In this document: positions 1 through 64,000 of the stretch, piece by piece
Layout of the letters: every line of letters begins with the position of its first letter
Position numbering within the stretch: position 1 is the first letter of the stretch
Assembly: GCA_016180855.1 (NCBI GenBank)
Contig: JACPAL010000009.1
Location: forward strand, 62,001 to 126,000
Direction: 5' to 3'
DNA: 64,000 nt
Source: Deltaproteobacteria bacterium
Lineage (GTDB): Bacteria; UBA10199; JACPAL01
Notes under the pieces: generated by a model
The model's input: the letters and a program-made list of their open reading frames with translations, nothing else
Database searches by the model: none
What the model was told of the DNA's origin: nothing
Program-made: the position numbers and the translations under genes

Positions 1-1546
1 GGGGTCAGAAAGTTCTTCGCAGCAAGGGGATTCTTCTTCTCCAACCCCTGAGTCTTCATCCGAGACACCCTCCTCTTGTTCTACCGATTGCTCTTCTTCG
101 TCCTCTTCTTCAGAAGAAGTATCTGAAGAGGTACCGTCTGAGAACCCTCCACTTCCTTCATGCGGCGATGGTCTTCAGCAGGGGCAAGAAGACTGCGATG
201 ATGGCAACGGTGATGATAATGACAGTTGTCGAAACGATTGTACCCTAAGGAGTCATCGAGGATTATGTGGCAATGGTCTCGTTCAGAATCTGGAGATTTG
301 TGATGATGGAAATGAGGTCGATAACGATTCTTGTAAGAATGATTGTAATCCGTCACCCAATCGTTGTGGAAACGGTCTCCAAGAACGGGGTGAAGAGTGT
401 GACGATGGCGATCGCAACAATTCGGATAATTGTCTGAACAACTGTCAAATGTCGGCCTGTGGTGATGGCGTTGTTTTTGAAGGGGTGGAACCGTGTGATG
501 ATGGCAACCAGAATGACCTTGATTCCTGCCGCAATGATTGTCGTTTTCCTATCCTCATCGGTTGTGGAAACGGTATTGTTGAAGAGGGAGAGGAATGTGA
601 TGATGGTAATACCAACCAGACCGATTCCTGTTATGATGATTGTACGATTCCTACTTGTGGCGATTTAATTCTCTCCCAAGGTGAGGAATGCGATGATGGC
701 AATTTAGATGATTTTGATACCTGTCTTAACGATTGCCGATGGGCTTACTGTGGAGATGGTACCGTCCACTTTTTTACTCGCAATGAGACCTGTGATGATG
801 GCAATCGAGTCGATGGAGATGATTGCCCCAGCGATTGTCATGAAGGGGAGGGTTCTTCTAGCTATTGTGGGGATGGGGTGGTCGAAGGTCAGGAACAATG
901 TGATGATGCCAATGAAGAGATGGGGGATAGCTGTATCATTTGTCAAATGGCTGAGTGTGGAGATGGGTTTGTCTGGCTGGAGATGGAAGAATGCGATGAT
1001 GGAAATCAAAATGATCAGGATCTCTGTCGTAATGATTGTACCGTTACTTTGAATCGCTGTGGTAATGCCATCACAGAGGGAGATGAGGAATGTGACGATG
1101 GAAATGGTTTGGAGGAAGACAGTTGCCTTAACAATTGTCAGATCGCTGTTTGTGGCGATGGGGTCCGTCGATCTGTCGAACAATGTGATGACGGAAACAG
1201 GAATAATGATGATGGCTGCCGGAATGATTGTACAGAAGGATGGAATATTCCGGATGTCTGCGGCAATGGGGTCGTTGAAGCAGGCGAGCAATGTGATGAC
1301 GGCAATTTTCAAGATGGAGATGAGTGCCCTACGAGCTGCCTTTTAGCGGTTTGCGGAGACGGATTTCTCTACGGAGGTGTTGAAGGGTGCGATGATGGCA
1401 ATGCCGATGACAGCGATGCTTGTTTAAGCAGTTGTGTCAGTGCCGTTTGTGGAGACGGTTTTGTTCAGTTAGGGGTAGAGGAATGTGATGATGGCAACCA
1501 AATCAGTGAGGATGGGTGTGATTTTAACTGCCTTAAACCAAAGTAA
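1..1546 (+). CDS. DUF4215 cysteine-rich repeat surface protein (5' end outside window)
   Basis: The frame is open from base 2 to the stop at 1544-1546, so the Met at 449 is internal and the real start lies upstream of the window. The visible part opens with a linker very rich in Ser and Glu (about 45 residues), followed by 14 tandem repeats of about 32-40 residues. Each carries the core C-G-[DN]-G...C-D-D-G-N followed by a D-x-C...C pair. This is the myxococcus-type cysteine-rich repeat (DUF4215). Such proteins are usually secreted or outer-surface proteins with disulfide-bonded, probably Ca2+-binding, repeats; ligand and partner are unknown. Repeat 6 (CGD-LILSQ) lacks the second Gly and repeat 8 ends CDDAN. 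The last four coding residues overlap the 3' end of convergent prmC by 14 bases. Confidence 0.9.
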   Translation, partial: GSESSSQQGDSSSPTPESSSETPSSCSTDCSSSSSSSEEVSEEVPSENPPLPSCGDGLQQGQEDCDDGNGDDNDSCRNDCTLRSHRGLCGNGLVQNLEICDDGNEVDNDSCKNDCNPSPNRCGNGLQERGEECDDGDRNNSDNCLNNCQMSACGDGVVFEGVEPCDDGNQNDLDSCRNDCRFPILIGCGNGIVEEGEECDDGNTNQTDSCYDDCTIPTCGDLILSQGEECDDGNLDDFDTCLNDCRWAYCGDGTVHFFTRNETCDDGNRVDGDDCPSDCHEGEGSSSYCGDGVVEGQEQCDDANEEMGDSCIICQMAECGDGFVWLEMEECDDGNQNDQDLCRNDCTVTLNRCGNAITEGDEECDDGNGLEEDSCLNNCQIAVCGDGVRRSVEQCDDGNRNNDDGCRNDCTEGWNIPDVCGNGVVEAGEQCDDGNFQDGDECPTSCLLAVCGDGFLYGGVEGCDDGNADDSDACLSSCVSAVCGDGFVQLGVEECDDGNQISEDGCDFNCLKPK

Positions 1547-2435
1547 CCCTTTTTTGAGTGATCACGACTCGATCCCTCCCACTTAAATCTTTTTTAATTT
1601 CCATGAGTGATAGGCAAGGGATCTCTTTGATCAATCTTGCTACCTCTTTCCCCTGATCTTCTCCTATCTCAAGGAGTAGAATTCCTTCCTCTTTAAGAGA
1701 GGGAGGAGCCTCTTGGATGATCTTCTGAATTTGTGTAAGACCGAATGGACCTCCGTTTAGCGCCTGGCGGGGCTCAAAATTTTTGATCTCAGGTTCGAGT
1801 CGATCAATCTCCTCCTCCGCAATATAAGGGGGGTTGGAGAGGATTAAGTCAAATTGCCGATTTTCTGCCTCGAATGTTCTCCACGGAGCGATGTTGGAGA
1901 GTATAAAATCGATTTGGGTCTGGGCCTTGTTTTGGATCACATTGCCCTGCGCGATTTCGAGTGCGGCATCGGAAATATCTGTCGCTGTGATCCGTGCATG
2001 GGGAATGTTTTTTGCCAGGGCAATCGCAATACAGCCGGATCCGGTGCCGATTTCGAGGATTTGGATTTTCGTAGGGGGGCTGCTTGCTGCGCCCGCCCCT
2101 ATCTGTTTGATCGCCTCCTCCACCAATAATTCCGTTTCTGGTCGTGGAATCAGCACGTCGGGAGTCACCTTGAACTTGAGGCCATAAAACTCCGTTTCGC
2201 CAATGATGTATTGAAGTGGTTCCCGTTTGATGCGTCGCTGAAGGAGCCCTCTAAAAAGGGACAGATCTTTATCACCCACTCTCCAGTCATGCTTGAGGTA
2301 GAGATCGATGCGCGCGCATTTCAGGATATGGGCAAGCAGGAGTTCGGCATCGAGCCTTGGGTTGGGGATGCCTCCCTTGGAGAAGTAATCGGTTGTCCAT
2401 TGAATCAAACGGAGGGATGTCCAGACCTCACTCAT
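1533..2435 (-). CDS. prmC: Peptide chain release factor N5-glutamine methyltransferase
   Basis: Predicted 300-residue SAM-dependent methyltransferase that methylates the GGQ glutamine of release factors. Visible are the N-terminal helical domain, IPRPETE (about 96-102), SAM motif I EIGTGSG (128-134) and the catalytic NPPY (201-204) that binds the target glutamine. The start ATG overlaps the stop of prfA by 8 bases (ATGAGTGA), so the methyltransferase is translationally coupled to its own substrate. Residues about 112-122 (G-A-G-A-A-S-S-P-P) form a linker encoded by a palindromic element (see 2071-2100) sitting just before the Rossmann domain. The 3' end overlaps the convergent DUF4215 gene. 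Length is slightly above the usual 275-290, consistent with the insert. Confidence 0.95.
2071..2100 (-). repeat. Palindromic element, octamer-loop family, inside prmC
   Basis: On the mRNA strand the segment reads GGGCGC, loop AGCAAGCA, GCCCCC, then CTAC. The loop and the trailing CCCCTAC match the second hairpin of the element in the glycosylase gene (11686-11710). The stem pairs 5 of 6 bases. Read on the plus strand it is GGGGGC-TGCTTGCT-GCGCCC, close to the first hairpin of the ligA element, so this may be a single-hairpin copy in either orientation. It is read in frame as a small Gly/Ala/Ser/Pro linker. Confidence 0.7.
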
Positions 2436-3492
2436 TCGTCTTCAACGCCTCGGTTTGATAATGAGTGTGCAATGCATCAACTATTTCCTGAATCTCTCCG
2501 TCGAGTACGCGATCGAGCTTGTGAAGGGTGAGTCCGATTCGGTGATCGGTTAGCCGGTTTTGAGGAAAGTTATAGGTTCGGATCTTTTCACTCCGGTCGC
2601 CCGATCCGACCATCGCCTGTCGCGAAGAGCGAATCTCCGCATTCTTCTTCTCCTCTTCGATTTCGTACAGTCGGGCCTTGAGAATTTTCATTGCCTTTGC
2701 CCTGTTTTTGATCTGGCTGCGTTCATCGCGGCAGACGACGACAAGACCCGTTGGGACGTGGGTGATCCGGACCGCCGAGTCGGTTGTATTGACCCCCTGG
2801 CCTCCCGGACCTGAGGCGCGAAAGACATCGACCTTCAGTTCCGAGGGGTTGATCTGAATATCGACGTCATCCACCTCCGGGAGCACAGCGATCGAGACGG
2901 CCGAGGTATGAATTCGCCCCTGGGCCTCGGTTTTTGGAACACGTTGAACCCGGTGAATTCCCCCCTCATACTTGAGGTCGCTGTAGACATTTCGGCCGGA
3001 GATCAGGGCGATCACTTCCTTGAGTCCTCCAAGGCCGGTCGGATTGGTATCCATCAGCTCGACACGCCAGCCGCGTGATTCGGCATATCGGCTGTACATC
3101 CGAAAAAGATCCGAGGCAAAGAGGGCTGCCTCTTCACCGCCTGTCCCGGCCCGGATTTCGATAAAAATATTTTTGGCGTCGCGTGGATCCTTTGGAATCA
3201 AAAGAAGTTTAAGTTCCTTTTCCCATTCCCCTTTTTTCTCCTCTAAAACACTTAACTCCTCCTTAGCCATTTTACGGATTTCCTCATCACTCTCTTCCAG
3301 GAGCTTTTTGTTCTCCTCAATCTCTTGCTTTGTTTTTTTGTAATTTTGATAGGTCTCAATCAACTCTGTGAGGCCGGAACGTTCGATAGAGAGTTTCTGA
3401 AAAAGGGGCTGATTTTGTGCTGTGGAGGGGTCCCCCAGCTTTTTCTCGATTTCCTGGTATTTTTTTTCAATCTCTTCCAGTTTTTCGAACAT
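2428..3492 (-). CDS. prfA: Peptide chain release factor 1
   Basis: 354-residue class I release factor reading UAA and UAG. A long N-terminal coiled coil (about 1-95) precedes the catalytic core. The GGQ that triggers peptidyl-tRNA hydrolysis is at 230-232, within [11 protein letters not shown]. The codon-recognition tripeptide is PKT at 186-188, the position where most RF1 proteins have PAT or PVT; the P-x-T form marks RF1 rather than RF2, which has SPF. It lies between rpmE and prmC in the common order rpmE-prfA-prmC. The 79-base gap to rpmE holds two hairpins (3508-3527 and 3539-3558). Confidence 0.97.
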
Positions 3493-3507
3493 ACCAATCC
3501 TCTAGAG

Positions 3508-3558
3508 AGGCGCTGCTGACTGCGCCTTTCGTTTAGGTGGGTACCGGGAAGGGTACCC
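3508..3558 (-). repeat. Two-hairpin palindromic element between rpmE and prfA
   Basis: On the mRNA strand, hairpin 1 is GGGTACC-CTTCCC-GGTACCC (3558-3539) and hairpin 2 is AGGCGC-AGTCAGCA-GCGCCT (3527-3508), both with perfect stems. The loop AGTCAGCA is the same as in the ligA element, while the stem sequence is different but still fully complementary. There is no U-run, so it is unlikely to be a terminator. It could act as an intercistronic stability or processing element in the rpmE-prfA-prmC message. Confidence 0.7.
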
Positions 3559-3571
3559 GGGTTGGAGGTAT

Positions 3572-3778
3572 TTAGCCTTTTTTCTTGCTGTATCTCTTTT
3601 GAAACCGCTCTACACGCCCCGCCGTGTCGAGCAGTTTTTGCTTGCCGGTATAGAAAGGGTGACAGTGTGAACAAACGGCAACCGTCAGCTCCTTGGTTGT
3701 GGAGATCGTTTCAATCGTATGTCCGCAGACACAGGAGACTTTGACCTGGTGAACCGTTGGGTGAATATCAGCCTTCAT
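3572..3778 (-). CDS. rpmE: 50S ribosomal protein L31 (bL31, zinc-binding form)
   Basis: 68-residue ribosomal protein. It has the bL31 signature HP near the start (KADIHPTVH), the zinc cysteines C-x-C (about 16 and 18) and C-x2-C (36 and 39), and the CHPFYTGKQ segment, so it is the Cys-containing C+ paralogue rather than the zinc-free form. It is the first gene of rpmE-prfA-prmC. The start is fixed by family length and by the N-terminal MKADIHP. No Shine-Dalgarno sequence precedes the ATG (the upstream bases are CCTCCCCCC), and a good promoter places the transcript start within a few bases, so the mRNA may be leaderless. Confidence 0.96.
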
Positions 3779-3787
3779 GGGGGGAGG

Positions 3788-3816
3788 ACTTTAGCAAGCT
3801 ATTCTCCCGATTGCAA
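3788..3816 (-). promoter_or_regulatory. Candidate sigma-70 promoter of rpmE-prfA-prmC
   Basis: Minus strand: TTGCAA (3816-3811), a 17-base spacer, then TAAAGT (3793-3788). The expected +1 is about 3781, only some 3 bases before the rpmE ATG at 3778. Confidence 0.5.
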
Positions 3817-3830
3817 GGCGGTTTTGTGAC

Positions 3831-4157
3831 CTATTTAGTCTCGATGATCCCGCTCAAGAACTGTGTCAATTGGACGTCTGAGGGGCGGTTGCTGGGTCGT
3901 GCCCCTTGGGCCAATTGTGAGAGGCGGGTTGGGGCCGCTACATGGTGGGGCAACCCTTTTTGATATTTGTCGCGGATAGAAATAGGACGGGTTGTTACAG
4001 GATCAGCAGAGAGACCCAGAAATGATGCGATCCTGGAGGCAAGCCCTTTCTTGGGTGGCTGTGCCTTGACAGACTGTCGATTGGGCAACTGTGGCGCCAG
4101 TTTGGGCGTGCCCAGGGGATTGGGTCTCGGTGCCTGTTGCTGAATTGGCCTTGCCAT
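3831..4157 (-). CDS. Small Pro/Gln-rich hypothetical protein
   Basis: Unrecognised 108-residue protein. The N-terminal half is rich in Pro, Gln, Asn and Lys (MARPIQQQAPRPNP...), followed by a short amphipathic stretch around ASRIASFLGL and a charged segment with RDKYQKGLP. No signal peptide or membrane segment is evident. The ATG at 4157 is preferred over the upstream TTG at 4178 because TTAGGT sits just before it. It is divergent from the exchanger gene at 4380 and lies just upstream of the rpmE promoter. Low-complexity composition makes function prediction unsafe, and it could be spurious. Confidence 0.45.
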   Translation of the reverse strand: MARPIQQQAPRPNPLGTPKLAPQLPNRQSVKAQPPKKGLASRIASFLGLSADPVTTRPISIRDKYQKGLPHHVAAPTRLSQLAQGARPSNRPSDVQLTQFLSGIIETK

Positions 4158-4379
4158 ACCTAACAGTAAAGGGAGCAATATCTATGCCATAAGACTTAGG
4201 TTTAACCCGATGTGCTAATGTATAACTATTTGATATTATTGTATTTTTTATTTAAGCGCTTGGATGGGATCTTCGATTGTAGCCCTTATGGGGAGCTGGC
4301 ACCTCTTTCCCAGGTACAAAATCCCGTCAGTTGAATTTAGTCACAACCTCTTATCCCGCTTACCCGATGGCGGTCTCAG
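4158..4379. other. Divergent intergenic region
   Basis: About 220 bases between two divergent genes. The part around 4215-4255 is AT-rich with TATAAC- and TATT-like boxes, but no promoter could be assigned with confidence. No RNA gene or repeat was seen. Confidence 0.4.
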
Positions 4380-5549
4380 ATGGTTGATGCACTATCGTTT
4401 CCATTCTCACTCGAAAAATTTGGACGTTTTCCGCTCGCTTCAATTCCACTTTCAGAATGGGATCAATCGGCAGAGGATCACCTAACAAAAGAGGGGAATA
4501 AGAATCTATGGAAGTTTATCAAAATTGGGGCGTTCGTTGGTATTGGTGCTTTTGGAATTAGGGGTCTTCTGAAGTGGAGTGGGGAGTTTGCAGAGGCGTC
4601 CAAGGTTTGGGGACAGCGGTGGAATTTAAGCCCGATGATGATCGGCATGACGTTGGGTGTCTTTGGGACCTCCCTCCCCGAGTTGATGGTTTCGATCATG
4701 TCGGCCGCCGTCGCGGAGGTGACGGATTCCGATACAGAATCTCTCGGCCAGTCGACCTGCCTCGGGGCCTCTGTTATTAGCCTGGGACTTGGACTTGGGG
4801 TGGGGGCGTTCTATTATTTTCGAAAGACAGGGGTTGCCATTCCGTTCAGCCGTCTTTTTCTTCCGTTTATAGGCACGCTCTGGGGTGGAATTTTATTGAC
4901 CACCTATGCTGCTTCGGATGGCCGGATTGACCGTTCGGAAGGATTGCTTCAGGTTGGCGCCTTTGCCGCTTTAGCAGCACTTTCCCTTGTGATGAACAGG
5001 CGGTTTCATCTCCTGCCGGAGAACTCCTTCCCTCTGTCAACCATTGCGAATCCAGGCAAGGTGATGATCAGGTCACTCTTGAAGATTCAGGCGGCCTCGG
5101 CCGCTGCCTCGGTTGCCGCTATTGGAATTTCTGACACACTCGGCATTGAGGAGTCGGTTATGGGCTCGGTTGTAACGGCGACGGCGACCGGTCTTCCGGA
5201 TATGGCATTTGTTTTGTCGCTCCTTCACCGTAATCCAGGTTTCGCAATCGGCAATCTGATAGGCCTGTTGCAGTTTAATCTGGTTTTTATCCCCGGTCTC
5301 GTTTCGATGGTACGCCCCTCAAAGGTCAGGCAGTCTATCTTTGAGGATCAAGGGCGATTTTTGCTTGGGCTCCTGGCTGTTTTTACCTGTTGTTCGTTGC
5401 TCGGACGGGTTAATCGGGTTGCGGGAACATCCTTTTTGGCGATCTACTCCCTTTTTGCCTTGAGCCAGATTTTGGCCGGGTGGCAGCAGGCGAGAAATTC
5501 ATTGCATTCGGCGCCCGAAGCTCTTCCTGCCAAGAAGAATGACCCCTAA
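4380..5549 (+). CDS. Sodium/calcium exchanger family (CaCA) membrane protein
   Basis: 389-residue integral membrane protein with about 10 hydrophobic segments and the two alpha-repeats of the Ca2+:cation antiporter superfamily. Repeat 1 (about residues 84-135) has G-T-S-L-P-E followed by LGASVISLGL. Repeat 2 (about 262-305) has ATATGLPD followed by G-N-L-I-G-L-L-Q-F-N. In the family, the conserved acidic residues of these repeats bind the cations. In repeat 2 the canonical Glu is Asp (GLPD), and the central loop is shorter than in Na+/Ca2+ exchangers of the YrbG type. The ion is not predictable. The Shine-Dalgarno is weak and the first 30 residues may be cytoplasmic. The 3' end overlaps the convergent carotenoid gene by 51 bases. 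Confidence 0.8.
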   Translation: MVDALSFPFSLEKFGRFPLASIPLSEWDQSAEDHLTKEGNKNLWKFIKIGAFVGIGAFGIRGLLKWSGEFAEASKVWGQRWNLSPMMIGMTLGVFGTSLPELMVSIMSAAVAEVTDSDTESLGQSTCLGASVISLGLGLGVGAFYYFRKTGVAIPFSRLFLPFIGTLWGGILLTTYAASDGRIDRSEGLLQVGAFAALAALSLVMNRRFHLLPENSFPLSTIANPGKVMIRSLLKIQAASAAASVAAIGISDTLGIEESVMGSVVTATATGLPDMAFVLSLLHRNPGFAIGNLIGLLQFNLVFIPGLVSMVRPSKVRQSIFEDQGRFLLGLLAVFTCCSLLGRVNRVAGTSFLAIYSLFALSQILAGWQQARNSLHSAPEALPAKKNDP

Positions 5550-6199
5550 GAAGATAAGTGAGCTGGAGAGACCAAGCGACCACTGCCTGATCCAAAAGGT
5601 GATGGCAAGGTTGAAGAGCATGATGGAGAGATAAAAAAGAGGTCCGAGAGCGGAGATGCGAAGAGGGGAGGCGGTTAAAGGCAACTTTTTCTCTACCGCT
5701 GCAAAAAGGCTGAAAATAATTAATCCCACGAAAAACCATCCCGCAAAATTGGAAAAGGGGACGCCAAAATAAATTCCGGGATGCTCGTAGTAAAAAATTT
5801 TTCCCAAAAACCATTGGTCTCCCCGAACAGCCAGTGGGTCGGTGACGATGTCGAGAAGGGTCATAAGTGTGGCAGATAGTACCAGAGATTGCCAATGCTT
5901 GGGCGGGTCCTGTCCCGTCGGAACCCTCCGACAGTACTCAACGCTCCTAGCCGTTCGCGTCTCCGTGCTGTCGGAGGAACCCGACGTGCCACCCGCCCTC
6001 ATTATGTGATGAGCCATCTCAAAGCTTGCATACGCCATGAACACATATGAAATGGAATCCCAGACCGGTACACCGGAGAGCACGAGCTCCCCTTTCATAT
6101 TCTCATAGACGCGCGATTCAGGGAGCAGATCAGGACAAACGATAGAAGAAAGAGGGCGACATACGGTCGTTGATGTAAGGTAATAAGCAGTGATTGCAT
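5499..6199 (-). pseudogene. Frameshifted carotenoid biosynthesis (CruF/DUF422-like) membrane protein
   Basis: The main part (from about 6130 down to 5499) has several transmembrane helices and the family signature T-L-L-D-I-V-T-D-P, then G-x-Y-F-G-V-P-F-S-N-F-A-G-W, typical of the CruF/bisanhydrobacterioruberin hydratase family. The family's N-terminal helix is in another frame: from ATG 6199 a 34-residue reading frame (MQSLLITLHQRPYV..., one hydrophobic helix) stops at 6095. The conserved E-x-x-G...T-G-x-P-F-G segment that should connect them is missing, which suggests a deletion with frameshift near 6100. A second peculiarity is a 98-bp palindrome at 5901-5998 read through as about 32 extra residues. 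Translation of the main frame alone could begin at Met 6098 or TTG 6206. Activity is doubtful. Confidence 0.75.
5901..5998. repeat. 98-bp nested palindrome inside the carotenoid gene
   Basis: Outer arms GGGCGGGT (5901-5908) and ACCCGCCC (5991-5998); middle arms CGTCGG (5916-5921) and CCGACG (5981-5986); inner arms CCTCCGACAG (5925-5934) and CTGTCGGAGG (5968-5977); 33-base loop. The protein frame runs through it as a Ser/Thr/Arg-rich insert between two membrane helices. It is unlike the other palindromes in the window. Confidence 0.8.
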
Positions 6200-6212
6200 G
6201 CTTCAAGGGCCT

Positions 6213-7643
6213 ATGATAGTCAGTGGGCTCGTGAAATCGTTCACGTCACTCCTCTTGTTATTGGCCACTCTTTTTTCTCCCGCTTTGACAGCGGAAAGCA
6301 ACAAGATTTCTATCATCACCTTAGATGACAAGATCATCAATCCGATTGCGGCAGAGTATATTCAGGAATCGATTGATCGTGCGGAAAAAGAGGGGTACCA
6401 GGCGCTCGTTATACAGTTGGACACACCGGGCGGTCTCCTCTCATCGACACGTCAGATTGTAAAAAGGATTCTGAATGCCGAGGTTCCCGTTATTGTTTAT
6501 GTCGCCCCATCCGGTTCGCGGGCTGGTTCGGCTGGTGTGTTTATTACACTTGCCTCGCACATTGCGGTGATGGCCCCCTCGACCAACATTGGGGCCGCCC
6601 ACCCGGTGGAGTTTGGTGAGAGCCCTCAAAAGAAGGATGAATCGTTCAAGGAGCTTTTAAAGGATCTTCGAAAAGAGAAGGAGAAGAGTAAGGATCAAGA
6701 GAAACAGGAACCTTCTCCCATTGTGGGCCGGCCTTCCGGAGGCCAAGGAGAGGGTCAGGGTGAGGGGATTAAGAGTCCGATGGAGGAGAAAATATTGAAC
6801 GACACAGTTGCCTGGGTCAGCACTATTGCGGAGACGCGAGGCAGAAATGTGGAATGGGCTATTCGTGCCGTGAAGCAGAGTATCTCAGATGGTGAGGAGG
6901 CGGCTTTGAAAGAGGGGGTTATTGATTTTATTGCCAAGGATCTGGATGAACTCCTCTCCAGAGTGGACGGTCAAGAGGTTAAACTAGCCGGCGGAAAAAC
7001 AATTTTTCTGCGCACAGTTGGGAGTGAAAAGATTGTCACGGAGATGAATGCCCGACAGCGGTTTCTGGATGTCCTCATCAATCCGAATATTGCCTATATT
7101 CTCATGATGCTCGGTTTCTATGGCCTTCTCTTTGAGATTACCCATCCCGGTTCCTGGTTTCCCGGAGTTGCCGGTCTTATCTGTATTATTCTGGCGTTCT
7201 ATGCCTTTCATACCTTGCCGACGAACTACGCAGGTCTTGCGCTTATCATTCTTGCGATGATCCTGTTTTTTGCCGAAATCTTTGTGACAAGTTATGGCCT
7301 GCTTGGTGTTGCGGGAGTTGTCTGTCTCCTTTTGGGCTCCCTCTTTCTGGTCAATTCAACGGCCGAGTTCATGAAGTTGTCCCTTTCACTCGTCATTCCC
7401 GTTGTTCTCTCGACGGGGGCGATCTTCTTTTTTCTGTTAAGCCTTGCCGTTCGTTCCCAACGCCGAAGAAGCTCATCAGGCGTAGAGGGAATGATCGGAC
7501 TTGTGGGCGAGATGCAAGAGGAGGGGAAGGTTTTGGTGAATGGGGAGCTATGGGATACGATCACAAAAGATCTCTTGACGAAGGGAAGCAAGGTAAAGAT
7601 TGTAAAAACGGACGGCATGAAACTGCACGTCTCAAAATCCTAA
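6213..7643 (+). CDS. NfeD-like membrane serine protease (ClpP class)
   Basis: 476-residue membrane-bound serine protease of the NfeD1b type. There is a signal peptide (1-27), then a ClpP-like domain with the nucleophile Ser106 in GSRAGSAG and the general base Lys183 in EEKILND. A C-terminal NfeD part follows with several membrane helices (about 290-420) and an OB-fold. A charged, Gly-rich linker (about 135-178) separates the Ser and Lys halves and is longer than usual. The family cleaves stomatin C-terminal tails, and here it sits 10 bases upstream of a slipin gene, so the two likely form the classical protease-stomatin pair. The ATG at 6213 is preferred to 6198 because AAGGG precedes it at good spacing. 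Confidence 0.9.
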
Positions 7644-7653
7644 AGGAGGATCT

Positions 7654-8400
7654 ATGACACCCCTGTCGATCGCAGTCCTGTTTGTCGTGCTGTATCTCTT
7701 CAGCTCGGTGAAGATTCTTCGTGAGTACGAACGAGGGGTCATCTTTCGGTTGGGACGGATGTTGCCAGCCCCCAAGGGACCCGGAATTGTCTTTGTCTTT
7801 GCGCCGATTGATCGGATTGTAAGGGTTTCCCTTCGTGTGATCACCCTCGATATCCCTCCCCAAGATACCATTACGCGCGACAACGTCTCGATCAAGGTGA
7901 ATGCCGTTGTTTATTTTCGTGTGATTGAACCGAACAAGGCGATTGTGGCGGTTGAAGATTTTCTCTATGCCACCTCTCAGATGTCCCAAACCACGCTTCG
8001 TAGTGTGATCGGTCAGGGGGATCTTGATACCTTGTTGGGAGAGAGGGAGAAGGTCAATCTTCGGATACAGGAGATCTTGGATCGTCAGACCGATCCCTGG
8101 GGTGTCAAGGTGACGACGGTGGAAGTGAAACATATCGATCTTCCCCAGGAGATGCAGCGGGCGATGGCCAAACAGGCCGAGGCGGAAAGGGAACGTCGTG
8201 CTAAAGTGATTCGCGCCGAGGGTGAGTATCAGTCGGCTGAAAAACTGGTGGGGGCTGCCAAGATGATGGGGGATCACCCGATGAGTTTGCAGATGAGGTA
8301 TTTACAAACCCTTGTTGAGGTCGCCTCCGAGAAGAACTCGACGACAATCTTTCCGATCCCGATTGATCTGTTTGAACCATTTTTGAAAAAGAGGTCCTAA
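7654..8400 (+). CDS. Slipin (SPFH/band 7 stomatin-like protein)
   Basis: 248-residue membrane-associated scaffold protein. One N-terminal hydrophobic helix (about 4-17) is followed by the SPFH domain with the slipin pattern [12 protein letters not shown] and [19 protein letters not shown] charged coiled coil (about 165-205, [21 protein letters not shown]) comes next, then a C-terminal tail. Such proteins oligomerise in membrane microdomains. A strong ribosome site (AAAGGAGG) and the 10-base gap couple it to the upstream NfeD protease, whose archaeal relatives cut the stomatin C-terminus. Confidence 0.93.
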
Positions 8401-8401
8401 G

Positions 8402-8536
8402 AGCCTGTCGGAATAATGCTCCGGCTGCAAATTTCACTGGTCGCCGTCTGCCTTCGTCAGATTTCGCAAAAAGTCCTCGACGTAGCGCACCGGCTACGCC
8501 TGCGGGCTTTTTGCTTATCTTCCTTGTCATTTGCCT
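8402..8536. repeat. Imperfect palindromic repeat downstream of slipin gene
   Basis: Core arms GCAAAAAG (8466-8473) and CTTTTTGC (8507-8514), inner CGTAGC (8481-8486) and GCTACG (8493-8498), and outer GCAAAT (8427-8432) and ATTTGC (8529-8534). It resembles the large REP-like intergenic palindromes of deltaproteobacteria. The right arm contains the last codons and the stop (8527-8529) of the toxin gene. Confidence 0.65.
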
Positions 8537-8937
8537 CCAAGTCGACTGAAGTCCGAGAGATCCCATGTGTAGAGGGTAGGGATTTTTTTCTTAAGTGCTG
8601 CTTGATAGATGAGGGCGTCGTAAATCGCCCCACTTCTTAAATTGAGGTCTCTGACTCTCTGCAGGGCGTTTTGATAATCCTTATGAGTTAAATCGATCAC
8701 TTCGAAAAAAGGAAAGATGTTGTTGCCGAGCATCTGTAGAACATCAGCAGGAGAGAGGTGAGGTGAGCCAGGATAAGAGGTCAAGGTAGAGTAATATTCT
8801 GCGATGGTATGTGTCGCAATAGCAGCGTTTAATTTCTTACGGTAAACCTGTTGAAGAAGTCGATCTGAGGCCTGTTCATGAATATGATGATGAACCGTTG
8901 CTGCGACGAGAACAGATGTGTCAATAACCGCCAACAC
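8527..8937 (-). CDS. PIN-domain toxin, VapC-like
   Basis: 136-residue PIN-domain ribonuclease, the predicted toxin of a type II toxin-antitoxin pair. Visible acidic active-site residues are D6 (in VIDTSV), E47 (HTIAEYY), D107 (GAIYDALI) and D126 or D129 near the end. VapC family toxins cut tRNA or rRNA, but the target here cannot be read. The gene overlaps the upstream antitoxin by 17 bases. The last residues (G-G-K-stop) are encoded in the arm of the adjacent palindrome, so that repeat may have replaced the original 3' end. Confidence 0.88.
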   Translation of the reverse strand: MLAVIDTSVLVAATVHHHIHEQASDRLLQQVYRKKLNAAIATHTIAEYYSTLTSYPGSPHLSPADVLQMLGNNIFPFFEVIDLTHKDYQNALQRVRDLNLRSGAIYDALIYQAALKKKIPTLYTWDLSDFSRLGGK

Positions 8938-9196
8938 GTTTATTTCTCTCCTCCCGTATCCTTTCTATGGTCTCTCGGATTGTTTCCTTTGGAAGCTCTT
9001 TAAACTCTACCTTAAGCCATCCGTTCTCTTTGATGATTTTTGGCCTGTCAGGAACAGGTTTCAATATAATCCGATCCGGTTCCTCGATTACCTCAAACTC
9101 AGTCCCGGCATTGAGTCCAAGACGGTCCCGGATCCCCTTGGGGAGAACGACCCGTCCTGCCTTGTCGATCGGTATTTGAAGTCGTTCAGAGGCCAT
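8921..9196 (-). CDS. AbrB/SpoVT-type antitoxin, VapB-like
   Basis: 91-residue protein with an N-terminal AbrB swapped-hairpin DNA-binding fold: I-P-I-D-K-A-G-R-V-V-L-P-K-G-I-R-D-R-L-G at about 8-27. A charged C-terminal tail (about 60-91) is the likely toxin-binding part. It precedes and overlaps the PIN toxin, the usual order. AbrB-type antitoxins repress their own operon with the toxin as co-repressor; three ATGGCAT half-sites lie upstream (9221-9268). Confidence 0.9.
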   Translation of the reverse strand: MASERLQIPIDKAGRVVLPKGIRDRLGLNAGTEFEVIEEPDRIILKPVPDRPKIIKENGWLKVEFKELPKETIRETIERIREERNKRVGGY

Positions 9197-9220
9197 AATA
9201 AAGCAACCTTACCTTATTTT

Positions 9221-9268
9221 ATGGCATATGTAAATGGTATTTAATTATGCCATTATAATATGGCATAA
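9221..9268 (-). promoter_or_regulatory. Operator of the toxin-antitoxin operon
   Basis: A perfect 9-bp inverted repeat TTATGCCAT-N6-ATGGCATAA (9245-9253, 9260-9268) with TATAAT as spacer, and a third half-site ATGGCATAT at 9221-9229. The site overlaps a TATAAT-like -10, so binding would block transcription. The antitoxin starts 25 bases downstream. Confidence 0.65.
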
Positions 9269-9278
9269 CGTATCGCCC

Positions 9279-10259
9279 TCAAAGAACCCCGTTGCGGAGC
9301 ACCTTAATAAATTCTGTAACCAGAGTAGGGTCCCACTGCCCCCAGTTTTTCTCCTTGTCGAGGACCGCCAATGCCTCTTCGGATCTCATCGCCTTGCGAT
9401 AGGGGCGATTCGTCGTCATCGCATCGTAGCTGTCGGCAATCGCTGAGATCCTGGCAAAGAGAGGGATCTTCTCTCCGCCCATCCTGTCAGGATGCCCCTC
9501 CCCATCGAACCGTTCATGGTGGTTTTTGATAACAGGGAGTGAGGCGGTGATCGATTTCAACTTGCAGCAGATCTCATATCCTTTAAGCGGATGAGTTCTC
9601 ACATGCTCCATCTCTTCGGAGGTTAGAGGACCGGGCTTGTGAAGGATCTCCTCGCGGATTCCAATCTTGCCGATGTCATGCATGAGGCCGCCGCGCCAGA
9701 TCTGGTTTTGCTCCCGTTCGGAGAGGCCGAGCGAGATCGCCATTTGCCGTGAATAGCGGGCGACCCTCTCCGAATGGCCCCGCGTGTACAGGTCTTTTGC
9801 CTCAATTGCCTGCGCAAGGGAGACAAGGATGTTTTCGCTCCTTTCCAGATCGTCATAGAGCGACTTCATCCGGAGGAGAGAGCGGATCCGTGTCGCGAGT
9901 TCAAGACGGTTAAACGGCTTGATGAGAAAGTCATCGGCCCCCAGCTCGATCGCCTTGAGCTTGTCGTCCATCTCCTGCAGAGCGGTTACAATAATGATCG
10001 GGATGAAGCGGAGCTCCTTGTCTGATTTGAGGGTCTGACAGACCTCGTAACCCGTCATAACCGGCATCATGAGATCGAGCAGGATAATATCCGGTTTGAA
10101 GGAAGAGACCTTGTCGAGCGTCTGCTGGCCGTCGTAGGCGCAGTCGAGTTCATAGCCCGAGCTCTTGAGCTGCATCCGGATCAGCTCGACGTTGGCGACG
10201 TTGTCATCCGCGATGAGGACACGAGGCGGCCGGCCGAAATGGGATGAAAGATCTTCCAT
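9279..10259 (-). CDS. Response regulator with HD-GYP-type phosphodiesterase domain
   Basis: 326 residues. The receiver domain (about 12-130) has the acidic pocket D18-D19, the phospho-acceptor D62 in LLDLMMP, and K114. The HD-GYP domain (about 145-320) has HD at 194-195 (MHDIGKIG) and HHE at 247-249. The signature GYP is replaced by GHP (255-257), so c-di-GMP hydrolysis is probable but not certain. No histidine kinase gene is adjacent. The gene is single, upstream of the toxin-antitoxin operon on the same strand. Confidence 0.9.
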   Translation of the reverse strand: MEDLSSHFGRPPRVLIADDNVANVELIRMQLKSSGYELDCAYDGQQTLDKVSSFKPDIILLDLMMPVMTGYEVCQTLKSDKELRFIPIIIVTALQEMDDKLKAIELGADDFLIKPFNRLELATRIRSLLRMKSLYDDLERSENILVSLAQAIEAKDLYTRGHSERVARYSRQMAISLGLSEREQNQIWRGGLMHDIGKIGIREEILHKPGPLTSEEMEHVRTHPLKGYEICCKLKSITASLPVIKNHHERFDGEGHPDRMGGEKIPLFARISAIADSYDAMTTNRPYRKAMRSEEALAVLDKEKNWGQWDPTLVTEFIKVLRNGVL

Positions 10260-10354
10260 GGACGAACAAAGTCTAGCCTAGAGGCCCATCATAAGTCCAG
10301 AGCTCTCAAGAAAAGCTGCTTGACACCCTCCGTCCGATGCATTGAGAAAGAGAT

Positions 10355-10633
10355 ATGTTGAGGGTTCTCCGTTGGCTTTTTACCTGGGGGTTGGTCGCAG
10401 GACTTCTCTGGATTATCCTCCAGCTTGAGTACAAGGGGACGCCCGTTAAGGAGCATTTAGGGCAATTTTTAAAGGCCCCCCTAATCCAGGAGGTTTTCCG
10501 GCAAGGAAAAGGGGTCGTTAGTGGATGGTTCAAGAAAGAAGAGAACGGTCCTCATGGAGAGACAATGGATCGGTTGCGGGACGAGGATCGTGAGGCACTC
10601 GAGGAGGTCCTCAAAAAGGAAGGGAAGGAGTGA
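10355..10633 (+). CDS. Small single-pass membrane protein, unknown
   Basis: Unrecognised 92-residue protein with one N-terminal membrane helix (about 6-23, WLFTWGLVAGLLWIILQL) and a charged C-terminal half ending in a short helix rich in Glu, Arg and Lys. It is the first gene of a tight cluster: the stop overlaps the GTG start of the next gene by 4 bases (GTGA). A single anchor with a soluble charged tail suggests a scaffold or adaptor role at the membrane; nothing more can be said. Confidence 0.7.
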   Translation: MLRVLRWLFTWGLVAGLLWIILQLEYKGTPVKEHLGQFLKAPLIQEVFRQGKGVVSGWFKKEENGPHGETMDRLRDEDREALEEVLKKEGKE

Positions 10634-10893
10634 AATCTCTGGTCCGGTGGATTGTTGGGATTTTCATTCTCTCGATTGGTGTTCTAGGGGTCAGTTATCT
10701 CCAAAAGAGATTTGATGCGAGTGATATCCGGAAGGCGTATGAGGCCTTGGAGAAAAAGGGTGAGAAGGTAGAGGGTTGTTCTGCACAGGTTGTTTCTCGA
10801 TCTCGCGGTCATGTTTTGGTTCGGTGTCGTGAGGGGGATTGGCTCATTGACACCGTTCAGGGTGTTATAGGAGAGGAGAATCATGGCAACTAA
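10630..10893 (+). CDS. Small single-pass membrane protein, unknown
   Basis: Unrecognised 87-residue protein with a GTG start overlapping the previous stop. The N-terminal helix (about 5-24) could be an anchor or an uncleaved signal. The soluble part has two Cys (EGCSAQ, VRCREG) that could form a disulfide if exported, around a short beta-rich core (QVVSRSRGHVLVRCREGDWLID). It overlaps the following zinc-motif gene by 11 bases, so the three genes are probably co-expressed. Confidence 0.65.
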   Translation: MKSLVRWIVGIFILSIGVLGVSYLQKRFDASDIRKAYEALEKKGEKVEGCSAQVVSRSRGHVLVRCREGDWLIDTVQGVIGEENHGN

Positions 10894-11110
10894 AGAAAAG
10901 AAAGAAGTGGTAGAGGCAGGAGAAAAATGTCGCATCGATCGTTGCAAGCGTCCGTATCGTGCGAAGGGGTATTGCAACGTTCATTACAAGGCTTGGCGAC
11001 ATGGAGAGCTGCCGCATTCGCGAAAGGGGAAGGGCATCAAGCCGACTGAGGTACCCGCAGCAGAAGGTGCGGCAAAACCGGAAACAGCTGGCCAGGCCCC
11101 TTCGGCCTAG
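10883..11110 (+). CDS. Small zinc-motif protein (GYCxxHY type)
   Basis: 75-residue basic protein. Residues about 16-40 carry C-x4-C-x8-C-x2-H: C-R-I-D-R-C, then KGYCNVHY, followed by KAWRHG. This is the compact zinc-binding motif often seen before HNH or AP2 domains in phage and bacterial proteins, but here it is nearly the whole protein. The tail is Pro/Ala/Gly-rich and probably disordered. A second protein with the same motif is at 52776-53129, also next to a one-helix membrane protein. A nucleic-acid-binding role is plausible, not shown. Confidence 0.75.
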   Translation: MATKEKKEVVEAGEKCRIDRCKRPYRAKGYCNVHYKAWRHGELPHSRKGKGIKPTEVPAAEGAAKPETAGQAPSA

Positions 11111-11121
11111 TCTGATGTGAG

Positions 11122-11820
11122 ATGAGAGCGCCGCTTATTGATTACTTCAAAACGGCCCTCGAAAAACTCGGTCCTCAGCACTGGTGGCCGGGGGAGACCC
11201 CGTTTGAGGTCTGCGTCGGGGCGATCCTCACCCAGAATACCAATTGGGGAAATGTTGAGAAGGCGATCAACAATCTCAAATCGGCCAGTGTTCTTGAACC
11301 CAGAAAGCTTTATGGTCTTCCTCCTTTGAGATTGGCGGAGCTGATCCGTCCTGCCGGCTATTTTAACATCAAGACAAAGCGCCTCCGCTCCTTCCTGAAA
11401 TTCCTGCTCGAAGAGTATGAGGGGGATTTGGATCGGATGTTTCAGGAAAATACCGAAACCTTGCGGGAGAAGCTGCTCTCGGTAAAAGGAATCGGTCCGG
11501 AGACCTGTGATTCGATCCTCCTTTATGCCGGCCAGAAACCGGTTTTTGTCGTTGATGCCTACACCAAGAGGATCTTTGTTCGGCATCAACTTCTCTCCGA
11601 GGAGGATGATTATTTTTCGATTCAAGAATATTTTGCGGATCACCTTTCCGGTTACGGAGGGGCGCCCCTTGGTGCTCCATTAAATGGGGTCCAGCAAGCA
11701 GGACCCCTACAATTATTCAACGAATTTCACGCCCTCATCGTCAACATCGGCAAAAACTGGTGCAAATCACGGGAACCGGATTGTGAAAACTGTCCGTGGA
11801 AGACTTTTTTACCGTTGTAG
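11122..11820 (+). CDS. HhH-GPD DNA glycosylase (endonuclease III-like)
   Basis: 232-residue base-excision repair glycosylase of the endonuclease III/MagIII group. It shows the early AILTQNTNW motif (about 35-43), the helix-hairpin-helix LLSVKGIGPETCDSILLYA (about 118-136) and the catalytic Asp in FVVDAYTKR. Near the C-terminus three Cys (C-x6-C-x2-C) recall the endonuclease III iron-sulfur loop, but the fourth Cys is absent before the stop, so the cluster may be lost or incomplete. Residues about 180-197 (G-A-P-L-G-A-P-L-N-G...) come from a palindromic element read in frame. The substrate range (oxidised pyrimidines or alkylated purines) is not predictable. Confidence 0.88.
   Translation: MRAPLIDYFKTALEKLGPQHWWPGETPFEVCVGAILTQNTNWGNVEKAINNLKSASVLEPRKLYGLPPLRLAELIRPAGYFNIKTKRLRSFLKFLLEEYEGDLDRMFQENTETLREKLLSVKGIGPETCDSILLYAGQKPVFVVDAYTKRIFVRHQLLSEEDDYFSIQEYFADHLSGYGGAPLGAPLNGVQQAGPLQLFNEFHALIVNIGKNWCKSREPDCENCPWKTFLPL
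11656..11710 (+). repeat. Palindromic element, octamer-loop family, in glycosylase gene
   Basis: Hairpin 1 region: GGAG plus GGGGCGCCCC (11656-11668) facing GGTGCTCC (11671-11678). Hairpin 2: GGGGTCC (11686-11692), loop AGCAAGCA, GGACCCC (11701-11707), a perfect 7-bp stem, then TAC. It is about 70% identical over some 50 bases to the ligA copy and translated in frame. Confidence 0.8.
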
Positions 11821-11840
11821 CTTAAGGGGTGATGGATTTG

Positions 11841-14417
11841 TTACGGTCTTACGATTGACAACACCGAATTCTGTTTACGGATATACTTCTTGGCGACGGC
11901 CAGAACCGCCTCGGCGGTGACTTTTTCGATCTCTTGAGGGTAGCGATGCATCTCTTTCCACCCGATTCCGAGAATTTCATTGCTTGCAATGAGTGAGGCG
12001 ACGGTGGAGTTCTTCTGCAGCTCCATCTCGTAATTGCCAATCAGATACCTTTTGGCCCTTTCCATCTCTTCCGGCGTCGGGGGATGCGTTGTGATTTTTT
12101 CGAGCTCCTTTTCCATTCCCTGAAGAGAAAGATCGAGTTTTTGAGGGTCACATCCGATATAAAACATCAGATACCCCTCTTCGACCCCCTCCTGGGCCTG
12201 GAAAGAGACCGTGTAGGCGAGTCCCTGTTTATCACGAAGCTCCAGAAAGAGTCGCCCCCCCTGGCCCGACAGGATGGCGCTTAGCATGTCGAGGGAGTAC
12301 CTTTCCCGATTCTTTACTGTTGTTCCTAAAAATCCGTAGACCACATGGGCCTGAAATTTCTCTTTTCTTTTGATGATGTTTTCCAGCGGGGAGGGAGGAC
12401 ACCTCGTCTTGAGGATTTGAAGAGGGTGGTAGGGGTCAAATCTCTTCTTAAACTTCTGGTCCAGTCGTTCGTTCAACTCTTCGGCGTCGACATCCCCTGA
12501 AATGGCCAACACAATATTTTTGGGGTGGATCGTCTTCTGATAAAAACGGATCAACTCCTCCCGTCGAATCCCCTGAACCGATTTTTTTGTACCCAGGAGG
12601 GGGAGGCCGTAGGGATGTTTAGGATAGAGATGAGAGAGAAAATGTCGAATTGCAACAGAGGGGAGTGAATCCTCACGGTTTCGGATGGCGGTATAAATGA
12701 CCTCTTTCTCCTTCTGGATCTCTTCAGGGGGAAAGGAGGGGTGAAGCAGGAGGTCGCAGAAGAGATTGATTCCTTCCGTCAATTTTTCCGTCAGAAAAAG
12801 AGAGCCGATTCCAAAGAGGTTGCTGCTGGAGAAGCCATCAAAATGGCCGGAGATATTTTCAGACTCTTCCGCAATCTCCTGGGCGATTCGACTCTCCGTC
12901 CCCTTGGTCAGCAAAAGAGAGGCGAGATGGGAGATGCCGTTATTTCCACTTTTTTCCGCACGGAGTCCCCCGAGTGAGACGCTTCGGATCGATACGAGCG
13001 GCAGGGAATGGTTTTCACGTACAAAAAGACGAACACCCGATGAAAGCCGGAATGAGCGAACCTCGGAGGAGGGTCTTGATTTTTTCTTGGGTGAATACCG
13101 GCCGAGGGATGAAAGAGTCTTCTCCAGTTTGCCCCACGGCTCCCCCTTGGGGTGACAGAGGGAGAGATTCATCCTTTCGGGTTGAAGGTATTGTTCTGCC
13201 ACTTTCAGGAGATCATCATTCTTAAGAGAGGCGATTTTCTGGTAATAGGGCTCCTCATAGTCAAGATCTCCGGCGATTCCGGAGAAGAAACCAAGTTTTC
13301 TGGCAAGGCGGTCGACGGTCTGTTTCTCATAGATCCGGCTACTTTTAAGGTTTTCTTTTGCCCGCACGAGCTCGACCGGCCGGATCCCCTCCTGCCGAAT
13401 CCGGTCAACCTCCTCCCAAACGACTTGCAGGACCTTCTCCGGTTGCTTGTTACGAAGAAGACAGCCAATGGTCAGAAGACCGGGATAACGAGGGGTGTAG
13501 GGATAGGCGTTGATAGCAGAGACGAGTCCCTCTTTCTCTTTGAGCCGCTGTTCCAGGCGGGAACTAGCTCCGCCTCCCAGAACCTGCCCAAGCAGATCAA
13601 GGGCCGGCACATCCTCATGGGTGAATTGCGGAATCGGCATGGCAAGATCCATGTAATGACCTTCAATATTCATCCCGTAAAGCGACAACCTGGGGGAGGT
13701 TTGTGGGGGGTCGAGGGGAATCTGTTGGGCTGGGGGATTTTGAAAACGGATTTTGCCCAAGAGAGATTCCAGTTTTTTCAAGACTTCTGCTCCACGAAAA
13801 TCCCCGACACCGATGAAGATCAGATTGGGGCCGACATACCATTGATGGTAAAAATCTTTGAGATAATTGCGGGAGATCCCCCGGACCGTCTCCCGGTTTC
13901 CCGCAATCGGGCGGCGGTACGGATGAACGGCGTAGGCGGTTTGAAACAGTTTCTCTCCGACCATCTGAGAGGGGTTATCCTCCGCGCGGGAAATCTCCTC
14001 AACCACCACCTCTTTTTCGCGGGTCAGCTCGGCCTCATCAAAGGTCGGATCGGAGGTGGCATCGGCCAAGACATCAAGTCCGACAGACATCGTTCGGGAA
14101 GGCATATTGATATAGAAGACCGTTTCATCAAAGCTGGTATAGGCATTCATGTCGCCACCGGCCGCCTCCACCTCACGTGCGATCTGGCCAACGGGACGTT
14201 TGGAGGTTCCCTTGAAGATCATATGTTCGATCAAATGACAGATGCCGGCCGTTTCATCGGTTTCATTGACGCTCCCAACGTTGGCCCAGACATTCCAGGA
14301 GACGATCGGGGCATCATGTCGCTCCAGTAAAACAATGCGAAGTCCATTCGGGAGAGTCGCTGTGAGCGGTTTTTCCATGAGAGGTGCTAAGGTCTCAGAA
14401 AAATGCACCAACATCAA
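11841..14417 (-). CDS. M16 family zinc metallopeptidase (two-domain)
   Basis: 858 residues in two homologous halves, the arrangement of pitrilysin-type M16 peptidases. The first half has the inverted zinc motif H61-L-I-E64-H65 (HLIEHMIFKGT) and, about 75 residues later, the acidic ligand region VVVEEISRAEDNP. The second half (from about 440) keeps the fold but has no HxxEH and should be the non-catalytic partner domain. No clear signal peptide is seen, so it may be cytoplasmic. Met14 (14378, MEKPLTATLPNG) is an alternative start. It is convergent with the glycosylase gene and divergent from the histidine phosphatase. Confidence 0.93.
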   Translation of the reverse strand: MMLVHFSETLAPLMEKPLTATLPNGLRIVLLERHDAPIVSWNVWANVGSVNETDETAGICHLIEHMIFKGTSKRPVGQIAREVEAAGGDMNAYTSFDETVFYINMPSRTMSVGLDVLADATSDPTFDEAELTREKEVVVEEISRAEDNPSQMVGEKLFQTAYAVHPYRRPIAGNRETVRGISRNYLKDFYHQWYVGPNLIFIGVGDFRGAEVLKKLESLLGKIRFQNPPAQQIPLDPPQTSPRLSLYGMNIEGHYMDLAMPIPQFTHEDVPALDLLGQVLGGGASSRLEQRLKEKEGLVSAINAYPYTPRYPGLLTIGCLLRNKQPEKVLQVVWEEVDRIRQEGIRPVELVRAKENLKSSRIYEKQTVDRLARKLGFFSGIAGDLDYEEPYYQKIASLKNDDLLKVAEQYLQPERMNLSLCHPKGEPWGKLEKTLSSLGRYSPKKKSRPSSEVRSFRLSSGVRLFVRENHSLPLVSIRSVSLGGLRAEKSGNNGISHLASLLLTKGTESRIAQEIAEESENISGHFDGFSSSNLFGIGSLFLTEKLTEGINLFCDLLLHPSFPPEEIQKEKEVIYTAIRNREDSLPSVAIRHFLSHLYPKHPYGLPLLGTKKSVQGIRREELIRFYQKTIHPKNIVLAISGDVDAEELNERLDQKFKKRFDPYHPLQILKTRCPPSPLENIIKRKEKFQAHVVYGFLGTTVKNRERYSLDMLSAILSGQGGRLFLELRDKQGLAYTVSFQAQEGVEEGYLMFYIGCDPQKLDLSLQGMEKELEKITTHPPTPEEMERAKRYLIGNYEMELQKNSTVASLIASNEILGIGWKEMHRYPQEIEKVTAEAVLAVAKKYIRKQNSVLSIVRP

Positions 14418-14467
14418 TCTTATTTTACCATGTTGCGCTATTCTTCCTGCTTTTGTATAGAGAGCCG

Positions 14468-15136
14468 ATGCTTGAAATCCTCCTCCTTCGTCATGGACAG
14501 ACCGACTGGAACAAAGGGGGGCGTGTTATGGGGCGTCGTCCGATCCCTATCAACAAGGTGGGGCGTAGAGAATCGGAACTGGTTGCCCAACTCCTCAAGA
14601 ATGTGAAGGTCGACTATCTTTATGCGAGCCCGGTTCTTCGGGCGGTTCAGACGGCACGGATTGTCATGCGCAGTCGAAGAATCAAATTGGAGACGGCTCC
14701 CGAACTGGCCGAGGTGGAATACGGTTCCTGGGTCGGCAGGACATTTGAGGATGTCAGTCGTGAGAAGCAGTACCGAATTTACCATACGACCCCTCGTTTG
14801 GCCCATCCGCCGGGGGGTGAAAGGCTGACCGATGTTCAGAAGAGGAGCCTTGCCTTTATCGAGGCGTTGAAGAAGAGGCATCGGAGGGGGTCGGTTCTTT
14901 TGGTGACCCATGCTGATGTGATTCGGTCGATTCTGATTCACTACCTGAATATGGACTTAAATGACATGCTCCGGATGCAGATTGATAACGGGTCCCTTTC
15001 CATTCTCCGGGTCGAGAAGAGGTCGACCGATGTTGTTGCCGTGAACTACATTCCGGCCATCGAGAAACTTTTTGAAGGCCGGCCGACGGATCGCATTGCC
15101 TCTTTACCGGGACATGACGGGTCTGATCCTGTATGA
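14468..15136 (+). CDS. Histidine phosphatase family protein
   Basis: 222-residue phosphoglycerate mutase-like phosphatase. The phospho-acceptor motif is LRHGQTDWN (R8-H9-G10), followed by the E-x-x-Y-G-x-W-x-G segment (about 80-88) and the second catalytic His in VTHADVIRS. The substrate is unknown; relatives include GpmB, CobC and broad phosphatases. The ATG at 14468 gives the standard N-terminus right at the motif. The stop overlaps the ligA start by ATGA, so they are co-transcribed. Confidence 0.88.
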   Translation: MLEILLLRHGQTDWNKGGRVMGRRPIPINKVGRRESELVAQLLKNVKVDYLYASPVLRAVQTARIVMRSRRIKLETAPELAEVEYGSWVGRTFEDVSREKQYRIYHTTPRLAHPPGGERLTDVQKRSLAFIEALKKRHRRGSVLLVTHADVIRSILIHYLNMDLNDMLRMQIDNGSLSILRVEKRSTDVVAVNYIPAIEKLFEGRPTDRIASLPGHDGSDPV

Positions 15137-16995
15137 GCCGACGATCCTCCCGGGACAGTGTGGAGGAGCTGGAAGAAAAAATCCGACACCACAACCGGCT
15201 CTATTTTGAAAAAAATGCGCCGGTCATTTCCGACCCGGACTTTGACAGCCTCGTTCGTAAACTTAAAAAAATAAGGCCGGGCTCGCCGGTTTTATCCGAA
15301 ATTCCCGCCGATTTCTCTGTTCAAGAAAAAGAGTTCAAGAAGGTGACTCACTTAAGTCCGATGCTCTCTCTCGATAAAGGATATTCTGAGCAAGAGGTTC
15401 TGGAGTGGGCCGGAAAGTTTGACGGAGATCTGATCGCCTCCCCCAAGATTGACGGTTGTGCAACGGAACTCCGCTACAATGAAAAGGGGGAGTTGTTTTT
15501 GGCGGCAACGCGTGGTGACGGGATGGTCGGGGAGGAGATCACGCCAAATGCCCGAATGATTTTGGATATCCCGCAAAAAATCTCGCCATTTCGTGGGGGG
15601 CTGGAGATACGCGGTGAAATCTATATGCGGCTTTCTGTCTTTGAGAAATATAAAAAGGAGTTTGCCAATCCACGCAACCTCGCAGCTGGTGCGATCAAGC
15701 AGAAGAACCCACGAAAGACCTCTCAATACAGCCTCTCATTTTTTGGTTATGATGTCTTGGGGACCCCTTTTGAAACCGAGGCCGAAAAGATCCGCCTTTT
15801 AAAATTGTTTCGCTTTCCGACCGTTGAGATGCGGGGAGTGGTGAAGACAAAAATTCAAGAGATGTTTGACTATTTTCTCTCCAAACGGGCCACTCTTGAT
15901 TATGAGACCGATGGCGTTGTCTTTAAAGTCAATCGCATTGATGAGCAGAAGCGGCTTGGATTTACCGCCCATCACCCGCGTTTTGCAATTGCCTACAAGT
16001 TTCAGGGGGATTCAGGGATAACTACCTTAGAAGAGGTGGAGTGGTCTGTTGCGCGGTCGGGGACGATCACGCCGGTGGGTGTCGTTCGGCCAGTGGAACT
16101 TTCCGGTGCGATGGTGAGCCGTGTCTCTCTCCACAACTATGGTCTTATGAAGGCGTTAGGTCTTAGACGTGGTTCGAAGGTTTTGATGACACGGCGGGGC
16201 GGGGTCATTCCAAAGCTGGAATCGGTTGTTGAGGCGGGACGGGGGGGGCCTTTTATGCCTCCGAAGAGATGCCCCTCGTGCTCTCTGGCGACAGAAGTTC
16301 GAGATGATTTTCTCTACTGCACTAATCCAAAAGGATGTCGAAAGACAAAAATGGAGGAGTTGGAACATTTCATCAAGGTGATCGAGTGCGACGGCTTTGG
16401 CGAAAAACTGATCGTCCAGCTTTATGACAACGGTTTTGTGAAGGATCCCTCTGATTTCTTCCACCTTAAAAAAGAGGATCTTCTGGAGCTGGAGCGGATG
16501 GGTGATGTTCTTGCCACGAAACTGATTGGAAATATTCAGGCAAGACGTGAGCTCCCCCTCGATCTGTTTCTCAGATCCTTGGGAATCCGGGAGCTGGCGA
16601 AACACACCTCAAAAATTCTCGTCAGGGAGTTCAAGACGCTCGATTGTATTCTGGCAGTGACTGAGGAAGAGCTCTCGGCGATCCATACCATTGGTCCTGT
16701 CATTGCACGGGAGGTCGTGGAGGGGTTGAAGTTAAGGAAGGGGTTACTTGAGAGATTGTTGAAGTATGTAAATGTAAGGGCGCCGCTTGCTGCACCCAAG
16801 GAAGGAGTCCAGTCAGCAGGATCCCTACAAAATAAAAAATTCCTCTTTACGGGCTCTCTTCTCTCCATGGAGCGCCCCAAGGCGGAAAAATTAGTTGAAC
16901 GTTTGGGTGGAGAGATCGCGAGTGGTGTGACGAAAGACCTCGATTATCTCGTGGTCGGTGATGGGGGCGGTGCCGGGTCTAAACTGGAGAAATAA
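15133..16995 (+). CDS. ligA: NAD-dependent DNA ligase, C-terminally shortened
   Basis: 620 residues (family 660-690). Domains in order: Ia NAD-binding, adenylation domain with the AMP-accepting Lys105 in KIDG, OB-fold, four-Cys zinc finger (CPSC...C...C, about 378-400), HhH repeats (about 420-545) and BRCT (about 570-620). The BRCT stops at ...GSKLEK followed by TAA, while the expected last strand and helix are still readable in another frame (16992-17048). The cause is probably a small deletion. Loss of part of BRCT is usually tolerated in LigA, so ligase activity is likely. An in-frame palindromic element encodes residues about 550-566 between HhH and BRCT. Confidence 0.95.
   Translation: MSRRSSRDSVEELEEKIRHHNRLYFEKNAPVISDPDFDSLVRKLKKIRPGSPVLSEIPADFSVQEKEFKKVTHLSPMLSLDKGYSEQEVLEWAGKFDGDLIASPKIDGCATELRYNEKGELFLAATRGDGMVGEEITPNARMILDIPQKISPFRGGLEIRGEIYMRLSVFEKYKKEFANPRNLAAGAIKQKNPRKTSQYSLSFFGYDVLGTPFETEAEKIRLLKLFRFPTVEMRGVVKTKIQEMFDYFLSKRATLDYETDGVVFKVNRIDEQKRLGFTAHHPRFAIAYKFQGDSGITTLEEVEWSVARSGTITPVGVVRPVELSGAMVSRVSLHNYGLMKALGLRRGSKVLMTRRGGVIPKLESVVEAGRGGPFMPPKRCPSCSLATEVRDDFLYCTNPKGCRKTKMEELEHFIKVIECDGFGEKLIVQLYDNGFVKDPSDFFHLKKEDLLELERMGDVLATKLIGNIQARRELPLDLFLRSLGIRELAKHTSKILVREFKTLDCILAVTEEELSAIHTIGPVIAREVVEGLKLRKGLLERLLKYVNVRAPLAAPKEGVQSAGSLQNKKFLFTGSLLSMERPKAEKLVERLGGEIASGVTKDLDYLVVGDGGGAGSKLEK
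16778..16828 (+). repeat. Palindromic element, octamer-loop family, in ligA
   Basis: Hairpin 1: GGGCGC (16778-16783), loop CGCTTGCT, GCACCC (16792-16797). Hairpin 2: GGAGTCC (16804-16810), loop AGTCAGCA (16811-16818), GGATCCC (16819-16825), then TAC. Stems have one mismatch each plus a G-U. The two loops are nearly complementary to each other (GCTTGCT against AGCAAGC-type). It is read in frame as R-A-P-L-A-A-P-K-E-G-V-Q-S-A-G-S-L. Confidence 0.8.
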
Positions 16996-17048
16996 AAATT
17001 ATTTCTGAGGGGGAGTGGAGAAAAATCGTCGATTCCAGTCCCGCTTAA
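16992..17048 (+). pseudogene. Out-of-frame remnant of the ligA BRCT end
   Basis: Frame 3 reads I-K-I-I-S-E-G-E-W-R-K-I-V-D-S-S-P-A-stop, which fits the normal end of a LigA BRCT domain (KKLG-I-x-I-I-S-E-x-E-W/F). About five residues that should join it to ...GSKLEK are missing. Confidence 0.75.
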
Positions 17049-17794
17049 TGACTTAAGGAGTGTTTTTCTAGCTTTTCCTTCGCTATCTCCCAGAGGATAT
17101 GTCCTTTTTCCTGTCCCTTGTCTGGGACAAAAAAGAACCCACTCTCTCTTACTTTGTTGACCCCCCAGGCAGCGGCCATACCGGCTAACAGAGAGATGCC
17201 AGAAAATCTCTGAAGAGGCTTCACGAGAAAGAAAACGGCTGTTGTGCCAATTGCGGCGATATTGGCGTACATCAGCATACCAAAATCGAGCATGAGCACC
17301 TCCCCGGCATACGAAGGGGAGTCGTGGGAGAGATGATAGGCTGCCTTCATCAACGGATAGACCATCCCGATGGCAGAACCGATCACGATGGCGGCGACCA
17401 TTCGCTGGCCATTCAGTCTGTCTAGCTTTCCGATTGTTGCCTTAAGAGATTCCAGAAGCGGCGGACGATGTTTTCCTCCCTGTACGAGTGCTTTATGAAG
17501 TTCTTCCGCTGTATCAAGTTTGGCAATCCATCGGAAGACGTTGCTCGAGTCAAGAGGGGAATGGAGGCGGGGGACAATATTCCCCAACGCCCTAAAAGGA
17601 CCGCGGAATCGGGCATCGTAGGAGTAGGGGAAAACAAAATCAAACAGATGGGTCATTCCATAGTAAGGTCCCAAGTGATTATTGACAACCCGTTGTTGGA
17701 GTCGATCAAACAGGAGGTTCGTCAGAAATCCCCCTATGAGAGGTGAGGCGACGACATGCGGAGTAAAATTTCGTTCATTATTAATGTTCTGCAT
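17045..17794 (-). CDS. Hypothetical membrane protein
   Basis: Unrecognised 249-residue protein. The N-terminal half is soluble (HVVASPLIGGFL, then a segment with HLFDFVFPYSYDARF), and the C-terminal half has three likely membrane helices (about 134-150, 165-190 and 200-215). No catalytic motif is obvious. The stop lies within the out-of-frame ligA remnant (17045-17048), so the two genes end tail to tail. Amino acid composition is ordinary and there is no sign of an insertion. Confidence 0.65.
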   Translation of the reverse strand: MQNINNERNFTPHVVASPLIGGFLTNLLFDRLQQRVVNNHLGPYYGMTHLFDFVFPYSYDARFRGPFRALGNIVPRLHSPLDSSNVFRWIAKLDTAEELHKALVQGGKHRPPLLESLKATIGKLDRLNGQRMVAAIVIGSAIGMVYPLMKAAYHLSHDSPSYAGEVLMLDFGMLMYANIAAIGTTAVFFLVKPLQRFSGISLLAGMAAAWGVNKVRESGFFFVPDKGQEKGHILWEIAKEKLEKHSLSH

Positions 17795-17954
17795 TTCGAC
17801 CCGCTTGTTCGGTCTATCAGAAGGAACAGTTGCGGCAAAAATATCTATCGATCGGTTAACGCAAACATTTTTTGTAGAGGTTTCAAGGCGGCGAGGCGGA
17901 CTTCTTCAGAGATCGTGATCTCCGGTTTTAAATCGCGGAGACAGAGGTAGACTT

Positions 17955-18066
17955 TTTCAAGCGTGTTTTTCTTCATGTGGGGACATTCATTGCAGGCGCA
18001 GTTGCCATCGTTTCAAGCGTGTTTTTCTTCATGTGGGGACATTCATTGCAGGCGCAGTTGCCATCG
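17955..18066. repeat. Perfect 56-bp tandem duplication at the 3' end of nadA
   Basis: Bases 17955-18010 and 18011-18066 are identical copies, beginning TTTCAAGCG and ending GCCATCG. 56 is not a multiple of 3, so the reading frame shifts inside the second copy read. Confidence 0.98.
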
Positions 18067-18824
18067 GGCGGCGCCGGGATCAGTTTTTTGCCGGGGGCCA
18101 TCTTTTCCATTTGGTGAAGGATGCCGGCTTCGGTGACAACAATAAACTCTTCGGAGCTGCTTTCCTGTACGTACTGGAGCAATTTTGAGGTGGAACCGAT
18201 AAAGTTGGCGTGCTGGAGGATCCTTTCTTCACATTCCGGATGGGCAATGACCTTGGACTGAGGGTATCGCTCTTTGAGTTGAACAAGCTTTTTCTCACTG
18301 AAAATTTCATGGACGATGCAGGTCCCGTTCCAAAGAACCATCGGACGGTTCAGTTTTTTGATCAAATAGGTGCCCAGATTTTTGTCTGGCGCAAAAATGA
18401 TCGGTTTATTTTTAGGAATCTGGGCAACGATTTTTTCTGCATTGGACGAGGTGCAGATGATATCGCTCAACGCCTTAATTGCGGCGGTGCAATTGATGTA
18501 AGAGATGACGATATGATCCGGATATTTTGATTTAAAGGCGCTGAACTGGTCGGGAGGACAACTGTCGGCCAGCGAACAGCCAGCCTCCAGGTCTGGGACA
18601 ACCACCTTTTTTGTGGGGTTCAGGATCTTGGCGGTCTCTGCCATGAAGTGGACGCCGGCAAAGACGATAATATCGGCATTGGTTGCCTGGGCCCGTCGGG
18701 CAAGTCCCAGGCTGTCTTCTACGGTGTCGGCCAGGTCCTGAATCTCCGATTCCTGATAAAAGTGGGCCAGCAGAACGGCGTTTCGTTGCGTCTTGAGACG
18801 GCTAATCTCCTCATAAAGGTCCAT
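17973..18824 (-). CDS. nadA: Quinolinate synthase, frameshifted at C-terminus
   Basis: Condenses iminoaspartate with dihydroxyacetone phosphate to quinolinate in NAD synthesis, using a [4Fe-4S] cluster. Visible motifs are LLAHFYQ near the start, the [10 protein letters not shown] cysteine (about 83), WNGTCIVHE (about 170), AHPECEE, and the last cluster Cys in [14 protein letters not shown] 18824 (MDLYEEI) is chosen because family proteins begin near there; an upstream ATG at 18932 would overlap the aminopeptidase gene. The 56-bp duplication makes the protein end in [12 protein letters not shown]. Without it the frame would continue K-V-Y-L-C-L-R-D... for 36 residues to a stop at 17845-17847. 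All three cluster Cys remain. No nadB or nadC is nearby. Confidence 0.93.
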
Positions 18825-18868
18825 GTCAAAAAAGTATCCCTTTTTGGGCGGCCCTGTAAAGGGGGTGG

Positions 18869-21577
<2,709 letters not shown>

Positions 21578-21785
21578 GCTTAACTCCCCCATTGAGTCCC
21601 GAAATATAATTTTTTAAAGGCGCTTAGGCAAGTTTTCTATTCGCTCGCGCGGAGTGAACGGGATTCAAGACGCGTGCAATGCGTGGTTTCCAAGTGTCAC
21701 GGGCTTGTCCGTGGGCATCTACTTGCAGATGGACCAGCCGTTTTATTGACAAATTGCTTTCATTTTTTGATAGGGAGGGGTGACT
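21578..21785. other. Divergent intergenic region
   Basis: About 200 bases between two divergent lipoprotein genes. It holds a small hairpin CACGG-GCTTGT-CCGTG (about 21698-21713) and a TTGACA box (21746-21751) upstream of the plus-strand gene without a convincing -10. No RNA gene is evident. Confidence 0.4.
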
Positions 21786-22118
21786 ATGAGATTGTCTGCA
21801 AGAACGGCCCTCCTTTTGATCCCTTTACTGTTCGTCGTCTCTGGCTGCGGGGGACGCACCCCTTCTCCCGAAACGTCCCAGAGGGTAATCGCCAAGACGT
21901 TTAAAAAATATGGCAAGAAGTACAACGAGACCGACTTTGGGAAATATGCGATTGATCGTGTCGAGGTGGCCCATACCGAAGAGCTTCAAAGCAAACTCGC
22001 CTCGGTGGAGACCTTTATCTATTTGAATGAGGGACCTGTCTATCGGGTCCGTTCAACCTTGGTAAAGAAGGCGTTCGGGTGGAGGCATCGGTCGTGGGAA
22101 AATTTGGGCAAGCGGTAG
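21786..22118 (+). CDS. Small lipoprotein, unknown
   Basis: Unrecognised 110-residue protein with a lipoprotein signal: MRLSARTALLLIPLLFVVSGC, lipid-anchored Cys at 21. The mature part is basic and folds with a Y-G-K-K-Y-N-E-T-D-F segment and probable beta strands (VEVAHTEELQ, ETFIYLNEGPVYRVR). The ATG at 21786 is chosen over GTG 21780 because AGGGAGGGG lies at normal spacing from it. A hairpin with a U-run follows. It stands alone between divergent and convergent genes. Confidence 0.75.
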   Translation: MRLSARTALLLIPLLFVVSGCGGRTPSPETSQRVIAKTFKKYGKKYNETDFGKYAIDRVEVAHTEELQSKLASVETFIYLNEGPVYRVRSTLVKKAFGWRHRSWENLGKR

Positions 22119-22136
22119 ATCCACTCTCAAAAACAG

Positions 22137-22162
22137 ATGTACTCCCCAGGAGTACATTTTTT
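22137..22162 (+). terminator. Rho-independent terminator after the small lipoprotein gene
   Basis: ATGTACTC (22137-22144), loop CCCAG, GAGTACAT (22150-22157), then six T. A perfect 8-bp stem placed 19 bases after the stop. Confidence 0.85.
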
Positions 22163-22193
22163 ACCTGCAGAGGCCATTTAAGAAGAACTTTTT

Positions 22194-22230
22194 ACCTAAA
22201 TTCCTCCGTCAGGAACTGCGAAATTTAGGT
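22194..22230. repeat. Inverted repeat between convergent genes
   Basis: ACCTAAATT (22194-22202) and AATTTAGGT (22222-22230), 19-base loop. It may terminate the ATPase gene that ends at 22278, or stem from a mobile remnant. Confidence 0.45.
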
Positions 22231-22277
22231 TGGTAGCAACAAACTATTCAGTTAACAAAAGGAGTTTTCAGGGCTCT

Positions 22278-23441
22278 TCATTCAAATTCTCCAGCCCAGA
22301 GTTTATCCAGGAAGAGATCGAAAGGAAGGATATGAACCCCTTCTGAAAAACGGGGCTTGATAGATGGGTCGTTCAGACAGACAAGTATATAATATTTCAA
22401 TTTTTTTTCTTCCTGAAGCGCTTTAAGTCCTTTTAAATCGGAGGAGTTGATATTTTTCTTTGCCTTTACTTCGATGGCGATTTTGTCAGCCAGGATGAAA
22501 TCAACCTCGAATCCCGATTGACTCCTCCAATAATTTAGATCTCCCACGCGCCTATAATCCGAAAAGGTTCTGAGCTCGTGGAAAAGATAGGTTTCGAAGG
22601 CATCGCCAAACTCAGGCGTCCCAAAGTTTAAATGAGAACGATGTTGTAGAAAGCGAACAACGCCGCTATCAAAAAAATAAAATTTATCAGTCGCTGTTGG
22701 TTTTCTCTTTTGGCTTTTTTTCCAGGGGTGCAGTGGAAAGGCAATCAATGTATCTTTTAGAATTTCGAAGTATTCATGGATCGTGCTTCTAGGAACTTGA
22801 GCATCATTGCCTATCTCCGTAAAATTGATCAACTTGGCATTGCAAAGTGCCGCAACTTCCAAAAAACGGCTGAATGCAGGGATATTCCTTGTGAGACCTT
22901 CTGAAGCAATCTCCTCCTTTAAATAATTGCTGGCATAACTTTCCAAATCCTCGTCTGGGGAATTCGAAAAATAAATAGAGGGAAGGAGGCCAACGTTTAA
23001 GGCCCTTGAAAGATCGAATTTGGAACCAAGCTCCTTGTAAATAAAAGGATGGAGCATACGAGAGCGGGCTCGGCCTCCCAATAAATTGGCGCCGCCACGT
23101 CTTAGTTTACGGGCACTGGAACCTGTCAGCAAGAAATGTATTCTTCTTTCTTCGATGAGCAGGTGGACTTGGTCCAGTAAATGAGGAAGTTTCTGGATCT
23201 CATCAATAACCACGATTTTGGCCTCTCTTGGGATTTCCTCTTTGAGAAGATGGGGGGAGTGGCTTAATTTCAAAAAAGTGGGGCTATCAAGAAGGTTATA
23301 GAAAGGGACATCTTGAAAGATATGATGAATAAGACTCGTTTTTCCTGTTTGTCTGGGTCCAAAGAGAAAACACGATTTTTCCTTTAAAATCGAAAAGATA
23401 TCGATAAATCGCGTGATATACTGGGGTGTATTATTTGACAT
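22278..23441 (-). CDS. AAA ATPase with DUF4143 domain
   Basis: 387 residues. The N-terminal AAA domain has Walker A FGPRQTGKTS (about 27-36), Walker B VVIDEIQ (about 76-82) and sensor LLTGSSARKL. The C-terminal DUF4143 part has a winged-helix segment and a restriction-nuclease-like motif: GFEVDFIL...IAIEVKAKK (about 313-333). This widespread family is often strain-specific and patchily distributed; its function is not established, with toxin-antitoxin or defence roles suggested by context in some genomes. Codon use is somewhat more AT-rich than the neighbours, and the gene is flanked by inverted repeats, which fits acquisition by transfer. Confidence 0.9.
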   Translation of the reverse strand: MSNNTPQYITRFIDIFSILKEKSCFLFGPRQTGKTSLIHHIFQDVPFYNLLDSPTFLKLSHSPHLLKEEIPREAKIVVIDEIQKLPHLLDQVHLLIEERRIHFLLTGSSARKLRRGGANLLGGRARSRMLHPFIYKELGSKFDLSRALNVGLLPSIYFSNSPDEDLESYASNYLKEEIASEGLTRNIPAFSRFLEVAALCNAKLINFTEIGNDAQVPRSTIHEYFEILKDTLIAFPLHPWKKSQKRKPTATDKFYFFDSGVVRFLQHRSHLNFGTPEFGDAFETYLFHELRTFSDYRRVGDLNYWRSQSGFEVDFILADKIAIEVKAKKNINSSDLKGLKALQEEKKLKYYILVCLNDPSIKPRFSEGVHILPFDLFLDKLWAGEFE

Positions 23442-23492
23442 ATATTTCGTCGTTTAAAGTATAAAATGACGACATAGTTGTCAAATTAATTT

Positions 23493-23535
23493 ATCCGCCT
23501 CCGCCAGAAAACCCTGCCGTCTTGCGGCGGAGCTT
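23493..23535. repeat. Inverted repeat downstream of comEC
   Basis: CTCCGCC (about 23496-23502) and GGCGGAG (about 23524-23530) with a loop containing CCCTGCCGTC. It may act as a terminator structure for comEC, although no clear U-run follows. Confidence 0.45.
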
Positions 23536-23547
23536 CATTTCCCCTTT

Positions 23548-25836
23548 TCACCTTTGTCGATAGGTCTCCAATTCGATATTTTCACCATCCGACCGGAAGG
23601 TAATCGCCCCGTTAAGATCTGTCCTTAAAACCTGAATCCCCCGCCTTTTGTATTTCTCGAGTACCCCTTCGTGGGGGAAATGAAACATGTTCCGTTCCTG
23701 AAGACTCACGATGGCATATTGCGGTGAGATCTTGTCAATCAACGGGACAGAACTTGATGTCCTGCTGCCGTGGTGGGGGATCTTGAGGACCGTGGAGCGG
23801 AGATTCCGAGGGAGCGAGACGAGTTCCTCCTCGGCCTCCCTCTCGATGTCTCCGGCAAAGAGAAAGCTGGTCTTCCCATGAACGACCCGAAGGACGAGAC
23901 AGTTGTTGTTAATCCCTCCCTTGTAGAGCAGTTTTTCCGGATGGAGTACCTCCAACAGAACGGAATCGATACTTGTCTTTAAAGGGGCACTGACCTGCCT
24001 CAACGGGATCCCCTTGTCATTCAATGTCTCCATTAACCGATCAAAGGTCTGATCGGGGAACCGCTGCCCATTCCACCAGAATTCGCCGATCGGAAAAGAA
24101 GCGGTAACAGCCTTGAGTCCGCCATAATGGTCCGGATGTGGATGGGAGAGGATGACAAGATCGAGCTTTCGGATACCCCGCTGTTTGAGATAGGGGACAA
24201 CCACTTCAGCGCCAACATCAAAGAGGACCGGCCTGCCGGGGATCAGAAAACCTCCCCCGTCAATGAGGATCGTTTTTCCCTGCGGTGTCTGGAGCAGGGC
24301 TGCATCCCCCTGACCCACATCGATGAAAGTGACCTCGAGTTGTCTTGATAAAATTTTTGGGATCGGAATGAAACCCAGACAAAGCAGGAGGGAGAGGAGC
24401 AGGGCCGGGCGGCGAAAGCGGGAGGAGTGGAGGGAGAAGATCGCGAGCAGAATGATGCCATAAACGAGCAGGGCTTCTCCCTGTGTAGGGTATAATTCAA
24501 GGACGACGGACCAGGAGGCTGCCTTTTGGATCAGGTCGAGAAAGATTCCTGAGAACAGTCCTGTGAGCTGGAGCAAGGAAGTCCCAACGGAAGGGAGGAG
24601 CAGAGAGAAAGGCAGTGCAATCCCGGAGGCGATCAGGAGGACGCCCGTTGCTGGCACGGCCCAGAGGTTTGTGAGGAGGCCATTGAGTGGGAAGGTATGG
24701 AATTGAAGGGCAATCAGCGGGGCGGTCCCGATCGTAGCGGCTATGGAAAGAAGAGAGGGGGACAGGATCCATTTCTTTAACCAGGTGGGGATCTGTTTCA
24801 TCTCTCTCAATTTACAAATAATCGGCTGTGCCAAAAGGAGCATCGCAAGGACCGCGAGGAACGAAAGCTGGAGGGAGAGGCCGAAAAGGGTGGAACGGTC
24901 CATGAGGAGGAGAAAAAGAACGGCGGCCGCCAGGGCGGTGTAGGGATCAAAACGTCTCTTAAGACAAAAAGCAGTGACGAGCAGGATCGTCATGATAACC
25001 GCCCTGACGGCGGAAGGGGGTGAACCGGCCAACAAAAGATAAAAGATAATCGGAGGGAGAGAGAGGAGTAATGAGAGCCGTCGGATAGAGAGGAGCAACA
25101 TCAATCTCTCGGATCGTCGGAAGAGCATGAGAAAAATTCCAACAGTCACCAGGAACAACAGGCCTATATGTTGCCCCGAGATTGCGATCAGATGGGCGGT
25201 GCCTGTCTTGCGAAACGCCTCCCACAGTTCCGGTGTAAAGTTGGTCCGATCTCCCAGAAGAAGTGCCTTCAGAAAAGCGGCGGCCCTCTGATCGGGAATT
25301 GTTTCTATTTTTTCTGCCAACCGAAGGCGCAACCTTTCCCAAATTTCTACGGAGGGGGAAGGGGAGGGGAGGCGCTCCAATGCATGAGGAGGAATGAATC
25401 CCGTCAAAAAAATATTTTTTCTCTCCAATTCTCTTCGGTAATCAAAGCCGCCCGGATTTTGATAGTGAGTCGGTCGTTTTAGTTGGGCTTCAAATCGGAT
25501 CCGGTCGCCCCTCTTGAGGGCTGGAACGGGATTCTCCCCTTCCATTCCGATGGTGAGCAGGAGTTTCTCTCCCGGTACTGCCGTAAGGAGACTTGCCTCA
25601 AAACGGAGGCCGGATCGTGCCGGTTGTGGGGTGGAGAGGAGCTCGGCCTCATAGGTCTGTTTTTTTTCGAGGAGGGGGGTGAACGCTTCTGGAAAAGGGG
25701 GGAAGAGACGGGAGTCAATCGCCCACAGGGTTGCCACGAGACAGCAGGCGAGGAGAACGAGAATCCTCCGGGGTCTTGCCCAGGTCATCCGAAATTTCGT
25801 CGTAAAGTCTTTGGACCATGCCACGAATCTTTTCAT
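23548..25836 (-). CDS. comEC: ComEC/Rec2 DNA uptake channel protein
   Basis: 762-residue inner-membrane protein that moves single-stranded DNA into the cytoplasm during natural transformation. In order: N-terminal helices, an OB-like soluble DUF4131 region, the Competence domain (about 190-450) with FLKALLLGDR and LIAISGQHIGLLF, and a C-terminal metallo-beta-lactamase domain with ILSHPHPDHYGG (HxHxDH). GGGGAG before Met 25836 supports that start; ATG 25863 and 25788 are alternatives. It overlaps the upstream hypothetical gene by about 120 bases on the same strand. No other competence genes are in the window. Confidence 0.92.
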   Translation of the reverse strand: MKRFVAWSKDFTTKFRMTWARPRRILVLLACCLVATLWAIDSRLFPPFPEAFTPLLEKKQTYEAELLSTPQPARSGLRFEASLLTAVPGEKLLLTIGMEGENPVPALKRGDRIRFEAQLKRPTHYQNPGGFDYRRELERKNIFLTGFIPPHALERLPSPSPSVEIWERLRLRLAEKIETIPDQRAAAFLKALLLGDRTNFTPELWEAFRKTGTAHLIAISGQHIGLLFLVTVGIFLMLFRRSERLMLLLSIRRLSLLLSLPPIIFYLLLAGSPPSAVRAVIMTILLVTAFCLKRRFDPYTALAAAVLFLLLMDRSTLFGLSLQLSFLAVLAMLLLAQPIICKLREMKQIPTWLKKWILSPSLLSIAATIGTAPLIALQFHTFPLNGLLTNLWAVPATGVLLIASGIALPFSLLLPSVGTSLLQLTGLFSGIFLDLIQKAASWSVVLELYPTQGEALLVYGIILLAIFSLHSSRFRRPALLLSLLLCLGFIPIPKILSRQLEVTFIDVGQGDAALLQTPQGKTILIDGGGFLIPGRPVLFDVGAEVVVPYLKQRGIRKLDLVILSHPHPDHYGGLKAVTASFPIGEFWWNGQRFPDQTFDRLMETLNDKGIPLRQVSAPLKTSIDSVLLEVLHPEKLLYKGGINNNCLVLRVVHGKTSFLFAGDIEREAEEELVSLPRNLRSTVLKIPHHGSRTSSSVPLIDKISPQYAIVSLQERNMFHFPHEGVLEKYKRRGIQVLRTDLNGAITFRSDGENIELETYRQR

Positions 25837-26356
25837 GCTCCGGACTCCCCAAAAGATACCCAAGCTTGTCTCGAATCCCCTTCAAAAACTGGCGTGCCTT
25901 CTCCGTTCTTCTGGCGCGGTAGAGCGCCAAAAAAGAGTGAACATTAATCCGATTCAAAATCAGTTGTCCATTCTCAATCGAGTAGGTGAGCCCGCTTGTC
26001 TTCTGGTCGCAGACCTTTTTCAGGTGCCCCATGATTTTTCCGAGCAGCGCCTCGGCGATCGCCTCGAATTTGACGAATTGGTTCTGTTCGCGGGCCTGTT
26101 GGTTGACGACCTTCCGGTATTCGTCGATCCCCCCTGCAATTCCAAGCCAGGCCCTGATATCTGTTTTGTGGCTGTCCAGGAGTTTGTTGACGTCCTCCCC
26201 ATCCAGAAGGATTTTTCCGTCGGTGAAGCTCCAACGCATCCCGTCCCGGTAGTGGCTGAACTCCTTGTCGAGGATCGGGCGGATACCCTCTTCTGTTGAG
26301 GGGCCTACAGGCCGGCTGCCACGATCACGCGAGTCGATCCGGCGGGAGCGAACCAT
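25715..26356 (-). CDS. Hypothetical protein, unknown
   Basis: Unrecognised 213-residue soluble, charged protein. The first 20 residues are Arg/Ser-rich and may be disordered. Then comes a regular alpha/beta part with MRWSFTDGKILLDGEDVNKLL and, in the second half, YSIENGQLILNRINVHSFL, which looks like a repeated beta-turn-beta-helix motif (D/N-G-x-[IL]-x-[IL]-[DN]). The 3' end overlaps comEC by some 120 bases, unusually long for a same-strand overlap, so one of the two boundaries may be off. The conserved-looking internal repeat argues for a real gene. Confidence 0.6.
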   Translation of the reverse strand: MVRSRRIDSRDRGSRPVGPSTEEGIRPILDKEFSHYRDGMRWSFTDGKILLDGEDVNKLLDSHKTDIRAWLGIAGGIDEYRKVVNQQAREQNQFVKFEAIAEALLGKIMGHLKKVCDQKTSGLTYSIENGQLILNRINVHSFLALYRARRTEKARQFLKGIRDKLGYLLGSPEHEKIRGMVQRLYDEISDDLGKTPEDSRSPRLLSRGNPVGD

Positions 26357-26405
26357 AGGGTCGATCCTACCCTGTCTTGGGTCGGTTCGTCATTATGAAA
26401 ATAGG

Positions 26406-26450
26406 AAGGCCCCCTTGGTGATTTGGGGTGCACCAGGGAGGCCTTTTTTA
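26406..26450. terminator. Bidirectional terminator-like hairpin
   Basis: AAGGCCCCCTTGGTG (26406-26420) faces CACCAGGGAGGCC (26431-26443) with one bulge, followed on the plus strand by TTTTTT. On the minus strand it follows the gene ending at 26470 but has a poorer U-run. Confidence 0.7.
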
Positions 26451-26469
26451 AGTCCACTCGCTGCTTTTT

Positions 26470-26847
26470 TCAAGGAGAGGAACGAGGGACCTTTGATTTC
26501 TCGTAGATGATCTTGTCGAGTGTCTTCCCGTACGCCTCCGCAAGGCGTTTGGTTCGCGCCTCCCCCTGCAGGATGAGGCGTGTCTTCTCGAGCATCTGCA
26601 TCTGCCAATTTTCCAATTCCATGTAGCGGACGTTGTGTCCTTTAAAAAAGATCTCGGATCGCGCGTGATCGTAATGAATAGAGCCGACCTCCTTGCCATA
26701 GGCAAAGGTATAAGTGACACGATCTCCGAACGTAACGAGCTGCGTCTGTTTTATAGGAGAGGGGGCATGGAATTTTTCCCCCCCGGTCTCTACCGCACCT
26801 TCCTCTTTTTCAACCTCTTGCTTCCCCTTTAAATCCTCTTCATTCAT
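26470..26847 (-). CDS. Hypothetical protein, unknown
   Basis: Unrecognised 125-residue soluble protein. The first 35 residues are Glu/Lys-rich and probably disordered. The middle (about 36-75) is beta-rich with FGDRVTYTFAYGKEVGSIHYDHARSEIFF, and the C-terminal part is helical (MQMLEKTRLILQGEA...). ATG 26847 is chosen because GGGGGGTAAG precedes it; a longer form would start at 26892. No neighbour suggests a role. A terminator-like hairpin follows. Confidence 0.65.
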   Translation of the reverse strand: MNEEDLKGKQEVEKEEGAVETGGEKFHAPSPIKQTQLVTFGDRVTYTFAYGKEVGSIHYDHARSEIFFKGHNVRYMELENWQMQMLEKTRLILQGEARTKRLAEAYGKTLDKIIYEKSKVPRSSP

Positions 26848-27017
26848 CTTACCCCCCAGACTCTTTATGCCAACGACAGAACGATTATGCATTCAGCATG
26901 CCAAGAGGTGCAACTTTTTTATATTTACAACCAGTTGAAATTAAATGATTAACATGAGGCTTGCCTCCCGTGGAATATTATCAAACTGATAAATTTCTCA
27001 TTTTGAGAGGGATCAAA

Positions 27018-27329
27018 ATGATAACCGCGTCCAGAAAAAAAAGGGTACTCGTGAGACGTATAGAGAAAAGTCAGTCAACCTCCTTTCAGAAAAAGGTTTG
27101 GAAGGCATTGCTTGAGATCCCAAGGGGTCAGGTGAGGAGTTACTCCTGGCTTGCTCGAAAGATTGGTCATCCGAGCGCCTGTCGAGCCGTCGGCAATGCC
27201 CTGGGGAAGAACCCTTTTGCCCCGGAGGTTCCCTGTCATCGGGTTGTTTCGTCCCACGGAATTGGGGGGTACACAGGGGGTGTTTTGCGGAAAAGGTGGC
27301 TACTAAAGAAAGAGGGGGTGAGAATTTAG
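27018..27329 (+). CDS. Methylated-DNA--protein-cysteine methyltransferase (short form)
   Basis: 103-residue O6-alkylguanine alkyltransferase consisting only of the DNA-binding/catalytic domain. Visible are F-Q-K-K-V-W-K-A-L (about 23-31), the helix-turn-helix with the Arg finger R56 (ACRAVGNAL), and the methyl-accepting Cys73 in PCHRV, then GGYTGG. Because Cys is present it should be an active suicide repair enzyme rather than an alkyltransferase-like protein (which has PWHRV). ATG 27018 has AGAGGGA upstream; a TTG at 26961 is possible. The stop overlaps the convergent desulfurase gene by 4 bases. Confidence 0.9.
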   Translation: MITASRKKRVLVRRIEKSQSTSFQKKVWKALLEIPRGQVRSYSWLARKIGHPSACRAVGNALGKNPFAPEVPCHRVVSSHGIGGYTGGVLRKRWLLKKEGVRI

Positions 27330-28483
27330 CTCTTAAGCTGGTGAATAACGTCAGTCATTCTCTCGATTGTGTAGTTGATCTCTTCTTCGGTCGAAAATCG
27401 TCCTAATCCAAAACGAATCGAAGATCGGGCCCTCTCCTCCCCAACCCCCAAGGAGCGAATCACATAAGAAGGTTCGAGGGAGCCGGAAGAGCAGGCGGAG
27501 CCAGATGAGACCGCTATGTCGTGCAGTTTTGCCATAATGGTATCAGAGCGAACTCCTGAAAAACTGACATTGAGGTTTCCCGGCAGGCGGTTGATCGAAT
27601 CACCGTTGATCGGTATCTCTCCCAGTCTTTCACAGAAACCTTGATACAGGCGATTCCTCAATTGTTTGAGCCGGGGTGCCTCCTGTTCCATGATATTTTG
27701 GGCGATTTCGAATGCCTTTCCCATGCCGACGATGTTTGGGACCGCCAGGGTACCTGCTCTTAGGCCCGATTCCTGACTCCCTCCGTGGATCAACGGGAGC
27801 AGTTCAACGGTTGGGGATCGTTTGCGTACGTAAAGCGCCCCGATCCCTTTGGGTCCATAAAGCTTATGGGCTGACATGGAGAGGAGATCGATCTTCATTC
27901 CTTGGACATCGAGTGGAATTTTACCACAGGCCTGGGCCCCATCGACATGAAACAGGACCTTATGGTTATGGGCAATGGTGCCAATCTCCTTGAGTGGATA
28001 GAGTACTCCAATCTCATTATGGGCCGCGAGCAGTGAGATGAGGATCGTCTTGCCGGTCATTGATCTTTCAAGCTGATCGAGGTCAATCTGTCCATCCGAG
28101 TTGACGGGAAGGTAGGTGACCCTGTATCCATTCTTTTCGAGGTATTCCATAACCCCCAGTGTTGCTCGATGCTCTGTGACACAGGTGATGAGATGATTGC
28201 CCCTCTCCTTATGAGTGACTGCTATCCCTTTGAGGGCCATGTTGATTGATTCAGTTGTCCCGCTCGTCCAAATAATCTCTTTTGGATCGGCGGCGTTAAT
28301 TAACTTGGCTACCTGTTCTCGGGCCCGTTTCACGGCCTCTTCTGCCCTCCAGCCAAAGGAATGACTGCTCGAGGCCGGATTGCCAAAATTGTCAGAGAAA
28401 TAGGGCCTCATTGTTTCAAAAACAGCCGGATCAACCGGTGTCGTGGCGTGGTAATCGAGGTAGATAGGAAACGTTGGTGTCAT
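27326..28483 (-). CDS. Cysteine desulfurase, class I (IscS/NifS-like)
   Basis: 385-residue PLP enzyme that takes sulfur from cysteine. It has His104 in TEHRA, the PLP lysine K207 in SAHKLYGPKG, and the sulfur-carrying C331 on a long flexible loop (SSGSACSSGSLEPS) typical of class I enzymes. A separate class II enzyme (SufS) is in the suf operon at 31585, so this one probably supplies sulfur for other uses such as tRNA thiolation. No mnmA or iscU is adjacent. The gene is convergent with the alkyltransferase gene. Confidence 0.93.
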   Translation of the reverse strand: MTPTFPIYLDYHATTPVDPAVFETMRPYFSDNFGNPASSSHSFGWRAEEAVKRAREQVAKLINAADPKEIIWTSGTTESINMALKGIAVTHKERGNHLITCVTEHRATLGVMEYLEKNGYRVTYLPVNSDGQIDLDQLERSMTGKTILISLLAAHNEIGVLYPLKEIGTIAHNHKVLFHVDGAQACGKIPLDVQGMKIDLLSMSAHKLYGPKGIGALYVRKRSPTVELLPLIHGGSQESGLRAGTLAVPNIVGMGKAFEIAQNIMEQEAPRLKQLRNRLYQGFCERLGEIPINGDSINRLPGNLNVSFSGVRSDTIMAKLHDIAVSSGSACSSGSLEPSYVIRSLGVGEERARSSIRFGLGRFSTEEEINYTIERMTDVIHQLKS

Positions 28484-28553
28484 TGATTGTCGAGTTCCAT
28501 TACATCAATTTTTGATTGGAAACCGATTTTTTTATCTCTTAGGGAGATCTTTA

Positions 28554-28586
28554 ACCCGTCGGATTCTTGACGGCAAACGGGTTTTT
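28554..28586 (+). terminator. Terminator-like hairpin in the gap before the large lipoprotein gene
   Basis: ACCCGT (28554-28559), inner CGTC/GACG pairing, ACGGGT (28577-28582), then five T. No plus-strand gene lies directly upstream, so it may belong to a leader or be a structural element. The rest of the 28484-28698 gap shows only AT-rich promoter-like bases (GGTATATAAC near 28637). Confidence 0.4.
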
Positions 28587-28698
28587 ATCAACCCATTTTA
28601 GGGCCTGGATTAACTAAAAACCTAAAGATATTAATGTGGTATATAACAGATCTATTTGGTACAATTTTTGCTGGTTTAGAGGGTGGGGTGTATACATT

Positions 28699-30474
28699 AT
28701 GAATCGACTAACAGGAGTCATTGCGGTTGGTCTCCTTCTCCTTGGCCAGATATGGGGATGTTCGACGGGGGTCAAGGAATCGGAGGAGGCGACGGAGACC
28801 GGTACGGGAACGGGCTCAACCACGGGAACAGGTGCCGAGGTAGGGACCGGTTCAACGCTGGTTGTTAATGACCTCTCTGTCCTGCCGAGCCTCAGTGCGG
28901 TTTCAAGCAGCAGCGATGTGACCGCCAGCCTGTCGGCCCTCAAGGCCAAAAACGCAGAGGTAGGGAGGAACTCAAGTGCCGGCTGTATGGCGGTAAATTT
29001 CTTCAAGCCGCAGATCCTCGACCGGATGAAACAGGCGGATATGTTTCGATCCTATTTGGAGACGACCCAGGATACGGTTAACTCCGACAGCAATTCAGAG
29101 AATGACCTCGATGTCCCGACGGATCAGTATGGTTATTATCAGGTTCGATTGGGGGCGAGCGAATACATTCGTGTGAGACTTGGTAATTTTGTCTCCGGGT
29201 CGTCGACGAGCTTCAAGATGGATGTTTGTAATTCAAGCAATGGGACGACCTATTCTCGTGGAACGGAGTTTAGTGTTACCGGTGATGCCTCAAACTACCT
29301 CTGGAGTGGTTATGTGAGGGATCGGTTCACTTTTAGTGAGACCAACAAAGGGTTTGATGCAACGATCTTCTCCATACGGATGAAGGACCAGAATTCAATG
29401 CAGGAGGAATTTTCGTTTGCCAATCTCTGTACCACCGCCTCTTGTCAACCGGCGATCGATATCACGAGCTATTTTGGCGATGTCCCGACGACCTCCGATG
29501 TTGAAAGTAGTACCACCTATTACAGCGTTTTTCGTCTTGGTTTTAACTATAATGCCGCTACAAATCGCAACGTCACGATCGGTACTTTTTTAAACCCCAG
29601 TACCGAGGTTAATGGACTCCTCTGTGCTGAATTTGATGACACAGAGGGGGCCGGTCTTATGAAGTATACCGTCATGGGTGATATTATTTTTAACGAAACG
29701 GAGGGTTTTTCGCTTGCTAATCTCTCCAGCCCCAAGGTTGTCTCGACAGATGGGATCGATTTTTATGGTGACTTTGCCTGCAACAGTTTACCCGATGCGG
29801 TGACGGTTGCGAGTGTGAACGAGAATACCGCCTTTGACTCGAGTTGGGATTGTGAGGCCCCGTCGGGAACCGCCTTTACAGAGATCGATGGGAGTCAGAT
29901 AAGTTATGCCGAGGCGGAGGGGATTGTTGAAGATGTCAAATCGGAGGCGAGTAGCGATTCAGGCACCTGTATGACGGAAGAAGGCGTGGGAGGAGATGAA
30001 CGGTCTGAGAATTGTATCCTGCCGACCTCCTTTACAAAGACGATGACAGGCTACTCGACGACCTGCCCGGAGTCGCCGACAGGACCGTGGGGTGCTCCTC
30101 AGCTTTCCAGCAGTGTTCATACAATTACCAACTCTTCTGATTCTCAGGTTGTGACGAGTACCCGAGTAGATGGCGTGCCAGGACAGTCGATAACCTTTAC
30201 ACGGAGTGGCAACAGCCTGACGTTCCCGCATGATGCAGGACAGATGACCGTCAATGCGTGTACCCTGAGCTCCTCAAGCTACCTATATATCGAATTTTCC
30301 TGCCCGTCGGACGGAACGGCGGCGACCTCCTGTTCCGTGAGGGAGAATTACACCACACGGACGGCGGTCTCCGGTGCGAGTTGCAGTACCAACACCGGGG
30401 CAGCGACCCCTGTTATTGGGACAGGGGCTAGTAGTTGTCGAGAAACGTATACAACGAGCTGTACAGTCAACTAA
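28699..30474 (+). CDS. Large Ser/Thr-rich lipoprotein, unknown
   Basis: 591-residue predicted lipoprotein: MNRLTGVIAVGLLLLGQIWGC with the acylated Cys at 21. A Thr/Gly-rich linker follows (TETGTGTGSTTGTG, about 31-50), then a long beta-rich domain. Many Cys are evenly spaced, mainly in the second half (VCNSSN, FDDTE...CN, SSCRETYTTSC), suggesting disulfides and export. No known domain could be named. The last 100 residues are highly Ser/Thr-rich. ATG 28699 gives a clean signal peptide; an upstream start at 28636 would spoil it. The stop overlaps the convergent grxD gene by 4 bases. A surface or adhesion role is a guess. Confidence 0.8.
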   Translation: MNRLTGVIAVGLLLLGQIWGCSTGVKESEEATETGTGTGSTTGTGAEVGTGSTLVVNDLSVLPSLSAVSSSSDVTASLSALKAKNAEVGRNSSAGCMAVNFFKPQILDRMKQADMFRSYLETTQDTVNSDSNSENDLDVPTDQYGYYQVRLGASEYIRVRLGNFVSGSSTSFKMDVCNSSNGTTYSRGTEFSVTGDASNYLWSGYVRDRFTFSETNKGFDATIFSIRMKDQNSMQEEFSFANLCTTASCQPAIDITSYFGDVPTTSDVESSTTYYSVFRLGFNYNAATNRNVTIGTFLNPSTEVNGLLCAEFDDTEGAGLMKYTVMGDIIFNETEGFSLANLSSPKVVSTDGIDFYGDFACNSLPDAVTVASVNENTAFDSSWDCEAPSGTAFTEIDGSQISYAEAEGIVEDVKSEASSDSGTCMTEEGVGGDERSENCILPTSFTKTMTGYSTTCPESPTGPWGAPQLSSSVHTITNSSDSQVVTSTRVDGVPGQSITFTRSGNSLTFPHDAGQMTVNACTLSSSSYLYIEFSCPSDGTAATSCSVRENYTTRTAVSGASCSTNTGAATPVIGTGASSCRETYTTSCTVN

Positions 30475-30776
30475 CTCGCCAGTTTTTGTAATTCCCCGCG
30501 TTGGTGAAGTTCCGTTATAATATCGCAGCCACCGACGAACTCCCCATTGATAAAGATTTGAGGAACCGTGGGCCACTCGGTGTATTGTTCCAGCGCATCC
30601 CAGAGGGGTTCATCCGAGAGGACATCAACGGAGTAAAGTGGTTGCCCTAGCGTCTTTAAAACCTGGACCGCCTGATTCGAAAAGCCGCAACGTGGGGCCT
30701 CTGGTGTCCCTTTCATAAAGATGACGACCTTGTTGGACTTTACGATCTGTTCGATCTTGTTTTTTAGGTCTTCCAT
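30471..30776 (-). CDS. grxD: Monothiol glutaredoxin, CGFS type
   Basis: 101-residue Grx4-family glutaredoxin. The active-site CGFS is at 30-33, with WPTVPQIFINGEFVGGCDI later in the fold binding glutathione. CGFS glutaredoxins carry and hand over [2Fe-2S] clusters together with glutathione. It is the last gene of the suf operon, 22 bases after the DUF59 gene, which supports a role in cluster transfer. Confidence 0.95.
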   Translation of the reverse strand: MEDLKNKIEQIVKSNKVVIFMKGTPEAPRCGFSNQAVQVLKTLGQPLYSVDVLSDEPLWDALEQYTEWPTVPQIFINGEFVGGCDIITELHQRGELQKLAS

Positions 30777-30798
30777 AGGATGATTCTCTCCTTTTTTG

Positions 30799-31140
30799 TT
30801 ACATAATTCCCAATTGTAGTTTCGCTGCCTCAGTCATCATTTCCGGTTTCCACGGTGGTTCCCAGACGACATCGACCTTAGAGGATGTGACTCCAGGCAC
30901 CCTTTTGATCTTCTCCTGAACCTCTGGTGGTAGGGAGGTTGCGACCGGACAGGCGGGGGAGGTCAGTGTCATATTGACATGGACATCACCCTCTCCCTCG
31001 ACCTCTACGCTGTAGATCAGGCCGAGTTCGTAAATATTCACGGGAATCTCGGGATCGTAACAGCTCTTTAAGACATCAATCACCTTCTCCTTGAGCCCTC
31101 CTCCTGAGGCTTCCTGCTTTTCTCCTGATTCATTTGTCAT
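30799..31140 (-). CDS. DUF59/MIP18-family iron-sulfur assembly protein (SufT-like)
   Basis: 113-residue protein with the DUF59 pattern Y-D-P-E-I-P-V-N-I-Y-E-L-G-L-I-Y (about 27-42) and the TLTSPACPVA cysteine (about 67-76). The family matures Fe-S proteins. Position in the suf operon between sufU and grxD fits a SufT-type carrier. ATG 31140 is chosen because AAGGA sits 7 bases upstream; GTG 31146 is possible. The start overlaps the end of sufU. Confidence 0.9.
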   Translation of the reverse strand: MTNESGEKQEASGGGLKEKVIDVLKSCYDPEIPVNIYELGLIYSVEVEGEGDVHVNMTLTSPACPVATSLPPEVQEKIKRVPGVTSSKVDVVWEPPWKPEMMTEAAKLQLGIM

Positions 31141-31588
31141 CTTCACTTCCTTCTGTGGAGATTGTTGCGTTCTTCCCTTCCAGGATTGCCGAAAGGGTGT
31201 GCCAGGCGAGTGTGGCGCACTTTACGCGTGTCGGAAAATCACGAACCCCTGCAAAGATGGAAAGCTTGCCGAGCCCTTCTCCGGCCTCCTCGCCAAGAAC
31301 CATTTTGTGAAAGCGGTTAAAGATCTCTGTCGCCTCTTTTTTTGTCTTTCCCCTTAATGCCGCTGTCATGAGCGAGCTCGAGGCCTTTGAGATGGCGCAA
31401 CCGGAACCGATGAAACTTAGCTCCTTGATCCGATTCCCTTCCATCTTCACAAAGAGTGTGAGACGGTCTCCACATAACGGATTGAATCCCTCAAGTGTTC
31501 GATCGGCCCCCTCCATTTTTTGGAAATTACGCGGGTTTCGGTTATGGTCGAGGATCATTTCCTGATACAGATCTGTCAGTTCACTCAT
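31130..31588 (-). CDS. sufU: SufU iron-sulfur scaffold / sulfur acceptor
   Basis: 152-residue IscU-fold protein. Zinc or cluster ligands are C39 and D41 (NPLCGD), C64 (GSGCAIS) and C124 (RVKCATLAW). The roughly 20-residue insertion before the last Cys is the mark of SufU rather than IscU. SufU accepts sulfur from SufS, and the start overlaps the sufS stop by 4 bases, so the pair is co-produced. The Asp next to C39 stabilises bound metal. Confidence 0.94.
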   Translation of the reverse strand: MSELTDLYQEMILDHNRNPRNFQKMEGADRTLEGFNPLCGDRLTLFVKMEGNRIKELSFIGSGCAISKASSSLMTAALRGKTKKEATEIFNRFHKMVLGEEAGEGLGKLSIFAGVRDFPTRVKCATLAWHTLSAILEGKNATISTEGSEDDK

Positions 31589-32805
31589 GGGCGAAAAATC
31601 TCCTTCACTTTTTTGAGGCCCTCAAGGAGCCGATCGACCTCCTCACGCCGGTTGTACAGACCAAAAGAGACCCTTGCCGTGGCGGGGACTCCGAGACGCT
31701 CCATGAGTGGCATGGCGCAGTGGTGACCGGTCCGGATCGCAATCCCCTCACGGTCCAGGATTGTTCCAATATCATGCGGATGGATACCCTCCATCACGAA
31801 GGAGAGTACGCAGGCCTTTTTCTTTGCGGTTCCGATTAGCCTGATTCCCTCCAGCGAGGAGAGCGCCTCGGTGGCATATTGCAACAATTCACTCTCATGT
31901 TTTGCTATTGGGGCGATGCCGATCTCCTCCAGATAATCAATGGCCGTCCCGAGTCCGATGACCCCGGAAATATCAGGGGTCCCCGCCTCAAATTTATACG
32001 GAAGGACGTTGTAGGTTGTTTTTTCGAATGTGACAGCGCTAATCATGTCGCCGCCTCCTTGATAGGGAGGCATCGATTCCAGAAGTTCCGCCTTGCCGTA
32101 GAGGACCCCGATGCCCGTCGGTCCATACATCTTGTGTCCCGAAAAAACATAGAAATCACAGTCCATCTCCCGAACATCCACTTTTGTGTGCGGGACGGCC
32201 TGGGCGCCGTCAACCAAAACGGGAATCTTTCGTTCATGGGCGAGACGAATGATCTCGTGAATCGGGGTGATCGTCCCAAGCGCATTGGAGATATGTGTTA
32301 TGGCGACCAATTTTGTTTTGGGAGTTAAGAGCTTTTGATATTCTTCCATGAGGAGTTCGCCGCAGTCGTTGATCGGAATCACTCGGAGTCGTGCCCCCTT
32401 TTCCTGGCAGAGGATCTGCCAAGGGACAATGTTGGAATGGTGTTCGAGGGTGGAGATGAGGATTTCATCTCCCGCCTGAATCCGGGTGCGGCCGAAGGTA
32501 GAGGCAACGAGGTTGATCCCTTCCGTGGTGCCACGGACAAAGATAATCTCACGTCCCTCCTTGGCGCCGACGAATTTCTGGACCTTGTTTCGCGCCTCTT
32601 CAAAGGCCCGTGTGGCCCGTTCGCTTAAGGTGTGAACACCTCGGTGAATGTTGGCATTATCGGCCTCGTAATAGTGACGGATCGCCTCCAACACCATTTT
32701 CGGTTTTTGGCTTGTGGCGGCACTATCCAGATAGACGAGCGGCTTGCCGTTTATCTTCTGGGTTAAGATCGGAAAGTCGCGCCGAATTTTTTCACCGTCA
32801 AACAT
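31585..32805 (-). CDS. sufS: Cysteine desulfurase SufS (class II)
   Basis: 406-residue PLP enzyme of the SufS/CsdA class. PLP Lys225 is in FSGHKMYGPTG, the catalytic His in EHHSN (about 121), and the sulfur-accepting C363 in RTGHHCAMP on a short loop, which distinguishes class II from the IscS-type gene at 27326. It overlaps sufD upstream by 8 bases and sufU downstream by 4, giving the usual Gram-positive-style order with SufU as sulfur acceptor; no sufE is present. Confidence 0.96.
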   Translation of the reverse strand: MFDGEKIRRDFPILTQKINGKPLVYLDSAATSQKPKMVLEAIRHYYEADNANIHRGVHTLSERATRAFEEARNKVQKFVGAKEGREIIFVRGTTEGINLVASTFGRTRIQAGDEILISTLEHHSNIVPWQILCQEKGARLRVIPINDCGELLMEEYQKLLTPKTKLVAITHISNALGTITPIHEIIRLAHERKIPVLVDGAQAVPHTKVDVREMDCDFYVFSGHKMYGPTGIGVLYGKAELLESMPPYQGGGDMISAVTFEKTTYNVLPYKFEAGTPDISGVIGLGTAIDYLEEIGIAPIAKHESELLQYATEALSSLEGIRLIGTAKKKACVLSFVMEGIHPHDIGTILDREGIAIRTGHHCAMPLMERLGVPATARVSFGLYNRREEVDRLLEGLKKVKEIFRP

Positions 32806-34105
32806 CGGCTTGTTGCTCCAGATGTTCCATCAGGTAATGATTCAGAAACGCCTTCAGGGGGTTGATCTTGATTCGGTCGACGATTTCATTTGCAAAGGCG
32901 GTTGTGAGAAGGCCGCGTGCCAAGGGTTCGCTGATGCCGCGTGACTTAAGATAAAAGACCTGGTTTTCATCAAGGCGGCCGACGGTTGCGCCATGGTTGC
33001 ATTTGACGTCGTCCGCATGGATTTCAAGAAGAGGTCTTGTATTGATTTGTGCGTCATCCGAGAGGAGGAGATTTTTATTGGACTGTTTTGCCCTCGTCTT
33101 TTGGGCGTTGGCCCGTACGACGATCCTGCCGTTGAAGACCGCCTTCGAATTCCCCTTGAGGATCCCCTTGTACAGTTCACCGCTCGTTCCGTGGGGCTCC
33201 GCATGATCGATACAGGTTTGATTGTCAATCTGCTGCTGCTGATCGGCAACATAAAGGCCATCGAGGACGCATTCTGCCCCTTCGCGCGCCAGCAGCGCGT
33301 TGATTTCATTTCTCGTCAGAAGACCGCCGAGCGAAAGAGAATGGGAGACAAAACATCCCCCCCTCTCCTGATAAGACTGGAGCAGTCCGACATGAAACGC
33401 CTCTCGCCCCTCGCGTTGCAGTTTGTAGTGATCGAGAAAGGAGTTTTCACCGGAAAAAACCTCAGTGACGGCATTTGTGAAATAGTGTCCTTTTCCCAGG
33501 TAGGTTTCTACAACGGTTGCATGGGCTCTCTCTTCGAGCACGATGAGATGCCTTGGGTGAGTGACGGTTCGATGATCGCTTTTTTTGGAATAGCAGATGA
33601 TTTGAATCGGCTTTTCAAAATGAACCCCGGGGGAGAGGTGAATAAAGGCCCCCTCTGTGAGAAAGGAGCTGTTCAGTGCGACAAACGGATGTTCCGAGCT
33701 GACATATTGGTTCAGATGTCTCTCAAGGAGGGGACCGTGCGTGGAGAGAGCCGTCGAGAGGGGACTGATCACGAGACCGTTTATTAATTCTTTCAGAGAG
33801 GAGAGCTCAGGCGCAAACTGCCCGTCGACAAAAACGAGACGCGGAGAGCCAAAAGACCAGCAGGTCAGCGGGTCGAGTTTTTCTGGCGTGAGCCCATTGG
33901 GGTGATAGGGAGGTGCGGATTGAAAAGGGGTTAGTGCGATCGGTTCAACATTCGTGAAACGCCACGCCTCCTGATCCGTCGTCGGAAATCCGAGCTCGCC
34001 GAAGCGGCGAAAAGCGGCCTGACGGATCTTCTGGAGCCACAACGGTTGGGGGATCGCCTTGAGGCGACTGAAATCAGAATCGTACTGTTTCAAGGCATCT
34101 CTCAT
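32798..34105 (-). CDS. sufD: SufD, subunit of the SufBC2D complex
   Basis: 435-residue beta-helix protein paralogous to SufB. Recognisable by FVDGQFAPELSSL, the C-terminal C-x-H-G segment (DVKCNHGATVGRLDENQVFYLKSRG, here abbreviated) and the ending ARGLLTTAFANEIVDRI. It partners with SufB and the ATPase SufC in assembling clusters. It overlaps sufC by 4 bases upstream. Confidence 0.94.
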   Translation of the reverse strand: MRDALKQYDSDFSRLKAIPQPLWLQKIRQAAFRRFGELGFPTTDQEAWRFTNVEPIALTPFQSAPPYHPNGLTPEKLDPLTCWSFGSPRLVFVDGQFAPELSSLKELINGLVISPLSTALSTHGPLLERHLNQYVSSEHPFVALNSSFLTEGAFIHLSPGVHFEKPIQIICYSKKSDHRTVTHPRHLIVLEERAHATVVETYLGKGHYFTNAVTEVFSGENSFLDHYKLQREGREAFHVGLLQSYQERGGCFVSHSLSLGGLLTRNEINALLAREGAECVLDGLYVADQQQQIDNQTCIDHAEPHGTSGELYKGILKGNSKAVFNGRIVVRANAQKTRAKQSNKNLLLSDDAQINTRPLLEIHADDVKCNHGATVGRLDENQVFYLKSRGISEPLARGLLTTAFANEIVDRIKINPLKAFLNHYLMEHLEQQADV

Positions 34106-34860
34106 AAAGAGGCGTCTCCCTCCCTTTCAAGCCAGGCGTATCCCTTATGCTCCAATTCGCGGGCGAGCGACTTGTCACCCGACTTGACGATCTTTCCCCC
34201 GGCGAGCACATGTACATAATCGGGAACGATGTAATCCAGAAGACGCTGATAATGAGTGACGAGGATGATCGCCCGTTTCTCATGGCGCAGGGCATTGACG
34301 CCATGGGAAACGATCTTGAGGGCATCAATGTCGAGGCCGGAGTCGGTTTCGTCGAGGATTGCCAGGACCGGGTCGAGGAGTGCCATCTGAAAGATCTCGT
34401 TCTTCTTCTTCTCTCCACCCGAGAATCCCTCGTTGACGGGTCGGTTGAGAAACGCCTCGTCGATCCGGAGGGTTTTCATCTTTTCCCGGGCGAGCGAGAG
34501 AAATTCCATGGCATCCAGTTCCTCTTCGCCTCGATGTTTGCGGATTGCATTGAGGGCTGCCTTCAGAAAATAGGCGTTGCTGATGCCAGGGACCTCAACG
34601 GGGTACTGAAAGGCCAAAAAAATCCCCTCACGGGCCCTTACTTCCGTTGACATTGGCAGCAGATTTTTCCCCTGAAATAGAACAGCCCCTTGGGTGACCT
34701 CATAGATTTCACGTCCCGCGAGAACATTTGCAAGTGTACTCTTCCCCGAGGCGTTTGGGCCCATAATGGCGTGAACCTCTCCTGCCTGCACCTGTAGGTC
34801 GAGCCCCTTGAGAATCTCCTTGTTGTTCACATTCACATGTAAATTTTGGATCTCCAGCAT
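34102..34860 (-). CDS. sufC: SufC ATPase
   Basis: 252-residue ABC-type ATPase working in the cytoplasm, not a transporter. Walker A GPNASGKST (34-42), signature FSGGEKKKNEI (the SufC form of LSGGQ), Walker B ILDETDSGLD. ATP binding dimerises SufC and opens the SufBD interface for cluster assembly. It follows sufB after 15 bases and overlaps sufD. Confidence 0.97.
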   Translation of the reverse strand: MLEIQNLHVNVNNKEILKGLDLQVQAGEVHAIMGPNASGKSTLANVLAGREIYEVTQGAVLFQGKNLLPMSTEVRAREGIFLAFQYPVEVPGISNAYFLKAALNAIRKHRGEEELDAMEFLSLAREKMKTLRIDEAFLNRPVNEGFSGGEKKKNEIFQMALLDPVLAILDETDSGLDIDALKIVSHGVNALRHEKRAIILVTHYQRLLDYIVPDYVHVLAGGKIVKSGDKSLARELEHKGYAWLEREGDASL

Positions 34861-34875
34861 CTGTTTTTTCCTTTC

Positions 34876-36312
34876 TTATCCAACGGCCCCTTCCAGGCTC
34901 ACACTGAGCAGCTTTTGGGCCTCTACCGCGAACTCCATTGGAAGCTCCCGAAAGACCTGTTTGCAGAAACCATTGACGATCAGATTGACCGCCTCCTCCG
35001 TTGAGAGTCCTCGCTGGCGGCAATAAAAGAGCTGATCTTCACCGATCTTCGATGTTGAGGCCTCGTGTTCCATTGTGGAGGAGCTGTTTTTGACCTCGAC
35101 ATACGGAAATGTGTGGGCACCGCATTCCGCCCCCATCAAGAGGGAGTCGCACTGGGAATAATTTCTTGATTCGACCGCCCCTTTTTGGATTCTGACGAGT
35201 CCCCGATAACTGTTCTGGCCATGACCCGCGGAAATCCCCTTGGAGACGATCGTACTCCGGCTGTTCTTGCCGATATGGATCATCTTGGTTCCGGTATCGG
35301 CCTGTTGATAGTTGTTCGTGACGGCGACGGAATAAAATTCTCCGACAGAATTGTCCCCCTGAAGGATGCAGCTCGGGTATTTCCAGGTGATGGCGGAACC
35401 GGTTTCCACCTGGGTCCAGGAGATTTTGGAATTGGTCCCTAAACATTTTCCTCGTTTGGTGACAAAGTTGTAGATGCCCCCTTTTCCCTCCTTGTCCCCC
35501 GGGTACCAATTCTGAACGGTCGAGTATTTGATCTGGGCATCATCGAGGGCAATCAGCTCGACCACGGCGGCATGGAGCTGGTTCTCATCGCGCCTGGGAG
35601 CGGTACATCCCTCCAGGTAACTCACGTAACTACCGCGGTCGGCGATGATCAAGGTCCTCTCAAACTGTCCCGTATTGGCGGCGTTGATTCGAAAGTAGGT
35701 CGAAAGCTCCATGGGGCAACGAACCCCCGGGGGAATATAGCAGAAAGAGCCATCCGAGAAGACCGCCGAGTTAAGGGCGGCGAAAAAATTATCGCCGGCT
35801 GGTACAACCGTGCCTAAATATTTTCGGACCAGATCCGGATGATTGCAAACCGCCTCGGAAAAAGAACAGAAAATAATTCCAAGCTCCGCCAATTTTTTCT
35901 TAAATGTTGTGGCAACCGAGACACTGTCCAGAACCGCATCGACGGCGACACCGGATAGCCTCATCTGCTCTTCCAGCGAGATGCCGAGCTTCTCGAAAGT
36001 CTGCCGGACTTCCGGATCAACCTCGTCCAAACTCTTCAGTTCCTTCTTTTTCTTGGGGGCAGAATAATAGCTGATCTCCTGGTAGTCGATTTTGGGGTAA
36101 TGAACCATCGCCCAGGCCGGCTCCTTCATCTTGAGCCAGCTTCGATAGGCCTTGAGTCGCCACTCCAGCATAAAAGGGGGCTCTTTTTTCTTGTTCGAGA
36201 TAAGACGGATCACCTCTTCACTGAGACCGGGAGGGATCGTTTCTGACTCAATCGGACTGACGAACCCGTACTTGTATTCCTGGTTGGTAAGTTTTTCGAT
36301 CGACTCGTTCAT
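34876..36312 (-). CDS. sufB: SufB, Fe-S scaffold of SufBC2D
   Basis: 478-residue scaffold protein. It has the N-terminal YKYGF ([13 protein letters not shown]), [16 protein letters not shown], the C-terminal [12 protein letters not shown]-like Cys region, and [20 protein letters not shown] 36312 is chosen because AAGGAG precedes it at 6 bases and family proteins begin there; in-frame codons run further upstream inside the regulator gene. The start overlaps the regulator's stop (ATGA). Confidence 0.95.
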
Positions 36313-36755
36313 TGACTCTCCTTGTAGGTCGGCAATTCTGTCCTGGGAGCAGGTTGTTCCATCAACTGACTGACCGTTGTTTGGGCCAACAATCGGTGTA
36401 TCTTTCGATTCAGTTCGGAGAACGGCCCTTTGATAAGACAGCCATCCCATTGAGGACAGGAGATTTTCTCCTCTTTGAAACATTCCGCGACAGCGACCGG
36501 TCCCTCAAAGATATGAACAATATTTTCGACCGTGATGTCATTCGGGTCTTTGGCAAGGAGATAGCCCCCCTTTGTCCCTTGAACCGACTTGATGAGTCCT
36601 CTGTTGGCGAGGAGCTGCATGATCTTCGCTAGCACGGGGTAGGGGATTCGCTGCGTCTCGGAGATCTCGCGTGTACTCGCCTTGAAACCATCAGAATGAG
36701 CCATATGTTCGAGGGCCAGCAGGGCATATTCGGTTTTTCTATTGAAATGAAGCAT
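36309..36755 (-). CDS. Rrf2-family iron-sulfur regulator (IscR/SufR-like)
   Basis: 148-residue winged-helix repressor. The N-terminal helix-turn-helix has [21 protein letters not shown] and the wing [10 protein letters not shown]. The cluster-binding Cys are C92, C100 and C106 (ECF...SCPQWDGC), close to IscR's 92/98/104, so it should sense Fe-S supply. It is the first gene of the suf operon, and an unusually good 13-bp palindrome lies just upstream (36800-36834), consistent with autoregulation. Confidence 0.93.
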
Positions 36756-36799
36756 ATTAGGTCCTTTTAAGTATTTCTCAATAACTCAATATAAACACC

Positions 36800-36834
36800 A
36801 CAATAACAATTAGTTATATAATAATTGTTATTGT
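36800..36834 (-). promoter_or_regulatory. Probable Rrf2 operator: 13-bp perfect inverted repeat
   Basis: ACAATAACAATTA (36800-36812), spacer GTTATATAA, TAATTGTTATTGT (36822-36834). It lies just downstream of the predicted promoter and 45 bases before the regulator gene. Confidence 0.7.
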
Positions 36835-36850
36835 AAATATCTGATACAAG

Positions 36851-36877
36851 ACTATAAAGGTCCTATATCTATGTCAA
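36851..36877 (-). promoter_or_regulatory. Candidate suf operon promoter
   Basis: Minus strand TTGACA (36877-36872), 15-base spacer, TATAGT (36856-36851). The short spacer is a weakness that could mean activator dependence. Expected +1 is near 36844, next to the palindrome. Confidence 0.5.
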
Positions 36878-36888
36878 GAGGGAATCTT

Positions 36889-37881
36889 TTAAAACAGTCT
36901 TGTTTTTACACCAGCCTCTTTGAGCAGTTTTGTTGCGATCTGCACAAGTGGGTAATGGGCGTTGTAGACGACTTCGCTAATGCCAGAGTTTATAATCATC
37001 TTTGTGCAAATGAGGCAGGGTGAGAAGGTCGTATAGAGAGTGGAGCCCTTGATGTTCACACCATGGTAGGCCGACTGGGTGATCGCGTTCTCTTCGGCGT
37101 GGGAACAGAAGCATTCCTCGAGCCCTTTTCCGGAAGGACCGAAGCTGTTGCAACGCGGACATCCCCCCTCATTGCAGTTTTTTACGCCGCGGGGCGTGCC
37201 ATTATACCCCGTTGAGATGATCCGTTTGTCTTTGACAATGACCGCGGCCACGCGTCGCTTCATGCAGTTGCTTCGAAGCGCGACAGTCCTTGCAATCTCT
37301 ATGAAGTAGGCATCCCAGTCAGGTCGACTCTTTTTTTTTGAGAGCTCCGAGAGGGTTTTTCTTATTTTCGTATGGAGGCCTTCCAGATGGCCGTTGTTGT
37401 CGAGGATTTTGTCTGAGAGCTTCTCGGTGGCGAGCAATTGCTGGGACGCCGGATTTTTGCTCGAAAACTCCTTCTCTTCCGTTTGGACAAAATCATGGTA
37501 GGTTTGGGGATCGTTTTCCCTTTTTCTGGACTTTACACGTTCAAAACGGATTTTGCGGGGGGCCCGGATGTTCAACAGAAAGAAGTCTTTGCGTTTTTTT
37601 AAGACAGCAACCTCACGAGGGTTGCGAATCGAATCAACAACGTAATTTTTATCAAACGTGAGTTTCTCGAGCGTCTTTTCGGCAAGAATTCCGGGGCCGT
37701 TGTTTTCGCGAAGCCGGTTTCCCTCAGCGATCAGGCGCTCTCGCGTAACCTCAAGACCTTTTTTGCGGATCACTTCACGGATGACATCGGAAAGGGAGTA
37801 GTAACCGAAACCACACTCCTGGAGAAATTTTGCAACTTCTCCTTTGCCTGACCCAATGCGACCTGTGAGACCGATTATCAT
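36889..37881 (-). CDS. P-loop kinase-like domain fused to dCMP deaminase
   Basis: 330 residues in two domains. N-terminal (1-about 170): a nucleotide-kinase-like P-loop GRIGSGKG (7-14), as in dephospho-CoA and adenylate kinase-like families, with VVDSIRNPREV. C-terminal (about 185-330): zinc-dependent deaminase with H241-A-E243 and PCLIC (C269, C272), plus extra Cys at 216, 221, 224, 237 and 239 as in dCMP deaminases. Converts dCMP to dUMP for dTMP synthesis. The fused layout recalls the antiphage deaminase AvcD/DcdV, but this protein is shorter and a housekeeping role is as likely. ATG 37881 begins exactly at the P-loop domain; longer starts overlap dcd. It is divergent from dcd. Confidence 0.85.
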   Translation of the reverse strand: MIIGLTGRIGSGKGEVAKFLQECGFGYYSLSDVIREVIRKKGLEVTRERLIAEGNRLRENNGPGILAEKTLEKLTFDKNYVVDSIRNPREVAVLKKRKDFFLLNIRAPRKIRFERVKSRKRENDPQTYHDFVQTEEKEFSSKNPASQQLLATEKLSDKILDNNGHLEGLHTKIRKTLSELSKKKSRPDWDAYFIEIARTVALRSNCMKRRVAAVIVKDKRIISTGYNGTPRGVKNCNEGGCPRCNSFGPSGKGLEECFCSHAEENAITQSAYHGVNIKGSTLYTTFSPCLICTKMIINSGISEVVYNAHYPLVQIATKLLKEAGVKTRLF

Positions 37882-37995
37882 GGTGCCACTGGATGCCTTG
37901 GAACGGCTGTTTAGGCAAGATAAGTTTTTCGTGGTTGCATCCATCCGTGAGAACAGATATGGGCCGAAACTTCTTTTAAACGAAAGGGGGATTTT
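37882..37995. other. Divergent intergenic region of the two deaminase genes
   Basis: 114 bases between the start codons. AAAGGGGG precedes dcd. No clear -10/-35 pair could be fixed. Confidence 0.4.
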
Positions 37996-38565
37996 ATGGG
38001 GATCAAACCGGACAAATGGATTCGACAGATGGCACTCGAGGCAAAGATGATAGAGCCTTTTGACGAAAAGTCTCTCTCCAAGGCCCAAATCTCCTTCGGG
38101 CTCTCGTCTTACGGCTACGACATGCGGGTTGCGGATGAATTCAAGATCTTCAACAACAAGGCGGCCGGCATGATTGATCCGAAGAAGATGGATAAGGAGG
38201 CGTTCTACGATTATAAAGGCGAGGTCTGTGTGATTCCTCCCAACTCTTTTTGTCTGGCACGGAGTCTGGAGTATTTTCGAATCCCGCGTAAGGTCATGAC
38301 GATCTGTTTTGGAAAGTCAACCTATGCCCGCTGCGGCATCATTACGAATGTCACCCCGTTTGAACCGGAGTGGGAGGGGTATGTCACGATGGGGATCTCC
38401 AATACGACACCGCTCCCGGCGAAAATCTATGCGGGGGAGGGGATTGCCCAGGTTCTCTTCTTCGAGGCGGATGAGGAATGTGCGATTTCCTACCGGGATA
38501 AGAAGGGGAAATATCAGGCCCAGAAGGGGATTACGCTCCCGATTGTCGGCAACGGATCGGTCTGA
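37996..38565 (+). CDS. dcd: dCTP deaminase
   Basis: 189-residue trimeric dUTPase-fold enzyme deaminating dCTP to dUTP. Diagnostic segments are [15 protein letters not shown] near residue 31, [10 protein letters not shown] (about 109-118) and [14 protein letters not shown] with the catalytic Glu (about 132). The gene faces the kinase-dCMP deaminase gene, so two routes from dC nucleotides to dU nucleotides sit side by side. Start supported by AAAGGGGG 5 bases upstream. Confidence 0.95.
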
Positions 38566-38633
38566 TTATAGCAACTAAAAGTCTCCCTCTTCACCTTGAC
38601 ACCCTCTGGAGTCGATGTTACCCCGGCGTTTTC

Positions 38634-39551
38634 ATGATGGGGAAAACAAAAACCATTGTTGGGCTCCTTGCCTTGGTAGCGTTCTCGAGTGCTTGCAGTT
38701 TCTCCCGAATGGCCTCCGATATCACCTCCGACATTTTCAAGGCAGGCTCACCGATTATTGAAGAAGAGTCGGACATCGAAGTTTCTGAGCAGGCGGGGCT
38801 CGCGATGATGAAGACGCTCGAGGTTTTTCATCGGCATAATCCCGGCAACAAAAATTATCTGCTTCTCCTTTCAAAGTCCTATGCGACCTATGGATTTGGT
38901 TTTCTTGAAAACCGGATGCTTCAGTATCGGCAGTCCGATCCGGAACAGTATCGTCTCTATGAAACACGGGCAAAGCTGTTCTACACGCGTGGTAAGCAAT
39001 ACGCCCTCCGCTACCTGGAAAAAAAGAATCGTGGACTTTTGGAGGCGATGGAGAAGGGGCTTGAACCGCTTCGGCAGGAATTAGCTGGTCTGAAGCAGAA
39101 GGATGTTGAATCGCTCTTCTGGCTCGCATTAAATTGGGGAAATTATATCAATCTAACGAAGGATGAGGTGAAGTCCGTCTCCGATCTTGCCATTGTTGAG
39201 ACGATCATGAAACGGATTACGGAGCTCAATCCGGACTTTTTCTATGGTGGCCCCAACCTCTTTTATGGGGTCTATTATGCGAGTCGTCCTCCGATGCTTG
39301 GGGGTAATCCGGAGGAGGCGAAGAAACATTTTGAAAAAGCGGAGGGGGCGACGAAGGGGAAATTCCTCATGGTTTATGCGATCGAGGCCCAGTTCTTGGC
39401 GGTTCAGATGCAGGATAAGGCACTTTTTGAAGGGTTGCTGTCAAAGATTGAAGATGCGTCGGTTGATGTTCTGCCTGAACAGCGACTGGCCAATGTTTTA
39501 GCCAAGGAAAGGGCCCGGTTGTTACGATCACAAATCGATTCCTATTTTTAA
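38634..39551 (+). CDS. TRAP transporter TatT-like lipoprotein
   Basis: 305-residue predicted lipoprotein (signal with lipobox FSSAC, Cys at about 22). The mature part is helical and TPR-like (SEQAGLAMMKTLEVFHRHNP, YLLLLSKSYATYGFGFLE). This matches the TatT (T component) family, trimeric periplasmic proteins associated with TRAP transporters. It precedes dctP by 22 bases, as expected. ATG 38634 or 38637 are both possible. Confidence 0.85.
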   Translation: MMGKTKTIVGLLALVAFSSACSFSRMASDITSDIFKAGSPIIEEESDIEVSEQAGLAMMKTLEVFHRHNPGNKNYLLLLSKSYATYGFGFLENRMLQYRQSDPEQYRLYETRAKLFYTRGKQYALRYLEKKNRGLLEAMEKGLEPLRQELAGLKQKDVESLFWLALNWGNYINLTKDEVKSVSDLAIVETIMKRITELNPDFFYGGPNLFYGVYYASRPPMLGGNPEEAKKHFEKAEGATKGKFLMVYAIEAQFLAVQMQDKALFEGLLSKIEDASVDVLPEQRLANVLAKERARLLRSQIDSYF

Positions 39552-39573
39552 TTGATTCGCGAAGGAGGATTTT

Positions 39574-40599
39574 ATGAAAAGACTATTAATTGCTGTTGCA
39601 GTGTTGATGTTGGCCAGTCTGTCGGCTTGGTCTCAGGTGAAGGAGATCAAGCTCGCAACGATCGCCCCGGCCGGTTCGTCGTGGGACAAGATCACCAACC
39701 GGATGAACGACGAACTCAAGGCGAAGAGTGGTGGAAAACTGGTTTTCAGGATTTATCCCGGTGGGACGCAAGGGGATGAGAAGGATGTTGTCCGGAAGAT
39801 GCGAATCAAGCAGATCCATGCGGGTGGTTTTACGGGTAACGGGCTTGGTCAGATTGCACCGCAGGTTCGTGTCCTGGAGCTCCCGTTCCTTTATGCTAAT
39901 GCCGACCAGGTTGATTACGTCATCTCCAACATGACACAGCCGATGGAAGGTTTTCTCTCCAAGGGGAACCCGCCTGTTGTACTCCTCGGTTGGGCCGAGG
40001 CCGGCTTTGTCTACATCTACTCCAACAAACCGATTCAGAAACTCTCTGATCTCAGTGGCACAAAGATTTGGCAGTGGGAGGGAGATCCGCTTGCCTCAGC
40101 GACCTTCAGCACGCTCGGAGTCGCCCCGGTACCGCTTGCCATTACCGATGTGATGACGGCTCTCTCCACCAATATGATTGAGGCGGTCTATGCCCCACCG
40201 CTGGGTGCCTTGGCGCTCCAGTGGGCCTCCAAGGTTAAGTACTTAACCGACCTCCCGATCGTGAATTCGATGGGGGCTCTCGTTATGCTCCGTTCTGAAT
40301 TTGACAAGCTGACGTCCGCCGAACAGAAGACCTTGAGAGAGGTTACTGCAAAGTACTCCCGTGAGATTGTCACCGAGACCCGCAAGGACAATGCGCTCGC
40401 GCTGGAACAAATCAAGAAGTTGGGGGTTCGAATTGTCTCTGTTGATCCCAAGGAGAGGGAGTTGATTGAGCAGACGGCAAAGAAGGTATGGGCCGATCAG
40501 GTCGGCAAACTCTATTCTGCAGACCAGCTCAGTGCCGTTCAGAGATTGGTGGCTGAGGCACAGGCAAAGGGACACAGTGCGGCTGCTCAACTCCATTGA
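39574..40599 (+). CDS. TRAP transporter substrate-binding protein (DctP family)
   Basis: 341-residue periplasmic binding protein with a cleavable signal peptide (MKRLLIAVAVLMLASLSAWS). The DctP fold begins KEIKLATIAPAGSSWDK and contains the G-G-T-Q-G-D-E-K-D segment and a conserved Arg in VVRKMRIKQIHAGGFTGNG. The ligand is an organic acid in most relatives but cannot be read here. It is the second gene of the set tatT-dctP-dctQ-dctM. AGGAGG precedes the start. Confidence 0.93.
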   Translation: MKRLLIAVAVLMLASLSAWSQVKEIKLATIAPAGSSWDKITNRMNDELKAKSGGKLVFRIYPGGTQGDEKDVVRKMRIKQIHAGGFTGNGLGQIAPQVRVLELPFLYANADQVDYVISNMTQPMEGFLSKGNPPVVLLGWAEAGFVYIYSNKPIQKLSDLSGTKIWQWEGDPLASATFSTLGVAPVPLAITDVMTALSTNMIEAVYAPPLGALALQWASKVKYLTDLPIVNSMGALVMLRSEFDKLTSAEQKTLREVTAKYSREIVTETRKDNALALEQIKKLGVRIVSVDPKERELIEQTAKKVWADQVGKLYSADQLSAVQRLVAEAQAKGHSAAAQLH

Positions 40600-41074
40600 T
40601 GGCTGGCTTGGAAAAATAGAAGGGTTCTTTTTATCAGGGTCACTTCTGGTCATGATCCTGCTCGCGTTCCTGCAGGTTATCGTCAGAAATTTTTTTGATA
40701 CCGGGCTCCTTTGGGCTGAGGCGATTGTGCGGCTTCTGGTCCTCTGGGTCGGTTTTCTTGGTGCGATGCTGGCGACTAAAAAGGGGCAGCATATCTGCAT
40801 GGACGTCTTTACCAAGTTTATGGGGGAAACCTCCCGCACCCTGGTTGGTATCCTGATGAAAATCCTGGCGGCGGTCGTCTGTCTTTTTATTCTGAAGGCG
40901 GCGTGGACCTTTGTCCTTTCCGAGAGAGAGTCGGGGTCCGAGTTTTTCAAAAATGTCCCCTATTGGTGGGTCGAGATCATTATCCCCACCGCTTTCTTGC
41001 TCATTCCGTTTCATTTTTTGGTTGCTGTCCTCAATGATTTTCGTTCCCTCCTGAAAAAACCGGTGGATCAATGA
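40577..41074 (+). CDS. TRAP transporter small permease (DctQ family)
   Basis: 165-residue protein with four membrane helices and the DctQ motif F-x-Q-V-[IV]-x-R-N-F (LAFLQVIVRNFF), then TGLLWAEAIVRLLVLWVGFLGA. GTG 40577 is chosen: AAAGGGA lies 5 bases before it and the protein then starts MRLLNSIDGW like relatives. It overlaps dctP by 23 bases and dctM by 4 (ATGA). Confidence 0.88.
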   Translation: MRLLNSIDGWLGKIEGFFLSGSLLVMILLAFLQVIVRNFFDTGLLWAEAIVRLLVLWVGFLGAMLATKKGQHICMDVFTKFMGETSRTLVGILMKILAAVVCLFILKAAWTFVLSERESGSEFFKNVPYWWVEIIIPTAFLLIPFHFLVAVLNDFRSLLKKPVDQ

Positions 41075-42333
41075 CCTGGCTCATTGTGATTGGTATTGTT
41101 GCGGCGGCCCTGTTGGGGGCCCCTCTTTTTTCGGTTTTTGCGCTGGCGGCCCTGATCTGTTTTTCATCCGTCGGGATTGATACCCAGGCGATCGTTATAG
41201 AAATTACGCGTCTCGTTTCGGCCCCGATTCTGGTGGCGATTCCGCTCTTCACCTTTGCCGGTTATCTTATGGCTGAATCAAAGACGCCGGAAAGAATGGT
41301 ACGACTAACCCAAGCGCTTGTTGGCTGGATGCCAGGGGGGCTCGCCATCGTCACCCTCTTTGCCTGCGCCTTTTTTACGGCGTTTACAGGCGCCTCCGGC
41401 GTCACCATTATCGCCTTGGGGGGGCTCCTTTTTCCGGTCTTGATCAAAAGAGGGTTTTCGCAAAAATTTTCACTCGGGATCGTTACCACCTGCGGCAGTC
41501 TGGGACTGCTTTTTCCACCCAGTCTTCCGATGATTCTTTATGGATTAGTAGCGACGGTCGATGTCGATCTGCTCTTCAAGGCGGGTGTAATGCCTGGTTT
41601 CCTCCTGATCCTTCTTTTGAGCCTTTACTCCATCTGGCAGGGGAAAAAGACGGTCAGTCGCATCCCGTTTTCCGGCAAGGAGCTCGTTTCCGCGGCCCGT
41701 CGGACAATCTGGGAGATACCGCTCCCTTTTATCATCCTGATCGGGATTTACGGCGGCTACATGACGGCGGCCGAATCCGCGGCCGTAGCCGCCTTTTACG
41801 TATTTGTCGTTGAGGTCTTCATTTACCGGGACCTGAAGTTGAAGACCGATGTGCCACGCGTCATGCAGGAAAGCATGGTGTTGGTCGGAGGTATTCTGAT
41901 CATTTTGGCCGTTGCGATGGGGTTCACAAACTTCCTGATCGACGAACAGGTCCCGATGAAGATCTTCGACTGGATCCGTCAGTACATCCAGAGCAAATTT
42001 ACCTTCTTGCTCCTTTTGAACGGTTTTCTACTCATTGTCGGGATGCTCATGGATATCTTCTCCGCCATCATCGTCGTCGTTCCTCTCATTCTCCCGATTG
42101 CGAATGCGTTTGGTGTGAATCCGGTTCATCTGGGGATTATCTTTCTCACGAATCTGGAGATTGGTTACCTGACCCCGCCAGTTGGTCTCAACCTGTATCT
42201 CTCCAGTTATCGTTTCAAGAAGCCGATCATGGTGATTGTGAGGGATGTGATCCCGTTTGTTTTACTTTTGCTCGTGGGACTTATTTTGATAACGTATGTA
42301 CCGAGTTTGAGTTTATGGATGGTTACAAAATAG
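41071..42333 (+). CDS. TRAP transporter large permease (DctM family)
   Basis: 420-residue membrane protein with about 12 helices, the Na+-driven transport subunit. Family marks are GASGVTIIALGGLLFPVL, CGSLGLLFPPSLPMILYG, and TPPVGLNLYLSS near the end. It forms the QM complex with the preceding DctQ and takes substrate from DctP. ATGA overlap with dctQ. The next gene, a thiolase, starts 27 bases downstream and may be co-transcribed. Confidence 0.95.
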   Translation: MTWLIVIGIVAAALLGAPLFSVFALAALICFSSVGIDTQAIVIEITRLVSAPILVAIPLFTFAGYLMAESKTPERMVRLTQALVGWMPGGLAIVTLFACAFFTAFTGASGVTIIALGGLLFPVLIKRGFSQKFSLGIVTTCGSLGLLFPPSLPMILYGLVATVDVDLLFKAGVMPGFLLILLLSLYSIWQGKKTVSRIPFSGKELVSAARRTIWEIPLPFIILIGIYGGYMTAAESAAVAAFYVFVVEVFIYRDLKLKTDVPRVMQESMVLVGGILIILAVAMGFTNFLIDEQVPMKIFDWIRQYIQSKFTFLLLLNGFLLIVGMLMDIFSAIIVVVPLILPIANAFGVNPVHLGIIFLTNLEIGYLTPPVGLNLYLSSYRFKKPIMVIVRDVIPFVLLLLVGLILITYVPSLSLWMVTK

Positions 42334-42360
42334 GTCGTGGGAAACGCGGAAGGGGCTTTT

Positions 42361-43536
42361 ATGGAAACAGTCATTCTCAGTGCGACTCGAACGGCAATCG
42401 GCAGTTTTCAAGGGGCGTTGGCCAATACGCCGGCACCGAAGCTGGGATCTATTGCAATTGCCGAGGCGGTTCGACGATCCGGTCTAAAAATAGAAGAGGT
42501 TCAAGAGGTGATCATGGGATGTGTCCTGCCGGCCGGTTTGGGGCAAGCACCGGCAAGGCAGGCGGCACTCTTTGCCGGTCTTCCCCATGTTACACCCTGC
42601 ACTACGATCAACAAGGTCTGTGGGTCGGGGCTCAAGGCGGTCATGTTGGCGGACCAGGCGATTCGGAGTGGTAGTGCCGAGGTTGTTGTGGCTGGTGGGA
42701 TGGAGAATATGACACTCGCCCCGTATCTTCTACCCAAGGGGCGCGTTGGTTTCCGTTTGGGACATGCGGAGGTGATCGACAGCATGATCAAGGACGGCCT
42801 GTGGGACCCCTACAACAATTTTCACATGGGGAGTGCCGCTGAGCTTTGCGCCAAGGAGTATCGCATCTCGCGTGAAGACCAGGATCGTTTTGCCGTTCAG
42901 AGTTACGAGCGGGCGATTCGAACCACGAATGAAGGGAAATTTAAACAAGAGATTATCGGAGTCGAAAATGATACCGGAAAAGGCCAAAAAACCGTCTTTG
43001 ACAAGGATGAAGAGCCGTTCAAGGCGAATCTCGAAAAATTGAGAGGCTTGAGACCGGCGTTTGAGAAAGAGGGGACCGTCACCGCCGGAAATGCCTCCTC
43101 CATCAATGACGGGGCGGCGGCCGTTGTTATCGCCAGTTCTGATTATGCCAGGAAGAGGGGGTTCAAGCCGCTCGCGAGGGTTGTTGGTCATGCCCAGGCG
43201 GCGGTTGCCCCGGAGTGGTTTACGATTGCCCCATCGGAGGCGATCAAGAAGAATTTGCAGGGCATTCAACTTCGGTCGACGGACATTGACCTCTACGAAT
43301 TAAACGAGGCGTTTGCCGTCGTCTCGCTGGCCAATAATAAAATTTTGGGTCTCACCGAAGATCGCGTGAATATCCGTGGCGGAGCCGTTGCGCTGGGGCA
43401 CCCGATCGGTGCCTCTGGTGCAAGAATTCTGGTAACACTTCTTTATTCCCTGATTGATACCCACCAACGTCGTGGTCTTGCCTCTCTCTGCATCGGTGGG
43501 GGCGAAGGGGTGTCGCTTGTCGTGGAGAGGCTGTAG
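42361..43536 (+). CDS. Acetyl-CoA acetyltransferase (thiolase)
   Basis: 391-residue thiolase. Acyl-accepting Cys87 is in NKVCGSG, followed by GGMENM. The C-terminal motifs are GGAVALGHPIGASGAR (catalytic His) and LCIGGGEG (second Cys). Could serve acetoacetyl-CoA formation or cleavage in fatty acid, PHB or mevalonate-type metabolism; the context does not decide. ATG 42361 with GGAAGGGG upstream gives the standard N-terminus METVILSATRTAIG. Confidence 0.94.
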   Translation: METVILSATRTAIGSFQGALANTPAPKLGSIAIAEAVRRSGLKIEEVQEVIMGCVLPAGLGQAPARQAALFAGLPHVTPCTTINKVCGSGLKAVMLADQAIRSGSAEVVVAGGMENMTLAPYLLPKGRVGFRLGHAEVIDSMIKDGLWDPYNNFHMGSAAELCAKEYRISREDQDRFAVQSYERAIRTTNEGKFKQEIIGVENDTGKGQKTVFDKDEEPFKANLEKLRGLRPAFEKEGTVTAGNASSINDGAAAVVIASSDYARKRGFKPLARVVGHAQAAVAPEWFTIAPSEAIKKNLQGIQLRSTDIDLYELNEAFAVVSLANNKILGLTEDRVNIRGGAVALGHPIGASGARILVTLLYSLIDTHQRRGLASLCIGGGEGVSLVVERL

Positions 43537-43550
43537 TTTCATGATCGGGC

Positions 43551-43579
43551 TTGACGGGGGTTCATTTAAGGTAAATAAT
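43551..43579 (+). promoter_or_regulatory. Candidate promoter of the HNH gene
   Basis: TTGACG (43551-43556), 17-base spacer, AATAAT (43574-43579). Expected +1 near 43586, 11 bases before the ATG, so the leader would be very short. Confidence 0.5.
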
Positions 43580-43596
43580 TATACTTACTAGAGAAA

Positions 43597-44196
43597 ATGT
43601 TGTCGACTAACGTCCTTGTATTAAACCGTTCTTTCATCCCGATCAATATTACTAGTTTGAAACGGGCCTTTGTCCTTCTTTATCAGGGGTTGGCCAAGGC
43701 GGTCGATGGGCAGTTTGCCACCTTTGACTTTGAGAGCTGGAGCGAGCTCTCTGTCGCAGCTCATGAGGAACAGATCGGCTTAGTGAATCGCGTTATTCGA
43801 GTCCCCCGTGTCATTCTGCTGACCGCCTACGACCGGATGCCTCGGCGTCATGTCCGCTTCTCTCGGCACAATATCTATCTCAGAGATCGAAACACCTGCC
43901 AATTTTGTGGAAAGTTTTTTCCGCGTCATGACTTAAATCTGGATCATGTCATCCCCCGTTCGCGCGGTGGAAAAACGGTTTGGGATAATGTTGTGACGAG
44001 TTGTATTGATTGCAATCGGAGAAAAGGGGGAAAACTCCCTTCGGAGGCGAGGATGCACCTGATCAAAAAACCGGAAAGGCCGCGGTGGACTCCTTTTATG
44101 GATTTTTCTACCAAAGATCTCCTTCGTTACGGGGAGTGGAAGCCGTTCTTCAATATGGTTGACTTTAGCTACTGGAATGTCGAACTCGAGGAGTAG
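43597..44196 (+). CDS. HNH endonuclease domain protein
   Basis: 199 residues. The N-terminal part (VLVLNRSFIPINITSLKRAFVLLYQG) is typical of a widespread group of chromosomal HNH proteins. The HNH core has CQFCGK, LNLDHVIPRSRGG and the second CxxC in TSCIDCNRRKG, making a zinc-stabilised beta-beta-alpha-metal fold. Function of this housekeeping-like group is unknown. No methyltransferase is adjacent, so it is not an obvious restriction enzyme. Confidence 0.9.
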   Translation: MLSTNVLVLNRSFIPINITSLKRAFVLLYQGLAKAVDGQFATFDFESWSELSVAAHEEQIGLVNRVIRVPRVILLTAYDRMPRRHVRFSRHNIYLRDRNTCQFCGKFFPRHDLNLDHVIPRSRGGKTVWDNVVTSCIDCNRRKGGKLPSEARMHLIKKPERPRWTPFMDFSTKDLLRYGEWKPFFNMVDFSYWNVELEE

Positions 44197-44222
44197 GACA
44201 CCTCCAAGGCCGATCGGGCGGA

Positions 44223-45140
44223 ATGAAAAAAACACGACTTGATGTTTATCTGACAGGTCAACACCTGGAACAAAGCCGTTCCGAGATCCAACGAATGATC
44301 ACAAACGGTTTTATTTTGGTTAATGGGGAACCTCGCAAGCCGAGTTATCTGCTTAAGGGAGGCGAGAAGATTGAGGTTAAAAGGAGGTCCCCTCCACCCC
44401 CTCCGGCAGGGCCGGAGGCGATTCCTCTTGATCTCCTTCACGAGGATGAGGCGGTCATTGTGATCAACAAGCCGGCCGGGTTGGTCGTTCACCCGGCCGC
44501 GGGGAATTATTCCGGGACGCTCGTCAATGCGCTTTTGCATCACCTTCAAAAAAAAAATCTCCCTCCCGAACTTTCACGATGTGGATTGGTGCATCGCCTG
44601 GACAAGGGAACCTCTGGCGTCATGGTGATTGCCAAGACAGAGGAGGCGCAACGGGATCTGGCGAACCAATTCAAGAATCGGGTTGTGGAGAAAACCTACC
44701 TGGCGCTGGTCTTTGGGCCTGTTGCAAAAAAAGAGGGGAGGATTGAGATCCCGATTGGTCGTGACCAGCAGCATCGTCGAAAGTTCTCTTCACGGTCCCG
44801 TTATACGCGTCAGGCGACGACTCTTTATCGTGTTAAAAAAGAGTTTAATCGCTTGAGTCTGTTAGAGGTCTTTCCAAAGACCGGGAGGACACATCAGATC
44901 CGTGTCCACCTCTCCGAAATAGGTCATCCGATCGTCGGTGACATCCACTACGGCGCTAAAAGTCGCCTCTCCACTATTAAGGATGAGGAAAATAGAAATA
45001 TCTTGGAACAGATGACCCGCCCCTTTTTGCATGCGGCCTCGCTCTCGTTCGTTCATCCATCTCACCACAATCGGGTTTCCTTCTCAGCGCCTCTTCCACT
45101 GGAACTGCAACATATTCTCGATCTGGTCTCTGCCGAATGA
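44223..45140 (+). CDS. RluD-family 23S rRNA pseudouridine synthase
   Basis: 305 residues. An S4 RNA-binding domain (about 1-60) is followed by the RluA/RluD catalytic domain with Asp127 in HRLDKGTSGVMVIAK and TGRTHQIRVHL. The RluD branch usually makes pseudouridines in helix 69 of 23S rRNA. The linker between the two domains is Pro-rich and is encoded by a short perfect palindrome (CCTCCGGC-AGG-GCCGGAGG, 44400-44418). Confidence 0.92.
   Translation: MKKTRLDVYLTGQHLEQSRSEIQRMITNGFILVNGEPRKPSYLLKGGEKIEVKRRSPPPPPAGPEAIPLDLLHEDEAVIVINKPAGLVVHPAAGNYSGTLVNALLHHLQKKNLPPELSRCGLVHRLDKGTSGVMVIAKTEEAQRDLANQFKNRVVEKTYLALVFGPVAKKEGRIEIPIGRDQQHRRKFSSRSRYTRQATTLYRVKKEFNRLSLLEVFPKTGRTHQIRVHLSEIGHPIVGDIHYGAKSRLSTIKDEENRNILEQMTRPFLHAASLSFVHPSHHNRVSFSAPLPLELQHILDLVSAE
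44400..44418. repeat. Short palindrome in the inter-domain linker of the RluD-type gene
   Basis: CCTCCGGC (44400-44407), spacer AGG, GCCGGAGG (44411-44418). It encodes part of a Pro-rich linker. It could be chance in GC-rich DNA. Confidence 0.4.
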
Positions 45141-45274
45141 AAGCCCACAACCTTTGGCGCCGTTTGAACGCGGAGTGGCACTTACGGCAGAGTTTGGTCT
45201 GAGGATATTACTAAAAGGGAAGTCTTGCTCGTGCTGAGCGAATAAATGCCTACTGGAATTTACGAGTCGAAGCA

Positions 45275-45799
45275 CTAGTTTTTTGTATCGTTCCAGAGGC
45301 TCGCCGCTCCCCAAACCATAAGTGCGAGACTGATGATGATCCCTGTTCGTGTGAGAAAAAAAGGGCCAAGACCGTTTTTGGTACTTTCTGCCCAACGACG
45401 CATGCCGATCCAGCTCGCAGCAAATACCGGTGCACCGATCCAGAGAGGCAGGCCCTGCTTTAAAAAGGAACCGATCACGGGATATTTCAGGGAGATTGTC
45501 GGTGAACAGCTGGCCAGGATTATCATCTGGCTTTCTCTGATCGTGGAGGCAGGCCTCCAACCGGAGGTTGTGTCGCAGATATCATGAAGATGCGGATTGG
45601 GATAGTTTGTAACGATGAACAAATCCCCATTGCATTGAATCGTCCCCTTTTCCCGGACATCAACGGCCGAGATCCCAGGGAGATCGGGATGCTGGTAGAC
45701 CGTAAAGTTGCTTCCCTGACCGTTGATTTGAGCGGTTTCAAGACACTGACGATTGGCCTGTTGGGTAAGAATCAAAACTGGCCTGGCGTTGTTTCCCAT
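45275..45799 (-). CDS. Hypothetical protein with C-terminal membrane segments
   Basis: Unrecognised 174-residue protein. The first 100 residues are soluble with several Cys (NRQCLETA, IQCNGD, DICDTTSG, LASCSPT) and a beta-like pattern (FIVTNYPNPHLHD). The C-terminal 65 residues have two hydrophobic stretches (LPLWIGAPVFAASWIGM and IIISLALMVWGAASLW). It looks like a membrane-anchored domain facing the periplasm or cytoplasm. The 45141-45274 gap downstream holds nothing I can name. Confidence 0.55.
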   Translation of the reverse strand: MGNNARPVLILTQQANRQCLETAQINGQGSNFTVYQHPDLPGISAVDVREKGTIQCNGDLFIVTNYPNPHLHDICDTTSGWRPASTIRESQMIILASCSPTISLKYPVIGSFLKQGLPLWIGAPVFAASWIGMRRWAESTKNGLGPFFLTRTGIIISLALMVWGAASLWNDTKN

Positions 45800-45856
45800 T
45801 CACTGAACGCCATCGGAATCGCTCAAAGTAAGTTGCTTTAAAAAGACACAAACATG

Positions 45857-45897
45857 AGAAAAGAGTCTTAAATCTCCATTTTGCTAGGGAGACTCTG
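45857..45897 (-). terminator. Hairpin terminator overlapping the end of the secreted-protein gene
   Basis: Minus strand AGAGTCTCC, loop, GGAGA..GACTCT followed by TTTTC. The left arm includes the stop codon of the gene ending at 45884. Confidence 0.55.
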
Positions 45898-46585
45898 GTT
45901 TTTCGAGACCGATAGAAACATGGTCCACGATCATTCCTCGAGATTTACAGGAGGTCGAGGCATCATCGAAGTAACCCTCCACTTCAATAAAACAAAATTC
46001 CTCCCCACCGTTAAAAAGATAGTCCATACTTGTTGACGCCATTCTATAGTTTGTCGAACCAGCAGAGGATTCTACCGTTCTCTCAGGAGCGCCTGCATTC
46101 AACAAAACCTCGGTATGCAGGGTGGCAGGACGAACCCAAGGACCCGAAGAAGGGGGCGGATTATGAGAAGAGGCGATCGGTTGGCAGGTAAAAAAGGCCC
46201 TTATCTGTGCACCGTCTGGGTTTCCATTACATTCCGGAGAGATCCATCCATACAGGTTGAGTGATTTAAATCGAGTTCCACTCTCCACATGGAGTGCGGA
46301 ACAGGTTAAATATGCCACGCCTGACCGTTCCGCTTCGGCGGCAACTCGGGCAACGCCATGAACCGGATCTAACTTCATGGCCTGACTGTTCCAACATTCA
46401 GTCGGGCGAACGGTGTATTGGGGACGAACCATTGTAAGAGTGCCGGTCAACCTGGGATCAATGCGGTTTTGCCTTACAAAAGGGGTCCCAGGAACCCCAG
46501 ATCCGGCCATTAAAGGTTGAGGCAATCCAAAAATAACTGTTGTTAGTACAACAAGTGCCACCACGAGAGTTTTCAGATTTGTCAT
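45884..46585 (-). CDS. Secreted hypothetical protein
   Basis: Unrecognised 233-residue exported protein. A typical signal peptide (MTNLKTLVVALVVLTTVIFGLPQPLMA, abbreviated here as residues 1-27) ends at AMA-like LMA-G. The mature part has six or more Cys (TECWNS, LTCSALH, ECNGN, FTCQP, FCFIE, TSCKSRG), likely disulfide-bonded, and a beta-rich pattern. AGGAGG before ATG 46585 fixes the start. Divergent from mutS. Possibly an extracellular binding protein, but no family was recognised. Confidence 0.8.
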   Translation of the reverse strand: MTNLKTLVVALVVLTTVIFGLPQPLMAGSGVPGTPFVRQNRIDPRLTGTLTMVRPQYTVRPTECWNSQAMKLDPVHGVARVAAEAERSGVAYLTCSALHVESGTRFKSLNLYGWISPECNGNPDGAQIRAFFTCQPIASSHNPPPSSGPWVRPATLHTEVLLNAGAPERTVESSAGSTNYRMASTSMDYLFNGGEEFCFIEVEGYFDDASTSCKSRGMIVDHVSIGLEKPESP

Positions 46586-46660
46586 TGGAACCTCCTCTTG
46601 TTGATTAGGGGACATGAAATCACGGAAATGCCATTATTGCATCAAAAACCCCTCGATGCT

Positions 46661-49117
46661 ATGCCAAATTTTATGTCAGAACAGTTGCCCGATCTTAGCC
46701 CGATGCTTCGTCAGTATCGGGAGATCAAGGAGAGGCATCAGGATGCGATCCTGATGTATCGAATCGGCGACTTCTACGAAATGTTTTATGAAGATGCCGT
46801 TGCCGCGTCAAAGGTGCTTGAGATTGTGTTGACCTCCCGGAACAAACAGGATGAAAATCCTGTGCCTCTCTGCGGTGTCCCGTATCATTCGGTTGAACCT
46901 TATATCACCAGGCTCCTCGATCAAGGTTTCAAGGTGGCGATCTGCGACCAGGTGGAGGATCCAAGGGTGGCTAAAGGGATTGTTCGTCGTGAGGTGACGC
47001 GTGTCGTAACGCCGGGGTTGCTTTTGAATCCGGAGGCACCGAAGAGATCCTCCTATCTGGCCGCGGTTGTCCCGTCGGAGGAACAATGGGGAATCAGCTG
47101 GGTCGAATTTTCAACGGGCGAATTTGTGGTGGGAGAACTTCTTGCGGAGGAGGTTTTGGAGATTCTTCGGGGAGGAGAGATCCGGGAGCTTCTTCTTCCG
47201 GAGGGAGAAGGGGACCTTTCATTTAACTTCACCCAGCCCGTTCTTCTTAATAAACTTCCTTCCTGGGTCTTTGATGAGACACGGTCAAAAAAACTTCTGC
47301 AGGAGCAATTTAAGGTTGCTACGCTGTCCGGTTTTGATTGCGAGGGGATCCCTCTGGGAATCCAGGCTGCGGGGGCGATCCTTCATTATGTTCGTGAAAC
47401 GCAAAAGGTGGAAAGAGTTCCGCACCTGGTTAATTTGAGGCGTTACCGGAAATCAGGGCATCTTTTGATGTCGGAAGAGACTCGAAGGAGTCTTGATCTT
47501 GATCCTCTCATGGAGATGTTGGACAGGACGGAGACCGCGATGGGAGGGAGAAAACTCCGACAATGGGTCTCTTTGCCCCTTGTTCAGAAAGATCTTATTC
47601 TGGAGCGACATGAGGTTGTTGACGAGCTGTTGCGTCGTCGCGAAGTCAGTGCCTCTTTGAAGGAAAATTTAAAACAGGTTTATGACCTGGAACGGATTGC
47701 AGGACGGATCTCTCTTGCAACTGCCAATGCGCGTGATCTGGTTTCTCTCGCCTCCTCTCTTCAGGCCGTGGAGCGGATCAGAGGCTATTTTCAAGGCCTG
47801 ACCTCCCGTCTTCTCCAGCAGATGTTATTCGAATGGGATTCACTGCCGGAGGTTGTGGGAGAGATCGAAAAAATAATCGGTCCCGAGCCTCCTTTCAGTT
47901 TGCGAGAGGGGGGACTCATTGCCGATCAATTTTCCAAGGAACTGGATACATTGAGGGAAATCTCCCGTTCCAGTCGTGATTATCTCGCCCAACTGGAAGA
48001 GAGGGAGCGTAAAAGGAGCGGAATCCATTCGCTCAAGGTCCGCTTCAACAAGGTTTTTGGATACTACATTGAGGTGACAACCGCCAATCTCTCCCGTGTT
48101 CCGGGGGATTACATCCGGAAGCAGACCTTGGTAAATGCCGAGCGATTCATTACTCCCGAATTAAAGGAGTTTGAGGGGAAAATTCTGGGGGCGGACGAAA
48201 AGATCCGGAACCTCGAGTACCAGCTCTTTTGCGAACTGCGAGACCGCCTGACTCTCTCTCTCGATCGGCTTCAAAAACAGGCTGATCGCCTCGCGACCCT
48301 TGATGTTTTATCATCGTTTGCGCTTGTTTCCGAAGAGCGGCGTTACATAAGGCCGGAACTATCCGATGGAAACGATCTTTTTATCCAGGGGGGGCGTCAC
48401 CCGCTCGTGGAGGCCTCTCTTTCCTACGGAAAATATATCGAGAATGATCTGGAGTTCCGTCAAACCGACCAGAGGTTTCTCTTGATCACCGGTCCGAATA
48501 TGGCCGGGAAGTCGACCTTGATCCGCTCTGTTGGCCTGATTGTCCTCATGGCCCAGAGCGGCTGTTTTGTTCCGGCAAGATCGGCGCACATCGGCCTCGT
48601 GGACAAGATTTTTTCACGCATTGGTGCCTCGGATCGTTTGAATCGCGGCGAAAGCACCTTTATGGTGGAGATGACTGAAACAGCCTCCCTCCTTCATTAT
48701 GCCACCGACAAAAGCCTCATCTTGTTAGACGAGCTTGGCCGTGGAACTTCGACATTTGACGGTATTTCAATCGCCTGGGCGGTCTCCGAGTATCTTCATG
48801 ACAAGGTGCAATCTCGCACCCTCTTTGCCACACATTATCATGAACTGATCGATCTGGAGCGGAGCTGTCCCGCCCTCAAGAATTTCAATGTCATGGTTCG
48901 GGAGGAAGGAGAGGGGATCGTCTTTCTCTACAAGCTTGCACCGGGAGGGATGGGGCACAGCTATGGAATTCATGTGGCACGACTTGCCGGTTTGCCCGCA
49001 ACCATCCTGGAACGGTCAAAAGAGGTCTTAAAAAATCTTGAGTCTGAAAAGGAGCAGAGTTGCTTCAAGCGTTCCGGGAAGAGAAAGGTCCATGAAGGGC
49101 AATCCAGACTTTTTTAA
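46661..49117 (+). CDS. mutS: DNA mismatch repair protein MutS
   Basis: About 818 residues. The mismatch-binding domain begins YRIGDFYEMF with the Phe-x-Glu that stacks on the mispair. The connector, lever and clamp domains follow, then the ATPase with Walker A GPNMAGKST (about 610), ST-rich FMVEMTE, Walker B LILLDELGRGTSTFDG, and LFATHYHEL. The start is uncertain: ATG 46628, 46661 and 46673 are all in frame, and none has a strong Shine-Dalgarno. The 3' end overlaps the amidase gene by 26 bases. No mutL is in the window. Confidence 0.95.
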   Translation: MPNFMSEQLPDLSPMLRQYREIKERHQDAILMYRIGDFYEMFYEDAVAASKVLEIVLTSRNKQDENPVPLCGVPYHSVEPYITRLLDQGFKVAICDQVEDPRVAKGIVRREVTRVVTPGLLLNPEAPKRSSYLAAVVPSEEQWGISWVEFSTGEFVVGELLAEEVLEILRGGEIRELLLPEGEGDLSFNFTQPVLLNKLPSWVFDETRSKKLLQEQFKVATLSGFDCEGIPLGIQAAGAILHYVRETQKVERVPHLVNLRRYRKSGHLLMSEETRRSLDLDPLMEMLDRTETAMGGRKLRQWVSLPLVQKDLILERHEVVDELLRRREVSASLKENLKQVYDLERIAGRISLATANARDLVSLASSLQAVERIRGYFQGLTSRLLQQMLFEWDSLPEVVGEIEKIIGPEPPFSLREGGLIADQFSKELDTLREISRSSRDYLAQLEERERKRSGIHSLKVRFNKVFGYYIEVTTANLSRVPGDYIRKQTLVNAERFITPELKEFEGKILGADEKIRNLEYQLFCELRDRLTLSLDRLQKQADRLATLDVLSSFALVSEERRYIRPELSDGNDLFIQGGRHPLVEASLSYGKYIENDLEFRQTDQRFLLITGPNMAGKSTLIRSVGLIVLMAQSGCFVPARSAHIGLVDKIFSRIGASDRLNRGESTFMVEMTETASLLHYATDKSLILLDELGRGTSTFDGISIAWAVSEYLHDKVQSRTLFATHYHELIDLERSCPALKNFNVMVREEGEGIVFLYKLAPGGMGHSYGIHVARLAGLPATILERSKEVLKNLESEKEQSCFKRSGKRKVHEGQSRLF

Positions 49118-49871
49118 CAGGATGGCGATTGCTTTAGTTCTGGCTTTCTTGGTCGGAAATGTTGGTATCGCTTCATCCCCGCTCTCGCATGACAGGGGAC
49201 CGGTGGTGGTCATTGACCCCGGCCATGGGGGGAAAGATCCAGGGACGATCGGGGGAAAGAAGGGGCAGAAGGAGAAGAGAGTCACGCTGGAACTGGCCAA
49301 GAGACTTAAAAGTCATCTGGAAAAAAAGGGGAGGGGAAAGGTGGTTTTGACACGAAATCGGGATCGCTCCTTAAGTTTGAGTGAACGTAACCAGATCGCT
49401 AACCGTAAAGAATGTGATTACTTTATCTCGCTCCATGCCAATTCTGCGCCGAATCGAAAGGCAGAGGGGGTTGAAATTTATTATCTGAACCGGGCGACCG
49501 ACAAGGCTTCTCGCCGTTTGGCGGAGAGGGAGAACCGGGAAAAGGGGAAGAGCCATCGGGTCCTGGAGGGGATTGTCTCGGACCTGATCCAGGCGGCGGT
49601 GACGGAAGAATCGGCAGAACTGGCCGCCTCGATTCAGAAAATTTTACGCCGGCAGATCAAGGCAAAGAAGAGCCAAGTCAAAACGGCCCTTTTTTATGTT
49701 CTCGTGGGGGCGCAGTGTCCGAGTCTTCTTGTCGAGGCCGGCTATTTGAGTCATCCCCAGGAATCGAAACAGCTCGGCAACGCCGCCTACCAGCGTCGCT
49801 TTACGGAGGCGTTGGCAGAAGGGATACTCAATCACTGGAAGAGTCGGGCGAGGGTCCGACACGACTTGTAA
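49092..49871 (+). CDS. N-acetylmuramoyl-L-alanine amidase (Amidase_3)
   Basis: 259-residue zinc amidase that cuts the stem peptide from cell-wall glycan. After an N-terminal hydrophobic signal (about 11-28) the catalytic domain begins VVVIDPGHGGKDPG. The zinc ligands are His in DPGHGG, Glu in KRVTLELAK, and His in ISLHANSAPN. The catalytic Glu is in LLVEAGYLSH. It lacks an AMIN domain, so it is the short form. ATG 49092 with AAAGG upstream; overlaps mutS upstream and glnD downstream (TAATG). Confidence 0.93.
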   Translation: MKGNPDFFNRMAIALVLAFLVGNVGIASSPLSHDRGPVVVIDPGHGGKDPGTIGGKKGQKEKRVTLELAKRLKSHLEKKGRGKVVLTRNRDRSLSLSERNQIANRKECDYFISLHANSAPNRKAEGVEIYYLNRATDKASRRLAERENREKGKSHRVLEGIVSDLIQAAVTEESAELAASIQKILRRQIKAKKSQVKTALFYVLVGAQCPSLLVEAGYLSHPQESKQLGNAAYQRRFTEALAEGILNHWKSRARVRHDL

Positions 49872-52519
49872 TGATCAAGCTTCTTGCACAGGCCAAGTCT
49901 CATCTGGAGGAGACGAGAAGGGAGGTCCTGCGGCGTCATGATGCCCGAGAGGACCCCTTCCTGACGATGTCGCTCTGGTCTCGTGCGATCGACCAGCTGA
50001 TCCAGGAACTTTTTCAATCCGTTGAAGAAGCGGCGAATCAGTTACCAGCAAAAGACCGATGTCGTACCGTACTCGTGAGTCAGGGGGGGTATGGTCGACA
50101 GGAGCTTTGTTACCACTCTGACATCGATCTTCTTTTGATCTATCAAGGAAAACCGGAGGCGTTTGTCAAACAGCTCAGTGAGAGGCTTCTCCAACCGCTG
50201 TGGGACAGCGGACTGGAGGTCGGATTTGCTGCGAGGACAGTGAAGGATTGTGAGAGCTATATGGAAGAGGATTTAACCATCCTTACGGCCTTGATGGACA
50301 GCCGTTATCTGACGGGAGACGCGATGTTGTACGCTGACTTTCAGAAGATGATGAGTCGTTTCTTTTCAAACGAAAAAAACCGGAAGAGATTCTATCTCCT
50401 CAAAGAAAAAGAGCGCGGGGAGCGCCATGAAAAATATGGTTCTTCCGTCTATCTTCTGGAGCCGAACCTCAAGGAGGGGAAGGGGGGGCTTCGTGACTTT
50501 CATACCCTTTACTGGATTCAGCGGGTTTTTGATGGAATTTCGACACTGGGGAGCCGCTCTTTCCGCCTCCATCTCCCGGAGAAGGAGGAGGAACAGCTTT
50601 GGGAATCTCTCCGATTTCTCTGGCGCATTCGTCAGGAGATTCATCGTCGCGCTGGTCGCCGTCTGGACCAGCTCCTTTTTGAATATCAGGAACCGCTTGC
50701 CCGGTGGGCCGGGTTCGAAGATACGGAGTCGTTTTTGGGGGTTGAGATGTTCATGCAGAGTTATTACCGGCAAGCCGAGACGGTTCAGAAACTGACGGAT
50801 CGCGTTATGAGGGAGGTGAGACAGAGGGAGCCTTCCCTCTTTGCAATAACAAGCCCTGTTCTGGATGATCCCGACTTCTGTATTCGTGAAGGGCGCTTGA
50901 CCGTAACAGACTGGCATCTGTTTGAGCGGGATCCCACTGCCTTTTTAAGAATTTTTCTCTCAGCGAACAGGATGGGGATCGAGGTGGAGGAAGGTGTGCT
51001 GGATCAGATAGAAAAGAATCTTTCTCTTGTTGATGAGAACTACAGAAATAACTCACTCCATGGAGAGCTGTTCCGTAAACTTCTTAAAGAGCCGGTTAGC
51101 CTTGCCGCTGTATTGAGCCAGATGAATGATTGCGGCCTTCTTGGAACTTATCTTCCGGAATTTGGAAAGCTCCGCTTGCGGGTACAGCATGATATTTATC
51201 ATCTCTATACGGTTGATGTGCATTCCATTTTTGCCGTGAGAGAGTTCGGGAGGCTTCTGGAAGGGCAGTATCAGAAGATCTATCCAACAGTTTCCAACGC
51301 CGTTCGTGATATTCGTTCCTTGGGTCTTCTCTCCCTTGCTATTCTTTACCATGACATTGGCAAGGGGGAAGGGCACGGGCATGTTGAGAAAGGGGCTCCC
51401 TTGATCCGGCAAGCGGGGGCGAGGCTCGGATTTTCGGCTGAAGAACAGGACCAGTTGGAGTTTCTGGAGAGAAGCCACCTGATCATGACCCATCTGGCAT
51501 TTCGCCGGGACCTTGAGGATCAAAACCTGATCATCCAGTTTGCCAAGGCGTGCCAGAATCTCGATTGGCTCAACATGCTCTACGTTCAGACTTTTTGTGA
51601 TGTGAAGGCGGTTAATCAGGAGGCCCTGACCGACTGGAAGGCCTCTCTTCTGGAGTATCTTTATCTCAAGACACGAGAGGTTATCCAGAAAGGGGCTTAT
51701 ACACCGGAGCGGGTTTCAACGGTCGTCCCTTTGCTTAAAAAGAGAATTGAGGAATCTTGTACGACGACCGAGGAAAAAGAACTTTGCGAGACTTTTTTTA
51801 GCCAGATGCCGCCTCGCTATTTTCTGGCGACTCCCCTGGAAACGCTCAAAAGGCATCTACAGCTCTGGGGACGGTTGGGGAAAGAGTCGATCCTTTTTGA
51901 TCCGGTGTTTTTGAAGAAAGAGCAGCTGAACGAAGTGACCTTGCTGACGCTTCACAGTCCGGATCTCTTTTCCAAGATCGCCGGAATTTTTGCGGCACAC
52001 CATATGAATATCCTGTCGGCCGAACTGGCGGTTTCGCGCAATGGATATGCCCTTCATCTCTTTCGGATAACGGATCACCGGGGGGCCCCTATTGAAGAAG
52101 AAGAGAAATGGAAAGGGGTGGAAAAGGATCTGCAGGATTTGCTTACAGGGAAGGTTTCGATCGATTCTATTGTGGCGGGACAATTCAAACCCTCCCTCTT
52201 TCGTAAAAAAACCGCTCGTATTCTTCCGACCCGAATTGACATCGATAATGACGTCTCCGCCTTCTACACGGTGATTGATATCTATGCCCGGGACCGGATA
52301 GGACTTCTCTATCAGATTACCTCAACGCTTGCGGCCTTGGGTCTGTATGTTGAGGTTTCAAAAATATCGACCAAGGTCGATCAGGTGGCTGATACGTTCT
52401 ACATTAAAGATATTTTTGGTCATAAAATCACCCATCAGGAACGATTGGGAAAGATGAAAGAGATTCTTTTCAAGGTTGTTGATTCGGAACCGGCAGCCAA
52501 CGGGAGACCCCCTCTATGA
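49871..52519 (+). CDS. glnD: [Protein-PII] uridylyltransferase / uridylyl-removing enzyme
   Basis: 882-residue nitrogen sensor that uridylylates PII when glutamine is low and deuridylylates when high. The nucleotidyltransferase domain has GGYGR (72-76) and H-S-D84-I-D86-L. The HD domain has ILYHDIGKGEGHGHVE (about 493-508). Two ACT domains follow (LLTLHSPDLFSKIAGIF and TVIDIYARDRIGLLYQI), the glutamine sensors. ATG 49871 overlaps the amidase stop by one base. No glnB or glnA is present in the window. Confidence 0.95.
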   Translation: MIKLLAQAKSHLEETRREVLRRHDAREDPFLTMSLWSRAIDQLIQELFQSVEEAANQLPAKDRCRTVLVSQGGYGRQELCYHSDIDLLLIYQGKPEAFVKQLSERLLQPLWDSGLEVGFAARTVKDCESYMEEDLTILTALMDSRYLTGDAMLYADFQKMMSRFFSNEKNRKRFYLLKEKERGERHEKYGSSVYLLEPNLKEGKGGLRDFHTLYWIQRVFDGISTLGSRSFRLHLPEKEEEQLWESLRFLWRIRQEIHRRAGRRLDQLLFEYQEPLARWAGFEDTESFLGVEMFMQSYYRQAETVQKLTDRVMREVRQREPSLFAITSPVLDDPDFCIREGRLTVTDWHLFERDPTAFLRIFLSANRMGIEVEEGVLDQIEKNLSLVDENYRNNSLHGELFRKLLKEPVSLAAVLSQMNDCGLLGTYLPEFGKLRLRVQHDIYHLYTVDVHSIFAVREFGRLLEGQYQKIYPTVSNAVRDIRSLGLLSLAILYHDIGKGEGHGHVEKGAPLIRQAGARLGFSAEEQDQLEFLERSHLIMTHLAFRRDLEDQNLIIQFAKACQNLDWLNMLYVQTFCDVKAVNQEALTDWKASLLEYLYLKTREVIQKGAYTPERVSTVVPLLKKRIEESCTTTEEKELCETFFSQMPPRYFLATPLETLKRHLQLWGRLGKESILFDPVFLKKEQLNEVTLLTLHSPDLFSKIAGIFAAHHMNILSAELAVSRNGYALHLFRITDHRGAPIEEEEKWKGVEKDLQDLLTGKVSIDSIVAGQFKPSLFRKKTARILPTRIDIDNDVSAFYTVIDIYARDRIGLLYQITSTLAALGLYVEVSKISTKVDQVADTFYIKDIFGHKITHQERLGKMKEILFKVVDSEPAANGRPPL

Positions 52520-52728
52520 TGAAATGGGAAATTGTCCTTTTTACCGTCCTTCTTGTGGTTCTTCTCCTCCTTCTCTGGAGGTATCGCCGGCAAGAGGGAC
52601 GCCGTCTCCGTCAGAGGGTGAGAGAAACCCTTTCCCCCTCACTTCGTGAGGAGATTGAGAAGGAGCGGGCTGAACGGATCGAGAAAAAGAGAAAATTTGA
52701 GGAGGCGATGGGGCAGGCCTCCCGGTGA
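52516..52728 (+). CDS. Small membrane protein, unknown
   Basis: Unrecognised 70-residue protein with one N-terminal membrane helix (about 5-21, rich in Leu and Val) and a long basic/acidic helical tail (RQRVRETLSPSLREEIEKERAE). ATGA overlap with glnD indicates translational coupling. The next gene is again a small zinc-motif protein, the same arrangement as at 10355-11110. Confidence 0.7.
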   Translation: MMKWEIVLFTVLLVVLLLLLWRYRRQEGRRLRQRVRETLSPSLREEIEKERAERIEKKRKFEEAMGQASR

Positions 52729-52775
52729 CGCAAACAAAGGGTTGAAAAGGTTCTAAAAAAGTTTAGTATGTCGCC

Positions 52776-53129
52776 GTGTCTTCACGAAAAATCAAGATCT
52801 GTGCGGAATCTGAATGTAAAAATGCCGCAACCGTCACGGGATACTGTCGCCTCCACTATCTGAAGAACTGGAAAAATATAAAAGAGGAGAAAAAGAAAAA
52901 GGCGGTCGATCGACTCAATCGCTACGTGGAAGGGATTGTGAAGCAGCACCCTGACCGCTATATCGATGTGATTCGTCATGACCTTAAAAGCCGTAAGGAG
53001 CTTGACTTTGATGGGGGAGGGACTGCCTCGCCAAGCGAGGTAGACGAGATTTTGGATGATCTGGGTTATACCGATGAGGATGGTATTGATAAGCTTCTCA
53101 CACACATCAAGCTCGATCGAGACTTCTAA
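52776..53129 (+). CDS. Zinc-motif protein (GYCxxHY type) with C-terminal helical domain
   Basis: 117 residues, GTG start. N-terminal C-x4-C-x8-C-x2-H motif: ICAESECKNA...TGYCRLHY (about 8-26), the same as in the 75-residue protein at 10883, but here followed by a helical, Lys-rich stretch and an acidic C-terminal domain (EILDDLGYTDEDGIDKLL) unlike the other protein. Function unknown; nucleic-acid binding is plausible. The stop codon is directly followed by a palindromic repeat. Confidence 0.8.
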   Translation: MSSRKIKICAESECKNAATVTGYCRLHYLKNWKNIKEEKKKKAVDRLNRYVEGIVKQHPDRYIDVIRHDLKSRKELDFDGGGTASPSEVDEILDDLGYTDEDGIDKLLTHIKLDRDF

Positions 53130-53252
53130 CAGGATGATGAGAAAGGTCCATCTGCGGCGTTGCCCGCTTCAACCACAATCCTCACGTACCGGGAAAGTAC
53201 GCTCCGGTTGTGGTCTTGCGGGCGCCTTGCATCTGGACCTTTCTCATCATCC
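53130..53252. repeat. Palindromic repeat, family of two, copy 1
   Basis: Outer arms CAGGATGATGAGAAAGGTCC (53130-53149) and GGACCTTTCTCATCATCC (53235-53252). The interior runs TCTGCGGCGTTGC ... CACAATCCTCACGTAC, 7-base turn, GTACGCTCCGG ... GCCTTGCATC. Copy 2 at 62975 is about 85% identical. It begins immediately after the stop of the zinc-motif gene. Confidence 0.9.
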
Positions 53253-53289
53253 TTTGTAGAAAGGGTTTGTTAATAACTGAGAGTTACTG

Positions 53290-54594
53290 ATGAAGGCCTA
53301 CATCAAGACATTTGGCTGCCAAATGAACGAACAGGATTCCGAGGTGATGAAGGGGCTGTTAGCTCGCCAGGGGTATGAACAGGTGGCTAAACCGGAAGAG
53401 GCAGAACTGATCCTCATCAATACCTGCAGCATCCGGGAAAAATCATATCAGAAGGCGATGAGTACCATCGGCCGGAATTTTGCCGGTGCAATCGTTGGTG
53501 TTGCGGGTTGTGTCGCCTCCCAGGCGGGGGAAAAACTTCTAAAACGGTTTCAAAACGTCGACTTTGTTCTGGGGACGGATCAGATTCACCGCCTGCCGGA
53601 AGTTCTCGAGAGGGTGAAGGGAAACCATCAGAGAGTCGTTTATACCGATTTTCAGGACCTCTCTGATTATGAATTTCCGGTTCCTTTGACAAATTCCCAA
53701 ACAAAGCAGGTCAAGGCTTATGTCACGATCATGAAGGGGTGTGATAATGCCTGCTCCTTTTGCATTGTTCCTTTGACACGGGGAGGGGAGGTTTCAAGGT
53801 CCTCCCAGGAGATTCTGGAAGAGATCAGAGGGCTTCAAAGGAATGGGGTACGGGAGGTGATGTTGCTCGGGCAGAATGTCAACTCCTACGGTAAACGACT
53901 CTCTCCAAAAATCACATTTGCCGAACTTTTACGTCTTATTGAGGCGGGAACCTCTCTTGACCGGATCCGCTTTACGAGTCCTCATCCCAAGGATCTTTCA
54001 AAGGATCTTGTTCGGGAATATGGCCGAAACCGGAGGTTGTGCCCCCATATTCATCTCCCGGTCCAATCCGGTTCAAACAAAATTTTGAAAGCGATGCGAC
54101 GCTCCTACACCCGGGAGATTTATTTGAGAAGAGTTGCTGCCCTGCGGAAAGTTTGTCCGGATGTTGCAATCACAACCGATATGATCATCGGATTCCCGGG
54201 AGAGACAGAGCCGCAGTTTGAGGAAACATTGCAGTTGGTTGAAGAGGTCGGTTTTGACCAGAGTTATTATTTTGAATATTCGCCGCGTCCCGGCACCGAG
54301 GCGTTCCGTCTCGTGGATAATGTGCCGCAGGGAGTCAAAAAAGAGCGCCTCCAGAGGCTCCAGTTGTTGCAAGAGAGAATCAGTGAGGCAAAGAATCGTT
54401 TGAGAATCGGCAAGATTGAAGCTGTCCTCGTGGAAGGTCCCTCGCTTCAGGGAGGAGGACAGTTGAGCGGACGGACCCCTCACGGACGAATCGTAAATTT
54501 CGTTGGCCGGGAGCGGATGATCGGTGCTATAATCCCTGTTAAGATTCTGAAGGTGTCGCCCTATTCGCTGGGCGGGGAGGTCTCTGTTGATTGA
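53290..54594 (+). CDS. miaB: tRNA-2-methylthio-N6-dimethylallyladenosine synthase
   Basis: 434-residue radical-SAM methylthiotransferase modifying A37 of tRNAs that read UNN codons. The N-terminal cluster Cys are C10, C46 and C74; the radical-SAM Cys are C151, C155 and C158 (GCDNACSFCIVP). A C-terminal TRAM domain follows. The stop overlaps the TTG start of the DUF151 gene. The partner miaA is not in the window. Confidence 0.96.
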   Translation: MKAYIKTFGCQMNEQDSEVMKGLLARQGYEQVAKPEEAELILINTCSIREKSYQKAMSTIGRNFAGAIVGVAGCVASQAGEKLLKRFQNVDFVLGTDQIHRLPEVLERVKGNHQRVVYTDFQDLSDYEFPVPLTNSQTKQVKAYVTIMKGCDNACSFCIVPLTRGGEVSRSSQEILEEIRGLQRNGVREVMLLGQNVNSYGKRLSPKITFAELLRLIEAGTSLDRIRFTSPHPKDLSKDLVREYGRNRRLCPHIHLPVQSGSNKILKAMRRSYTREIYLRRVAALRKVCPDVAITTDMIIGFPGETEPQFEETLQLVEEVGFDQSYYFEYSPRPGTEAFRLVDNVPQGVKKERLQRLQLLQERISEAKNRLRIGKIEAVLVEGPSLQGGGQLSGRTPHGRIVNFVGRERMIGAIIPVKILKVSPYSLGGEVSVD

Positions 54595-55084
54595 AATGAA
54601 AGTCACCGGACTCACGATTGATCCGTTCACCAATATGCCGATTATCATCCTCAAAGATCTCGAGGAGAAAAACGCCCTGCCGATCTGGATCGGCCTCATT
54701 GAGGCATCCGCTATTGCGACGGAGCTCGAAAAAATCCAGCTTTCACGGCCGATGACCCACGATCTGATAAAAAACATTATGGGGGAGCTCAGGGTTCAGG
54801 TCGACCGTGTTGAGATTTGCGATCTGTGTGACAACACATTTTATGCCAGGCTTTACTTGAAGCATGACGGGAAGGAGTTTGACATTGATTCTCGGCCGTC
54901 TGATGCCATTGCCTTGGCCCTTCGGACGAATGCCCGGATTTATGTTGATAAAAAGGTGATTGAAAAATCCCGAAGCGTCGATTTGGCGAGGGGAGGGGAA
55001 GGCGAAAAGAAATTGAAGGAAGAGAAGTGGGCGGAGATATTGGAAGGGCTAAATCCAGAAGACTTCGGTAAATACAAGATGTGA
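54587..55084 (+). CDS. Bifunctional nuclease family protein (DUF151)
   Basis: 165-residue protein of the DUF151/BFN family: VTGLTIDPFTNMPIIILKD, LPIWIGLIEASAIATEL, and RPSDAIALALRTNARIYVD. Relatives have been described as RNase/DNase in plants, but the bacterial role is not established. The start is probably TTG 54587, 6 bases after GGGGAGG and overlapping the miaB stop; ATG 54596 has poorer spacing. It is followed 6 bases later by the carbonic anhydrase-like gene. Confidence 0.88.
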   Translation: MIEMKVTGLTIDPFTNMPIIILKDLEEKNALPIWIGLIEASAIATELEKIQLSRPMTHDLIKNIMGELRVQVDRVEICDLCDNTFYARLYLKHDGKEFDIDSRPSDAIALALRTNARIYVDKKVIEKSRSVDLARGGEGEKKLKEEKWAEILEGLNPEDFGKYKM

Positions 55085-55090
55085 CAGATT

Positions 55091-55606
55091 GTGCCCAAGA
55101 TTATTCCACACCATCAAATGATTCCTGAGATCGACCGCTCTGTTTTTCTGGCCGAGGGGGTGATTGTGATCGGCGACGTCAAGATCGGTGCTGATTCCTC
55201 CGTTTGGCCCAATACGATCCTCCGGGGAGATGTTCACTACATCCGGATTGGCAGAAGAACCAATATCCAGGATCTCTGTGTCGGACACGTTACGAGTGGC
55301 ACCTGGCCGCTCATTCTGGAGGATGAAGTGACGATCGGCCATCGTGTTATCCTTCACGGTTGTCATGTCAAATCGCGCTGCCTCATCGGTATGGGATCGA
55401 TCCTCATGGATGGTGCGGTGATCGGTGAGGAGTCGATTCTTGGCGCTGGTTCCCTTGTGACTGAAAAGATGATTATTCCGCCACGAACCCTTGCCTTGGG
55501 CTTTCCGGCCAAGGTAAAGAGGGAGCTTAAGGCAGAAGAGATCGCTTTTTTGAAGATTTCTGCCGACAACTATGTCCGGAATGCACAAAGCTACAGAAAC
55601 TCTTAG
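55091..55606 (+). CDS. Gamma carbonic anhydrase-like acetyltransferase-fold protein
   Basis: 171-residue left-handed beta-helix protein (hexapeptide repeats) of the YrdA/PaaY group. Metal-binding His are in VGHVTSG (about 59) and TIGHRVILHG (about 82 and 87), and NIQDLCVGH is the family motif. GTG start. Activity as carbonic anhydrase is known only for some members. The 3' end overlaps tilS by 35 bases. Confidence 0.9.
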   Translation: MPKIIPHHQMIPEIDRSVFLAEGVIVIGDVKIGADSSVWPNTILRGDVHYIRIGRRTNIQDLCVGHVTSGTWPLILEDEVTIGHRVILHGCHVKSRCLIGMGSILMDGAVIGEESILGAGSLVTEKMIIPPRTLALGFPAKVKRELKAEEIAFLKISADNYVRNAQSYRNS

Positions 55607-56549
55607 AGAAACGCTCAAAAGATGGTCTTTCTGGAGAGGGGGTGAGAGGCTCGGTGTTGCCGTCTCCGGCGGGATCGATTCGATGGTTCTCTTGCATATC
55701 GTTCGGCATCTCCCTCCCTCCGAGAGACCCAAAATTGACCTGTTACATTTTAATCACAAGCTGAGGGGGCGGGAATCGGATCTGGACGAGCGATTCGTGA
55801 GAAAAATCGGGCAGGAATGGGGAATCCCTGTTTCGATTGGCCATGCCCCGCGATGGGGGCGAAAAAACAACCTCCAGGAGAGGGCGCGATGGCTCCGCTA
55901 CGAATTTTTTCAAAAAGAGGCATGGCGGCTTAAATTGAAAAAAATTTTAACGGCCCATCAGGCAACGGATCAGGCAGAGACGTTCCTGATCCGATGGATT
56001 CAGGGGGCGGGATTGAAGGGACTTTGCGGAATCCCGCTGGTTAGGGAGGAGAGGGGTTGTCACTACTTAAGACCGCTTCTCCTTGTTCCGCGAGAGGAGA
56101 TCCGCGATTACGCCAAGAAATTCAAGATTCCCTATCGGGAAGACTCTTCAAATAAAGAAGGTAAATATCTTAGAAACAGGGTGCGTCGTCTTTTGAGTCA
56201 GTTGCACAAGATCAATCCCGGTCTCGATAATCGATCGTCGCTGAACGCCCTCCTTCTTCGAGCCGATGAGGATTTTTTGTCGTCACAGATTGAAACGCTT
56301 TTGCGGCCTTCAAGAAAAAAGTGGTGGTCTCTCACAGAGTATAAGAGGTTGCCCTCGGCCCTTCGTTATCGCCTTCTTGCGAGGTTCTCTGAGAGAGGTG
56401 CGGGCCGATCTTACCGCTTAAGCAGTGATTTTGTTCTGACACTGGATCATCTGTTAAATTCGTCGCGAAAGGAGCAGTCGCTTTGCCTGCCGGAAGGGAT
56501 TAAATTCCACAAAAAATTGGGAAGTTTTTGTTTTGTCAAAGCAGGTTGA
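55572..56549 (+). CDS. tilS: tRNA(Ile)-lysidine synthetase
   Basis: 325-residue N-type ATP pyrophosphatase that adds lysine to C34 of tRNA-Ile(CAU). PP-loop motif AVSGGIDSMVLLH (about 29-41), LLHFNHKLRGRESD, TAHQATDQAETFLIRWIQGAG, and RPLL...REEIRDYAK. The C-terminal part is short compared with the E. coli enzyme. ATG 55572 or 55581. It sits 37 bases upstream of ftsH, the usual neighbour. Confidence 0.93.
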   Translation: MSGMHKATETLRETLKRWSFWRGGERLGVAVSGGIDSMVLLHIVRHLPPSERPKIDLLHFNHKLRGRESDLDERFVRKIGQEWGIPVSIGHAPRWGRKNNLQERARWLRYEFFQKEAWRLKLKKILTAHQATDQAETFLIRWIQGAGLKGLCGIPLVREERGCHYLRPLLLVPREEIRDYAKKFKIPYREDSSNKEGKYLRNRVRRLLSQLHKINPGLDNRSSLNALLLRADEDFLSSQIETLLRPSRKKWWSLTEYKRLPSALRYRLLARFSERGAGRSYRLSSDFVLTLDHLLNSSRKEQSLCLPEGIKFHKKLGSFCFVKAG

Positions 56550-56585
56550 TTTGGCAATCATTTGATGTTACTTTTTGCATAACTC

Positions 56586-58502
56586 ATGAAACAGTCACAA
56601 AAAACCTTTGCACTTTGGGCACTTATCATCCTCCTCTCCGTCACGATTTTTCATTATATGGGGAATCGTCCGAGTCTTCAGAAGACGATTACCTTCAGTG
56701 AATTCCTCGATGCCATTTCAAAAAATCAGGTCGAGAAGGTGATGATACGGGATGAGGAGTATCTCGGCAACTTCAAGAAGGATTATCAGGAAGGGGCTGC
56801 GTTCGAGACGGTCGGTCCCGCCGAGAGTGAAAGGGCGTTGGAACTGTTGGCGCAGTCGGATGCTGTTCTTGAGTATAAACGGCGCCGGGAAACCCCTCTC
56901 TGGCAGCAGATTCTGATCTCCTGGCTCCCGATGATCCTCCTCTTCGGTTTCTTCTTTTTCTCCATGAGGCAGATCCAGGTTGGTGGAGGACGGGCGCTCA
57001 GTTTCGGGAGGAGTCGGGCACGGCGTCTCTCGGAGAGTCAGAAGAAGGTGACTTTTAAAGATGTGGCGGGTGTCGATGAGGCGAAGTACGAATTGGAGGA
57101 GATCATCCAGTTTCTGAAGGAACCGAAGAAATTTACGAAACTCGGTGGCCGCATTCCGAAGGGGGTTCTGCTTGTGGGGGCTCCAGGGACCGGCAAGACA
57201 CTCCTCGCCAAGGCGGTTGCCGGCGAGGCGGGCGCCCCGTTTTTTTCAATCTCCGGTTCTGACTTTGTAGAGATGTTTGTTGGCGTCGGGGCCTCGCGGG
57301 TTCGGGATCTTTTTGAACAGGGAAAAAAGAATGCCCCCTGCATCATCTTTATTGATGAGATTGATGCCGTGGGTCGTCATCGCGGCGCCGGTCTGGGTGG
57401 TGGTCATGATGAACGAGAACAGACTTTAAATCAGCTCCTCGTTGAGATGGACGGGTTTGAGTCGAATGAAGGGGTTATTATCATGGCGGCGACAAACCGC
57501 CCGGATGTCCTCGATCCGGCGCTTCTTCGTCCGGGTCGTTTTGATCGTCGTGTCGTCGTCAATCGTCCTGATCTGAAAGGTCGGGAAGAGATTCTCAAGG
57601 TTCATGCGCGGCGGACCGTGCTGGCGTCGGAGGTTGAGCTTTCAGTGGTGGCTCGCGGAACTCCCGGTTTTTCGGGAGCCGATCTGGAGAATCTCGTCAA
57701 CGAGGCGGCATTGAATGCGGCGCGGTATGACAAACCCTCTGTTGAAAAGATCGACTTTGAACTGGCGAAAGACAAGGTCCTTATGGGACTCGAGCGAAAG
57801 AGCATGATCCTGTCCGAGGAGGAGAAGCGACAGATTGCCTACCATGAATCAGGACATGCACTCATTGCCAAGCTCCTTCCCGGGAGTGATCCGGTTCACA
57901 AGGTGACGATCATTCCGCGTGGGATGGCGCTCGGGGTGACACAACAGCTTCCGATCGACGAGAGGCATATCCATTCCAAGACGTATGCCGAGAACCGGAT
58001 TGCCGTTCTCATGGGGGGGCGGTGTGCCGAGGAGTTGATCTTCAAGGAACAGACGACCGGTGCTGGAGATGATATTGAGAAAGCGACCGCGCTGGCCCGG
58101 AAGATGGTCTGTGAATGGGGAATGAGCGAGCTGGGACCTTTGAGTTTTGGTCAAAAGGAGCAGGAGATTTTTCTGGGGCGTGATTTTGCCCAGCATCAGG
58201 AATACAGCGAAAATACCGCGATCAGGATTGATGAACAGGTTTCCAGCCTCGTAAATCGTAACTACGAAAAGACCAAAAAAATTCTGGAAGAGAACCGTGC
58301 AACCCTTGACCGCTTGGCCAAGGCACTCCTGGAGTGGGAATCTCTCGATGGGGATCAGATTGATCGTCTGATCCGCAGTGAGGATCTCGGTCCCGTGGTT
58401 CATAAAACAACACCACCCCCGCAGAAGCCCTCAAAAATGCCCGAGGAGGCCAGGCCTGAGATACCTCCCGTGTCGGTTTTTCCAGGTTTCAGTAAGGCCT
58501 AA
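56586..58502 (+). CDS. ftsH: ATP-dependent zinc metalloprotease FtsH
   Basis: 638-residue membrane AAA protease. Two membrane helices (about 9-25 and 108-126) flank a short periplasmic domain. The AAA domain has GAPGTGKT Walker [12 protein letters not shown] Walker B, and the second region of homology [20 protein letters not shown]. The protease site is H-E-S-G-H (about 421). The C-terminus is Pro-rich. Degrades misfolded membrane proteins and regulators. Confidence 0.97.
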
Positions 58503-58513
58503 CTCTATTTTTT

Positions 58514-59353
58514 ATGATCATTGGTGGTCGACAATTTGATTTCTCACGGAACTGTTACGTGATGGGGATCCTGAACGTCACGCCTGATTCCTTCTCCGAT
58601 GGCGGCCGTTTTATTGACCCCTCCCGGGCATTGGAACAGGCACTCAAGATGCAGGAGGAGGGGGCCGACCTTATTGATATCGGGGCTGAATCGAGCCGTC
58701 CCGGTTCCCAACCAACCTCTGCGACTGAAGAGGTCCACCGGCTCCTTCCGGTTATTCAAAGGATTCGCCCCCGCTTGAAAATTCCGCTTTCGGTCGATAC
58801 GCGCAAGGCGTCTGTCGCGGAAATCATGCTCAAAGAAGGGGTTGATATGGTCAACGACATCTCCGCTTTTTGCTACGATTTTCGGATGGCAGAGCTGGTT
58901 GCCCAAACGGGTGTGCCTTCTGTTCTTATGCACATGCGGGGGGAGCCCCAGACGATGCAGAAGGAGGTCCGCTATATCAATGTCGTCTCCGAAATCATTC
59001 ATTTTTTAAAGAAGCAGATCGAGATCGCCGTCTCGATAGGAGTCGATCGGGGGCGGATTTTGGTTGATCCCGGCATCGGATTTGGGAAGTTGGCGGAGCA
59101 CAACTTGGAGATCCTCCGTCGCCTCTCTGAATTTCGGCATTTGGAGGCGCCTGTCGTTGTGGGGGCCTCACGCAAAAGCTTTATTCGTCACCTTCTCGGC
59201 GTGGAGGATCCGCTCCATCCGGCTGTTCAGAATGGCTCCCAGGCGGTTGCGGCGATTGCTGCGATGAACGGAGCCTCTCTGTTACGCGTCCACAACGTGG
59301 CTCCGACCCGCCAGGTCTTGAAGATTGTTGAGGCACTTAAATCAGGGCGGTAG
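58514..59353 (+). CDS. folP: Dihydropteroate synthase
   Basis: 279-residue TIM-barrel enzyme joining p-aminobenzoate to the pterin in folate synthesis. Signature segments: MGILNVTPDSFSDGG, DIGAESSRPGSQ, SVDTRKASVAE, LMHMRGEPQTMQ, DPGIGFGK, and ASRKSFI. It is 11 bases after ftsH and before glmM, the common order. Confidence 0.97.
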   Translation: MIIGGRQFDFSRNCYVMGILNVTPDSFSDGGRFIDPSRALEQALKMQEEGADLIDIGAESSRPGSQPTSATEEVHRLLPVIQRIRPRLKIPLSVDTRKASVAEIMLKEGVDMVNDISAFCYDFRMAELVAQTGVPSVLMHMRGEPQTMQKEVRYINVVSEIIHFLKKQIEIAVSIGVDRGRILVDPGIGFGKLAEHNLEILRRLSEFRHLEAPVVVGASRKSFIRHLLGVEDPLHPAVQNGSQAVAAIAAMNGASLLRVHNVAPTRQVLKIVEALKSGR

Positions 59354-59405
59354 CTACAACTCCTGCTTGAAATCGGGGCGGGGACCATATAGAACCGGTA
59401 ACTCT

Positions 59406-60770
59406 ATGAACAATACCAAGGAGCGGTCTCTTTTTGGGACAGATGGGATCCGGGGGGTTGCCAATGAGTACCCGATGACCTCAGAGGTCGCCCTCTCTGT
59501 CGGAAGGGCACTGGCCTATTTCTTTCGTGGCAAGAAGCATCATCGAAAGGTCTTGATCGGGAAGGACACCCGGCTCTCGGGCTACATGATCGAGACGGCA
59601 ATCGCCTCCGGCGTCAGTTCCATGGGGGTCGATGTCCTTTTGGTTGGACCAATGCCGACCCCCGCCATTGCATTTTTGACGGGGGGCATGCGGGCGGACG
59701 GAGGGGTCATGATATCGGCCTCTCACAATCCGTTTCAGGACAATGGGATCAAACTGTTTGATGCCGAAGGGTTCAAGTTGAGCGATGAGGCTGAGAAACG
59801 GCTCGAGGAGCTGGTTTTTTCAGAGGAGCTCACAAAATCTCTTGCGTCGGCCTCCAGCGTCGGAAAGGCATTCCGTGTGGGAGAGGCAAAAGGGCGCTAT
59901 ATTGAGTACCTCAAGGGGACTTTTCCAAGGGATTTTGACCTGGAGGGGGTCAAGATTGTCATCGATTGTGCCCATGGGGCCTCCTATGAGATTGCCCCAA
60001 CCGTCTTTGAGGAATTGGGAGCGACTGTTTATCCCATTGGAGTTCTGCCAAACGGTACGAATATCAATGAAGGATGTGGTGCCATGAGGCCTACCCTTCT
60101 GCAGGAAGAGGTGAAGAGACGGGGGGCTGATTTGGGGATTGCGCTCGACGGGGATGGTGATCGGGCCGTCTTTGTGAATGAGAAGGGGGAGGTGGTTGAC
60201 GGCGATGCGATTCTTGCGATTTGTGGCGAGGATTTAAACGAGCGGGGGTTATTGAAGGGGAGCACGGTTGTCGCAACGGTCATGAGCAACATCGGACTCG
60301 AGGAATACCTTGGTCGATGCGGTGTCAATCTCGTCCGAACATCGGTGGGGGACCGGTATATTATGGAACGGATGAGGCGCGATGGATACCAGTTTGGAGG
60401 AGAATCGTCCGGGCACCTTGTCTTCCGCCAGTATTCAACGACAGGAGATGGTATCTTGGCCGGCTTGCAGCTCCTTGCTTTAGTGATGAGGCGGGAGAAG
60501 CCGCTTTCGGTATTGGCCGGACATTATAGTGCCTATCCGCAGGTTCTTAAAAATGTGCGAGTTCGGAAGAGAGTGGATCTCAATCTGTATCCCGCCATCC
60601 AGGGGAAAATTCAGGAGATTGGGAGGGTGTTGGGAAGAACGGGGCGTCTCCTTGTCCGTTATTCAGGGACTGAGCCGCTTGTTCGTGTGATGATCGAAGG
60701 TCGGGATGCAACACATATTGAGAGGATGGCACAGGAGATCGCCTCCTGTGTTTCAGAGCAGTTGTCCTGA
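59406..60770 (+). CDS. glmM: Phosphoglucosamine mutase
   Basis: 454-residue enzyme making glucosamine-1-phosphate for cell-wall precursors. Phosphoserine is in VMISASHNPFQDNG (about 100), the metal loop is DGDGDRAVF, substrate loop GESSGH, and the phosphate-binding end RYSGTEPLVRVMIEG. ATG 59406 gives the family N-terminus (RSLFGTDGIRG). A longer in-frame start at 59325 overlaps folP and is less likely. No cdaA lies between folP and glmM, unlike in many relatives. Confidence 0.96.
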   Translation: MNNTKERSLFGTDGIRGVANEYPMTSEVALSVGRALAYFFRGKKHHRKVLIGKDTRLSGYMIETAIASGVSSMGVDVLLVGPMPTPAIAFLTGGMRADGGVMISASHNPFQDNGIKLFDAEGFKLSDEAEKRLEELVFSEELTKSLASASSVGKAFRVGEAKGRYIEYLKGTFPRDFDLEGVKIVIDCAHGASYEIAPTVFEELGATVYPIGVLPNGTNINEGCGAMRPTLLQEEVKRRGADLGIALDGDGDRAVFVNEKGEVVDGDAILAICGEDLNERGLLKGSTVVATVMSNIGLEEYLGRCGVNLVRTSVGDRYIMERMRRDGYQFGGESSGHLVFRQYSTTGDGILAGLQLLALVMRREKPLSVLAGHYSAYPQVLKNVRVRKRVDLNLYPAIQGKIQEIGRVLGRTGRLLVRYSGTEPLVRVMIEGRDATHIERMAQEIASCVSEQLS

Positions 60771-60788
60771 TTTTCAGGGGTTAGAAAT

Positions 60789-61511
60789 ATGGCAAAACTG
60801 GGAGTCAATATCGACCATGTGGCCACGCTGCGCCAGGCGCGCGGGACACGCTATCCTGACCCGGTTGCCGCTGCTGTCCAGGCCGAGGAGGCGGGGGCCG
60901 ATCAAATCACCGTCCATTTAAGAGAAGACCGGCGTCATATTCAGGAGGCGGATGTCCGGATTCTCAAGCGGACCCTGCAGACGGAACTCAATCTGGAGAT
61001 GGCCCTGACCGAGTCGATGATTCGTTTTGCGAAGGAGGTTGGTCCTCACAGTGTGACCCTTGTTCCGGAAAAAAGGGAGGAGTTAACGACGGAGGGGGGG
61101 CTTGATCTTCTGAAGCTTCAGAGGCGGCTCCGTGACTCGGTGCCTGATCTCCAAAAATCGGGGATACGGGTCAGTCTTTTCATCAATCCTGATCGAACCT
61201 CGATTGAAATCGCAAAGGAATTGGGGGTTGATGCGATTGAGATTCATACGGGGCGTTATGCCGAGGTGACTTCCCCATCGGAAGTTGAACAGGAACGGGA
61301 GGTTTTAAGGGAATCGGCGAGGCTGGGACATTCCCTTGAGCTTTGGGTTGCCGCCGGACATGGATTGAACTATCAAAATACAGCCCCCGTTGCGGCGATT
61401 TCAGAAATTGTCGAATTCAACATTGGTCATGCAATTATCGCTCGCGCCCTGTTTGTCGGGATAGGGCAGGCGGTACGTGAAATGAAAAAGATTGTTGAGG
61501 GAAGGACATGA
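60789..61511 (+). CDS. pdxJ: Pyridoxine 5'-phosphate synthase
   Basis: 240-residue TIM-barrel enzyme of the DXP-dependent vitamin B6 pathway. It begins LGVNIDHVATLRQARG and has VTLVPEKREELTTEGG, INPDRTSIEIAKELG, IEIHTGRYAE and the final EFNIGHAIIARALFVG. The stop overlaps nnr by ATGA; acpS, often next to it, is absent here. Confidence 0.97.
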   Translation: MAKLGVNIDHVATLRQARGTRYPDPVAAAVQAEEAGADQITVHLREDRRHIQEADVRILKRTLQTELNLEMALTESMIRFAKEVGPHSVTLVPEKREELTTEGGLDLLKLQRRLRDSVPDLQKSGIRVSLFINPDRTSIEIAKELGVDAIEIHTGRYAEVTSPSEVEQEREVLRESARLGHSLELWVAAGHGLNYQNTAPVAAISEIVEFNIGHAIIARALFVGIGQAVREMKKIVEGRT

Positions 61512-62986
61512 GAATCGCGACACGGGAAGAGATCCTCAAGGCAGACCAGCTTGCTTCTACCAAATACAAGATTCCGGAGTCTCTCTTGATCGACAAGGCT
61601 GGAACGGGGGCGGCCGAGGTTGTCCTAAAAAAATTCCCTTCCCTCAAGCGTGTCCTCGTTGTGGCGGGAAAGGGAAAGAATGGAGGAGATGGCCGGATTT
61701 TCGCCAAACGGCTTAAAGAAAAGAGCATCGACTGCCATCTCTTGTCCTGGTTTGATTCACAGAACAACTGGAGACAGCTGATTCAGGACTCCGATCTGAT
61801 TGTGGATGCGCTCGTGGGGGTTGGTCTTTCAAAGCCGTTGAAAGGAAGCGAGAAGGAGCTTGTTGAAACGATCAACCAGTCATGCAAAAAAGTGGTGGCG
61901 CTTGATATCCCGTCGGGCCTGTCGGCCGATCAGGGAAGGGCTTGTGGTGTCTCCATTAGGGCCGATCTTACCTGTACCTTTGGACTGCCGAAGGTTGGGC
62001 TTTATATTGGGGATGGTCCTGATTACGCCGGTAAGGTCGTTTCGGTCGATATCGGTTATCCCTCCTCGCTTCTTGACGAGGTTGGAATTCGTGGACGGGT
62101 TATTTCACCTGAGGATTTCAGCTCTTTCTTAAGACCACGTCGTGCGGATAGTCACAAGGGGAGCTACGGCCATTTTCTTTTAGTGGGTGGATCGACAAAC
62201 CGCCTGGGGGCCCCTTTAATGGCGGCTCGGGCGGCGCTTCGGACCGGGGCAGGACTCGTGACGCTCGCGCTTCCTGATCGTTGTTATCAAAAGATTCCAC
62301 GTGGTCTTCTCGAGGTGATGTACGAACCGCTCCCTTCGAGTCCCGTGGGACGACTGACCGTCAAGGCGCTTAAACCGCTTGTTGATTTGATGGAGGAAAT
62401 GGGGTGCGTCGCGATCGGTCCGGGGCTCGGGGTCACTCCGGATATCCGTAAAATTGTGCTGGAGGTGATCAAAAAAGGAAATTCACCGGTTGTTCTGGAC
62501 GCGGATGCGATCAATGCCCTGGAGAGGGTCGTTGATGAACTGAGGCGAGTTCGCAAGCCTCTTGTTTTGACACCTCACCCGGGGGAGATGGGGCGGCTTG
62601 CCGGAAAGTCGTCGGCCGCCGTTCAGGAGGATCGCCTGGGGACCGCCAGAGATTTCGCAAAGCGATACGGTTGCCATCTCGTTTTGAAGGGGGCGGGAAC
62701 AATCGTTGCGACACCCGAAGGGGATTATTATGTGAACCCGACCGGAAATCCCGGCATGGCGACGGCCGGGATGGGGGATGTATTGACTGGCATGTTGGGG
62801 GCCCTTATTTCAGGGGTCTCAACCGGCGCAATGGAGGGGGCACTTCTTGAGGCGATTTTGGGTTCTGTGTACCTTCATGGGCTTGCGGGTGATAAGGTTC
62901 GCGGTCGACTGGGGGATCGTGGTTTTCTGGCCTCGGATGTTATTGAAGAGATTCCTCTTGCCTTTCGGGAATTGACAGGATGTTGA
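61508..62986 (+). CDS. nnr: Bifunctional NAD(P)H-hydrate epimerase / ADP-dependent dehydratase
   Basis: 492-residue repair enzyme for damaged NADH and NADPH. N-terminal YjeF_N epimerase domain: VAGKGKNGGDGRIFAKRL, VDALVGVG, LDIPSGLSAD. C-terminal carbohydrate-kinase-like dehydratase: HKGSYGHFLLVGGS, VTLALP, LTPHPGEMGRL, LKGAGTIVATPEG, and GMATAGMGDVLTGMLGAL. The final codons and stop (ELTGC-stop) lie inside the left arm of a palindromic repeat. Confidence 0.96.
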   Translation: MRIATREEILKADQLASTKYKIPESLLIDKAGTGAAEVVLKKFPSLKRVLVVAGKGKNGGDGRIFAKRLKEKSIDCHLLSWFDSQNNWRQLIQDSDLIVDALVGVGLSKPLKGSEKELVETINQSCKKVVALDIPSGLSADQGRACGVSIRADLTCTFGLPKVGLYIGDGPDYAGKVVSVDIGYPSSLLDEVGIRGRVISPEDFSSFLRPRRADSHKGSYGHFLLVGGSTNRLGAPLMAARAALRTGAGLVTLALPDRCYQKIPRGLLEVMYEPLPSSPVGRLTVKALKPLVDLMEEMGCVAIGPGLGVTPDIRKIVLEVIKKGNSPVVLDADAINALERVVDELRRVRKPLVLTPHPGEMGRLAGKSSAAVQEDRLGTARDFAKRYGCHLVLKGAGTIVATPEGDYYVNPTGNPGMATAGMGDVLTGMLGALISGVSTGAMEGALLEAILGSVYLHGLAGDKVRGRLGDRGFLASDVIEEIPLAFRELTGC

Positions 62987-63100
62987 TAAAGGCCCATCTG
63001 CGGCGTTGCCTGCTTCGCCCACAATCCTCACGTACCTACAAGTACGCTCCGGTTGCGCTCTTGCAGGTGCCTTGCATCTGGACCTTTCTCAACATCCTGT
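62975..63100. repeat. Palindromic repeat, family of two, copy 2
   Basis: Outer arms ACAGGATGTTGA (62975-62986) and TCAACATCCTGT (63089-63100). The interior matches copy 1 at 53130. The arm difference (GATGTTG here against GATGATG) is matched on the other side (CAACATC against CATCATC), so pairing is kept. Confidence 0.9.
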
Positions 63101-63124
63101 GAGAAAGGGAGATGTGCCAATAGA

Positions 63125-63526
63125 ATGAGATTTATCTCCCACTCTCCAGAAGAGACAAAAAAAATTGCAGTTCAATTTGTACGGGAACTGAGTCTCGGGA
63201 ACGTCATTGGTCTCAAGGGGGATCTTGGCAGTGGCAAGACAACTTTTGTTCAGGGGATGGCTCAGGGGCTTGGGATCGATGACCGCCATTACGTGAATTC
63301 TCCCACCTTTACGCTCGTCAATGTTTACGGTCCGTTAGTTCATGTCGATCTCTACCGGATTGAAAGTCCAATAGAGCTTGCAAGTTTGGGACTGGAGGAT
63401 TATCTCGGCAGTCATATCGTTGTTATTGAATGGGCGGAGAAATTTGATCAGAAAACCGATCGGGAGGTCTTCATCAGATCGGCCAACCCGATGAAAGAGG
63501 GGGAGAGGCAAATTGAGATCGTTTGA
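63125..63526 (+). CDS. tsaE: tRNA threonylcarbamoyladenosine biosynthesis ATPase TsaE
   Basis: 133-residue P-loop ATPase for t6A37 formation in tRNA, working with TsaB and TsaD. Walker A GDLGSGKTTFVQGMAQGLG (about 34-52), NSPTFTLVN, VHVDLYRIES, and VIEWAEKF. ATG 63125 lies right after the repeat; a longer start would include repeat DNA. It overlaps the next gene by 14 bases. Confidence 0.94.
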   Translation: MRFISHSPEETKKIAVQFVRELSLGNVIGLKGDLGSGKTTFVQGMAQGLGIDDRHYVNSPTFTLVNVYGPLVHVDLYRIESPIELASLGLEDYLGSHIVVIEWAEKFDQKTDREVFIRSANPMKEGERQIEIV

Positions 63527-64000
63527 CCTTGTGGTGATCGGTGGGGGGCCTGGGGGGTATGTTGCCGCTATTCGTGCAGCCCAACGGGGGTTCAAGGTTG
63601 CCCTTGTTGAAAAAGGAGAACTGGGGGGAACCTGTCTCCACCGAGGTTGCATCCCTTCCAAGGCGTATCTTGCCGCCGCTGAAATGATCGAAAGCGCTCG
63701 AAGGGCCGAAAAAGTCGGGATCCATTTTGATCCTCCCCGGATCGATTTTGCCAAGCTGGTTCAAGGTAAAGATGAAAAGGTGAAGAGACTCGAGTCCGGG
63801 ATCGCAGGTCTCATTAAAGGGAACAAGATTGAATTTTTTCAGGGGGAGGGGCGTCTTGAGGCGGTTGATAAGATTCTTGTTGGTGCCGAGACGCTATCGG
63901 CTCGGCAAATCCTGCTCGCAACAGGGACGCAGCCGATCCGTCCGACGGCCTTTCTATTTGACGGCCAATCGATTTTAACGACCGATGAGTTGTTCAAGCT
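63513..64000 (+). CDS. lpd: Dihydrolipoyl dehydrogenase (3' end outside window)
   Basis: The visible 162 residues show FAD-binding VVIGGGPGGYVAAIRAAQ (about 6-23), the redox-active disulfide in LGGTCLHRGCIPSKAYL (two Cys five residues apart), and LLATGTQP. This is the E3 component of 2-oxo acid dehydrogenase complexes or the glycine cleavage system. The start is TTG 63513, 5 bases after GGGGAGAGG and overlapping the tsaE end; no ATG fits. Confidence 0.93.
   Translation, partial: MRSFDLVVIGGGPGGYVAAIRAAQRGFKVALVEKGELGGTCLHRGCIPSKAYLAAAEMIESARRAEKVGIHFDPPRIDFAKLVQGKDEKVKRLESGIAGLIKGNKIEFFQGEGRLEAVDKILVGAETLSARQILLATGTQPIRPTAFLFDGQSILTTDELFK

Follow-up and report, generated by a model that had tools for sequence, protein, structure and literature searches.

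The carriage of palindromes in frame within protein genes is a habit best known from Rickettsia, and the family described here appears to practice it in a different bacterial group and in essential enzymes. When a Rickettsia palindromic element (RPE) lies in gmk, the host protein is translated with the insert and is active. According to PMC2229807, which reviews Ogata 2000 and 2002, RPE are palindromes of ~100 bp that are found in and between genes, lie in frame in conserved proteins and form a long stem-loop, and the review cites Ogata 2005 for a Wolbachia counterpart. With reference to Claverie and Ogata 2003, PMC6649704 reports that RPE arms lose identity over time.

Other small palindromes also enter coding sequence. 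GTAG/CGTC-tagged REPs are palindromic, and some are intragenic and code for 20-30 residues (PMC3733652). The bacterial MITEs RUP, ERIC, NEMIS and YPAL are small non-autonomous repeats, some of which lie in frame in genes, and the targets of YPAL span or adjoin dyad symmetry (PMC2229807). Nematomorph mitochondria have perfect inverted repeats in translated genes, the arms of which stay identical, and template switching has been proposed for them (PMC6649704).

Here we compare with these systems a nested palindrome in a cruF-like gene of the window, by which we mean the whole 64-kb stretch of DNA that was analyzed. We consider it likely, with a probability of roughly 0.85, that this palindrome is a diverged member of a family of small, mobile, non-autonomous palindromes (80-98 bp) with a hairpin that would be moved in trans, translated, selfish and tolerated by the proteins that receive it.

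Results

Structure of the palindrome

An initial annotation described nested arms of 8, 6 and 10 bp and a 33-nt loop at 5901-5998, and all of these are present, with exact coordinates (Table 1). The gene-strand RNA of the palindrome folds with an energy of -63.3 kcal/mol, compared with -40.8 ± 3.3 after dinucleotide shuffling (z -6.85), and none of 200 shuffled sequences folded as well. Likewise, the DNA fold of the palindrome gives a z of -5.1, and among 120-nt stretches of the window the one with this hairpin was found to fold best. A scan of the window with Rfam gave nothing reaching the gathering thresholds.

Table 1. Features of the palindrome and of its host gene, in window coordinates (R1 is the covariance model described in the text)
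Feature	Position	Strand	Evidence
Palindromic repeat element, 98 bp (GGGCGGGTCCTGTC...GTGCCACCCGCCC)	5901..5998	+, family orientation	R1 match with exactly these ends
Outer arm, left, GGGCGGGT (partner 5991-5998)	5901..5908	+	Perfect 8-bp inverted repeat
Outer arm, right, ACCCGCCC	5991..5998	+	Perfect 8-bp inverted repeat
Asymmetric internal loop, CCTGTCC facing TGCC	5909..5915	+	Family signature CCTGTC/GCC, invariant in copies across the class
Middle arm, CGTCGG (partner 5981-5986)	5916..5921	+	Sequence
Middle arm, CCGACG	5981..5986	+	Sequence
Inner arm, CCTCCGACAG (partner 5968-5977)	5925..5934	+	10 bp, perfect
Inner arm, CTGTCGGAGG	5968..5977	+	10 bp, perfect
Terminal loop, 33 nt, motif TACTCAAC (relatives: GTGCTCACC)	5935..5967	+	Family comparison
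CruF-like ORF, 235 aa, PF04240 carotenoid-biosynthesis protein	5499..6206	-	Open through the element; N-terminus not native
Native CruF N-terminus, MQSLLITLHQRPYVALFLLSFVLICSLNR, other frame, from ATG 6199	6111..6199	-	DNA alignment to L003 and three-frame translation

A family of palindromes in related genomes

The window genome is referred to as G000, its nearest relative, which belongs to the same family, as G001, and a member of the same order as G003. R1 is a covariance model constructed from seven copies, six of them from G001 and one from G003, with the window copy left out. R1 finds the window copy at 5901-5998 with a score of 50.5 bits (E 3.2e-7) and over its full length (model positions 1-80). 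The two ends of the element hold the constant parts of the family, GGGTCCTGTC and, opposite it, G(C/T)CACCC, which are also kept in most of the distant class members examined. The stem sequence of the window copy differs from that of the G001 copies. Many near-identical, dispersed copies are present in G001 and G003, and the pattern GGCGGGTCCTGNCCCG occurs at 9 sites in G001. A total of 40 loci were fetched: 23 from G001, 12 from G003, 2 from G005 and 3 from G019.

R1 matches were observed in 20 of the 46 genomes of the class and in none of 14 genomes outside it. A pattern scan of 84,980 species genomes returned 2 matches in one deltaproteobacterial MAG, both confirmed by R1, and the viral contigs searched contained no family copy. 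Pattern matches in Celeribacter, Acetobacteraceae and Arthrobacter from the same set of species genomes were not confirmed by R1. As far as sampled, the family is confined to one class of uncultured deltaproteobacteria-like bacteria. Two matches of the pattern GGCGGGTCCTGNCCCG (L051 and L053, G004:C11) lie 2.3 kb apart and share a similar GC-rich repeat sequence without the family hairpin.

When the element is used as a BLASTN query against its own genome, only the one intact copy at 5901-5998 is returned, together with a weak fragment in hemW. The hemW match region spans 69 bp (BLASTN 76% over 51 bp, E 0.005; weak R1 score) and, judged by its sequence, is probably a decayed family copy; at this point of hemW, G003 and G005 have a short loop, and in G001 and G004 the loop contains other palindromes. 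R1 found no further copy in ~278 kb of stretches from the window genome, and the pattern GTCGGAGGN{0,3}TTCCGAC matches only the element at 5901-5998. The family is nearly extinct in the window genome, where the copies are worn, whereas those of G001 are fresh. The initial annotation held that absence of any other copy and presence of the same insert in all homologues would speak against its account; instead, there are copies in relatives as well as the probable decayed copy in hemW, and insert-free homologues exist.

The cruF host gene

As originally proposed, the insert sits in a CruF-like gene between two helices: the ORF matches PF04240, and in an alignment of 17 homologues the inter-helix loop of the window CruF is ~33 codons longer than that of the short-loop homologues. 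Many of the homologues have a short inter-helix loop and no insert, among them L011, L012, L014, L015, L016 and L019, and comparison with these PF04240 homologues indicates that the palindrome in cruF is an insertion. In the cruF gene of G001, a family copy 82 bp long lies in the same place and in the opposite orientation, and the same CruF loop holds strong palindromes of unrelated sequence in G003, G016 and G027 (loci L004, L006 and L009). An AlphaFold model of G001 CruF has a mean pLDDT of 87.8 with low confidence only at the insert, which is predicted to be a disordered linker between helices. Searching the PDB for folds similar to the CruF model gave no significant match.

The palindrome had also been described as read through as protein. 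The frame is indeed open through the element, but at ~6111, where the native N-terminal frame ends, 103 bp of G001 cruF are absent from the window genome. This deletion relative to G001 means that cruF is frameshifted upstream of the element in this assembly, and the description therefore needs correcting, since an open frame alone does not show that this copy is translated. The open frame of the element at this locus would fit either a gene that was broken recently or an assembly error. The carotenoid gene of the window may be dead or misassembled.

Copies inside protein genes

Open frames of at least 240 aa span 35 of the 40 fetched copies, with location in a gene scored by such spanning ORFs, so that L102, L121, L125 and L129, which start close to the element, may be misjudged. 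The remaining 5 copies lie between genes, at gene ends or are unassigned, and none is in a visibly broken gene. From their sequences, we take the host genes to include those for YggS, HemB, HisF, MnmE, TruA, IleRS, RsmE, TilS, AccC, CcmF, QueG and PurL. On this reading of the genes, the family sits mostly inside essential or housekeeping protein genes and leaves their frames unbroken.

Searches with 17 of the host regions found, within the same bacterial order, orthologues that match on both flanks. The net gain relative to insert-free orthologues is exactly 27 codons in both HemB and MnmE, and it amounts to ~27 codons in IleRS, 26 in HisF and 31 in TilS; several other loops are too variable to tell. 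The insertion sites presumably correspond to the switch II region of MnmE and to a position beside the HemB metal site. All 26 of the 80-, 83- and 95-bp copies lie in genes, compared with 7 of the 11 copies of the 82-bp subfamily (Fisher p 0.005), and one extra base turns 80, 83 and 95 bp into 81, 84 and 96. Most frames of the element are without stops, and the stop-bearing frames are used by no in-gene copy, a result that partly follows from the scoring by spanning ORFs.

Arms and flanking DNA

Among 37 distinct copies, 18 of 31 pairs have changed on both sides, and 0 of 500 shuffles reached the pairing or the covariation, although the alignment was fitted to R1 and the result therefore leans towards the model. 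Pairing was lost when partners were slid along the alignment. The outermost 3 bp vary by site, yet they are paired in 83-96% of copies, and in the copies listed the feet read NNN(C/T)GGGT...ACCC(G/A)NNN. Pairing extends into host DNA, with 78% of G001 copies paired at position 4 versus 34% expected, and permutation gives p values for outward pairing of <0.001 in G001 and 0.0005 in G003/G005. Perfect flank-pairing runs reach up to 14 bp in G001 and at least 15 bp in all three G019 copies. No direct target duplication was detected: mismatched flank pairs show perfect direct repeats of 2-8 nt about as often as the true flanks do. The copies L129, L130, L131, L070, L071 and L073 in distant class members have flanking inverted repeats of ~20 bp that are perfect or nearly so and of site-specific sequence.

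The HisF site is filled in both G003 and G005, and its outer arms differ between the two genomes and pair within each. Either template switching or insertion favoring dyads would account for the likeness of the arms. The TilS copy (82 bp, net 93) fits ~11 bp copied, and the MnmE copy (80 bp, net 81) fits almost none. Most DNA-level alignments of empty sites have diverged too far to place the insertion precisely, and the arms may reflect either inverted flank copying or pre-existing dyads. Mobility is judged here by copy number and similarity.

Other palindromes in the same protein loops

In HemB, the insert of G001 belongs to this family, and G000 and G004 have other inserts. Other inserts are also found in QueG and an ArgE-like protein of G000, in AccC of G003 and G005 and in FolC of G001. 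Strong folds were checked for the hemB, queG and argE inserts of G000, and the corresponding sites of relatives hold either a short loop or a different insert again. Thus, the proposal that this genome hosts several coding-compatible palindromes is borne out by its hemB, queG and argE-like genes, and it holds beyond this genome, since other inserts recolonise orthologous loops in relatives.

The queG locus of G000 (L151), the gene of a conserved queuosine enzyme, contains at ~1680-1800 a very large nested palindrome that codes for ~40 residues and whose sequence is unlike the present family. The peptide GAYCNTP(L/P)Q occurs in loops of two unrelated G004 proteins (L164 and L141; ArgE-like and AccC), and this recurrence may point to another coding repeat family. 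A second family of palindromic repeats, unrelated to the first (GGTCCAGATGCAAGGC...GGAGCGTAC...GTACGTGAGGA...), is present in the window at 53141-53260 and 62981-63100, and elsewhere in L028 (~17351), L033 (5028) and L039 (11344). Its copies lie mostly in short open frames and are thus probably intergenic. The palindrome in cruF belongs to a different family from this second one, whose copies at 53141 and 62981 are presumably the octamer-loop elements from which the initial annotation had separated it.

Discussion

We favor the interpretation that the element at 5901-5998 belongs to a mobile family that spreads as a folded single strand, a hairpin that would be mobilized in trans by an enzyme. 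Since its net size is commonly 81, 96 or 99 bp, which are whole codons, and most of its frames are stop-free, insertions in protein loops would be translated as a flexible peptide, be tolerated and survive selection. Either template switching or selection acting on the hairpin would restore the identity of the arms. Such an element would be selfish DNA, with no host function needed. We also put forward, tentatively and as the less probable version, that this is a new kind of hairpin mobile element. In that case only the core (CGGGTCCTGTC...GCCACCCG) would be copied, insertion or template-switch repair would build the outer arms from host DNA, the net sizes of 81, 96 or 99 bp would suit codons, and unrelated palindromes would recolonise the same loops class-wide. 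With outer arms constructed from host DNA, each copy would be enclosed by an inverted duplicate of its flank, specific to that locus.

Mobile bypassing elements exist in some yeast mitochondria, and insertions in conserved enzymes, including what we read as the MnmE switch II region and the neighborhood of the HemB metal site, would be easier to accept if the element were removed from RNA as a mini-intron or excised hairpin, or bypassed by ribosomes, so that the host protein never contained it. Frame and stops would not matter to such an element, yet all in-gene copies keep frame and avoid the frames with stops, and genes are depleted of the 82-bp form, which breaks the frame. These properties favor translation and make excision or bypass very improbable. 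The conserved structure and the coupled changes of the arms are also what would be expected of a hairpin maintained by a host function such as mRNA stability, translation pausing or regulation. However, the genes that hold copies are unrelated, the position of the copies varies and both orientations occur; the copies also differ between close genera and are nearly absent from the window genome. Their intragenic placement tracks frame compatibility rather than gene type, and we regard a host function as unlikely.

As a small palindrome with an asymmetric internal loop, the element resembles sequences of the REP type, and there are Y1 transposase genes in the window genome (1) and in G003 (3), as might be expected of a REP mobilized by a RAYT. 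It is very unlikely that the element is one, since it has neither a GTAG nor a CGTC foot and PF01797 finds no match in G001, which has the most copies, or in G005, making a resident RAYT unlikely there. The window copy could instead have arisen locally, by template switching in a variable loop, and resemble the family by convergence. The CruF loop is hypervariable and holds unrelated palindromes in other relatives, and the window copy differs from the G001 copies in its stem and is inverted relative to the copy in G001 cruF. In addition, G001 RluD contains, where G003 has a full copy, a 42-bp palindrome that looks like a head-to-head duplication of one element half. Against this, the R1 E value of 3.2e-7 and the signature CCTGTC/GCC internal loop tie the window copy to the family, and the many near-identical copies of G001 and G003 show dispersal, so that we give a local origin very little credence.

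With fresh copies in G001, worn copies in the window genome and orthologous sites both filled and empty, the mobile family makes two old questions testable by comparison: how an element moves when neither a transposase nor a target duplication is visible, and how proteins accommodate 27-33 residues of foreign origin. Annotators also gain a signature for odd protein inserts in these genomes.

Among the known systems, the nematomorph palindromes are native coding sequence, whereas the present family consists of dispersed inserts. Compared with GTAG/CGTC-tagged REPs, the family is longer, lacks the GTAG/CGTC foot and has no resident RAYT in the copy-richest genome. It differs from the bacterial MITEs in having inverted flanks instead of a direct target duplication and in being found mainly in genes. 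From RPE it is set apart by the bacterial group, by a common net size of 81 bp, and by the strongly coupled evolution of its arms and their extension into the flanks. Nevertheless, both are dispersed, multi-copy palindromes, slightly shorter here (80-98 bp) than the ~100-150 bp of RPE, and both lie in frame in conserved protein genes (here 35 of 40 copies, with insert-free orthologues). By this analogy of architecture, the family appears to work like RPE.
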